From Acidobacteriota bacterium (GTDB lineage Bacteria; Acidobacteriota; JAAYUB01), in the NCBI GenBank assembly GCA_016935015.1, contig JAFGRT010000042.1:1-42137 (forward strand): 42,137 nucleotides of DNA, given 5' to 3'. Both the position numbers and the translations under genes were made by a program. The stretch's first letter is position 1. Each line of letters starts with the position of its first letter. A model generated the notes under the pieces. It did not search any database and was not told the DNA's origin. It saw only the letters and a list, made by a program, of their open reading frames with translations. Below are positions 1 to 42,137 of the stretch, piece by piece.

Positions 1-894
1 CGTGCCCTGTACCACCTTGGCCCACGGGTTCTTGGGCGTCAGGATGCCGCGCACGTTGGTGGCCGGGCCGGTGCCGGTGTTGGCCAGTGCGATCTCCACC
101 GTGGCCTGGTCGCCGGCGTCGAGGATGGTGGCCCGCACGGGCAGCGGGGCCTCGGGCACGATGCCGTCAGGGCAGGCGGAGCTGATCACTTCGGCGTCGC
201 CGGCCAGCTCCAGCTCGGCCGTGTTGGCGTGGCCCATCACGTTGTCCAGAAGGACCTGGGCACCATCCGCGCCGACATAGCGAAAGGCGAAACGGGCGTT
301 GGTGGCGCCCGCCCAGGGGCTGAGATCGACTTCCGTGTAGATCCAGCGATCATAACTGAAAGCGGGGCCGATGTAGTCGTCATCGGACCAGACCAGTTCC
401 CAGTCGGCCAGATCATTGACGCGGACGTAGACCTCGAAGTCGAATGTATCCAAATCGATAGCCCAGTAATAACTGCTCATCCAAAAAAAGCTGACGGAAA
501 GGTTGGGAAAATTGGCCAGATTGATCTTTTGAGAGATCAGCCACTCATCCTGGGGTTCTAACATGTCATCCTTCAGGATGGATGCGCTGAATCGACCGTC
601 GATGGCCCAGCCCTCACCGTATGGCAGCCAGTCCCAGGCGTACCAGGTATACTCCGGTGAATTCTCGTTTTCGATCCAGCGCCCCCAGTTGTGGGGGGGG
701 ACGCCATCTTCGAAGCGTTCCATGAGGACGGCATTGTCATCATAGGGATAGCCCACCGGCGGCGGCGGCGCCATCAGACCGGCGGCCTTCAGGCTTTTGG
801 GGTGCTCATTGTTGACGACTCCCCGCGTGGCGGCCAGGGAAAAGCCCGCCAGCAGCACACTCATCAGGCAAAAAATAAAGAGTGTCTTACGCAT
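1..894 (-). CDS. Secreted choice-of-anchor-J (cleaved-adhesin-like) protein, C-terminus cut by window edge
   Basis: The reading frame is open from an ATG at 894 to base 1, giving 298 residues with no stop, so the gene continues beyond the left edge. An AAGGAG site lies just upstream of the ATG. Residues 1-22 form a signal peptide (basic MRK, hydrophobic core, Ala-rich cleavage region). Residues of roughly 50-220 form a jelly-roll-like domain typical of choice-of-anchor J/cleaved adhesin proteins: an early 'RFEDG..P..W', a 'DEWLISQ' strand, an 'LSVSFFW' strand, 'VDLSPWAG' and a closing 'LLDNV'. The visible end looks like the start of a CARDB/Ig-like beta domain ('VEIALANTGTGPATNV'). Such proteins are surface or secreted adhesins, or accessory parts of secreted hydrolases. 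The missing C-terminus may hold a sorting signal or a catalytic domain, so the exact role is unknown. Confidence 0.8.
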   Translation of the reverse strand, partial: MRKTLFIFCLMSVLLAGFSLAATRGVVNNEHPKSLKAAGLMAPPPPVGYPYDDNAVLMERFEDGVPPHNWGRWIENENSPEYTWYAWDWLPYGEGWAIDGRFSASILKDDMLEPQDEWLISQKINLANFPNLSVSFFWMSSYYWAIDLDTFDFEVYVRVNDLADWELVWSDDDYIGPAFSYDRWIYTEVDLSPWAGATNARFAFRYVGADGAQVLLDNVMGHANTAELELAGDAEVISSACPDGIVPEAPLPVRATILDAGDQATVEIALANTGTGPATNVRGILTPKNPWAKVVQGT

Positions 895-924
895 ACAAAA
901 CTCCTTGTTGTGGGTGAATATGCC

Positions 925-953
925 ATTATAGTTCGGGTTGTATTTATCTCGAA
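925..953 (-). promoter_or_regulatory. Candidate sigma70 promoter for the truncated secreted protein
   Basis: On the minus strand a perfect TATAAT (925-930) lies 17 bases downstream of a weak -35 TTCGAG (948-953). It lies about 30 bases before the ATG at 894. The surrounding 895-1190 region is AT-rich compared with its neighbours and holds no gene that I can support. Confidence 0.4.
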
Positions 954-1190
954 ATATTGAATTTAAACCGCCAAACAACAGAATATAAAGAGATTATGCA
1001 GTTACTAATACAATGCCGGAAGTTGTGGAAATGCGTCAAACGCCCTGTTATTATGCGTAGTTCCATTGTAAAGGCAGGGTGTATTTACGTCAATGAAAAA
1101 AAAGAATATGCCCGTCAGCCAATGGGATTTCCGCCACTATACAAAAACAAGAGGGATCGGAGAGCGACGAAGGGCAGCCGGATTGCGGCT

Positions 1191-2819
1191 CTACCCGCTG
1201 TCTTTGGGGCGCGGTTGATTCGTTCCGGTGGCGTGATCGGCGGCGGACGTGCCGTCGAGATACGGCAGAAAAAAGATGAGGCTCATCCCCGGCAGCGTGG
1301 CCAGGAACGTGAAGCCAAAAAAGAGCGGGAAACCCAGCCAGGACGCCAAAAAACCGGAAAACACGCCGGCCATGGTGGCGCTGATGTTCATGATACCGGT
1401 GGCGATGGACATGTTGGCCGCCTTGTAGCGCGGCTTGCAGGTGCGCATGATGAATACCATGAAGACGGCGGTCCCCAGACCGGCGCCCAGCGCCTCCAGA
1501 ATCACCAGCCCCGTCACCAGGGAAAAATCGGCCCGCTGCAGCTCGAGAGCGGTGGCGATATTCACGAAAGTGGAGGGTGCCACGACCCCGTTCTGGAACA
1601 GGCGGGCCAGCTGTTCACCTAACTCCGTCAACAGCAGGGTGCGGGCGTGCAAGATATGTTCGTAGTATGAGGCCAGAAACATGTAAAAAAGGTTCAGGAT
1701 GTTCTGGCTCAGCACCAGCGGCCAGATGACCCGGCGCAGGCCGAAGCGGGAGATCAGGCCGCCGCCCAGTAGACCGCCGGCGATGGAGGCGGCGATGCCG
1801 AACGTGCCGCAGGCCAGGGCGAATTCATCCGGGGTGATGCCGATATCCCGAAAGAACGGATAACGCATGTTGAGGAGAAAGGACTCCCCGGTGCGGTAAA
1901 AGACCAGGAATGCCAGGATGACGCCGATGCGGGGCTGGTCCAGGTAATCGACGAAGGCCAGGGCATAAAAAGAGTTCGACGCGTACAGCTTGGCCTTGAG
2001 GCGCCGGATGTTCAGGGCGAGGGCGATAAGAACGAGCAGCAGCAGAAGGGTGATCAGCCCCGGCACATTGAGCTGACGGAACAGCGGCGCCATGGCCGCG
2101 GCGGGCCCGGCGAACACGCCGGCCGTCTGCAAGTACCAGATCACCCCGGCCAGCGCGCCGCCAATCAACAGCACCAGACCGTTCCGCCGCTGCCGGATCA
2201 GGCCGAGCAAGGCCGCGGCCGACCGCCGCGGCGTCTCGATACGCGGCAGCCGCCAGGCATGAAAACAAAGGAGCCCCCCCATGATCAACGCTGCCAGCAG
2301 GAAAGCCTCCCACCAACCGGTCAGACCGTAGATAAAGAGAATCCCGCCGTCCACCGTGATCATGGCCAGGCGATAGCTCATGGCCTGAAAGCCGACGAAG
2401 CGGGCCTGTTCCGTCTTGTTCAGAGCTTCCAGATAGAAGCCGTCGATGGCGATATCATGGGTGGCCGATAAAAGGGCTGTGAACAGGAACAATCCGGTCA
2501 TGACGGGCAGCACCTGGGGGAAGGTCGAGGTGACGGCCATGACGGCGATGATGGTGGCCAGGCAAATCTCCATGAACAGGAGCCAGCGCCGCTTGGTGCT
2601 GAATTCGTCGACGAACGGCGCCCACAGGAACTTGAAGACCCAGGGCAGGCCGAACAGGGAGGTCAGGCCGATGGCCTGGAGACTGGCACCGCTTTCCTTG
2701 AAGTAGATGGTGGAGAGATAGCGGACAATGCTGTAGGGGAAGCCCTCGCCGAAATAGGTGGTGGCGATCCAGGCGCGGGACCACCAGTGGGGGGCCCGCT
2801 CGGGAGAAGAAGCGTTCAT
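1191..2819 (-). CDS. AmpG-like major facilitator superfamily permease
   Basis: A 542-residue polytopic membrane protein with about 12-14 hydrophobic segments. The N-terminus carries the AmpG/SLC33-type pattern: 'YFGEGFPYSIV' in the first helix, 'WVFKFLWAPFVDEF' after helix 2 and 'SATHDIAIDGFYLEAL' in helix 4. AmpG proteins import anhydro-muropeptides from the periplasm for cell-wall recycling, while other members of this family move acetyl-CoA or small peptides. The sequence therefore supports an inner-membrane permease of this family but does not prove the substrate. It is longer than E. coli AmpG (about 490 residues), with an extra loop around residues 370-420. The ATG at 2819 follows GAGG at 9 bases. 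It lies 25 bases downstream of the small gene ending at 2845, so the two are probably co-transcribed. Confidence 0.8.
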   Translation of the reverse strand: MNASSPERAPHWWSRAWIATTYFGEGFPYSIVRYLSTIYFKESGASLQAIGLTSLFGLPWVFKFLWAPFVDEFSTKRRWLLFMEICLATIIAVMAVTSTFPQVLPVMTGLFLFTALLSATHDIAIDGFYLEALNKTEQARFVGFQAMSYRLAMITVDGGILFIYGLTGWWEAFLLAALIMGGLLCFHAWRLPRIETPRRSAAALLGLIRQRRNGLVLLIGGALAGVIWYLQTAGVFAGPAAAMAPLFRQLNVPGLITLLLLLVLIALALNIRRLKAKLYASNSFYALAFVDYLDQPRIGVILAFLVFYRTGESFLLNMRYPFFRDIGITPDEFALACGTFGIAASIAGGLLGGGLISRFGLRRVIWPLVLSQNILNLFYMFLASYYEHILHARTLLLTELGEQLARLFQNGVVAPSTFVNIATALELQRADFSLVTGLVILEALGAGLGTAVFMVFIMRTCKPRYKAANMSIATGIMNISATMAGVFSGFLASWLGFPLFFGFTFLATLPGMSLIFFLPYLDGTSAADHATGTNQPRPKDSG

Positions 2820-2844
2820 AGACGGCTACCTCGGCGCCAACAGG

Positions 2845-3057
2845 TCAACGGACAGGCTCATCCACGTCCTCGATGGTCAGAATACGGATCTGCCCGGCCG
2901 GTGCAAAAAAGAAATCCTCATGATAATCTTCCCGTTTGCTCAGCACTTTGAGTAAATTCTCCCCATTGAGGGGAATTTCCGACAAACGATAGTTGGCTGA
3001 ACTGCCCCCCAGGGTATGATGGATGACGTCGGGCACTAGGAGCACGATTCTCTTCAT
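2845..3057 (-). CDS. Small protein of unknown function (70 aa)
   Basis: I do not recognise this protein. It is a 70-residue soluble polypeptide with no signal peptide or membrane segment, containing 'HTLGGSSANYRLSEIPLNGENLLKVL' split between a Gly/Ser turn and a helix, and an acidic C-terminus. It is supported as a gene by a good ribosome binding site (GGAGGGAGAT, about 7 bases before the ATG), the correct orientation and close spacing (25 bases) to the permease gene downstream, and the absence of any competing frame. A chance open frame cannot be excluded at this length. Confidence 0.5.
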   Translation of the reverse strand: MKRIVLLVPDVIHHTLGGSSANYRLSEIPLNGENLLKVLSKREDYHEDFFFAPAGQIRILTIEDVDEPVR

Positions 3058-3221
3058 GGGATGATCTCCCTCCGTGATTCGGTCAAACGACCGGTCCCGC
3101 CGGGCTGTTCATGGCCGACCCGGGAAGAGCCGGCCACGGCGGCCCCAACCGGTAACCGTAAAAATACTGGAATGGGACCTCGAACGCTCAGACGGCAGCA
3201 ACGCCATTTTCGACCGCCCCG

Positions 3222-4808
3222 CTATTTCCGTGGAAAGGGGAGCCGATCCTTCCAGTGCAATGTCGGTTGAACCCGGTTCAGATAGTCGATCAGGGCGATG
3301 GTGATCTGCACGGTCTGGATGGTGGCGCCCATATCCCAAGTGGGATCAAATTCGTCGTCGGGCGTATGATAGGCCCCTTCGAAAAAATCACGCAGCCAGT
3401 TTTTACCGGAAGGATAGTCCTCCCCGGCGGAAAGCCAGATGCCCGGAATTCCCTCGCGGGCAAAGCTGAATTGATCGGACCGGTAGAACCAGCCGTGTTG
3501 AACCATGGAGAAATGGGAATAGGCCAGTTGCTTTTCCTGCAGGACCGGCAACAGGCAATCCTCGAGGGAAGAGTATTTGGCGCCGACGGCGATGATATCC
3601 CGCGCGGCCTCGCCCACCGGCGTCGATTCGAAGTTGATGTTGGCCATGACCGCACCGGGTTCCAGGTTGTCGACAAAATATTGGGAGCCCAACAATCCCG
3701 CTTCTTCCGCTTCGCAGGCCAGAACGATGACCGGGTACCGAAGCGACGACTGATTCTCCTTGAGGATTTTGGCTGAAAGCATCATGGCGGCGACAGCGGC
3801 GGCGTTATCCACGGCGCCGTTGAAAATCTGGTCGCCAACCAGGGTGGGATTTACACCCAGATGATCGATGTGCGCGCTCAGCGCAATGGCATTATTTCGT
3901 TCGGTGGAGCGGGCGGCGGGAATAAAGCCGACAACGTTGCGCGTCTTGAATTCCCGGGCGCGTTGCTGACCGGAGATCTCCATGGTCAGGGGCAGGTCTA
4001 TGGGCGTAAAACCGGGGGTTACAGAGCGCCGGTACAAATCATCGAGATGGATCCCCGCGTCGAGCAATCGCCGGCGAAGGGTTTCTTCGCGAATCCAGCC
4101 CCGAAACGAAAGTGTGGACTGGAGAGACTCAGAAAGGTAGAGTCGCTCACCGGTCCACGAGTTGTGGACCACATGCCAGCCGTAACCGGCGGATTCGGTG
4201 GTGTGGATGAGCAGGATACCGGCCGCCCCCTGCCGGGCGGCCTCCTCGATTTTGTATGTCCAACGGCCGTAATAGGTCATGGCCGGACCCTCAAATTTCG
4301 CCGGATCTTCCGGATGGGGATCATTCACCCGTACCAGGACAATCTTGTCGCGTACGCTGTCGGGTGGATAGTCGTTCCACTGCCAGTCTTCGGCCACGAT
4401 ACCGTACCCGGCGAACACCAGCGGGGCCTTGACGTCCACGGCCGCGCGGCTGTCGGAAAAACCGCCGGCCGCCTCATCGGGAAAAGACAGGGGATGTCCA
4501 CCCAGCCGGATATCCAGAGATGTGTTGGTCAGCCCGGTTAGGGAGAATTCCTGAAAATAATCCTCGCCATAGGGCTCGATATCCCACAGTTTCAAAAGGC
4601 TGGCGATGTAGCATTCCGCGACCTCGGCACCGGTGGTTCCGGGTGCCCGCCCGGCGAGATGATCCAGACTGAGGAACTCGACGATACTTTGCATCTGCCG
4701 CCTGGAAACGATTGTGTCCGCAACCATGTCTTTTTCGGCGGCCGGCATGGCCGTCGTCATCATCATCGTCACCCCCCAGACCAGGACAAGCAAGCGAAAC
4801 GCGTACAT
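3222..4808 (-). CDS. Exported M28-family zinc metallopeptidase with PA domain
   Basis: A 528-residue protein starting at the ATG at 4808, which is preceded by GAGGTG. An in-frame ATG 30 bases upstream overlaps the predicted -10 box and lacks a ribosome site, so it was rejected. Residues 1-23 are a signal peptide. Residues about 120-270 are a protease-associated (PA) insert, and residues about 285-528 are the M28 catalytic domain. Expected zinc and catalytic residues are visible: H313 and D315 ('SAHIDHLG'), D334 ('GAVDNA'), E368-E369 ('EAEEAG') and H481 ('YHTPDD'). The position that is normally Asp in 'N-(L/I)-D' is Asn392 ('NINFE'), and the usual 'RSDH' is 'RSDQ'. Family members are periplasmic or secreted aminopeptidases/carboxypeptidases. 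The substrate is unknown, and full activity is uncertain because of these substitutions. Confidence 0.88.
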   Translation of the reverse strand: MYAFRLLVLVWGVTMMMTTAMPAAEKDMVADTIVSRRQMQSIVEFLSLDHLAGRAPGTTGAEVAECYIASLLKLWDIEPYGEDYFQEFSLTGLTNTSLDIRLGGHPLSFPDEAAGGFSDSRAAVDVKAPLVFAGYGIVAEDWQWNDYPPDSVRDKIVLVRVNDPHPEDPAKFEGPAMTYYGRWTYKIEEAARQGAAGILLIHTTESAGYGWHVVHNSWTGERLYLSESLQSTLSFRGWIREETLRRRLLDAGIHLDDLYRRSVTPGFTPIDLPLTMEISGQQRAREFKTRNVVGFIPAARSTERNNAIALSAHIDHLGVNPTLVGDQIFNGAVDNAAAVAAMMLSAKILKENQSSLRYPVIVLACEAEEAGLLGSQYFVDNLEPGAVMANINFESTPVGEAARDIIAVGAKYSSLEDCLLPVLQEKQLAYSHFSMVQHGWFYRSDQFSFAREGIPGIWLSAGEDYPSGKNWLRDFFEGAYHTPDDEFDPTWDMGATIQTVQITIALIDYLNRVQPTLHWKDRLPFPRK

Positions 4809-4836
4809 AAGCACCTCGGGAACGAAAAGATAACTC

Positions 4837-4866
4837 ATTGTAACAAAGAGAATGTTTTCAGGGCAA
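4837..4866 (-). promoter_or_regulatory. Predicted sigma70 promoter of the M28 peptidase gene
   Basis: On the minus strand, -35 TTGCCC (4861-4866) and -10 TACAAT (4837-4842) are separated by 18 bases. They would start transcription about 22 bases before the ATG at 4808. This geometry excludes the alternative ATG at 4838 as the main start. Confidence 0.55.
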
Positions 4867-5041
4867 GAAAGTCTATGGAAAACATGCGGGGGCAGACCCT
4901 GTTTCTGTGAAAGCGGGAAACTTGCGGTTGGAAATCATTCTGGCGTTGCATTCCGGAAGAGGGTCCGCTATGGTACGGAAGATCATTGTGTGAAACACGG
5001 GAAAAAATGGGAAATACCCAATGCACTGTTTTGAGGGAAAT

Positions 5042-5773
5042 GTGAGCCAACTACTTCGGTTTTGGGCCGGCCTGACAGGGGATGTCCGAGCGGTATTGAT
5101 GATCTTTGTCATTATTTTCTTTGGGTTACTGGTGGAGTCCTTGACGACGCAGGCGTCGGCGGCGCCAACGAAGGAAGCCGGCGATGGCGCCCCGAAGGAG
5201 GAGAGCCGGCTCTCGCGGGGAGTTCGGCGCAATGAATTCGCGGTCTGGGGCGGCATGTCACCGCACGCGACGGCTGTTTTCGGCGGGTTGCGTCCGGCGG
5301 AAACAAAAGACCGTCAATTCTATATTCTGGCGTTGCGTTATGGCCGTCTCATAGGGTCGTGGCGGCATCTCGATCTGCAATACGTTGCCGATTTTTTCCC
5401 GGCGGCTGTGGCGGCCGATACGGTCGTGACCCGGGCATATCCGCCCGAGGATTCGCGGGCGCGAGGGAACGTTTACGGGTTCGGGGTTTCGCCGCTGGGC
5501 GTCAAGGTGATGTTTCGGCCACGGAGCCGGTGGCGCCCCTATGCCGGCGCCAATGGCGGATTCCTTCGTTTCCGGGAGCCGGTGCCGTTGCCACAGTCGG
5601 AAAAATTCAATTTCACCTTCGAGATCGACGGGGGAGTGATGTTTGCCGGTAAAACCCGATACTCCTGGTTCGGCGGGGTGAAGTTCCATCATCTGTCTAA
5701 CGGCGGTCGCAGTCCGACCAACCGCGGAATGAATACTATCCAGCTTTTTTTCGGTGTTTCTTTCTGGCGATAA
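5042..5773 (+). CDS. PagL-like acyloxyacyl hydrolase family (lipid A 3-O-deacylase homologue)
   Basis: A 243-residue protein if it starts at GTG 5042, which has GAGGG just upstream. An in-frame ATG at 5021 would add seven residues but has no ribosome site. The N-terminal hydrophobic stretch (about residues 15-40) is a signal peptide. The rest alternates short beta strands like an eight-stranded outer-membrane barrel and ends in aromatic-Arg. The C-terminal block 'VKFHHLSNGG' matches the PagL active-site signature, with His and Ser two residues apart. PagL removes the 3-O acyl chain of lipid A in the outer membrane. The Glu that completes the triad in Pseudomonas PagL seems to be Asn here ('GMNT'), as far as it can be aligned by eye. 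It is first in a plus-strand cluster, 17 bases before the FAH gene. Confidence 0.72.
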   Translation: MSQLLRFWAGLTGDVRAVLMIFVIIFFGLLVESLTTQASAAPTKEAGDGAPKEESRLSRGVRRNEFAVWGGMSPHATAVFGGLRPAETKDRQFYILALRYGRLIGSWRHLDLQYVADFFPAAVAADTVVTRAYPPEDSRARGNVYGFGVSPLGVKVMFRPRSRWRPYAGANGGFLRFREPVPLPQSEKFNFTFEIDGGVMFAGKTRYSWFGGVKFHHLSNGGRSPTNRGMNTIQLFFGVSFWR

Positions 5774-5790
5774 CGTGGGGAGGGAAGCCG

Positions 5791-6669
5791 GTGAAACTGG
5801 CGACGGCAATCATGCAGGACGGGGAACGGGCGGTGCTTGCCCGGGACGGCGGCGCTGTGACCGTACAGGACCTGAACCGGCAACTGGGTACGGACTGGCC
5901 GGAACGAGTGGATGAACTCATCCGCGCCGGCAAAGTGGCCCCGCTGACGGATTGGCTGCGGCTTCATCCGACGCTGGACGCTATGGTCCGGCCGTCCATA
6001 CCGGCGGCTGACCTCCGGTTCGGTCCCCTCTATCGCCGGCCCGGGAAAATTTGGGGTATCGGCCTGAACTATGCCGACCATGCCGCCGATCTGAACGAGC
6101 GTGTGCCGGCGGATTTTCCGGGCAGTTTCCTGAAGCCGGCCACGAGTATCATTGGCCCCGGCGACGCCTTCCAGATTCCGGTCCAGTCCCAGCGAACCAC
6201 GGTGGAAGCGGAACTGGGGATCATCATCGGCCAACGGTGCCGGGATGTGCCGCGTGCCCGCTGGCGAGAGGTCGTGGCCGGATTCACCCCCATCCTCGAC
6301 GCCACCGCCGAGGATATCCTGCGGCTGAATCCGCGGTACCTGACACTGTCCAAATCCTTTGACACATTTTTCAGTTTCGGCCCCCTGCTGATCACGCCGG
6401 ACGAGATCACTAACATCGAGACAGTGATGGTTAGCACGGTGCTCAATGGCGAGGTACGGGCAACGAATCAGGTGGCCCGCATGACCTATCCGCCCGATTT
6501 CCTGATTGCATTCCATTCCCGTGTCATGACACTGGAACCGGGCGATATCATCTCTTCGGGAACACCCGGAGCGGTGCCGGTCTGTCATGGTGACAGGGTG
6601 GAATGCCGTATCAGTGGCTTTCCGCCCCTGGTCAATGCCGTGCAGGATCTGAAGATAACGGGCGTTTGA
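5791..6669 (+). CDS. Fumarylacetoacetate hydrolase (FAH) family enzyme
   Basis: A 292-residue cytoplasmic enzyme starting at GTG 5791 behind GGGAGGG. The fold is recognised from 'GIGLNYADHA' (His97, the usual general base region), 'FLKPATSIIGPGD' (about 113-125), the metal-binding E139/E141 in 'VEAELG', D170 in 'PILDATAED', K188 and the C-terminal 'GDIISSGTP'. Members bind Mg2+ or Ca2+ and cleave or decarboxylate beta-diketo acids (fumarylpyruvate, 2-oxohept-3-enedioate, 2-keto-3-deoxy sugar acids). The substrate cannot be assigned here. The N-terminal 85 residues match the usual FAH-family N-terminal cap. It sits between a lipid A-modifying homologue and a zinc-ribbon protein, a context that does not point to a specific catabolic pathway. 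Confidence 0.88.
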   Translation: MKLATAIMQDGERAVLARDGGAVTVQDLNRQLGTDWPERVDELIRAGKVAPLTDWLRLHPTLDAMVRPSIPAADLRFGPLYRRPGKIWGIGLNYADHAADLNERVPADFPGSFLKPATSIIGPGDAFQIPVQSQRTTVEAELGIIIGQRCRDVPRARWREVVAGFTPILDATAEDILRLNPRYLTLSKSFDTFFSFGPLLITPDEITNIETVMVSTVLNGEVRATNQVARMTYPPDFLIAFHSRVMTLEPGDIISSGTPGAVPVCHGDRVECRISGFPPLVNAVQDLKITGV

Positions 6670-6690
6670 CTTGACCAACAGGAGGAGTCC

Positions 6691-7761
6691 ATGGCTGTAA
6701 GGGAAGGTGCGTGGGATTGTCCGGTCTGCGGCCGGACGGGGATACGCGGTTCACAGAAATATTGCGGCGGTTGCGGTCATCCGCGCGGGAATGACGTCCG
6801 GTTTTACCTGCCGGAGGATGCACCGGAGGTCACCGCAGCGGAGGAACTCGCCCGGGCTCAGGCCGGGCCGGACTGGATCTGTGCCTATTGCGGCGCCGAT
6901 AATCCCGGAACGGATGGTTTTTGCAGCGGTTGCGGAGCGCCACCGGATGACGGACGGCGGCGTGAGGTCCGAGAAATCCGCCCGGATCAGCCGGCCGATG
7001 CGCCACCGCCGGTTATGCCGGCCGCGGCGTCATCGCGGCGATCCAAAGGCTGGTGGATCGGTTGTGCCGGTTTGTTGGCCCTGATCCTGCTGGTGGCGGT
7101 GATCCTGTTTCTGGTTTTCCGGCCGCGATCGGCGGAACTCAAGGTAGAGGGACACGGTTGGCAGAGGACCATGTCGGTGGAGGCTTTCCGTACTCTTGCC
7201 GAAACGGGCTGGCAAGGAGAAATTCCGGCCGATGCCCGGATTCTGGCCCGGAGCCGCCAGGTCCGCAGCCACCGACAGGTGCAAGTCGGCACGGAGCGCC
7301 GGGAAAAAGTGGTTACCGAGCGGCGGCAGGCCGGGACTCGAAAAGTGAAGGTCGGGGTGAAAGATCTGGGCAACGGCTATTTCGAGGATATCTACGAAGA
7401 TCAGCCGGTCTATGAGGATGTACAGAAGACCGTCACCGTCGAGGAGCCGGTCTATCGGGAGGAGCCGGTGTACGCAATTCAGATCCGGTATGAGGTCGAC
7501 CGCTGGATCAAGATCCCGGACAAGACCGCCGGCGGCCGCGGCCGCCAGGCCCAATGGCCGTCCCTGGCTGACAATGAACGAGCGGTGCAGCGGAAAGCTG
7601 CGTACACGGTCTTTTTTCGGGACGCTGACGGGGACACCTACGAATACCCGGTTCCCGACGAAGCGACGTGGCTGTCGTTCCGCGAGGGGGAGCGCTATGT
7701 GGCCGCAGTGATCAAGCCGACGAAAAAAGTGAAGGCCATCGAGAAAAAAATCGGTCGGTGA
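6691..7761 (+). CDS. Double zinc-ribbon single-pass membrane protein of unknown function
   Basis: A 356-residue protein with a strong start (AGGAGG before ATG 6691). Two four-cysteine zinc ribbons lie at the N-terminus: C10/C13/C25/C28 and C64/C67/C78/C81. A Pro/Ala-rich linker (about 95-118) is followed by one transmembrane helix (about 120-143). The C-terminal 210 residues are highly charged and contain a valine/glutamate/tyrosine-rich stretch in which 'Q.VYEDV', 'EEPVY' and 'EEPVY' recur (about 229-260), then a mixed alpha/beta tail. With an N-in topology the zinc ribbons face the cytoplasm and the C-terminal domain faces the periplasm. I do not recognise a named function. Gaps of 21 and 34 bases to its neighbours suggest one operon with the FAH and aminotransferase genes. 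Confidence 0.8.
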   Translation: MAVREGAWDCPVCGRTGIRGSQKYCGGCGHPRGNDVRFYLPEDAPEVTAAEELARAQAGPDWICAYCGADNPGTDGFCSGCGAPPDDGRRREVREIRPDQPADAPPPVMPAAASSRRSKGWWIGCAGLLALILLVAVILFLVFRPRSAELKVEGHGWQRTMSVEAFRTLAETGWQGEIPADARILARSRQVRSHRQVQVGTERREKVVTERRQAGTRKVKVGVKDLGNGYFEDIYEDQPVYEDVQKTVTVEEPVYREEPVYAIQIRYEVDRWIKIPDKTAGGRGRQAQWPSLADNERAVQRKAAYTVFFRDADGDTYEYPVPDEATWLSFREGERYVAAVIKPTKKVKAIEKKIGR

Positions 7762-7795
7762 CGGACCGAGCGCCCCGTGTGAAACGGAGTGAGCC

Positions 7796-8972
7796 ATGAT
7801 CAGTGAAGCGCAGCAGGAACGGAAATTTCTGGATTTCCGTCAAGCCTTTCCCGCCTATTCCCAGGGAATTTACGTCAATCATGCCGCGGTATCGCCCGCG
7901 GCGGTATTCGTGCGGCAGCGGATGATGGATTTTTGGCAGCGCCGGGCGAATTTCCCGGTGGACATCTATCCGGAGCTGCAGGAAGGGCAGCTCCACTTCA
8001 AGGAGCAGATCGCCCGAATGATCCATGCTGAAGGTGCGGAGAACATCGCCTGCGTGGAGAATACCAGTACCGGCCTCAATATGGTGGCCGGCGGCCTTGA
8101 GTGGAAAGCAGGTGATCGCATCCTTCTGAACACCATGGAGTTTCCAGCCAACGTCTACCCCTTTCTGAACCTTCAACGTCAGGGCGTGATGGTGGATTTT
8201 ATCAACCCGGAGGCGGGGGGTCTCACTCTCGACCGTATCGTTGAGAGGGTGCAGCCGCGCACCCGCTTGATCAGCATCAGTTTTGTCCAGTTCCTCAATG
8301 GTTTTCGGGCGGATTTGGCCGCGTTGGGCCGGTTCTGCCGGGCGCAGGGGATCCACCTGGTCGTGGACGCCATCCAGGGTACCGGAGCCATCCCGTTGGA
8401 CGTCCAGTGTTGGGGGTATCGATGCCTTGGCCACCGGCGGCCACAAGTGGCTGATGTGGCCCATGGGGACGGGTTTTCTGTATGTCGCCCCCCACCTTCT
8501 TCAAAAAATGGTTCCTGCCCAGGCGGGATGGCTGTCGGTCAAGGACAGCTGGAACCTGTTCGACTATCGCCTTGATTTCCTGGAGTCGGCGGAAAAATTC
8601 GAGGGCGGAACACTGAACTGGCTGGGTTTCTATCTGGCGCGGGAAATGTTGACACGTTTTCTGGAACTGGGAGTGGAGAACATCTGGCAACGGATTTTCC
8701 GGCTCACGGAGCAGTTCCTCCACGGGCTGACAGCCTTGCCGGTATATGTGGTGACGCCTCCGGCGCCGGAAAGCCGTTCAGGAATTGTGTCCTTCCGGGT
8801 GGGAAATCCGGAGGGTGTGATGCATGTCTTGACCACCAACCGGATTTTGGCATCCCTGCGAGAGGGCGTTGTCCGCTTTTCTTTCCATTGCACCAACACC
8901 GCCGATGATGTCCGGCGGATCCTCGACGTTCTTCGCGACCAGGTGGATATCATTCAGCCATGGGTGGAGTGA
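7796..8972 (+). pseudogene. Class V aminotransferase (cysteine desulfurase/isopenicillin N epimerase-like), interrupted by a +1 frameshift
   Basis: Two overlapping frames encode one PLP enzyme. The first (from ATG 7796) holds residues 1-206, including 'VNHAAVSP', the 'ENTSTGLN' phosphate-binding region and D191/Q194 in 'VVDAIQGTG'. The second continues with 'GIDALATGGHKWLM', where the Lys is the PLP Schiff-base residue, and runs to the stop at 8972. The break falls in the run of five G at 8412-8416. Removing one G gives a continuous 391-residue protein that reads 'LDVQCWGIDALATGG' through the junction. Family members perform transamination, racemisation or desulfuration of small amino acids. 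Both halves are well preserved, so this is either a recent mutation or a sequencing error in a homopolymer. The 3' end overlaps the convergent antiporter gene by 23 bases. Confidence 0.85.
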
Positions 8973-10929
8973 GGCCGGCCGTTTCCTCGGCGGGTGGTTG
9001 CAAGGAGAACGCGCCCGGATCCTTGCCGAATAATTTCAGAAAAATAAAGAGGAAGGTCACACTGATCGCGAGGGAGATCAGAGGCGGGATCCCGTATCCG
9101 GCGGGCAGATAACCCATAATACAGGCGGTGACGCCGGCCAACGCCGCATACGGGAGCTGAGTACGGACATGATCGATATGATCAGAGCCTGAAGCCATGG
9201 ATGACATAATTGTGGTGTCGGAGATGGGAGAGCAGTGGTCGCCAAACACGGAGCCGGAGAGAACGGCGGCAACCGTGGACAGAAAAACCGATTCGGCGAT
9301 GATACCGGGAAGCCCCTGCACTTCAGCCAGCTGGAGGGACAAGGGCAGGACAATGGGCACCAGAATGCCCATGGTGCCCCAGGACGTGCCGGTGGCAAAA
9401 CCAATGAAAGCGGCGATCACGAAGGTCATCAGTGGCAGAAGGTGGGCACTGAGCAGATCCTTGGTGATGAAAGCGACGAATGAGGCGGTCTTCAGTTCCA
9501 TGCAGATGCTGGTGAGGGACCAGGCCAGTACCAGGATGATCATGGCGATGGTCATGGATTTCAGGCCGGTCAGCCATGATTCCACCACGGTCCGCAAATC
9601 CAGCAGGCGCTGGACCAGCACCAGGCCGGCCGCCACGAACACGCCGGTGAAGGACCCCCACATCAGCACCTTCAGGCTGTTGGCGGCGCCGAAAATATTG
9701 CTAAGTGACGCGTCGGAGCCGGCCGTGCCGAGGGCAGCGCGGCCGTCGATGTATAGCCCGACGATGATGACAACGATGACGGTGACGATGGGGATCACGG
9801 CATTGTACCAACGCGGCGGGACGTCATCCGCCGCGGCGATGGCATTCAATTCATCATCCACCAGAGGGACAGCCGTGTCGGCGAGCAGTTTGCCGGTGGA
9901 GCGCGCCCGCTGTTCCGCCTGCAGCATGGGTCCGAAATCACGCTGCAGGGTGGCGATGAACAGGACCATGAGAATGGCCAGAAAGGGATAAAAATTGTAC
10001 GGCAGGGCGCTGATGAATGTGTGAAAGCCATCGACGGACGGTAGATTCAGGTCATTGATCAAGCCGATTTCAGTGCCAATCCAGGTGGTGATGACGGCAA
10101 TGCAGGTCACGGGTGCCGCGGTTGAATCCACGATGTACGACAGTTTTTCCCGGGAGATTTTCAGGCGGTCCGTGAAGGCGCGCATGGTGTTGCCCACCAG
10201 CAGGGTGTTGGAATAATCGTCGAAGAAAATCAACAAACCCATGAACCATGTAGCCGTCTGTGCGCTGCGGGGTGTACGGGCGTAACGGGCCACCAGATTG
10301 ACGATACCGTAGGTGCCGCCCGCCCGGGAGATAATACCCACCATACCGCCCAGCATCAGCGAGAACACCAGAATCATGAGGTGATCGATGTCATTGAGCG
10401 CGCCGATGATCACCGTGTCGGCCAGACGGTAAAAACTGGTAATGGGATTGAAGTCATAAATGAAAAAGGCACCCAGCCAGACACCCACCAGCAGGCTGAG
10501 AATCACCTGGCGCGTAATGAAGGCCAAGAAAATGGCCAGCAACGAGGGGAGGATGGTCAGAATGCCCGGAATCAGTTCGATTTCTCGTTGGATTCGCGCT
10601 TCACCAATGGTGAAGACCAGCGCTTCCCGGCCGGTTCCGCTTAAGACAAGATCCGTGAAAAGGACATGGAAACGATCGGAAGTGATCGCGCCAGTCCGTT
10701 TTAGAATCCGCTCATGACCCGACATGTATTCCAGCACGACCGGGGTTTCGACCGGCAATGGCTGGTTCAGGGTAATCTCGAAGTCGATGGGAATGTCCGA
10801 CAACGCGACTGACGGGCAGCTGCGAATCGGATCGGCGGTGGGCGGAGCAGTGGAGACGTCGGCGAATGCCGGAACTGCCAGAACCGAAGTGATGACAAGT
10901 AAGCCACCAAGAAGGAATCGAATACTCAA
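8950..10929 (-). CDS. NhaC-family Na+/H+ antiporter with an N-terminal exported domain
   Basis: A 659-residue protein initiated at TTG 10929, with GGAG about 7 bases upstream. Residues 1-24 form a signal peptide and residues about 25-118 an extracytoplasmic beta-rich domain. The NhaC-type transporter core follows with about 11-12 helices. Core landmarks include 'LMLGGMVGIISRAGG', the charged 'IFFDDYSNTLLVG', 'STAAPVTCIAVITTWIG', 'FATGTSWGTMGILVP' and 'SVFGDHCSPISDTTIMSSMASG', all typical of NhaC/YfkN-like antiporters. Such proteins exchange Na+ or amino acids for protons at the inner membrane. The exported N-terminal domain is an addition to the classical family. It is 63 bases downstream of the helicase gene, so it probably belongs to the same transcript. 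Confidence 0.88.
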   Translation of the reverse strand: MSIRFLLGGLLVITSVLAVPAFADVSTAPPTADPIRSCPSVALSDIPIDFEITLNQPLPVETPVVLEYMSGHERILKRTGAITSDRFHVLFTDLVLSGTGREALVFTIGEARIQREIELIPGILTILPSLLAIFLAFITRQVILSLLVGVWLGAFFIYDFNPITSFYRLADTVIIGALNDIDHLMILVFSLMLGGMVGIISRAGGTYGIVNLVARYARTPRSAQTATWFMGLLIFFDDYSNTLLVGNTMRAFTDRLKISREKLSYIVDSTAAPVTCIAVITTWIGTEIGLINDLNLPSVDGFHTFISALPYNFYPFLAILMVLFIATLQRDFGPMLQAEQRARSTGKLLADTAVPLVDDELNAIAAADDVPPRWYNAVIPIVTVIVVIIVGLYIDGRAALGTAGSDASLSNIFGAANSLKVLMWGSFTGVFVAAGLVLVQRLLDLRTVVESWLTGLKSMTIAMIILVLAWSLTSICMELKTASFVAFITKDLLSAHLLPLMTFVIAAFIGFATGTSWGTMGILVPIVLPLSLQLAEVQGLPGIIAESVFLSTVAAVLSGSVFGDHCSPISDTTIMSSMASGSDHIDHVRTQLPYAALAGVTACIMGYLPAGYGIPPLISLAISVTFLFIFLKLFGKDPGAFSLQPPAEETAGLTPPMAE

Positions 10930-10992
10930 AGGATGCTCCGCCTCACAGAAACAACTTCGCCGAGGTTTGCGGGAGACAGGACAATTCTACCG

Positions 10993-13338
10993 TCAGTTGG
11001 TCAGTTTTTCAAGTTTGGCAAGGTGCTCAATCAAGATTTTCAGGCCCCGCCGGTCAAAGGCGATCTTGACTTTCCGTCCGAGCTTGGAGTTTTCAATGCG
11101 GACCACCGTCCCCTCGCCGAAGGTGTGGTGGCGGACCCGATCTCCCGAGCGTAGGGAATTCGCTCGGCCAGCCGATGGTGCGGGGGGGGCGGGGGAAGGC
11201 TTTGAGAGAGGGGGGGCCGCCGACGGACCAGCGTCGGGGGCGGCAATCCGAGTGACGATTCGGGATGATTTCTCCTGTGGGACAGGTGATGATTTAGACT
11301 TGCCGGCGAAGAAGGCGGTGATCTCCTCGGGTGTGTCGAAGGTGGTGTAGCCGCTTTCCCTGAGCTTGATGGGCGGCGTCCCCTGTCCGGTCCGGGAACG
11401 GGTGAAGGAGAGACGTTCCCAGGGTTGCAGCCGCTGCAGACATTCCTCGGGAATCTCGGTCAGAAACCGGGACGGTTTGACCTGCTCCGACCGTTCCTGG
11501 TTGAAGCGGTGGCGGTGCCGGCTATGACTGAGCGCCAACCGTTTGCGGGCGCGGGTCATCCCGACGTAACAGAGGCGGCGCTCTTCCTCCAGGGCTTCCG
11601 ATGATTCCTGGGAGCGGGAATGGGGTAGAAGGCCTTCCTCCAGTCCAACGACGAACACGACGTCGAACTCGAGCCCTTTGGCACTATGCAGCGTCATCAG
11701 CGCCACCCGGACCCCGCCCAGGTCTTCGTCGCTGCTGGTATGAAGGGACACGTGCTCCAACAGGGTGGACAGGGTGCCGCCTTTCTGGCTGTGCTCACCG
11801 GCGAACGTGATGAATTCATGGATGTTGTCGGTTCGGGATTCCCAGTCAGGATCTTTCTGGGTTTTCAGGTATTGGGCATAACCCGATTTTTCAAAGACCT
11901 GCCGGACCAGAACATCCAGCGGTTCGGTTGGGACGGCCTCCCCCAGTCCGGCCAGGAGTTCCCGGAAAGCGGCCAAGGACGTCCGGGCACGAACATTGAG
12001 AGTCTGTCCGTCCAGTTCTTGTTGGAGCGCCCGCCAGAGACTGGTATTCAGGGCGGAGCCCCGGTTAATCAGATAGCGGACGGTTTTATCGCCGATCCCG
12101 CGCGGGGGCATGTTGAGACACCGCAGGAAAGACATGTCGTCATCCGGATTGATCAGCAGCTTGAGATAGGAAACCATATCCTTGATTTCCTTGCGATTGT
12201 AAAAGCTGAGACCCCCCATTAATTTGTAGCGGATGGAACTGGAACGGAGAGAATCCTCCAGCCGGCGCGATTGAAAATTGGTCCGGTACAGCACGCCGAT
12301 GGTGGCGTCGAACTCGGCGAGCAGGAGATCCTGAATGGAACGGGCGACCCAACCGGCCTCCTCGGCTGGATCCTGGGCTTGAAAAAAGGCGATGGGGATG
12401 CCCTCCTCGTTTTGGGTCCACAGTTTTTTCTCCCGTCGCAGGGCATTGTGGGAAGCCAACATGGATGCAGCCCGCAAAATCAGGCGCGTGGACCGGTAGT
12501 TCTGTTCGAGTTTGAATACCTTGCAGCCGGGGTAATCTTTTTCGAAGTAAAGGATGTTGGACAGGATCGCGCCGCGGAAACCGTAAATAGCCTGGTCCTC
12601 ATCGCCGACGACACAGATGTTTTGGTGATGGTCTGTGAGGTGGCGCACCAACCGGTACTGGGGCGGATTGGTGTCCTGAAACTCATCCACGAGTATATAG
12701 CCGTATCGCTGGTTCAGTCGGCGCCGCACATCGGGGAATTGCTGCAGGATCTGATTGGTTTTGAGGATGAGGTCATCGAAATCCAGGGCATTGGACCGTT
12801 TCATGGATTGTTCATAGGCTGAATACGCCCGTTGGATGTCTTCCATACCGGGATAATGATTGGCCGACAGGTATTCCGTCGGTGAGATTGCCTGGATTTT
12901 GGCCTGGCTGATGCGAAACTTGATGTAGTCGGTGGCGAAAAGTTTCTCGTCGATCTTGAGTTGCTGGCAGATATTCTTGATGAGGCGCTTCTGGTCGTCG
13001 GCGTCATAGATGGTGTAATCGGCCGGATAGCCCAGGCGGCCGATCTCCTGTCGCAAAAAACGGGCACAAAAGGAATGAAAGGTACAGACCAGCGGGCCGC
13101 GACCTTGGTGTGAAATGAGTGCCGCGAGGCGATCCTTCATCTCAGTGGCGGCCTTGTTGGTGAAGGTCACCGCCAGGATACGGTCGGGCGGATAGAGATC
13201 CCGGGCGAGCAGATGGGCGACCTTGTAGGTGATGACGCGCGTTTTGCCGCTGCCTGCCCCGGCCACGACGAGCATGGGGCCACGAGTATACTCGACAGCC
13301 GCCTTCTGATCAGGATTCAGCTGGCTCAGAAAATCCAT
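10993..13338 (-). CDS. pcrA: ATP-dependent DNA helicase PcrA/UvrD (superfamily 1A)
   Basis: A 781-residue protein with the full set of SF1A motifs: Q-motif 'LNPDQKAAV', Walker A 'AGAGSGKT' (26-33), motif Ia 'VTFTNKAATEMKDR', motif II 'LVDEFQDTN', motif III 'VVGDEDQAIYGFRGA', motif IV 'LEQNYRST', motif V 'LMTLHSAKGLEFDVVFV' and motif VI 'EERRLCYVGMTRARKRL'. The C-terminus carries the PcrA/UvrD Tudor-like domain ('GDRVRHHTFGEGTVV') that contacts RNA polymerase. It translocates 3'-5' on single-stranded DNA in nucleotide-excision repair, RecF pathway control and replication-transcription conflicts. A Pro/Ala-rich linker separates the motor from the Tudor domain. The ATG at 13338 follows AAGGAG, 14 bases after the TonB-C gene. 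Confidence 0.96.
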   Translation of the reverse strand: MDFLSQLNPDQKAAVEYTRGPMLVVAGAGSGKTRVITYKVAHLLARDLYPPDRILAVTFTNKAATEMKDRLAALISHQGRGPLVCTFHSFCARFLRQEIGRLGYPADYTIYDADDQKRLIKNICQQLKIDEKLFATDYIKFRISQAKIQAISPTEYLSANHYPGMEDIQRAYSAYEQSMKRSNALDFDDLILKTNQILQQFPDVRRRLNQRYGYILVDEFQDTNPPQYRLVRHLTDHHQNICVVGDEDQAIYGFRGAILSNILYFEKDYPGCKVFKLEQNYRSTRLILRAASMLASHNALRREKKLWTQNEEGIPIAFFQAQDPAEEAGWVARSIQDLLLAEFDATIGVLYRTNFQSRRLEDSLRSSSIRYKLMGGLSFYNRKEIKDMVSYLKLLINPDDDMSFLRCLNMPPRGIGDKTVRYLINRGSALNTSLWRALQQELDGQTLNVRARTSLAAFRELLAGLGEAVPTEPLDVLVRQVFEKSGYAQYLKTQKDPDWESRTDNIHEFITFAGEHSQKGGTLSTLLEHVSLHTSSDEDLGGVRVALMTLHSAKGLEFDVVFVVGLEEGLLPHSRSQESSEALEEERRLCYVGMTRARKRLALSHSRHRHRFNQERSEQVKPSRFLTEIPEECLQRLQPWERLSFTRSRTGQGTPPIKLRESGYTTFDTPEEITAFFAGKSKSSPVPQEKSSRIVTRIAAPDAGPSAAPPLSKPSPAPPAPSAGRANSLRSGDRVRHHTFGEGTVVRIENSKLGRKVKIAFDRRGLKILIEHLAKLEKLTN

Positions 13339-13352
13339 ATCCAGGGGCTCCT

Positions 13353-13742
13353 TTACTCCTCAACCAGGAAATGAAAGTGAATTTCGAGATAGGGGTCCCG
13401 ATAGGCGGGCGGCAGCGGGGGGAAAGGAGCCGAACGATTGAGACAGGCTTCGGCATCACCATCGAAGGTACGGTTACCCGATGAGCGGTATACTTTCTGA
13501 TAGTTCACCGCACCGTTCCGGTCGCACTTCAGAACAATGATGGTCTTGCTGCCGGCAGCGGCCATTTCCCCGGAGGACTGCCAGTTGGCGTTGACTTTGG
13601 CGATGACTCGTTGTTGATATTCCGTGTCGGTGAAGGAAGAGCTGAAAAAAGCCTTGATTCGAACCTGCGCGGCCAGGGCAGCCGCCATGGTTAGACAGAG
13701 CAGCAACAGACTGCCGGATACTTTGCGCCATAATGTATTCAT
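13353..13742 (-). CDS. Exported TonB/TolA C-terminal domain protein
   Basis: A 129-residue protein with a signal peptide (1-25) and one TonB_C-type domain (about 35-129). The domain is recognised from 'VNANWQ' at its start, 'IIVLKCDRNGAV', 'SSGNRTFDGDAEACLNRSAPFPPLPPAY' in pieces, and the final beta strand 'LEIHFHFLVEE'. TonB and TolA domains contact outer-membrane transporters or Pal. This one lacks both the long proline-rich spacer and an obvious retained membrane anchor, so it may be a free periplasmic domain or stay anchored by an uncleaved signal. GGAGG precedes the ATG. It is probably the first gene of a transcript with pcrA (14-base gap) and the antiporter. Confidence 0.78.
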   Translation of the reverse strand: MNTLWRKVSGSLLLLCLTMAAALAAQVRIKAFFSSSFTDTEYQQRVIAKVNANWQSSGEMAAAGSKTIIVLKCDRNGAVNYQKVYRSSGNRTFDGDAEACLNRSAPFPPLPPAYRDPYLEIHFHFLVEE

Positions 13743-13893
13743 GTTTTCCTCCGCCGGTGCGGCCTTCGGCCGACACTCATCAGGTAAGATGAGGAAAAAC
13801 CGGGAAAATCACAAAAAATGTTCCCGGTCATGAAATCCCGGACCGTTCCGGAACCGGCAGCAGTGGATGCCGGCCACGCGGGGTTCGTCAGGC

Positions 13894-14625
13894 TCAGGGG
13901 CCGCTGTCCACTATGGAGCCGACCGTCTCGCCACAAACCGCCCGGCGGATATTGCCGGGTGTCTGAATGTCGAACACAATGATAGGCAGGTTCTGCTCGC
14001 GGCACATGGCGAACGCCGTCTGATCCATGACGCGGATGTCCCGGGCAATGGCTTCGTCGAAGGACAGGTGTGGAATAAATTTGGCCGACGGATGCTTCTC
14101 CGGATCCTGCTCGAATATGCCGCGCACCCGGGTGGCCTTCAGGACCGCTTCACAGCCCGATTCCAGCGCGCGCAACACTGCCGCAGAGTCCGTGGTGAAA
14201 AAGGGATTGCCCGTGCCGCCGCAGAAGAGAACCAGCTGGCCGGCGGAGAGGAACTGGCGGGCGTTTTGTGCGGTGGCGAGGGTCGAAAACTGGGGTAGAT
14301 GGAACGGAGACAGAATCTGTGTGGCGCAACCCTTGCTGCGCAGAGAGGAAGCAAGGAGCAGGGCGTTGATCACGGTGGCCATCATGCCGGCATAGTCGCC
14401 GGTTATCCGCTCCACTCCCAAAGCAGTGCCGGTTTGGCCCCGAAAAATATTACCACCGCCGATCACAATGCCCAGCTGGGCACCCAGGCGGGAGACCTGA
14501 GTAATCTCCTCGCTGAGATAATCGAGGAATCGAGTGTCATGGGGGGCGGTGCCACTGCCCAGCAACGATTCACCGCTGATTTTTAGCAAAACCCGCTGGT
14601 ATTTGAGTGATGCAGGGTTCATCAT
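13894..14625 (-). CDS. pyrH: UMP kinase
   Basis: A 243-residue amino-acid-kinase-fold enzyme that phosphorylates UMP to UDP with ATP in pyrimidine nucleotide synthesis. Signatures seen are 'RVLLKISGESL' (11-21), 'IVIGGGNIFRG', 'GDYAGMMATVINALLL', 'GTGNPFFTTDSAAVLRA' and 'VMDQTAFAMC'. Length matches bacterial PyrH. One block differs from the usual 'KATKVDGVYDADP': here it reads 'KATRVRGIFEQDP', replacing the conserved Asp with Arg. GGGAG precedes two adjacent ATG codons (14625 and 14622), and either could be used. The usual rpsB-tsf-pyrH-frr neighbourhood is absent; it follows proline dehydrogenase with a 60-base gap. Confidence 0.9.
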   Translation of the reverse strand: MMNPASLKYQRVLLKISGESLLGSGTAPHDTRFLDYLSEEITQVSRLGAQLGIVIGGGNIFRGQTGTALGVERITGDYAGMMATVINALLLASSLRSKGCATQILSPFHLPQFSTLATAQNARQFLSAGQLVLFCGGTGNPFFTTDSAAVLRALESGCEAVLKATRVRGIFEQDPEKHPSAKFIPHLSFDEAIARDIRVMDQTAFAMCREQNLPIIVFDIQTPGNIRRAVCGETVGSIVDSGP

Positions 14626-14685
14626 CGACTCCCATCGTCAAGAGATCCGGCTCGTACAACAGACCCGGCCGCTTCCCGGCGAGGA

Positions 14686-15597
14686 CTATTTCTTGCCGCG
14701 CGCTGTCTGCAGCAAATTGCCCGCCACGTAAGCGGCCATCATCGGGTTGGCAGCCAGGCGCCGCTTGCAGTAATTGGTGGCGTGTTTCCATTTTTCGGCA
14801 AAGGGCACATACAGCCGAACCGTTATCCCCTTCCGGATCAGTTCGTCGGTGATTTTCTGGCGGGGAACACCCATCAGCATCTGTATCTCGTATCCATTCT
14901 TGCTGATATTGAGTTTGTCGGCTAATTCCAGGGAATCCCGGATGAGCCACTCCTCGTGGGTGCCGATTTCGGGATAATGCCCCTCCTTAAAAAGAAGCTC
15001 CACATGCTCGAGCATTTTCTTTTTCATGTCGTTCTTGTGTTGCAGGGCGATCTCCCGGGGCTCGTTATAAATGCCGATGCAGATGCGGATCCGGGCATTG
15101 AGTCCTTTCAGATCGAGAATATCCTGGTCCGTTCGGAACAGCCGGGACTGCAAGACGGTTCCCAATGTCGGGAAATCCGGCTTCAACGCCTTGTAAATAT
15201 TCAACGTAAGATCGGTAAAATGATGGTCTTCCATGTCGATGGTGACGGGAATGGCATATTCTTCCGCTGCTTCGATGATTTTCCGGATATTTTCCCGGCA
15301 GGTGGCCTCGTCCCGGTGACTGCCGAGTTGGGTGGGTTTCAGGGAGATGGTGGAGAATTTTTGTCGGCCCAGTTCCGCTATGAGCCGCAGGTAGACATCG
15401 ATGGTGTATTCCACCTCCTCGTCGCTTTCCAGCTCCTCGCCCAGGAGGTCGATCGTGGAACAGACCTGGCGCGAATCCCAAAAATCCTTGGCGGTTTGGA
15501 TGGCAGACGTGATGCTGTCACCTGCGATGTAGGGTTTGGCGAAAACCTTTACCAGTGGGCCGGGAGTCAGATTGACGATGAATGATTTGATACCCAT
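14686..15597 (-). CDS. Proline dehydrogenase
   Basis: A 303-residue FAD enzyme of the monofunctional PRODH family, which oxidises proline to pyrroline-5-carboxylate and passes electrons to quinone. Beta-alpha barrel landmarks are 'STISLKPTQLG', 'VTIDMEDHHFTD', 'GTVLQSRLFRTDQDI', 'IGTHEEWLI', 'YEIQMLMGV', 'RLYVPFAEKW' and the substrate-binding 'CKRRLAANP'. The strand normally reading 'R(L/V)(V/C)KG.Y.EP' is 'RICIGIYNEP' here, so the usual Lys is Ile. The ATG at 15597 follows AAGGAG and its own promoter. No P5C dehydrogenase lies nearby, so the second step of proline catabolism must be encoded elsewhere. Confidence 0.88.
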   Translation of the reverse strand: MGIKSFIVNLTPGPLVKVFAKPYIAGDSITSAIQTAKDFWDSRQVCSTIDLLGEELESDEEVEYTIDVYLRLIAELGRQKFSTISLKPTQLGSHRDEATCRENIRKIIEAAEEYAIPVTIDMEDHHFTDLTLNIYKALKPDFPTLGTVLQSRLFRTDQDILDLKGLNARIRICIGIYNEPREIALQHKNDMKKKMLEHVELLFKEGHYPEIGTHEEWLIRDSLELADKLNISKNGYEIQMLMGVPRQKITDELIRKGITVRLYVPFAEKWKHATNYCKRRLAANPMMAAYVAGNLLQTARGKK

Positions 15598-15648
15598 GTA
15601 ATAACTCCTTGGTCGGGGATAAAAATCACGGAGCAGCTGTAACCAACC

Positions 15649-15676
15649 ATCATAAGCTTTTTGCGGAAATCTTCAA
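15649..15676 (-). promoter_or_regulatory. Predicted sigma70 promoter of the proline dehydrogenase gene
   Basis: On the minus strand, -35 TTGAAG (15671-15676) and -10 TATGAT (15649-15654) are 16 bases apart, about 50 bases before the ATG at 15597. A dyad-symmetric element lies about 35 bases further upstream. Confidence 0.5.
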
Positions 15677-15711
15677 GTGGTTTTGTCATTTCCGGCGGCG
15701 CAAACCGGACG

Positions 15712-15729
15712 TTCGACACATTTGTCGAA
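15712..15729. repeat. Inverted repeat, possible operator between divergent genes
   Basis: TTCGACA and TGTCGAA form perfect 7-base arms around a 4-base centre. It lies between the proline dehydrogenase promoter (minus) and the Gly/Arg-rich gene (plus), where a dimeric regulator could bind. No T-run follows on either strand, so a terminator is unlikely. Confidence 0.4.
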
Positions 15730-15893
15730 GCTGCCTCCAAAATTTCCGAACCGGCGGCAGGACACAGAACGACTTTTTCTTTTATCGCCGATAGTTACCA
15801 TATTCCGGAGGCATGGGTACCGGCGGCTTGATTTGGCATCGATTATGCCTTCATCCGAGGTGAAGTGTGATTGCTATCTTGCAGGAGGTATTC

Positions 15894-16382
15894 ATGAGAT
15901 ATGGAATAATCTTGGCGCTGATCGTCGCCGTCGGATTCTTGTGGGTTCTCCCGGCCACCACCCCGGAGACCCAGGCAACCACCGCCAAGACCGAAGTCAA
16001 GTCACAGGAAGCCGAGACGGCCACTGACACCACGCCCACCCCTCGCGGACCGCGTTACAAGGACGAGAACCGGAATGACGTCTGCGATCACCGGGAATCC
16101 GGCAATCCGCAAGGCCGGATGTACCAGGGCGGTCGCCAGGGGAAGGCGGCGGGACCGGGACAGGGCCTGAACCGGCCGGCCGGCGCAGGACAACAGTGGC
16201 GGTTTGGACGCGGCCGTTGCTGCGGTTGGGGGCGCGGCCGCGGGATGGGTCGTGTCGGCATGGTCCAGGGGCAGGGAAATGCTGTCCCGGGAAGAGGACA
16301 GGGCATTCAATTGCGCAAACGGGATGGCTCCTGCCTGACCCAGACCGAGAGCAAGGAAGAAAACCCGCCCGAAATCAAGTAA
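15894..16382 (+). CDS. Exported Gly/Arg/Gln-rich low-complexity protein with Asp/Asn/Cys motif
   Basis: A 162-residue protein starting at the ATG at 15894, chosen because AGGAGG lies 6 bases upstream; an in-frame ATG at 15867 lacks such a site. Residues 1-25 are a signal peptide. A Thr/Glu-rich spacer follows, then 'YKDENRNDVCDHRESG' (about 58-73), which resembles the 'DENGDGICD' calcium-loop-like motif found in small exported proteins of anaerobes. Residues about 75-145 are rich in Gly, Arg and Gln, with 'RCCGWGRGRGMGR' holding two adjacent cysteines. The function is unknown. Metal or cofactor binding is only a guess from the Cys and Asp/Asn content. Confidence 0.7.
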   Translation: MRYGIILALIVAVGFLWVLPATTPETQATTAKTEVKSQEAETATDTTPTPRGPRYKDENRNDVCDHRESGNPQGRMYQGGRQGKAAGPGQGLNRPAGAGQQWRFGRGRCCGWGRGRGMGRVGMVQGQGNAVPGRGQGIQLRKRDGSCLTQTESKEENPPEIK

Positions 16383-16413
16383 ACCCGCTGTCAAAAATGT
16401 ATGGATGATTGCT

Positions 16414-16439
16414 GCAGGCGGCCGGATCCGGCCGCCTGC
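16414..16439 (+). terminator. Perfect 26-base palindrome, probable terminator-like hairpin
   Basis: Two 13-base arms beginning GCAGGCGGCCGGA are exact reverse complements with no mismatch, 32 bases after the stop of the Gly/Arg-rich gene. It would form a very GC-rich hairpin. The following sequence TTGCATC is only weakly T-rich, so an intrinsic terminator is plausible but not textbook. Confidence 0.45.
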
Positions 16440-16523
16440 TTGCATCTGGAGATCTTTTTCTCCCGATAGGTTGCCAGGAACCGGAAGGGACCATCCGGTA
16501 AGAGTGATCCGGGAAATTGGGTG

Positions 16524-16529
16524 TATAAT
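16524..16529 (+). promoter_or_regulatory. Candidate -10 box for the aspartic protease lipoprotein gene
   Basis: A perfect TATAAT preceded directly by TG lies 30 bases before the ATG at 16559. No convincing -35 box is seen at 16-18 bases upstream. Confidence 0.3.
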
Positions 16530-16558
16530 CTGATTTCAGACAGTATCCGGGAGATGGA

Positions 16559-17875
16559 ATGTTCTGGTGCTTAAAACGGCAACGATATGTTTTTCTTTTT
16601 TGGGGGCTGCTCCTGGTCGGCGCGTGCCGGGAAGAGGGGATCCGTTTACGCCGGGCCGAACCTGTGGAGATGACCGCTGTACCCCCTGTCCGGCACCGGA
16701 GTTCACCCGCGCAGGCACTGCTGGCCATGGATTTGGCCGCTCCTTGTCTGGCAGGAACGCAGACTGTTCCCAGTGAGCTGGCAGCGGCATATCGTCTCAT
16801 TCGGCGGGGGGGGCTGCTGCCGGCGGAAAACCGGCTGGAGAAAACCCTCCGGCTGGAGACCACCGGAGAACTGGTCCAGCCGGCCATCAACCTCCTGGGT
16901 GAACTTCTTTTCTACCGGCAACAGTGGGAGCAGTTTCTCGAGTATGCACCGCGTTATGTCGGCATGATTGCGAATGATGTCCCCCTGGCGAAGGCCTACC
17001 GGGCGTATCCTCCGGAGCGCCGGCAATGGGATGAAGCACCCGTCACGGTGCCTTTGCGTGCCGGAGTAACCGGCGCGCCGCAGATCGAGGTCGCTGTCGG
17101 CGGTAAAAGCGAGTGGTTCTGGTTGGATACCGGCACCGGCATCACCGTGCTTTCGCAGCGGACCGCCCGGCAGCTGGGAGTGACGACGGCAGGTGATGAA
17201 ACGGCCGAGGCCGCCACGGCCACCAGCCGGAAAATCGTCGTCCGTCCGGCCGTCATCCCGCGGCTGGAGGTAGGGGGAATCAGTCTCGTCCATCATCGTG
17301 CCGTCATCGTGGCCGACGAGGATCTGACCTTCCGCTTCAAACGGACGCCCGCTGAGGTGCGGATCCGGGGGATCCTCGGCTGGAATTTCATTCGCCAGTT
17401 CGCGGTCGCCATCAACGTGTCGCGACGCGAAGTTATTCTGCGCCGGAGTGAACATACGGAACAGACGGGCGGCAATCTTTTCTGGCTGGGGTATCCTGTT
17501 GTCCAGGTGAGGTCGCCGGCAGGGGAGGTATTGTATTTCGGGCTCGATACCGGGGCAGAGAGCACGGTATTGTCGAGTGACTTTGCCGAACGGCATGAGG
17601 GCTTATCCACTGGTCGGCGTCAAAGGTGGCGTCTCACTTCGGCCGGTGGAGAGCAAGTGGTGGAGTCGGCCGTCCTGGAGGACGTTTCTCTGCGAATGGA
17701 GTCGTGGGAGATCACCTTCTCCCACATTCGCACCCGGGAGATCCGCAGTACGGAGTATATCGCTCTTGATGGCATCCTTGGCGCTGATCTGCTGCGCCTG
17801 GGAACCGTCCTCATCGATGGGCCGGGCGGTTCCCTGACTCTCCGCCCGGTACGCCCTGTTGCCGATGGGCGATAG
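16559..17875 (+). CDS. Lipoprotein with two retropepsin-like aspartic protease domains
   Basis: A 438-residue protein with a lipobox-type signal (hydrophobic stretch ending 'LLLVGAC', Cys23), so probably membrane-anchored by a lipid and exposed to the periplasm. Residues about 70-150 are helical. Two aspartic-protease domains follow: the first has 'FWLDTGTGITVLS' (catalytic D190) and the flap-supporting 'GILGWNFI' (271-278). The second has 'FGLDTGAESTVLS' (D330) and 'GILGADLL' (about 415-422). Both DTG triads and both hydrophobic-Gly motifs are intact. Retropepsin-like enzymes are normally active as dimers of single-DTG domains, so the two domains in one chain could form a pepsin-like pseudodimer. 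Bacterial homologues are mostly uncharacterised. GGGAG precedes the ATG. Confidence 0.85.
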   Translation: MFWCLKRQRYVFLFWGLLLVGACREEGIRLRRAEPVEMTAVPPVRHRSSPAQALLAMDLAAPCLAGTQTVPSELAAAYRLIRRGGLLPAENRLEKTLRLETTGELVQPAINLLGELLFYRQQWEQFLEYAPRYVGMIANDVPLAKAYRAYPPERRQWDEAPVTVPLRAGVTGAPQIEVAVGGKSEWFWLDTGTGITVLSQRTARQLGVTTAGDETAEAATATSRKIVVRPAVIPRLEVGGISLVHHRAVIVADEDLTFRFKRTPAEVRIRGILGWNFIRQFAVAINVSRREVILRRSEHTEQTGGNLFWLGYPVVQVRSPAGEVLYFGLDTGAESTVLSSDFAERHEGLSTGRRQRWRLTSAGGEQVVESAVLEDVSLRMESWEITFSHIRTREIRSTEYIALDGILGADLLRLGTVLIDGPGGSLTLRPVRPVADGR

Positions 17876-17901
17876 CCGGCCGCTGATGGCTGGAATCAGA
17901 T

Positions 17902-20301
17902 TCAGGGGGATTCATCCGTCAGTGAACCAGCATTTCTCGTCAAAATGCGCGCAATGGCCTTACGGGTCATCCGCACATTTCCCATCAACTGGTGAATCTG
18001 TGCCTTTACGGCGGCTTTTTCACCGCCAACGGCGATATCTTCGATGGCACGGCTGATGCGGATGACATTCGGCAGTGGAAACATGGCCGCCAGATTCTGC
18101 AAAAGATGGGCCGCCTCCGCCACCGATGGCCATGCCTCGGCGGCGGCCGCCTTTTCCAGCCGGCGGACAAGTTCCGGCGCTTCCTTGACGAAAGAAGTAC
18201 AGATTTCATGCATCAAATCGGGGTGTTTTCGCCAGCGGGTTTTCAGCTCTTCGACGTTAAAAGGCCGAGAGTCCTCGACTGGATCAGCGGGGCCGGTGGA
18301 CCGTGGCGTCCCACCCGCCAGGATAAGGATTTCCTCGATGAGGAGGGGGATATGAACAGGCTTGGCCAGGCACTTGTTCACACCGGCAGCCAGAAACCGC
18401 TGCTGATCTTCGGGGCGGGCGTAAGCGGTGACCGCAATGATGGGTACTGTGCGAATGCGGGGATCGGTGGATTCGCGAATCCGGCGCGTTGCGTTGAGGC
18501 CGTCCATGCCCGGCATTTGCATATCCATCATTACCAGATCTACCGGAGTCCGGGCCAGAATCGACAGCACTTCGTAGCCGCTCTGGGCGGAAATCACGTG
18601 GAACCCGGCTTGCTGTAAAAAGTGAAGCAAATATCTACGGCTGGGAGCGTTATCTTCGGCCAGCAGGACAAACGGCGCAGGGGATCCGGCGGAGTTTGCT
18701 TCGGCAGGCTCGGTTCGGGCATGGGTCGGTTTAGGGGGATGCAGGAATGCCAGCTTGAAGAAAAACGTGCTGCCACTGTGCCCATCACTCTCAAACCAGA
18801 TGGTGCCGCCCATGGCTTCGACCAGTTTTTTGGAGATGGCCAGGCCTAGACCGGTTCCGCCGAATTCCTTGTCGTAACTGCTGTGGATCTGAGAAAAATT
18901 CTGGAAGAGACGGGAGTGATGCACGGGATCGATCCCAATTCCGGTGTCGCGAATTCGGAACAGCAGCCCGGTTGTTCCGGTTTGGCTGTCCATCTCTTTG
19001 ATCTGGATGGTGACGCTGCCGTGCCGGGTAAATTTGATGGCGTTGCTAAGCAGATTTCGCAGCACCTGTCCGACCCGGTCCGGATCGCCGACGAGGCTGT
19101 GTGGAATGGTCGGCGGGATGCGCAGCTGAAGGCGCAATCCTTTGCGGCGGGCCAGGGGGCGAAAGGGATCGATGATGGCCGAGACGGTTTGCCGCAGGCC
19201 GAACAGCTGCGTTTGAAATGACATTTCCAGGGCCTCGATGCGGGAAATGTCCAGCAGGTCGTTGATGATCTGCAGCAAGGCTCCGGCCGATTCCTTGACC
19301 ATTTCCAGGTTGGTCCGCTGCTCCTGGTTGAGGCGGGAGGCGAGGGTCATTTCCGTCAGGCCGAAAATGCTGCTCAGCGGAGTACGCAATTCATGACTGA
19401 TATTGGCCAGGAATTCGCTTTTGGCCCGGCTGGCGTTTTCGGCGGCGATTTTGGCCTCGCGCAATTCCGCTTCCAGCTTCTTTTGCCTGGTGATGATCTC
19501 GCCCGAGGTCAGCAGGCCGCCGATTTCGCCCTTCTCGTCACGCCATGGCCGCAGTTCCCACCACAGCCATTCCGTCTGGCCGTCGGCCCGCACCCAGGAC
19601 TCTTCCCCCCGCCGGATCTCGCCGGCGAGCGCTCGTCGATGCTCTTCATACCACGCGGGTTTGATATCCGGTAACAGGTCATAGTGACTTCGACCGATGA
19701 TCTGATCCGGATCCAGCCGCAGCGACGCGCAGTAATGACGACTGGCCGCCAGGTACGTCATGCTGCGGTCAAGCATGGCAATGGCGGCGGGCACATTTTG
19801 TACGAAAATCCGCAGCATCTCTTCGGAGCGGGAAAGCTCCTCCTCGACGCGGGTAAGTTCAGAGGAATCATAGCCGAGGCCGATGACCGTTCCATCATGG
19901 AGGCGATGAAACGCCCAGCGTTGGGAGAGACACCGGCCGTCCCGCGCCCGGACTGTCGTTTCTCTGAATCGGCCATCCGTCCATTCTTCAGAGTGGAATA
20001 TGCCCCCGTCGGACGGCCGGGGTAAAAATATCCGGTCGAAGGGATCAGGACATGCGGTGATTTCCTGCGTTGTCCAGCCCAGCAGCCGCTCGCACGGCTC
20101 ATTCCAGATCTTAACATGTCGGAACGAATCAAATCCCGCCACCAGAACCGGCGTATTTTCCAGAACGGACGTGTGATCGGGAGAAGAAACCAGCTGGTGG
20201 GGATGGTCCTGCCCGGCGGGAATCTCCGCCGGAGGATCATTTTCGTCGGTCAGGCCGGACAGGGAGCCTGGCGCATTTTCGTACCGCGGGTCCTCGTTCA
20301 T
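17902..20301 (-). CDS. Soluble hybrid sensor histidine kinase (PAS-PAS-HisKA-HATPase-REC-HPt)
   Basis: A 799-residue multidomain signalling protein with no membrane segment. Domains in order: PAS (about 45-150), PAS (about 160-275), short coiled coil, HisKA with phospho-acceptor H303 ('ISHELRTPLSS'), HATPase with N420 ('NLLSNAIKFT'), 'DTGIGI' and 'GGTGLGLAIS', receiver domain (544-660) with D593 ('LVMMDMQMPGMDG') and K647, and HPt with H732 ('AAHLLQNLAAMF'). The complete relay His-Asp-His lies in one chain, so output must pass to a separate response regulator, and none is encoded nearby. The HPt block has Gln where 'HxLKG' normally has Lys, and Asn for Gly. PAS domains suggest an intracellular cue. 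It converges with the protease gene, leaving a gap of 26 bases. Confidence 0.94.
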   Translation of the reverse strand: MNEDPRYENAPGSLSGLTDENDPPAEIPAGQDHPHQLVSSPDHTSVLENTPVLVAGFDSFRHVKIWNEPCERLLGWTTQEITACPDPFDRIFLPRPSDGGIFHSEEWTDGRFRETTVRARDGRCLSQRWAFHRLHDGTVIGLGYDSSELTRVEEELSRSEEMLRIFVQNVPAAIAMLDRSMTYLAASRHYCASLRLDPDQIIGRSHYDLLPDIKPAWYEEHRRALAGEIRRGEESWVRADGQTEWLWWELRPWRDEKGEIGGLLTSGEIITRQKKLEAELREAKIAAENASRAKSEFLANISHELRTPLSSIFGLTEMTLASRLNQEQRTNLEMVKESAGALLQIINDLLDISRIEALEMSFQTQLFGLRQTVSAIIDPFRPLARRKGLRLQLRIPPTIPHSLVGDPDRVGQVLRNLLSNAIKFTRHGSVTIQIKEMDSQTGTTGLLFRIRDTGIGIDPVHHSRLFQNFSQIHSSYDKEFGGTGLGLAISKKLVEAMGGTIWFESDGHSGSTFFFKLAFLHPPKPTHARTEPAEANSAGSPAPFVLLAEDNAPSRRYLLHFLQQAGFHVISAQSGYEVLSILARTPVDLVMMDMQMPGMDGLNATRRIRESTDPRIRTVPIIAVTAYARPEDQQRFLAAGVNKCLAKPVHIPLLIEEILILAGGTPRSTGPADPVEDSRPFNVEELKTRWRKHPDLMHEICTSFVKEAPELVRRLEKAAAAEAWPSVAEAAHLLQNLAAMFPLPNVIRISRAIEDIAVGGEKAAVKAQIHQLMGNVRMTRKAIARILTRNAGSLTDESP

Positions 20302-20402
20302 CTTTCCCGTTATGCCTTCCGGAGAAAGTATACAAGTACCACAACCAACAAGCCAGAATAATTTTGCGCATGACGCGAAAGGCTTGTTCTGCCGGAATTT
20401 AG

Positions 20403-20432
20403 AAAAAAGGGCCCCGCCGGGACGGGACCCTT
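20403..20432 (-). terminator. Rho-independent terminator of the DUF4097 gene
   Basis: On the minus strand, AAGGGTCCCG and CGGGGCCCTT pair around a 6-base loop and run into TTTTTTC. It lies 25 bases after the stop codon at 20457 and upstream of the histidine kinase gene, separating the two transcripts. Confidence 0.8.
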
Positions 20433-20456
20433 AGCGAAAAGATGGGGATCAAAGGG

Positions 20457-21176
20457 CTAATTTACAGAAATGTTACCGCTGATGGTAGTGGCGGTGATTT
20501 CGCCTTCTCCGGAACCCAGGATTCCGGACAATTTTTTGGAAGCGATTCCTTCTTTTTCATGTTTTTCAGCAAGATCGGCCTGGCATGAAAGGCGACCGCT
20601 GATGGTCTTGGCGGAAAACTGACAGCTGGCCTCGCGGGGCAGCGCCAGTTCCACGTCGCCGCTGACGGACTTCAGATGCAGGTGCGTGGAGAAGGCGCCG
20701 CGCACGGTGCAAAACAGATCACCGCTGACGCTCTTGAGGGAGGCGTTGTTGGGGTCTTCGAGAAAAGCCGCTATTTCACCGCTTACCGTGTTCAGCTCGA
20801 TATCCGCAAAAGCGCCGTCGCAGCGGATGTCTCCCGACACGCTCTTGCCGTCCAGCACGGCATCCATCGGCACGAATAGTTCAAAGTGAATCGAGCCGCT
20901 GCTCTCCATAAATCCTTTTTCCAGATGGTCTTCCTTCACAATCAGACCATCAGCAGTCTCTTCGAACACGGGTTCGACATTTTTTCCATCCACCTCCCAG
21001 CGGACCAGCACTTCACCGTGGTGTGTCCAGCCGGTCACGGTGATGTTTCCCGATACGGTTTTGACATACACCCGCCCGTTGGCGGGGATGGCAAAGGTAT
21101 CCTCATTCACGGCGGCCCAGGCCATGATGCCGGCCATCAGGAGCAAGATGATGAAAAAGCATGATTTCTTGAACAT
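20457..21176 (-). CDS. Exported DUF4097 (beta-helix-like) protein
   Basis: A 239-residue protein with a signal peptide (1-21) and a DUF4097-type repetitive beta fold. The strand motif (K/N)-(S/T)-(V/I)-S-G-(D/N/E/R)-(I/L/V) recurs at least seven times, for example 'VKTVSGNITV', 'GKSVSGDIRC', 'LNTVSGEIAA', 'LKSVSGDLFC', 'LKSVSGDVEL', 'AKTISGRLSC' and 'ATTISGNISVN' at the C-terminal end. DUF4097 proteins are widespread exported or membrane-bound proteins of unknown biochemical role, in some lineages linked to cell-envelope stress. GGAGGAAAAA lies before the ATG at 21176. It is transcribed alone and ends at a strong terminator. Confidence 0.88.
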   Translation of the reverse strand: MFKKSCFFIILLLMAGIMAWAAVNEDTFAIPANGRVYVKTVSGNITVTGWTHHGEVLVRWEVDGKNVEPVFEETADGLIVKEDHLEKGFMESSGSIHFELFVPMDAVLDGKSVSGDIRCDGAFADIELNTVSGEIAAFLEDPNNASLKSVSGDLFCTVRGAFSTHLHLKSVSGDVELALPREASCQFSAKTISGRLSCQADLAEKHEKEGIASKKLSGILGSGEGEITATTISGNISVN

Positions 21177-21343
21177 TTTTTTTTCCTCCGGGATTGATTT
21201 ATCACTCGATTGGACGGATATAGCCCTGGAAATGGTTGTATGACGATGATAAAAAAAGAGGCGGGTGATAACGGATGGTCACTTAGGGGATGATAAATGA
21301 CGGGAGTGGGGAGATGAAAGTAGCATTTCTGATTTCTATTCTG

Positions 21344-21349
21344 TATAAT
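21344..21349 (+). promoter_or_regulatory. Candidate -10 box of the ABC transporter operon
   Basis: A perfect TATAAT preceded by CTG lies 125 bases before the ATG at 21474. No clear -35 hexamer is present 16-18 bases upstream. It would give an unusually long leader that contains the inverted repeat at 21358-21392. Confidence 0.3.
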
Positions 21350-21357
21350 TTACCACT

Positions 21358-21392
21358 CTTTTTCGGAGCCCGTGGGGGCGGCGCCGAAAAAG
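21358..21392 (+). repeat. Leader hairpin (inverted repeat) of the ABC transporter operon
   Basis: CTTTTTCGG (21358-21366) and CCGAAAAAG (21384-21392) are exact 9-base reverse complements. The pairing extends inward by three pairs past one A/G mismatch, leaving an 11-base loop rich in G. The T-run is on the 5' side of the stem, which is the wrong way round for an intrinsic terminator. Confidence 0.55.
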
Positions 21393-21473
21393 TGCTGATG
21401 GATGAACGAGCGGACGCCAGCGACGTATGATATTTACATGCTGGGCGTTATTTTAACAGAAAAGGAGAGCGGA

Positions 21474-22409
21474 ATGATCAGCGTGGAAAACCTGTCCAAG
21501 TACTACGGTCACCTCTGCGCGGTGGATCAAATCAACTTCAGTGTTGAACGGGGTGAAATCGTCGGCTTGCTGGGTCCCAACGGCGCGGGCAAGACGACGA
21601 CGTTACGCATGCTGACCGGCTACATGAAACCGACTTCAGGCGATATCCACATCATGAATCTGGATATTCATCAAGACGCCCTCCAGATCAAGAAATTGAT
21701 GGGATACCTGCCGGAATCGGCTCCGCTGTATCGGGAGATGCTGGTCTTGGATTATCTGGATTACGTAGCCAGTATTCGGGAAATTTCGCCGGATGAAAAA
21801 CTGGCGCGGATCCGTCATCTGGCCAATGTGTGCGGCCTGAATGAGGTAATGCACCGGCCTATCGGTGAGTTGTCCAAGGGATACAAACAGCGGGTCGGTC
21901 TCGCTCATGCCATGATGAATGATCCGGAAATCCTGGTGTTGGATGAACCCACCTCGGGGCTGGATCCCAACCAGATCGTGGAAATCCGCGGTATTATCAA
22001 GCAGATCGGAAAAGAAAAGACCATCATTCTTTCCACCCATATCCTGAGTGAGGTGGAAGCGACTTGTGACCGAGTAATCATTATCAATCGGGGCAAAATT
22101 GTCGCCGATGAGAATACGGCCTCGCTGCAACACTCCACCCAGAAAGGGTACACGGTCCGGCTCAGTCTGAAGGGTGCGGAGTTTGAAGCTGTACAGGCGG
22201 ATTTAACCACGTTGCCCGACGTGGCCCAAGTGGCACCGGCCGGTCAGGAAGAAGGACGGCTGAGTGTGGATATCCTCTGCAATACAGCGGATGATATCCG
22301 GGGACAGATTTATGCCCGCGTCAAGCGGCAAGACTGGATTTTACTTGAATTCTACCAGCAAACAAGGACCCTGGAGAGCATCTTCCGTGAACTCACCAAG
22401 GAGAATTAA
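21474..22409 (+). CDS. ABC transporter ATP-binding protein (GldA/CcmA type)
   Basis: A 311-residue ATPase subunit. The ATG at 21474 is chosen because AAAGGAGAG lies just before it and homologues begin at 'MISVENLSKYYG'; an in-frame ATG at 21402 is not supported. Walker A 'GPNGAGKTTT' (about 37-46), Q-loop region, signature 'LSKGYKQRVGLAHAM', Walker B 'ILVLDEPTSGLDP' and H-loop 'STHILSEV' are all intact. A C-terminal domain of about 90 residues follows, as in ABC-2 exporters. It should power the permease encoded 2 bases downstream. The combination with GldG- and DUF4340-like genes matches the GldAFG type of ABC system found outside gliding bacteria too. Confidence 0.94.
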   Translation: MISVENLSKYYGHLCAVDQINFSVERGEIVGLLGPNGAGKTTTLRMLTGYMKPTSGDIHIMNLDIHQDALQIKKLMGYLPESAPLYREMLVLDYLDYVASIREISPDEKLARIRHLANVCGLNEVMHRPIGELSKGYKQRVGLAHAMMNDPEILVLDEPTSGLDPNQIVEIRGIIKQIGKEKTIILSTHILSEVEATCDRVIIINRGKIVADENTASLQHSTQKGYTVRLSLKGAEFEAVQADLTTLPDVAQVAPAGQEEGRLSVDILCNTADDIRGQIYARVKRQDWILLEFYQQTRTLESIFRELTKEN

Positions 22410-22411
22410 CC

Positions 22412-23149
22412 ATGAGCCAGGCTGTTCAAATCTTCAAGAAGGAAATGAAAGTCTATTTCGTTTCCCCCGTCGCGTATATCGTGATCTCGGTGTTTCTGCT
22501 CCTCACCGGAACCATGTTCTTTGTCACAGGATTTTTCTCAAACTTGCTGGTGGTTCCGCCCTTCTTCATACGCGAGCAGGCAACGGTTCGGGACTTCTTC
22601 AGCTTGCTGCCGCTGATCTTCCCGCTGGTTATCCCGGCCATCACCATGCGCCTGTTCGCCGAGGAGGTGAATGTCGGTTCCTATGAAATTCTGCTGACCA
22701 TGCCGGTCACCATCCGGGATGTGGTTCTGGGCAAGTTTTTCGCTGCCGTCAGTTTCGTGGCCATCATGTTGCTGCCCACCATCGCCTATCCCATCAGCGT
22801 CTCGTTTCTGGGGAATCTGGATTGGGGCCCGGTGGTCGGCGGCTATATCGGGGCTATACTTTTGGCCGCCGCCTTTTCAGCCATCGGCATCTTTGCCTCT
22901 GCCCTCACGCGGGTCCAGATCATTGCGTTTATCATCAGCATGGTGATCTGCTTCTTTCTGGCCTTTATCGACAAGTTGCTCATCTTCATGCCCCAGGCGC
23001 TGGTCGGCTTCTTGCAGCAGATCGCGTCTGGATATCACTTTCTGAATATCGCCAAAGGCGTGATCGACTCCCGCGACCTGATCTATTTCCTCAGCGTGTG
23101 CGTCATTGGGCTGTATGCGGCGCAACTGGTCATGGAGGAAAAGCAATGA
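22412..23149 (+). CDS. ABC-2 type permease (GldF-like)
   Basis: A 245-residue membrane protein with six hydrophobic segments (about 20-42, 58-80, 100-125, 138-160, 167-190 and 218-240). 'FKKEMKVYFVSPVAYIV' near the N-terminus and 'PAITMRLFAEEVNVGSYEILLTMPVT' in the first cytoplasmic loop are typical of this ABC-2 subfamily, where the loop contacts the ATPase. It starts two bases after the ATPase stop, and its stop overlaps the next start codon (ATGA at 23146-23149), indicating translational coupling. The transported substrate is unknown. Confidence 0.92.
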   Translation: MSQAVQIFKKEMKVYFVSPVAYIVISVFLLLTGTMFFVTGFFSNLLVVPPFFIREQATVRDFFSLLPLIFPLVIPAITMRLFAEEVNVGSYEILLTMPVTIRDVVLGKFFAAVSFVAIMLLPTIAYPISVSFLGNLDWGPVVGGYIGAILLAAAFSAIGIFASALTRVQIIAFIISMVICFFLAFIDKLLIFMPQALVGFLQQIASGYHFLNIAKGVIDSRDLIYFLSVCVIGLYAAQLVMEEKQ

Positions 23150-25392
23150 GGAGAAACAGCATGTCGGCAACAGATACGAAAACCAGATACGGCAAATTTT
23201 TATTGTACATCATCATCATCGTATTGATCAATCTGGCCGGGGTGACGCTGTTCACGAGGATTGATCTCACCCGGAACCAGATATATTCCATCTCCGACTT
23301 GACCAAGGAGGTGGTCTCCAACCTGTCCGAGCCGCTGACGATCGAGGTCTTCTTCACCAAGGATCTGGGCGCCCCCTACAACACGGTTGAGCTTTCCCTG
23401 CGGGATTTGTTGCAGGAATACGCTGTCTATGGCAACCGCAATTTCAATTACCGGTTCTATGACGTCAGTCCCGATGAGGGCGATATCACTGAAGATGCCC
23501 GGCGGAACCGGGAACTGGCCCAGAGTTACGGTATTTTTCCGGTTCAGCTGCAGATCATCGAAGCGGACCAGGTCAAGGTCCAGAAGGCCTACATGGGAAT
23601 GGTGATGATCCATGGCGACCTCATGGAAAAGATTCCTTTCATTGAAAGTACGGAAGGGCTGGAGTACACGCTCACCACCATGATCCAGAAGATGCACAAC
23701 AAGACGGGCGTTCTGATGAAACTGGAGACCAATATCCGGGTCAAACTTTTTCTCTCGTCTTCACTGGAAATGGTGGCGCCGTACGTCCGGCTGAGCGGCC
23801 TTTCGGACATTCCCAAGCAGATCGAACAGGTTGTCAACGAACTGAACGAGAAGAACTTCGGCAAGCTGGAGTTCCAACTCCTGAACCCCAGTTTGCAACC
23901 CGAAGCGCGGCAGGAGGCGGAGCAGTACAATCTTCTGAATCTGCAGTGGCCCGCCCTGCAGGACATCTCGGGTGACCAGATTCCCGCCGGTCAGGGCGTC
24001 ATCGGCATGGTCATGGAATACGGCGATAAGATAATGGATATTCCCGTACTTCGGGTCCTGCGCCTGCCCATTTTCGGCACGCGTTATGAACTGGTAGACA
24101 TGGAAACCATCAAGGAGAGCATCAACGAGAACGTGGAGAATCTCATCGACATCAATGAGGATATTGGGTATCTGGCGGACCATGGCACATTGGATTTGCA
24201 GTCCTTTCAGCCCATGCCGAATGAGGGACAAAACCCGGAAGCCGTCTCCGAATTCAATAAGCTGGTGTCGGGAACCTATAGCCTCAAGGAAGTGCGGCTG
24301 GCCGACGGAGAAATTCCGCCGGGGATCCGCTGTCTGATCATCGCCCGGGCGAAAGAGGAATTCACCGATTACGAGCTTTTCCAGATCGATCAGTTCCTGA
24401 TGAAAGGGAATTCCCTGGCCGTTTTTGTCGATGCCTTCAATGAAATTCGTCCCCCCCAGCAACAGATGCAGTTCAACCAGCAGGGTCCGTTCTTCGTGCC
24501 GCTCAATACCGGTCTGGAAAAACTGCTGGATCATTACGGGATTAACGCCAAGAAGGCCTACGTTCTGGACAAGAGCTGCTTCACCCAACGCTTCCGCAGT
24601 CAGACGGGGATCGAGGAGATGCCCATCTATTTTGCGCCGCGAATCAAGGCCGGGAATATCAACCAAGAGCTCGATTTTCTGAAGAACATCAACGACTTGC
24701 TGGCCCTGCAGTTCTCGCCGCTGGAGCTCAGGCAAGAGCGTCTCCAGGCCCAGGGGGTGGAAGCGCTGCGATTGTTCTCCTCGTCGGAGGAATCGTGGGA
24801 AATGAGCGGGCGGATCAATCTGAACCCCATGTTTATCCAGCCGCCGACCCAGGAAGATGCATATTCAGGCAGCCTGCCCCTGGCCTATCTGCTGCAAGGC
24901 GAATTCAGCAGTTACTTTACCGGCAAGGAGCTGCCGGTACGACCGGCGGATCAGGAAAATGTGAATGAAACCGGCGCTGAAGCCCAGGCGGATCAGGAAA
25001 AAAGTGGTCCCGATCTTTCCAGCATTGAAGAAACGGGCGTCTTCCTGTCCCAGGGCTCCCCGGGGAAGATCTTTCTTGTCGGGACGTCCACCCTGTTGCG
25101 CAATGATGTGATCAACTGGCAGGTGGAAGGGGAAAATCGCGAGCGGATTTTTCCCAACCAGGTTTTCCTGATGAATGTGCTGGATATTCTAAACGGCCGG
25201 GAAGAACTGGCCATCATGCGGGCCAAGAAACAGAGTTTCAATCCGCTGGACGAGACGGAAGTGGGAACGAGAAATTTCATCAAGACGCTGAACGTCGGTG
25301 GACTGGCCTTGCTGGTGTTGCTGGCGGGAGTCTGGGTCTGGTTCCGGCGCAACGCCCGCAAGAAGAGAATCCAGCTCATGTTTCAGAAATGA
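23146..25392 (+). CDS. GldG-family ABC-system auxiliary membrane protein
   Basis: A 748-residue protein starting at the ATG at 23146, which overlaps the permease stop and follows GGAGG; an ATG at 23161 with its own GAGGAG is an alternative. A transmembrane helix lies at about 18-36 and a second at about 715-732, followed by a basic tail. Between them is a large periplasmic region with the GldG-type start 'LTRNQIYSISDLTKEVV..LSEPLTIEVFFTKDL' (about 41-74), the 'EY' and Asp-rich segments of the ABC_transp_aux domain, and 'VFVDAF' in the Rossmann-like fold. The family works with ABC-2 exporters in gliding systems and in many non-gliding bacteria, where its role is not defined. The longer open frame upstream (from 22822) overlaps the permease and is not real. 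Confidence 0.9.
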   Translation: MRRNSMSATDTKTRYGKFLLYIIIIVLINLAGVTLFTRIDLTRNQIYSISDLTKEVVSNLSEPLTIEVFFTKDLGAPYNTVELSLRDLLQEYAVYGNRNFNYRFYDVSPDEGDITEDARRNRELAQSYGIFPVQLQIIEADQVKVQKAYMGMVMIHGDLMEKIPFIESTEGLEYTLTTMIQKMHNKTGVLMKLETNIRVKLFLSSSLEMVAPYVRLSGLSDIPKQIEQVVNELNEKNFGKLEFQLLNPSLQPEARQEAEQYNLLNLQWPALQDISGDQIPAGQGVIGMVMEYGDKIMDIPVLRVLRLPIFGTRYELVDMETIKESINENVENLIDINEDIGYLADHGTLDLQSFQPMPNEGQNPEAVSEFNKLVSGTYSLKEVRLADGEIPPGIRCLIIARAKEEFTDYELFQIDQFLMKGNSLAVFVDAFNEIRPPQQQMQFNQQGPFFVPLNTGLEKLLDHYGINAKKAYVLDKSCFTQRFRSQTGIEEMPIYFAPRIKAGNINQELDFLKNINDLLALQFSPLELRQERLQAQGVEALRLFSSSEESWEMSGRINLNPMFIQPPTQEDAYSGSLPLAYLLQGEFSSYFTGKELPVRPADQENVNETGAEAQADQEKSGPDLSSIEETGVFLSQGSPGKIFLVGTSTLLRNDVINWQVEGENRERIFPNQVFLMNVLDILNGREELAIMRAKKQSFNPLDETEVGTRNFIKTLNVGGLALLVLLAGVWVWFRRNARKKRIQLMFQK

Positions 25393-25404
25393 GGAGGAAA
25401 TCTG

Positions 25405-26382
25405 ATGAGCCTAAAAAAAGAATTCATCATCCTCGGCGTCATCGCGGTGGGGTTGCTGGTCTATCTTTTGCTGCGACAGAGCGATCGTACCCAGTATGAG
25501 CTGCCGACGGTTCCCAAAATAGAGCGGGAGAACGTGACACGCATCGAGATCAGCCAGCAGGCGCGCCAGATCGAGCTCAGCAAGGATAATGGCCAATGGC
25601 GGTTACTGCCCAGCGGCTACCCGGTGGATGAAACCAAGATAACCAGCGTGCTGGAAACCCTGGAAAAGTTCTCCCTCACGGCCTTGGCCTCCGATTCCGG
25701 AAATTATGACACCTATGATCTGGGCAAGGACAAACGGATTGATGTGACCGTATACCAGGGGGAAAAAGCAGTGTTGGTTTTTGCTATCGGCAAGGCGGCA
25801 CCTTCCTTTCGGCACACGTTTGTTACCGTATCGGCTGATGACCGCGTTTTCCATGCCCAGGATAATTTTCGCGCCCGGTTCGACCCCGACGCGGAATCCT
25901 GGCGGGACAAGACGGTCATGCGCTTCGAACAGGGTACCATCTACCAGATCGCCCTGTCGGGGCCGGATTTCGAGCTCAGCGCCCGCAAAACCCAGACCCC
26001 GGTGAACGTCGGCGGTGAACCTACGGAAAGTACCACCACCGAGCCTCCGGTTGCCGAGACGGTCATGCGGTGGGAAACCTCTGCCGGCCAGTTGCTGGAT
26101 GATGCTCAGGTAGACAGCTGGCTGACCGCCCTGTCCACCCTGAAGTGCGACAGTTTTGTCGAGGGCAAAAGCAAGGATGATTTCACCACGCCCATCTATA
26201 CGGTGCAGCTTGTCGGCAACAGTGAGCAGCGCCTCACCCTCTTCGAACCGATTGGTGAAGAGGGAAAATATCCGGCCGTATCAGCGGCCAGTGATTATCC
26301 GTTCTTTCTGCCCAAATGGCGGGCGGAGCAAATCATGAAGAAACCGGCTGATCTCATCAAGACGGAAAACGCCACCGAGTGA
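25405..26382 (+). CDS. DUF4340 domain membrane-anchored protein
   Basis: A 325-residue protein with one N-terminal transmembrane helix (about 6-24) and a periplasmic DUF4340 region. Repeated signatures 'VTRIEISQQARQIELSKDNGQWRL' (in two pieces) and 'VDSWLTALSTLKCDSFVEG' show the duplicated DUF4340 unit. A low-complexity Thr/Pro/Glu linker at about 195-215 splits the two halves. The domain commonly occurs directly downstream of GldG-type genes, so it is probably a periplasmic partner of the same ABC system. The start follows GAGGAGG and is 12 bases after the GldG-like stop. It is the last gene before the terminator. Confidence 0.9.
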   Translation: MSLKKEFIILGVIAVGLLVYLLLRQSDRTQYELPTVPKIERENVTRIEISQQARQIELSKDNGQWRLLPSGYPVDETKITSVLETLEKFSLTALASDSGNYDTYDLGKDKRIDVTVYQGEKAVLVFAIGKAAPSFRHTFVTVSADDRVFHAQDNFRARFDPDAESWRDKTVMRFEQGTIYQIALSGPDFELSARKTQTPVNVGGEPTESTTTEPPVAETVMRWETSAGQLLDDAQVDSWLTALSTLKCDSFVEGKSKDDFTTPIYTVQLVGNSEQRLTLFEPIGEEGKYPAVSAASDYPFFLPKWRAEQIMKKPADLIKTENATE

Positions 26383-26407
26383 GATCGCTGTGCCAAAAGG
26401 AAGGAAA

Positions 26408-26443
26408 GGAGCTTCCCGTGTTTGCCGGGGAGCTCCGTTTTTA
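26408..26443 (+). terminator. Rho-independent terminator, probably bidirectional
   Basis: GGAGCTTCCCG and CGGGGAGCTCC form an 11-base-pair stem (one T/G pair) around a 7-base loop and run into GTTTTTATT. It lies 26 bases after the DUF4340 stop. Read on the minus strand the same hairpin is followed by TTTCCTTCCTTTT, so it may also end the convergent FmdB transcript. Confidence 0.88.
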
Positions 26444-26503
26444 TTGTGGGTAGGAATGATCTGTTGGTAAGACCGTTTTTGGCAGGCTGCAATATATCGC
26501 AGG

Positions 26504-26767
26504 TTATTTGGGAGTGTCGTTTTTAGTGGTAGGGGAACTTGTATCCGACTTCACCTCGTCCTTCTTGGAAGGAGCGGGGGAATGCTTTTTGGCGTAATCC
26601 GTGATATACCAGCCGCTGCCCTTGAACTGGATGGCCGGCGCAGACAAAAGGCGCTCGGCTCGTTCGGCGCCGCAGTTGGGGCAGGTGGATGCCGGCGGGT
26701 CCGAAAACTTCTGGATAAGCTCGAAACGGTAATTACACACCGCACATTTATATTCGTAGATTGGCAT
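26504..26767 (-). CDS. FmdB-family small zinc-ribbon protein
   Basis: An 87-residue protein beginning 'MPIYEYKC', the hallmark of FmdB proteins. Four zinc-ligand cysteines are present as C8-x2-C11 and C29-x2-C32. The ribbon is followed by 'FKGSGWYITDYAKK', the second conserved FmdB block, and a Lys/Ser/Asp-rich disordered tail of about 25 residues. The family is widely distributed and was named from a proposed regulator of formamidase genes; its function in most bacteria is unknown. GAGG precedes the ATG. It is 57 bases downstream of the radical SAM gene and likely the last gene of the rod-shape cluster. Confidence 0.92.
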   Translation of the reverse strand: MPIYEYKCAVCNYRFELIQKFSDPPASTCPNCGAERAERLLSAPAIQFKGSGWYITDYAKKHSPAPSKKDEVKSDTSSPTTKNDTPK

Positions 26768-26824
26768 GGCACAACCTCAAATTTGTTTTTTAACAGATGA
26801 ATATAAAAAACAGACGCGAATTTG

Positions 26825-29491
26825 TCAATATTTTTCTTCGATGCCCGGCTCACCCAGCAGGGATTCGCGTGCAGCCCGATACTCTGTTCCGAAACCGGGC
26901 AAACACAGCTCCAGAAATTCGTCAATCCGAATACTGCCGGTTGGGCCCAGGGAGACGACACATTCGAGACATACTCCCTGTTCACCCTCATATGCCCGCC
27001 CATCAAGGAGGAAGGGGCGGACGTCCTTGCGGCGGGGCCGTTTGCCGTGACGTTTTTTCTCGCTCCAGATCTCTTTGCGGGCCAGAAGCTCATCCAGACG
27101 GCCGGCGACCCAGGCAACTGGATCTTCGGACCGCGCATCCCGTGCGGTCATGTAGTCTCGCACGGCCGTCAGCGGCAGACAGGCCCGGTATCTGGCCCGG
27201 GTGACCCAATGCTCGATGGACGGCGCACCGACTGGCAGAAGAATCATGTTTAAAAAGCGGACACCCGCAACGGATACACGGTTCAGACGGTCCAGCCAGT
27301 CGGCGGCATGAACCAAGGATTCCTGCAGCCAGACATCCACATATTCACCCTGACTGGCTATGCCGACACCCAGTGCCGGTGAGAAACCCAGTGCGGGACG
27401 CGGATGAAAACCGTGAGTGAATTTCAACGGCAGATCCGCCCGAAACATGATACGTTGGATGCACTGGATCATGTCCAGATGCGACAGCCAGGTGGCTGGG
27501 CCATCCTTGGTATATTCAAATCGCACCGGGACGTACTCGCGTTCCATAGAGACGGTGGAGGGGAAGATTGCGCGCCGGGAGAGTTCCTGGAGTGTTTCCA
27601 GATTGTGCTGACGGCGCGCGGCCAGTTCAGCCAGGGAACAACGGAGGCCGCAGGCATGGCAGAGGACGGGCGGCGTCCCGGCGGCGACGGGGGTTACCCC
27701 GCAGGAAGGCTGGGCTTCTCCGGCGGCGGCGGCGAGCCATTCCTGACGAAGATAGTCCGTGGTGACGCCCATGCTCAGATGACTCCAGGGAAGGGTTTCC
27801 ATCAGGGGGATGGCCTCGATGTAGCGCTGCTCCGCTATCGCGAGGCGAGCCAGGGACGCACGCCAGATGGACGGCTGAAAATATTCGCTCCAGCCGTCCA
27901 GGCGAGCACCGTGGTGCCAGGCATCGACGATGAAGGCGGCCAGACGACGATCACCCCGGGAGAAGATGCATTCCAGGCGGCTGATTTCCGGGTCATGCCA
28001 GCTGATCTTACAGGGCTGGCCCTTGAGCCCTGCCCGGATAAGGCCGATTTTTCGTCGCAATTCCGATTGTGAATTCAGGGCGGCCCATTGGAACGGCGTA
28101 TGGGGTTTGGGCACAAACGGCGACAGGCTGACATTGACCTGGAACTTTTTTCTTCCTCCACTGGCGCGCTCCTCGGCACGGACAGCCGCCAGGATGTTTC
28201 TGACCAACCGGGCGATACCCTCCACATCGGTGTCCTCTTCAAAGGGGAGGCCGATCATAAAATAGAGTTTGACCAGGTCCCAACCACAGCGATAGGCGGC
28301 CAGAACACCCTCGATGATATCCCTCTCCGTGAGTCCCTTGCTGATGATATCCCGCAGGCGTTGCGTGCCGGCTTCCGGTGCGACGGTGAATCCGGTTTTG
28401 CGGATGCGGGCCACGGCTTCGGCCAGGCGGGAGCTGAGTTCCGAAACCCGCAGCGAAGGGAGCGACAGGCTCACCTGTCGTGATGCGAGCTGTGCCATCA
28501 ATACTTCCGCCAGCTCCTCAATACCGCCGAAATCACCGGTGGACAAAGAGGCCAGGGAAACTTCATCCCAGCCCGTGTCCTGGACGTTGCGACTGATCCA
28601 GTCGACGATCTGCGAGACCGACCGTTCTCGCTGCGGACGATAAAACACGGCGGCATGGCAGAAGCGGCAGCCCTGCATGCAGCCCCGGCTGATCTCCGTG
28701 GTCAGCCGGTCATGGACGATGGAGGTCAGGGGAACCAGGTTCTTCTCCGGAAGGGGGTACGCGTCCAGGTCGGCCAGCCAGCGCCGGTGAACGGTGTCCG
28801 GTGGGGTCGGCGCGATGTCCGATGCCGGAACGGTGTGCATGAAACGGCCTGTCTCGTTCATGGAATACAACGACGGAATATACACTCCCGGAATATCGGC
28901 AAATCCGGCCAGGTACTCGCGTCTGTCCCGCGCCGCCGCTTTGCGTGAGCGCAGGGCGGCCTCCCGCCGGATGACCGCCGGAAACGTTTCTTCGCCGTCC
29001 CCGATAACGAACAAATCGAAGAAATCCGCCACCGGTTCCGGATTGGAGACGACAGGCCCGCCCCCCACCACCAGGGGCGCGGTCAGCAGACGCTGGTGGG
29101 AAAGGAACGGTAAATTCCCCAGATCCAGGACGGTGAGGATGTTGGTATAACTGAGTTCATACAGCAGGGAAAAACCGATAATGTGAAAGCGGTCCAGGGG
29201 AAGCCCGTTTTCCAGTGAGCGCAACGGCTCCTGATGGGAACGCAGAGCGGCCTCCATGTCGGGACGGGGACAGAAAAAGCGCTCGGCGGCGATAAAGGGC
29301 TGCTGATTCAGCAAATGGTATAAAATGCGGGTGCCCAGATGGGACATGCCGATCTCGTACGTATCGGGAAAAACCAGGGCCACCAGAGAGGTCATCTCGT
29401 CCGGATCCTTGCGGACCATGTTGTACTCGTGACCCAGGTAGTGAATGGGCTTCTGAACGCTGCGCAACAAGCCGGCGGAATAGTTCAGCAC
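26825..29491 (-). CDS. Radical SAM protein (TIGR03960 type) fused to a DUF2344 domain
   Basis: An 888-residue protein initiated at GTG 29491 behind GGGGAG. Residues about 1-200 form the B12-binding-like domain typical of this family ('FPDTYEIGMSHLG', 'VVGGGPVVSNPEP'). The radical SAM core follows with C271-x3-C275-x2-C278 ('GCMQGCRFC'), the ligands of the 4Fe-4S cluster that cleaves S-adenosylmethionine. Residues about 657-888 are a DUF2344 domain ('VRFEYTKDGPATWLSHLDMI', 'FTHGFHPRPALGFSPALGVG'). In many bacteria these two parts are separate adjacent genes; here they are one chain. The reaction is unknown, though the family often neighbours ribosome- or RNase G-related genes. It lies 104 bases after rodA. 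Confidence 0.94.
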   Translation of the reverse strand: MLNYSAGLLRSVQKPIHYLGHEYNMVRKDPDEMTSLVALVFPDTYEIGMSHLGTRILYHLLNQQPFIAAERFFCPRPDMEAALRSHQEPLRSLENGLPLDRFHIIGFSLLYELSYTNILTVLDLGNLPFLSHQRLLTAPLVVGGGPVVSNPEPVADFFDLFVIGDGEETFPAVIRREAALRSRKAAARDRREYLAGFADIPGVYIPSLYSMNETGRFMHTVPASDIAPTPPDTVHRRWLADLDAYPLPEKNLVPLTSIVHDRLTTEISRGCMQGCRFCHAAVFYRPQRERSVSQIVDWISRNVQDTGWDEVSLASLSTGDFGGIEELAEVLMAQLASRQVSLSLPSLRVSELSSRLAEAVARIRKTGFTVAPEAGTQRLRDIISKGLTERDIIEGVLAAYRCGWDLVKLYFMIGLPFEEDTDVEGIARLVRNILAAVRAEERASGGRKKFQVNVSLSPFVPKPHTPFQWAALNSQSELRRKIGLIRAGLKGQPCKISWHDPEISRLECIFSRGDRRLAAFIVDAWHHGARLDGWSEYFQPSIWRASLARLAIAEQRYIEAIPLMETLPWSHLSMGVTTDYLRQEWLAAAAGEAQPSCGVTPVAAGTPPVLCHACGLRCSLAELAARRQHNLETLQELSRRAIFPSTVSMEREYVPVRFEYTKDGPATWLSHLDMIQCIQRIMFRADLPLKFTHGFHPRPALGFSPALGVGIASQGEYVDVWLQESLVHAADWLDRLNRVSVAGVRFLNMILLPVGAPSIEHWVTRARYRACLPLTAVRDYMTARDARSEDPVAWVAGRLDELLARKEIWSEKKRHGKRPRRKDVRPFLLDGRAYEGEQGVCLECVVSLGPTGSIRIDEFLELCLPGFGTEYRAARESLLGEPGIEEKY

Positions 29492-29595
29492 GATTTCTCC
29501 CCATTGAACGGTTTCGGTGTCACGGCGGACACGCTTTTCGTTAGATGCACCGGCGTGGCGAAAGATGAAACCACCGCCGGTGAAGCCGGCGGCGC

Positions 29596-30681
29596 CTAGA
29601 CCATGTAACGGTGGATCTGAAAATTGTTCATCAGCGCCATGGCAATGAAGGCCGTTACCAGGGAGGATCCTCCGTAGCTCAATGGTGGGAGGGGAATCCC
29701 GATGACGGGGAGGAGACCGAGCGTCATCCCGACGTTAATGAACAGATGAACCGCATACAGGGCGACGATGCCGACAGTGGCATACATGGCCGCCTTGTCC
29801 CTGGTTTCGTAAGCGATGAGCAGGCCGCGATAGAAAATGAAAAGATACAGCAGCAGAACTCCCGCTGCGCCCAGAAACCCGATTTCCTCGCCGATAATGG
29901 AAAAGATGAAATCCGTATGTCGTTCCGGCAGAAAGCCCATGGCCCCCTGGCTGCCCTGTCCCAGCCCCCGGCCGGTGAATTCCCCCGCACCGATAGCGAT
30001 GACCGACTGAATGGTCTGGTAGCCTTTGCCGTGCGCATCCTGTTCCGGATTGAAAATGACCAGGATGCGGTCTTTCTGGTAGTCCTTTAGCACGAACCAG
30101 GAGCCGCCCAGGAGCAGGATCAGGATGACGGCGGAAATGACGATCACTTGCCGCCGGATCCCCGACAGCATCAGCATGGTGAAGTAAACCGGCGGAAATG
30201 TCAGGGCGGTGCCCAGATCGTGCTGCCAGATGATGAGCAGAGTCGGCACGAAAACGATGAAGCCGCTGAGCATCAGGGGGATTGCCTTGATATATCGATC
30301 CGGTATATCGGCCATAAACTTGGCCAGGGCCAGGATCACGATGATCTTGACGAACTCGGACGGCTGGAAAGTCATGCCGGCCACGTGCACCCAACTGCGG
30401 GAACCATGTATTTCGATACCGGAAAAAAGAACGTAAAACAGCGCGCCGATTCCGGCGAGATATACCAGAACGATGTTCGAAAAAAACACCCGATAATTGA
30501 TAATCAGGGCCAGTATGAACAGAACGGCGCCGAAAGCCAGCCGGGCGAGCTGACGCGTCAGAAAAGGAGACTCGCCCTGCAGTTGGGTGGAATGATAAAT
30601 CTCCAGCGTGCCGATGGCGCAAAGGGCCAAAAAGGCCAGCACCATGGGCCAGTCAAATTTTCGCCAGTCCTTAACTTTCAT
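29596..30681 (-). CDS. rodA: Rod-shape peptidoglycan polymerase RodA (SEDS family)
   Basis: A 361-residue SEDS glycosyltransferase with about ten membrane helices. It polymerises lipid II into glycan strands with PBP2 in the elongasome. Signatures are 'GSRSWVHVAGMTFQPSEFVKI' (split around residue 100), 'QHDLGTAL' with the catalytic Asp in the fourth loop region, 'GSQGAMGFLPERHTDFIFSIIGEEIG' and 'PLPPLSYGGSSLV' near the end. The start ATG at 30681 follows GGAGG and overlaps the PBP2 gene by 11 bases, indicating coupled translation. Confidence 0.97.
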   Translation of the reverse strand: MKVKDWRKFDWPMVLAFLALCAIGTLEIYHSTQLQGESPFLTRQLARLAFGAVLFILALIINYRVFFSNIVLVYLAGIGALFYVLFSGIEIHGSRSWVHVAGMTFQPSEFVKIIVILALAKFMADIPDRYIKAIPLMLSGFIVFVPTLLIIWQHDLGTALTFPPVYFTMLMLSGIRRQVIVISAVILILLLGGSWFVLKDYQKDRILVIFNPEQDAHGKGYQTIQSVIAIGAGEFTGRGLGQGSQGAMGFLPERHTDFIFSIIGEEIGFLGAAGVLLLYLFIFYRGLLIAYETRDKAAMYATVGIVALYAVHLFINVGMTLGLLPVIGIPLPPLSYGGSSLVTAFIAMALMNNFQIHRYMV

Positions 30682-32476
30682 GGGCGGCCTCCGGCGGGGG
30701 AGGATATAACGTAAAGAATTTTTTCATGATGGCGGCAGCGATAGGCGCGGCCGATGCCCCGCCGTGACCGCCGTGCTCCACGATGATGGAGACGACAATT
30801 TGCGGATTTTCAACAGGGGCAAAACAGGCGAACCAGGCATGCTCGCGGTACTTTTCTTCATAATCGCGCATCCGCACGGCGGTCTGCGTACTCAGAATCT
30901 GCGCCGTGCCCGTTTTACCGGCGACCCGGATGGTTTCCAGGGCCGCCCGGCGACCCGTTCCTTCCTGAATGACCTGTTCCATGCCCTTGACCACCAGCCG
31001 CAGCGTGACGGGCGGAAACAGGGAGGCTCCCGGTGCATCCCTCGTGACGGTGTCTCTTCCGAGGAGGAGTCGGGGACGAACCGGCTCCCGGTTGAGGGCC
31101 ACGGCGGAGAAAAAAGCCGCCACCTGCAAGGGGGTGACGGTGACGGCCCCCTGTCCGATAACCACGGAAATGGTTTCGCCGGGATACCACTTTTCTCGAA
31201 AGACCCGGTTTTTCCATTCGGTGGAGGGAACCAGGCCTGGTTTCTCTCCGGGGAGATCGATGCCGGATTTCCTGGAAAAACCGGCCTTCAGGGACCATTG
31301 GTGGATCTTGTCGATGCCCAGAAGCTGTCCGATGTTGTAGAAATAAATGTTGCAGCTGTTGGCGATGGCGTCGACCAGACGGACGGTGCCGTGACCGCCG
31401 GAATCCCAGCAGTGGACCACGCGGTCGAACATCTGGGTTTGTCCGGTGCAGAAGCAGGAGGTCTGCGGTGTGATGACGCCCTCGCCCAGGGCGGCAAGGG
31501 CCACCAGGATCTTATAGATCGAACCGGGTGGATACGTGCCCTGGATAACTTTGTTCTGCATGGGATTGTCCGGATTGTTGGCAAGTTCGTTCCATTTGGC
31601 GGGGGTCAGGTGTCCGGTGAAAAGGTTTGGATCGAATCCTGGTCGACTAACCATGCAATACACCTCGCCCGTTTGTGGATTGAGGGCGACCAGGCCGCCG
31701 ATTTCGTCTTTCATCAGTCGTTCGGCTTCCAGCTGTAGTTCGAGATCCAGCGAGGTGCGCAGGTCTTCACCTTTAAGGGCCGGCGTTTCTTCCAACAGAC
31801 CGGTGACCTGACCGATGCTGTTGATATAAACATGTTTCTGGCCCTTCTTGCCGAGAAGAGGCTGGTTGTAATATCGCTCCAGACCGCTTTTGCCGATGAT
31901 GTCGCCCTGCCGGAATTGGGCAAAGCCCGGCCGTTTCAGCTCCTGGGTGGTGATTTCACCGACATAGCCCAGCACATGGGCGGCGATGGAATTGTGGACA
32001 TAGCGGCGCGTGGGCACATATTCCAAACTCAACTCGGGAAACGTGAGTTTGTGTGATTCAACGAAGGCGATTTCCTCGAAACTGAGCCGGGTTTTCAGGG
32101 TGATGGGCAAAACCGCGGGCACATGGCGGTATTCCTTCAGGCGTTCTCGCACATAACTTTTCTCCAGGGCAAACCGCGATTCCAGGATGTCCAGCAGATA
32201 TGAACGATCCTGGATATACTCCCGGCGGAGGATCAAGGAAAACGCCACCTCGTTTTCCGCCAGCACGCGGCCATTCCGGTCGAGGATCAGGCCGCGAGGG
32301 GCGGGAATCTCCACGATCCGCAACCGGTTCTTCTCTGCCTTTTCACGGTAGCTTTCGCCGCGGGTGATCTGTACGTACCAGAGGCGGGCCAGCAACACGA
32401 TACAGCTCAGGGCGATGAATCCGCCGATGAGCAGAATGCGCTGGCGATAAATCGTTTGCGGTTCAGAGCTTCTCAT
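30671..32476 (-). CDS. mrdA: Penicillin-binding protein 2 (elongation-specific transpeptidase)
   Basis: A 601-residue class B PBP that crosslinks peptidoglycan during rod elongation. One membrane anchor (about 13-31) is followed by the pedestal domain ('PAPRGLILDRNGRVLAENE', about 58-76) and the transpeptidase domain. Active-site motifs are S319-x2-K322 ('PGSIYK'), S374-C-N376 and K521-T-G523. The start is the ATG at 32476, whose ATGA overlaps the mreD stop. A longer in-frame extension upstream to 33019 merely crosses mreD in another frame. The 'SIYK' tetrad replaces the more common 'STFK' while keeping the catalytic Ser and Lys. Confidence 0.96.
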   Translation of the reverse strand: MRSSEPQTIYRQRILLIGGFIALSCIVLLARLWYVQITRGESYREKAEKNRLRIVEIPAPRGLILDRNGRVLAENEVAFSLILRREYIQDRSYLLDILESRFALEKSYVRERLKEYRHVPAVLPITLKTRLSFEEIAFVESHKLTFPELSLEYVPTRRYVHNSIAAHVLGYVGEITTQELKRPGFAQFRQGDIIGKSGLERYYNQPLLGKKGQKHVYINSIGQVTGLLEETPALKGEDLRTSLDLELQLEAERLMKDEIGGLVALNPQTGEVYCMVSRPGFDPNLFTGHLTPAKWNELANNPDNPMQNKVIQGTYPPGSIYKILVALAALGEGVITPQTSCFCTGQTQMFDRVVHCWDSGGHGTVRLVDAIANSCNIYFYNIGQLLGIDKIHQWSLKAGFSRKSGIDLPGEKPGLVPSTEWKNRVFREKWYPGETISVVIGQGAVTVTPLQVAAFFSAVALNREPVRPRLLLGRDTVTRDAPGASLFPPVTLRLVVKGMEQVIQEGTGRRAALETIRVAGKTGTAQILSTQTAVRMRDYEEKYREHAWFACFAPVENPQIVVSIIVEHGGHGGASAAPIAAAIMKKFFTLYPPPPEAAHES

Positions 32477-32964
32477 GTTGAATCTGGGGAGACAGCCTTT
32501 ATTCCGCGGTAGCGCAGGAAATGCACCGGCACGTAACACACCGTGGTGGCGGCCGCGCTGAATATGACGGGATAGGCTGTATTCACGGGTGCCTGCTGGC
32601 CGAAAACAGCGAACAAGAGCACCACCAGCCAGTTGTTGAGCAAGGCCATGCCAAACAGGATCAGCATCTGGATCCACAAGGGCTCCGTATTCAGATGCCG
32701 GGACAGGAAACCGGTGAGGGTGCCGACGGTCATTTTGCTGATCCCCTGCAAGCCCAACGGATAGAGACTGGACAAACTCAAATCCTGGGCCAGACCCGTC
32801 AGCCAACTTTGCAGCACCGTCCGGCGGGGAGAGGAAATACGGGCAGTATAAAAAACCAGCAACAGGGGGAAATCGATGTAGCGGGTCAGGGGCAGCAACT
32901 GGGGCAGGAATAATTGCATTCCCAGGGCCACTGCAAGCAAACAAAGAAAAACCCAGTATTTCAC
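32473..32964 (-). CDS. mreD: Rod-shape determining protein MreD
   Basis: A 163-residue protein with about five membrane helices. MreD proteins are poorly conserved in sequence; this one is assigned from length, hydrophobicity, the motif 'IDFPLLLVFYTARISSPRRTVLQSWLTGLAQDL' (in parts) with 'G..QDL' in the third helix region, and its position between mreC and mrdA. It is an inner-membrane component of the elongasome that binds MreC. The start codon overlaps the mreC stop by four bases (ATGA), and its own stop overlaps the PBP2 start. Confidence 0.9.
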   Translation of the reverse strand: MKYWVFLCLLAVALGMQLFLPQLLPLTRYIDFPLLLVFYTARISSPRRTVLQSWLTGLAQDLSLSSLYPLGLQGISKMTVGTLTGFLSRHLNTEPLWIQMLILFGMALLNNWLVVLLFAVFGQQAPVNTAYPVIFSAAATTVCYVPVHFLRYRGIKAVSPDST

Positions 32965-33788
32965 TCGCCTGCTCCTCGGTCTTTCCTGAGCACCAGAACG
33001 AAGTGCCTGTCACGGACATCCACGGCCGGCTGGACCAGGATCTCCTGAAAAACCGGCCCGGTCTTTTTGATTTCCACCACTCGTCCTACCATGAGTTCCG
33101 GCGGGAAAATGCCATCATCTCCGGTGGATACCAGCAGGTCGTCCGTCTTTACCGGCGCGGAGATCGTCACGTAATCGAAGCGGACCAGGGGTTCGCCCTG
33201 ACCGTGAATCATGCCCCGAATGATGGTGCCTCGGATTCTGGCGGACATGGCAAATCCCGCGTTGGTCATAAGCGCCACTTGGCTGTAGGCGTTGCTGCAC
33301 TGGAGCGTGTGACCAATGACCCCCTCGGCACAGAAAACAGGGAGTTCCGGTTCCAGATTCTGATCGGTTCCACCGCGGATGACGATACCCTGATCCCATA
33401 TGGTGAAGCCGCGAGCGACCACTTCGGAGACCACCCCGTCCTGCTGATAGGCGGTGAGAACCTGCAGCAATTTTTCCAGTGCCGTCGTGCGGGACAGCTG
33501 ATGGTGAATCATGACCTGATCAAACTGGAGGTGTTCGATTTGCCGGCGCAGCCGTTTGTTTTCCTCCCGGACTTCAGGCGCTTTGCGGATGGTGGTCAGG
33601 AGCGAATCGACGCTGGAAACAGTGCCCGAAACCGCATCGAGCAAGGGGGCCGTCAGGGTGAAGAAGACGGTCTTGATCACCCGTTCGCCGGCCGGCGTGC
33701 GGAACTGAACGGACAACAGCACCGCATTCGCGACCAGGAGAAGACAAAAGATCTGATACGACTTTAAATGAGAGACTCTCAATAGCAT
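32961..33788 (-). CDS. mreC: Rod-shape determining protein MreC
   Basis: A 275-residue bitopic protein with an N-terminal membrane helix (about 12-28). A coiled-coil segment follows ('VREENKRLRRQIEHLQFDQVMI', about 73-95 in parts), then the beta-barrel MreC core ('GFTIWDQGIVIRGG', 'GVIGHTLQCSNAYSQVALMTN', 'VSTGDDGIFPPELMVGRV'). MreC forms periplasmic filaments that activate PBP2. No clear ribosome binding site precedes the ATG at 33788, unlike most genes here. It lies 42 bases after mreB. Confidence 0.94.
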   Translation of the reverse strand: MLLRVSHLKSYQIFCLLLVANAVLLSVQFRTPAGERVIKTVFFTLTAPLLDAVSGTVSSVDSLLTTIRKAPEVREENKRLRRQIEHLQFDQVMIHHQLSRTTALEKLLQVLTAYQQDGVVSEVVARGFTIWDQGIVIRGGTDQNLEPELPVFCAEGVIGHTLQCSNAYSQVALMTNAGFAMSARIRGTIIRGMIHGQGEPLVRFDYVTISAPVKTDDLLVSTGDDGIFPPELMVGRVVEIKKTGPVFQEILVQPAVDVRDRHFVLVLRKDRGAGE

Positions 33789-33830
33789 CTAGAATGGTTG
33801 AAATTCAAATATTAGGGGGCTTCCGTGGGC

Positions 33831-36261
<2,431 letters not shown>

Positions 36262-36264
36262 GCC

Positions 36265-37518
36265 CTATTCCAGAGGGATCGTTTTGGTGATTTTCCGGAC
36301 GGCGCCGCTGTAATCCTTCACGGAAATGTCCAGCTTGGCCTCGTTCATGCCGGTGAAAGGTTCGGTGAAATGGGTAAATGAGCCGTCCGGTTCCAGCCGG
36401 ACTTTCTTGTTGTTGATGTACACGATATTGTCCGCGTCCGTTTCGCCGAATATCTCAAGGATATTGCCGATCACCACGATCCGTTTCAGATCGAAGCGAA
36501 TGGAATCGGCCGGATTCAGCTTTTTCGGTCGCACGGCGAACATCCCGGTCGGCATGCTCGGATACCCTTCGATGCTGTTGCGGTCGATGGCCACCACCCG
36601 CCAGTAATAGATACCGTAGGGCAGGCCGCTGAGGGTGAGGTGATCACGACCGGTGACTTCCGTTTCCTGCAGTACCGGGTAGAACTTCGAATCCGTGGCG
36701 ATGGTGACGCGGTAACGCTGGGCTTCGGGAACTTCCTGCCAGCGCAGGGTGATGCGCATGGACTGGGGATTGTTGCTGGTAAATACTTCGCTGTGCCGGG
36801 GCACCAGCAAGGAGGGCCGATCGGGCAGTCGGGTTTTTTTGAGTTGCTCACCTTCGGCCGTGACGCCCTCGTTGGCCACCAGACGCAAGGATTCCCTTGA
36901 TTGCTTGTTGGTCACTTCCGCTTCACCGCGGTCCACCCGAAATTCGGCCACTCCTTCCTGGGAATCGAATACGGCACTGGCGCTGGTGTTCTCGCCGACA
37001 TCGGCGAAAGCAGTGGAAGTCTCCACCTTGGAACTGGACAATTCACTCTCCTTCATCCCTGTCGACAGATCCAGGGCGCCATCGGCCAGTTCGACGTTGA
37101 CCAGGCGCTTCAGGCTGGAGCGGTCCTCGTAGCTCTCCAGGATGGAGATTAAGGAATCGGGCTTGACTTCATAGACGGTGCCGTCGAAAAAGACGATGCG
37201 GCAGCTGCTGTTGGAGTCGGTCTTGATCAGATCACCCGGATAGAGCTCCTTGACCTGATCGGCCTGAACCCATTCGTAATCGGACAACGGCTTGACCTTG
37301 ACGCTGCCGTCGACGAACATGAAACGGGCGGCACGCTTGGCCAGCATTTCCAACGGTTGATCGGAACCGGCGGCCGGATCAGGCAGACCGTAGCGGTTCA
37401 GCAGCCACAGGCTGACGACCAGGAGGAGCAACAGAATCACGATCACCCAGAAGCGGACGGCACGGAAGGGGATCGTTTTCCATTCAACAAAATCGTAAAC
37501 CGCTCTTTTGCGTTTCAT
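36265..37518 (-). CDS. Membrane-anchored FecR-domain protein
   Basis: A 417-residue protein with a basic N-terminus and one transmembrane helix (about 21-40), the rest being periplasmic. A FecR-type beta domain occupies roughly 75-220 ('LYPGDLIKTDSNSSCRIVFFDGT', 'SAVFDSQEGVAEFRVDRGEAEVT' in pieces). It is followed by a fibronectin-like domain ('LRWQEVPEAQRYRVTIA', 'LPYGIYYWRVVAID', about 255-320) and a C-terminal beta domain resembling a bacterial Ig-like fold. Such FecR proteins without a sigma-factor partner are common in Acidobacteria-like genomes and may bind peptidoglycan or polysaccharide; the role is not established. It is the promoter-proximal gene of the rod-shape cluster. The ribosome binding site is weak. 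Confidence 0.85.
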   Translation of the reverse strand: MKRKRAVYDFVEWKTIPFRAVRFWVIVILLLLLVVSLWLLNRYGLPDPAAGSDQPLEMLAKRAARFMFVDGSVKVKPLSDYEWVQADQVKELYPGDLIKTDSNSSCRIVFFDGTVYEVKPDSLISILESYEDRSSLKRLVNVELADGALDLSTGMKESELSSSKVETSTAFADVGENTSASAVFDSQEGVAEFRVDRGEAEVTNKQSRESLRLVANEGVTAEGEQLKKTRLPDRPSLLVPRHSEVFTSNNPQSMRITLRWQEVPEAQRYRVTIATDSKFYPVLQETEVTGRDHLTLSGLPYGIYYWRVVAIDRNSIEGYPSMPTGMFAVRPKKLNPADSIRFDLKRIVVIGNILEIFGETDADNIVYINNKKVRLEPDGSFTHFTEPFTGMNEAKLDISVKDYSGAVRKITKTIPLE

Positions 37519-37570
37519 ATCGTTCGGGGCCGGCGACAGGCAGCAACACGAGCTTTTCTTCGCCTTTCAA

Positions 37571-37599
37571 ATAATATAGAATGCGTTTGGCGAATGCAA
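37571..37599 (-). promoter_or_regulatory. Predicted sigma70 promoter of the FecR/GGDEF/mre operon
   Basis: On the minus strand, -35 TTGCAT (37594-37599) and -10 TATTAT (37571-37576) are exactly 17 bases apart, in a locally AT-rich segment about 50 bases before the ATG at 37518. It is the only good match in the divergent region between the operon and the cupin gene. Confidence 0.6.
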
Positions 37600-37665
37600 T
37601 ATGTATTTTGAATGTTGATCTTCCGGGTGTTGCACCCACCGGCCGGCCGGCCGCAGGAGAGATAT

Positions 37666-38019
37666 ATGGACCGACACGTGATGGTTGATCACCGGCCCTG
37701 GGGCCGATTTCTGCAGCTGGATCTGGGGCCGGGGTACCAGGTCAAGCGCATTGAAGTCTTTCCAGGACAGCGGTTGAGCCTGCAGTCCCACGAACACCGG
37801 GACGAAACCTGGACGGTGGTGCGGGGGCAGGCGCTGGTGACGCTGGATGAGCAACAGCGCCGGCTGATGGTGGGAGAATCGGTACAGATCGCCCGCCGGC
37901 AAAAACACCGCGTACAGAATCCGGGCGATGAACTCCTGATATTCATCGAGGTGCAGATCGGCGACTATTTGGGGGAGGATGATATCCGGCGCTACGCGGA
38001 TGACTATGACCGCGGCTGA
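37666..38019 (+). CDS. Cupin protein (mannose-6-phosphate isomerase type II C-terminal domain-like)
   Basis: A 117-residue single-domain cupin. The start is the ATG at 37666, since CAGGAGAG lies just before it. The sequence follows the C-terminal cupin of mannose-1-phosphate guanylyltransferase/phosphomannose isomerase: 'DHRPWGRFLQLD', 'YQVKRIEVFPGQRLSLQSHEHRDETWTVVRG' in parts, 'HRVQNPGDELLIFIEVQIGDYLGEDDIRR'. The metal-binding His residues of cupin motif 1 (H33, H35) and Glu38 and the His of motif 2 are present. Stand-alone forms may isomerise mannose-6-phosphate or bind sugar phosphates. Its 3' end overlaps that of the convergent aldolase by 16 bases. Confidence 0.85.
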   Translation: MDRHVMVDHRPWGRFLQLDLGPGYQVKRIEVFPGQRLSLQSHEHRDETWTVVRGQALVTLDEQQRRLMVGESVQIARRQKHRVQNPGDELLIFIEVQIGDYLGEDDIRRYADDYDRG

Positions 38020-38825
38020 AGAAGCTTCGCCAGAATCCGGTCGGTGATCTGTTCCACCAGTTGGTCTGTAGTGGATTTCTCTCCGGCGGTCGGGGAGGTC
38101 TCCGACCCCGTTGCAGGGGAGTTGTTCGCCCCGGTAGCGGCAGCACCTCCGCCCGAATCCCGGACACGGCAGAGAGGCACTTCCCCCGGCAGACCATAAC
38201 GGGAGCGGAGCTGCGACAATTTTTCCACCTGGCTTTGAGTGAGCAGGTTGACGGAGCCCAGGCCCCTGGCCAGATAAATGATATGGGCGAAATGTTCGAT
38301 GGATTCCATGCGATAGTAGGCCTCGAACACATCTTGGCCCAAAGTCAGGGCGCCATGATTTTCCAGCAGGAAAGCATCGTGATTTTGCAGGTACGGCAAG
38401 AGGGATTGCGGTACTTCCTCAGTGCTGGGGGTGCCATACTGGGCCAGCGGGATTTCCCCCAGGGTGACGACGATTTCGGGAAGGACGCACTCCTGCAGGG
38501 GAATTCCGGCGACGGCATGGGCGGTACAGTAGGGCGGATGGGCATGGAAAACGGCCCGGATTTCGGGACGCTCATCATAGGCCAGCAAGTGCATCAAGAT
38601 CTCCGAGGAGGGCTTGATCTGTCCTTCCAGCAGGTGACCCCGGCGGTCCACCTTGACGATGAGATCCGGCGTGAGAAATCCCTTGCTTTGCCCCGTGGCC
38701 GTAGCCAGGATTTCGTCTGGGGAGATGCGCACGCTGATATTGCCGTCGTTGGCGGCCACCCAGCCGCGCAACCAGCAGCGCCGGCCAACTTCGATGATAT
38801 CTTTTCTGACATCGTATTCGTTCAT
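38004..38825 (-). CDS. Class II aldolase/adducin family protein with probable BMC encapsulation peptide
   Basis: A 273-residue protein with the ATG at 38825 chosen for the AAGG site and because homologues begin near 'DVRKDIIEVGRR'. The aldolase domain covers 1-220: 'ANDGNISVRI', 'GFLTPDLIVKVD', E75 in 'KPSSEILMH', zinc ligands H94 and H96 ('FHAHPP') and H157 ('LLENHGAL'). This matches L-fuculose-1-phosphate aldolase, which makes lactaldehyde and DHAP, and related enzymes. Residues 222-251 are a low-complexity Gly/Ala/Ser/Thr linker, and 252-270 form a short amphipathic helix ('DQLVEQITDRILAKLLQ'). This linker-plus-helix arrangement is the hallmark of cargo targeted to bacterial microcompartments. 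No shell gene is present here. Confidence 0.9.
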   Translation of the reverse strand: MNEYDVRKDIIEVGRRCWLRGWVAANDGNISVRISPDEILATATGQSKGFLTPDLIVKVDRRGHLLEGQIKPSSEILMHLLAYDERPEIRAVFHAHPPYCTAHAVAGIPLQECVLPEIVVTLGEIPLAQYGTPSTEEVPQSLLPYLQNHDAFLLENHGALTLGQDVFEAYYRMESIEHFAHIIYLARGLGSVNLLTQSQVEKLSQLRSRYGLPGEVPLCRVRDSGGGAAATGANNSPATGSETSPTAGEKSTTDQLVEQITDRILAKLLQPRS

Positions 38826-38884
38826 CACGTTAACCTTACTCCAGTATCGGTTCGACCGCAAGCCGACCGGTGCACAACCATGGG

Positions 38885-39883
38885 TCACGACCGGCCGATG
38901 TCTTCCAAGAGCCGGTCCATTCTTTCAGGCTCACCCAGCAGAATGAGGATATCCTCCGAGCAGATCCGGCTGTTCACCGGCGGATTGAAGATCATGTCCT
39001 CACTCTGTTTCTTGCGGATGCCGACAACGATGACATTGTAGTTTTGCCGGAGGTTGGAATGCAGCAGCGTGACACCGTCGAGGATAGAGCCGGCCGGAAC
39101 GGCCAACTCCTGGATCTCCAGGTGGATATTTCCCTTTTCAAATGCCATCTCGATAAAACGCATGATGTTGGGCCGAAGAATGAATTCGGCCATCTGTCGG
39201 GCGCCGATCCGGTAAGGAGAGATCACCTTGTTGGCACCGGCACGGTATAGTTTGTCTTCAGCGGTATCCTCGCTGCAACGCGAGAGAATGTAACATTCCT
39301 TGTTCAATACCCGGGCGGACAGGGTCAGATAGAGATTTTCCGCATCGGACTCGACGACGGCGACCAGCGCCCGGGCCCGCTCGACCCCGGATTTACGCAA
39401 GATTTCATCGGAAGTGGCATCTCCCTCAATGACATTCATGTGCGAATCAATGATTTGCCGGACAACCTCCGGCTTTTTCTCGATGATGACGAACGGAACT
39501 CTGCGCAACCGCAACTCCTCGGCGATGATTTTACCCATTCGCCCAAATCCGCAGACAATCACATGGTTGGACAAACTGCCGGCTTTCTTTTCCATTCTTC
39601 TTCTCCTGAAAAGATCGCGCATCTGCCCTTCAAGGATGAACTGACCGACGGCGGTGAAGGCATACAGGACGCCGAAAACACCGAACAGGATGAGGACCAT
39701 GGTCAGAGCGCGGCCCTCGGGGGTCAGCTCGTACACCTCCTTGTAACCGATGGTGGTGATGGTGATGAGGGTCATATACAGAGCGTCATACCAACTCCAC
39801 CCCATCACCAGCTGGTACCCGACGGTCCCGAAAACCAGCGACAGCAAAATCATCAACATGGCGACGATGATTTTTTTATGCAC
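38885..39883 (-). CDS. Two-helix potassium channel with TrkA-N and TrkA-C (RCK) domains
   Basis: A 332-residue inner-membrane K+ channel subunit of the MthK type. It starts at GTG 39883, with GGAGG nine bases upstream. The pore unit has helix 1 (about 4-26), pore loop with filter 'TTIGYKE' (about 43-49) and helix 2 (about 57-83). The TrkA-N Rossmann fold follows ('HVIVCGFGRMGKIIAEEL', 107-124; acidic strand-2 end 'IEKKPEVV') and then a TrkA-C domain (about 245-325). The family is gated by Ca2+ or nucleotides bound to an octameric RCK ring. The filter has Lys-Glu in place of the classic Gly-Asp after Gly-Tyr. It precedes the aldolase gene on the same strand, 59 bases apart. Confidence 0.92.
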   Translation of the reverse strand: MHKKIIVAMLMILLSLVFGTVGYQLVMGWSWYDALYMTLITITTIGYKEVYELTPEGRALTMVLILFGVFGVLYAFTAVGQFILEGQMRDLFRRRRMEKKAGSLSNHVIVCGFGRMGKIIAEELRLRRVPFVIIEKKPEVVRQIIDSHMNVIEGDATSDEILRKSGVERARALVAVVESDAENLYLTLSARVLNKECYILSRCSEDTAEDKLYRAGANKVISPYRIGARQMAEFILRPNIMRFIEMAFEKGNIHLEIQELAVPAGSILDGVTLLHSNLRQNYNVIVVGIRKKQSEDMIFNPPVNSRICSEDILILLGEPERMDRLLEDIGRS

Positions 39884-40149
39884 CCGGCCGGACCTCCACT
39901 ACAAATCGTCCGGTATCACCCACGATTTTAGATGATATCATAGCATGAATTCGGGAGAATAGACGGCCTTTTACGCCCGGCGCCATTCACCCCCGGTGCC
40001 GCCGCTGGACACAGCCGTTTCCCCATGATGCATGCCGATGGATTTGATGAAAACGGAAAGTGCAGCGGGATCATGTGGCATCGGTGAAAGGTTTCTGGTA
40101 GAGTAGCAGTCGATACGGCATATACAAGCAATGCGGAGGAGGAAACGTT

Positions 40150-40875
40150 ATGAAATACACCCTTCGGTTATGGGCGTTGGGTTTTATCGGGATGAGTCTG
40201 ATATCCACGGCATGGGGCGGGCATCATATTGTGCAGAAAATGCATGTCGATCCCATCCAAATCCAGGGACAGAACCGGCCGGCGACGGACGTCACCCGGG
40301 AAATGTGGATTGAGGCGGAACGCATGGCCACCTATGATCCGGACCAGAACATGAGCATGATCGTTCGGCTCGATGAAGGAAAAATCTTGTTTGTCCGGCA
40401 TGCCGAGAAGGTCTTTCACAGCGAGTCACTGCCCTTGCAGATGCCGCCCGACATGCAGAAAATGATGGCCATGTTCCAGTTTAAGACAGACCTGCAACGG
40501 ACCGGAAACCGGAAACAGATCAACGGCTGGAACTGTGAGGAAATCGTCATGACACTCCAGGGTTTCATGAATATGAACGTGACCCTTTGGTGTACCGGAG
40601 ATATCTCGCTGCCGTTCGCGAGTTATTACAAAATGGCAGCGGAGATGGCGTCACTCACCCCCGCGGTGAGAGAGATGCTGCAAAAAATGCAGGCGCTGGG
40701 GAATCTTTTTCCGGTCCGGCAGGAAATGACGGGTACGGTGATGGGCGTTTCCACCCGCACCACCGTGGACGTCGTTACCGCAGAGGAGATGGACATTCCG
40801 GCGGAAAGGTTTGCTGTGCCGGAAGGTTTCCGCGAAGAAAAACTGGACTTTCACAAGCTGTTGTCAAATCAATAA
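40150..40875 (+). CDS. Exported DUF4412 domain protein
   Basis: A 241-residue protein with a strong ribosome binding site (GGAGGAGG) and a signal peptide (1-23). The mature part shows the DUF4412 layout: 'EMWIEAERMATYDPDQNMSMIVRLDEGKILFV' in pieces near the start, a Met-rich amphipathic stretch 'MPPDMQKMMAMFQF' (about 97-110), 'INGWNCEEIVMTL' and 'LWCTGDI' with a possible disulfide between the two Cys, and the closing 'DIPAERFAVPEGF'. DUF4412 proteins are lipocalin/LolA-like beta-rich periplasmic proteins of unknown role. It appears to be transcribed alone. Confidence 0.88.
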   Translation: MKYTLRLWALGFIGMSLISTAWGGHHIVQKMHVDPIQIQGQNRPATDVTREMWIEAERMATYDPDQNMSMIVRLDEGKILFVRHAEKVFHSESLPLQMPPDMQKMMAMFQFKTDLQRTGNRKQINGWNCEEIVMTLQGFMNMNVTLWCTGDISLPFASYYKMAAEMASLTPAVREMLQKMQALGNLFPVRQEMTGTVMGVSTRTTVDVVTAEEMDIPAERFAVPEGFREEKLDFHKLLSNQ

Positions 40876-40997
40876 TTCTGGCCGCGCGCCCCGGACGACC
40901 TGAACCATCCTCGGTGAGGACGGACCGGCATCTTACACGATCACCGACAAAGAGTCACCCGGTTTTCATGGGGGAGAAAAGGCCAATATAGCGTTGA

Positions 40998-42137
40998 CTA
41001 TGGACGGCTCGGGCTGGCTTCCTCGTCTTCCTTGATGACGTTGTAGAGGATGATGCCGGTGGCGGTGCCGCCGCCGATCAGGGCGGCGATGACGATGCCG
41101 TTCTTGTACCAGGGGGTCTTGATCCAGTACAGGGCAGCCACATCACAGCAGTCCTTCCACAGGCGGATCCGGTTCACCGTCCGCGCCAGGCCGAAATCCA
41201 GGGCCAGATAGCCCGTGGTCTGGTTGTTGGGCTCCACCGACCACGTCGCCGTGTCGATCTCGCCGTCCACCGAATTGCGGGGCCGCGCCCCCTGCTTCCG
41301 GTTCTCCTTGGGCCAGGCCACCGCCCGCACCCGTTCAATCTTCACCTCGTCCAGATAGGCCTCGTACTCGTTCACGTGATAGGCATTGGGCCGGCCCGGC
41401 TCGGCGTTCTCGAACTGGATGGCCACCCCCGTCGCCTCCACCGGCGCAAACGTCAGCGACGCCCAGCCGTCACTGTCCGGCAACCCGCTCACGTGATTCT
41501 CCCGCTCCACCGTGCCGTCGGCGTTCACCTGCCACGCATCCAGCAACTCCCGCTCCTGGTAGCCGTTCACCAGCTCCGGCACCGGTGTCCACGCCCGCTG
41601 CGAAAGCGGCACGCTCACCGGATCCGTCGTGTACAAAATCGCCAGGTCCTTCTCCACCTGGCAGCTCTTGTCCCGCTGGCGGCCTTTCCCCGTCACCGCC
41701 GTCTGCGTCTGCGGCGAACCCAGCACGTTGGCCGCCTGGCCCGCCTCCAGCGTCGCCCCCAGCCCCGTCGCCGCGTTCGTCACCGCCAGCCGACCCGACA
41801 CCGCTTCCACCCGGTCCTGATCCGGGCCCGTCGCCACCGAACCCAGGTACCGCCCCCCATCTTCCGCCAGCCGCACCACCCCGTGCACCGACACAATCTC
41901 CGCCGTGCTGCCCGCCGGAAAATAAAAGGCCACCTGGCCCGATTGCAACGCCAGCCGCACCGCCGGCCCGCCGTCCGCCAGCCGAATCCGCGTCGCCGGG
42001 TACAACTCCACCTTGCCGCCGTTGCTCAACTGCAGCACCGTCGACGTATCCCCGGCCGTCACTTCATCGCCGGTGAAAACCGTCGCCCCCCGCGGCATCC
42101 ACACATCGTTCACCCGCGCCTCACCCCCCGCAATCAG
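40998..42137 (-). CDS. FecR-domain protein with discoidin-like segment, N-terminus cut by window edge
   Basis: The frame is open to the right edge (379 residues visible). In-frame residues 'LIAGGEARVNDVWM' upstream of a GTG at 42113 look like FecR sequence, so the real start lies outside. The first 150 residues form a FecR beta domain ('GATVFTGDEVTAGDTSTVLQL', then 'VEAVSGRLAVTNAATG'). Residues about 280-330 resemble part of an F5/8 type C fold ('SVDGEIDTATWSV', 'GYLALDFGLARTVNRIRLW'). A C-terminal transmembrane helix with a Gly-rich core ('IVIAALIGGGTATGIILYN') precedes an acidic tail ending 'ASPSRP'. This C-terminal layout is common in FecR proteins of Acidobacteria-like genomes. The coding sequence is much more GC-rich and strand-skewed than its neighbours. 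Confidence 0.8.
   Translation of the reverse strand: MIAGGEARVNDVWMPRGATVFTGDEVTAGDTSTVLQLSNGGKVELYPATRIRLADGGPAVRLALQSGQVAFYFPAGSTAEIVSVHGVVRLAEDGGRYLGSVATGPDQDRVEAVSGRLAVTNAATGLGATLEAGQAANVLGSPQTQTAVTGKGRQRDKSCQVEKDLAILYTTDPVSVPLSQRAWTPVPELVNGYQERELLDAWQVNADGTVERENHVSGLPDSDGWASLTFAPVEATGVAIQFENAEPGRPNAYHVNEYEAYLDEVKIERVRAVAWPKENRKQGARPRNSVDGEIDTATWSVEPNNQTTGYLALDFGLARTVNRIRLWKDCCDVAALYWIKTPWYKNGIVIAALIGGGTATGIILYNVIKEDEEASPSRP

Follow-up and report, generated by a model that had tools for sequence, protein, structure and literature searches.

A putative lipid-anchored protein of an Acidobacteriota bacterium with two retropepsin-like lobes in one chain

Pepsin is thought to stem from a dimeric half-enzyme that was duplicated and fused. 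The available part of a 2009 survey of clan AA describes its prokaryotic members as single-domain proteins, together with pepsins in several genomes (PMC2642776). RloA of Pseudomonas is a secreted bacterial clan AA enzyme with a DTG motif; in the accessible sections of its description, it has one lobe per chain and is a dimer both in crystals and in solution (PMC12239564). APRc of Rickettsia is also a bacterial clan AA enzyme with a DTG motif and one lobe per chain (PMC4140852, in excerpt). Shewasins, which are bacterial pepsins of family A1, are bilobed single chains with one Asp per lobe according to the excerpts available (PMC2761423, PMC4814920); they belong to the pepsin sequence family and are predicted to be intracellular (PMC2761423). 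Two retropepsin lobes in one chain are found in tethered HIV-1 protease dimers (1lv1 and 1hvc), which were engineered from one viral lobe and have no N-terminal domain. The single chain of the solved structure 9iy9, released on 2025-08-06, has an N-terminal part followed by two lobes, each with a DTG. It is the "Exported protein" of Bacteroides fragilis, a "putative endopeptidase" by its deposited title, and our literature search found no paper on it.

We analyzed a window, namely, the whole stretch of 42,137 nucleotides that forms positions 1 to 42,137 of contig JAFGRT010000042.1 (assembly GCA_016935015.1, Acidobacteriota bacterium). A gene on its + strand (16559..17875) encodes a protein of 438 aa. 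This protein resembles RloA and APRc in clan and motif; in contrast to both, it carries two lobes in one chain. It shares the bilobed single chain with one Asp per lobe of shewasins, whereas its lobes are retropepsin-like and its N terminus is signal-like. It has the two retropepsin lobes of the tethered HIV-1 protease dimers and, unlike them, an N-terminal part. The layout of 9iy9 is the same, although 9iy9 comes from another phylum and is only about 17% identical.

The gene and its two lobes

The open reading frame starts with an ATG, and GGAG at 16550-16553 lies five bases 5' of it. The whole protein matched PF13650 (Asp_protease_2, clan AA) over two stretches with an E-value of 3.4e-20 and 73 bits. 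Lobe 1 (aa 160-300; 17036..17458, +) scored 48.9 bits, with the match at aa 176-277, and lobe 2 (aa 303-431; 17465..17851, +) scored 31.0 bits, with the match at 17522-17788; the predicted model has strands in both lobes. Since the two scores exceed the curated cut-off of 24.3 bits, the twin motifs are not a product of chance. PF13975 was also above its cut-off, whereas PF00077 (RVP; 18.5 bits, cut-off 20.7) and TIGR02281 (clan_AA_DTGA, NCBIfam; 36.5 bits, curated cut-off 57.95) were below theirs. The first DTG, with D190, is located at 17126..17134 (+) and the GILG of lobe 1 (hydrophobic-hydrophobic-Gly; aa 271-274) at 17369..17380 (+). The second DTG, with D330, is located at 17546..17554 (+) and the GILG of lobe 2 (aa 405-408) at 17771..17782 (+). 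The residue following DTG is Thr in lobe 1 and Ala (A333) in lobe 2. The initial annotation had reported two DTG sites, each followed by GILG, in one chain, and the reading frame and the PF13650 matches on both lobes bear this out.

The same annotation had proposed a comparison of the two domains for internal duplication. Profiles of lobes 1 and 2, which were built from 15 of the 20 proteins of alignment A3 (near-copies left out), matched each other in hhalign with a probability of 98.8 and an E-value of 1.4e-16 (23% identity over 121 columns). The lobes are homologous, and this match indicates an internal duplication of which the trace is still clear. In pepsin, the likeness between lobes is confined to the active-site motif and the hydrophobic-hydrophobic-Gly motif, as stated in the available part of PMC2761423.

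A hydrophobic signal helix with a putative lipobox occupies aa 1-23 (16559..16627, +; helix 2-26 in the model). By the lipobox rule, LVGAC at aa 19-23 is read as the putative lipobox and C23 as the putative lipidation site. A Cys closes the signal helix in five of the six core proteins aligned in A6 (window, L035, L036, L037, and L038; judged by eye); the sixth, L039, has no such Cys in that form at the end of its signal helix (also by eye). Judging from the sequence, the protein is probably lipid-anchored through C23. Between the signal helix and lobe 1, a helical, TPR-like stretch (aa 72-148; 16772..17002, +) comprises five helices in the AlphaFold2 model, at residues 72-82, 86-99, 106-119, 123-128, and 137-148. 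A Pfam search of the protein did not match TPR in this stretch, and TPR_16 was matched by 11 of 21 proteins of alignment A1 and by 7 of 20 of A3. We speculate that the TPR-like stretch probably serves to bind either a substrate or a partner protein, or else to cover the cleft.

Predicted fold and candidate active site

The AlphaFold2 model was calculated for one chain from a shallow alignment of 20 sequences (the window protein and 19 related loci). It shows a bilobed body with a mean pLDDT of 81.6 and a pTM of 0.80, and the ten-residue mean pLDDT was 71-97 between residues 71 and 430. In a Foldseek search against solved structures, 9iy9 was the top match (E 3.0e-21, TM-score to query 0.65, rmsd 4.5). 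Rows 2-50 (E 1.5e-10 to 6.1e-9) were engineered tethered HIV protease dimers and eukaryotic pepsin-type enzymes. Among the matches listed, the tethered single-chain HIV proteases reached a TM-score normalised to the target of 0.68-0.74, and the superpositions on pepsins were loose (TM-score to query of about 0.36-0.42, rmsd 6.0-10.9). In VIA-align 2, 9iy9 was by far the best match (Z 33.2, rmsd 3.5, 349 aligned residues, model 62..429), and this superposition includes the helical N-terminal part since it starts at model residue 62. The other 49 rows listed were pepsin-type enzymes (Z 15.9-16.8, rmsd 3.6-4.3, 239-250 aligned), which covered model ranges within 156..434 and nearly their whole chains. 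Endothiapepsin 2er9, for example, aligned model residues 160..431 with residues -2..326 of its chain (Z 16.8, rmsd 3.9, 244 aligned), with both lobes in a single superposition.

Since both lobes superpose on pepsins at once, they appear to be arranged relative to each other roughly as in pepsin. In the modelled arrangement, the DTG loops of D190 and D330 would face each other. A model of the Saprospiraceae relative L038 gave the same picture (pLDDT 82.4, pTM 0.82; 9iy9 at Z 31.1 and pepsins at Z 15.8-16.7, with Foldseek in agreement). It was built on a likewise shallow alignment of 15 rows, all of which are among the 20 rows behind the model of the window protein; therefore, the two models are not independent. 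The annotation had suggested a single-chain pseudodimer of pepsin-like arrangement, and the models support this suggestion: both lobes superpose on 9iy9 and on pepsins, the lobes are homologous, and all but two of the 28 relatives retain both motifs.

The best reading of these results is a lipid-anchored, two-lobed aspartic endopeptidase with a predicted single-chain catalytic dyad, to which we assign a probability of roughly 0.8. An old internal duplication would have placed two retropepsin-like lobes in one chain. Lobe 1 would supply D190 and lobe 2 D330 to one dyad where the lobes meet, and the GILG motifs would be parts of two psi-loops. The enzyme would face the periplasm or the surface, tethered to the membrane by its lipid, and may work in the manner of pepsin or a tethered retropepsin. 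In the available part of the study by Rawlings and Bateman, Ala at pepsin position 218, found in renin and HIV protease, is tied to activity at neutral pH (PMC2761423). The second DTG of the window protein is followed by A333, as in retropepsins and renin, so activity is expected nearer to neutral than to acid pH. A near-neutral optimum thus appears more likely than an acid one, from the position of this motif residue only, and the acid protease of the initial annotation was an overstatement.

Instead of forming a dyad within the chain, each lobe may be a retropepsin half that pairs with a lobe of another chain, so that active sites would form between molecules, in a dimer or along a chain of them. 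Single-lobe retropepsin-like enzymes of bacteria do dimerise, RloA being an example (PMC12239564, accessible sections), and AlphaFold2 was given a single chain. However, 9iy9, tethered HIV protease dimers, and pepsins were each superposed on both lobes of one modelled chain. The narrow spacing of the two motifs, which is 134-149 residues in 26 tandem relatives and is also kept in 19 of 20 loci found by an alignment-based scan, further argues against intermolecular pairing. We regard it as quite improbable.

The bilobed single chain and the superposition of pepsins over both lobes may also be taken to indicate a true pepsin of family A1 similar to the bacterial pepsins of Rawlings and Bateman, perhaps of eukaryotic origin. 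The architecture of A1, a bilobed chain with a DTG in each lobe, is indeed present in the predicted models. However, no pepsin family was found among the five Pfam matches of the protein at E up to 1, among 25 of the 33 families matched with A1, or among all 12 matched with A3, and no pepsin was present in the best 60 of 235 solved-structure matches of the A3 profile. Moreover, the present lobes resemble each other in sequence, whereas pepsin lobes do so only at the motifs (PMC2761423, in the part available). A true pepsin is, therefore, a very remote prospect. Membership of family A1 was rejected because the protein lacks a pepsin-family match in Pfam and its lobes are retropepsin-like by sequence.

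Relatives and history of the lobes

A search with the whole protein gave matches in 21 of 60 genomes of the phylum, its own included. The 20 other genomes contained 28 relative open reading frames, of which 26 had two D[TS]G motifs. Tandem relatives were present in 19 of the 59 other genomes, or 19 of the 20 that had a match; the relatives were drawn by their likeness to a tandem query, and 19/59 is accordingly no estimate of the frequency of tandem proteins among PF13650 proteins. The annotation had set the tandem arrangement against the usual single DTG of retropepsin-like domains. With a tandem relative in 19 of 20 other matching genomes and one solved structure, the arrangement is not unusual in bacteria, and this contrast was too strong. 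Tandem relatives occur in these genomes, in Bacteroidota, and in Cyanobacteria, and would form an exported class of putative proteases.

Alignment A1 comprised the window protein and 20 of the 28 relatives; L011, L017, L022, L023, L028, L032, L033, and L034 were left out. All 21 tandem proteins of A1, at 17-30% identity to the window protein, share D190, G192, D330, G332, and G408; this invariance overstates conservation because the degenerate L017 and L028 were among those left out. A scan of genome contigs with the single protein found no relative, and the same scan with alignment A2, whose pattern already includes the LDTG of lobe 2, gave 20 loci. They belonged to Acidobacteriota (some being the same genes as before), Candidatus Fischerbacteria, Saprospiraceae, Okeania, another Microcoleaceae cyanobacterium, and a poribacterium. 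The motif spacing was usual in 19 of the 20 loci and wider in L054, which matched over only 31 residues. Alignment A3 consisted of the window protein and these 19 loci; D190, G192, D330, and G332 were invariant in it, the lobe 2 pair partly through the way in which the rows were found.

A profile of six close relatives that included the N-terminal part (A6) had matches with an E-value of at most 1e-20 in 20 of 199 genomes of the phylum, six of them below 1e-80, a count that takes in the window's own genome and some of the genomes from which the profile was made. In the phylum of L038, it found 10 of 148 genomes at E up to 1e-10, two of them below 1e-80, one being the genome of L038. We examined 18 of the 26 loci from this search and left out eight (seven known genes and L070). 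Two motifs in one frame were present in 16 of the 18; L080 had one motif, and L071 had none by the simple pattern used. L061, L067, and L073 among the 18 had already been counted in the 28 relatives, and L055 is probably the same as L035. L072 (genome G178) is a tandem relative with one in-frame TGA, which may mark a pseudogene or a sequencing error; at least one copy of the family may, therefore, be broken.

PF13650 itself occurred in 65 of 99 genomes of the phylum, the window's own included (E up to 0.001), and further frames with two PF13650 matches were present in the genomes of L038 and L042. The window's genome has three PF13650 proteins: besides the 438-aa protein, contig 63 carries a tandem protein and contig 54 a single-domain protein. 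The contig 63 protein (L003:1276-2214) is shorter (313 aa). Of its three D[TS]G motifs, the two at 90 and 224 are placed as expected for the two lobes, and both of its lobes are very long-branched in the lobe tree.

The DTG motifs are degenerate in L017:1039-3381 and L028:889-2385, which are possible non-enzymatic relatives. The annotation had named homologues with loss of one DTG and no conservation as evidence against its reading; among the 28 relatives, the motifs are degenerate in these two. They bear on the proposal that the fold was kept without protease activity, namely, that the protein is a TPR-like lipoprotein that binds a peptide or partner in its two-lobed cleft. Non-enzymatic members of the family probably exist, and the absence of a conserved neighbourhood also fits this proposal. 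However, the motifs (26/28) and the psi-loop Gly are kept across very divergent relatives, which mere binding would not demand. We consider a binding protein unlikely, if worth bearing in mind.

The gene surroundings were compared across nine loci. No open reading frame of the window in 8000-30000, the gene itself apart, matched theirs in blastp (E up to 1e-8), and shared neighbours occurred only between the other loci; thus, the gene context does not suggest a role. Promoter- and terminator-like patterns near the gene were about as frequent as in shuffled sequences (2 against a mean of 1.1, and 3 against 2.7). A perfect 26-base palindrome with two 13-base arms and no loop lies at 16414-16439, between the upstream open reading frame and the gene, with a run of five T about 15 bases past it. 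It is absent from the list of the terminator scan and may, by its sequence, be a terminator of the upstream frame or a binding site. That upstream frame (15867-16382, +; 171 aa) has a signal-like start and a C-terminal half rich in Gly, Arg, and Gln; it had no Pfam match at E up to 0.001. Further downstream, genes for an ABC ATPase, an ABC-2 permease, ABC_transp_aux/DUF7088, and DUF4340 stand in a row at 21402-26382 (+), which we take to resemble the gliding-type sets of ABC transporter genes.

The history of the lobes was examined with a quick tree of 65 lobes from 32 tandem proteins and one single-domain protein, in which long branches are present. The five core C lobes (window, L007, L035, L038, and L039) form one starred clade, and the N lobes of the same five proteins fall within a group of six N lobes (support 86, unstarred). 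This placement indicates that the duplication is older than the split of the core Acidobacteriota and Bacteroidota proteins. A recent local duplication was rejected by the same placement of the core lobes. The core C lobes, with the N lobes of L021 and L022, also make up a starred group of seven. Unless long branches cause this grouping, it is at odds with a plain division into N and C lobes. On the tree, the labels N and C require seven changes each (the shuffled means were about 22), and the starred branches force at least two. A tree in which all N lobes were held as one clade was not rejected (p-AU 0.184). A single duplication for all tandem members is, therefore, neither shown nor rejected on the lobe tree, and several separate fusions within bacteria may have occurred.

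The lobes are still alike and still match single-lobe families; therefore, the path from a half-enzyme to a fused enzyme can be studied in bacteria. We advance one broader proposal tentatively and with more doubt than confidence: these proteins may be a widespread, exported bacterial family of two-lobed proteins, built from retropepsin-like lobes with a common origin that is still readable. Such a family would match, in nature, the single-chain HIV protease made by engineering. It would also be a second and less eroded case of duplication and fusion of the pepsin type, either separate from A1 or near its root.

Comparison with known systems

The one lobe per chain and dimer of chains that define the architecture of the A2 retropepsins are absent here, as both lobes lie in one chain. 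By sequence, the lobes are retropepsin-like: they match PF13650 and PF13975, and the A3 profile finds retropepsins and DDI1-like proteins. The best 60 of its 235 solved-structure matches also include 9iy9, tethered HIV proteases, UBA-domain proteins, and the Rickettsia protease. Amuc_1434 of Akkermansia is inhibited by pepstatin A, and its kinetics were taken at pH 8.0; its description, as far as available, gives one hydrophobic-hydrophobic-Gly motif and sets it apart from the present protein (PMC6982040). For a natural tandem retropepsin of bacteria, including its function, our literature search found no paper, many subscription papers lying outside its reach.

The relation to 9iy9 is recognizable from the sequence of the 438-aa protein alone (phmmer, E 2.2e-8) and clearer with the A3 profile (E 2.7e-20), which aligns DTG on DTG in both lobes. 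Together with the superposition over the whole length, this alignment places the protein in the two-lobed kind that 9iy9 represents. We concluded that the protein is a member of PF13650 and of this kind, and that it is not an A1 protein by sequence. Since the structure of 9iy9 has been deposited, the two-lobed kind was already known. The 438-aa protein is a good example of this known, little-studied kind rather than a new one.
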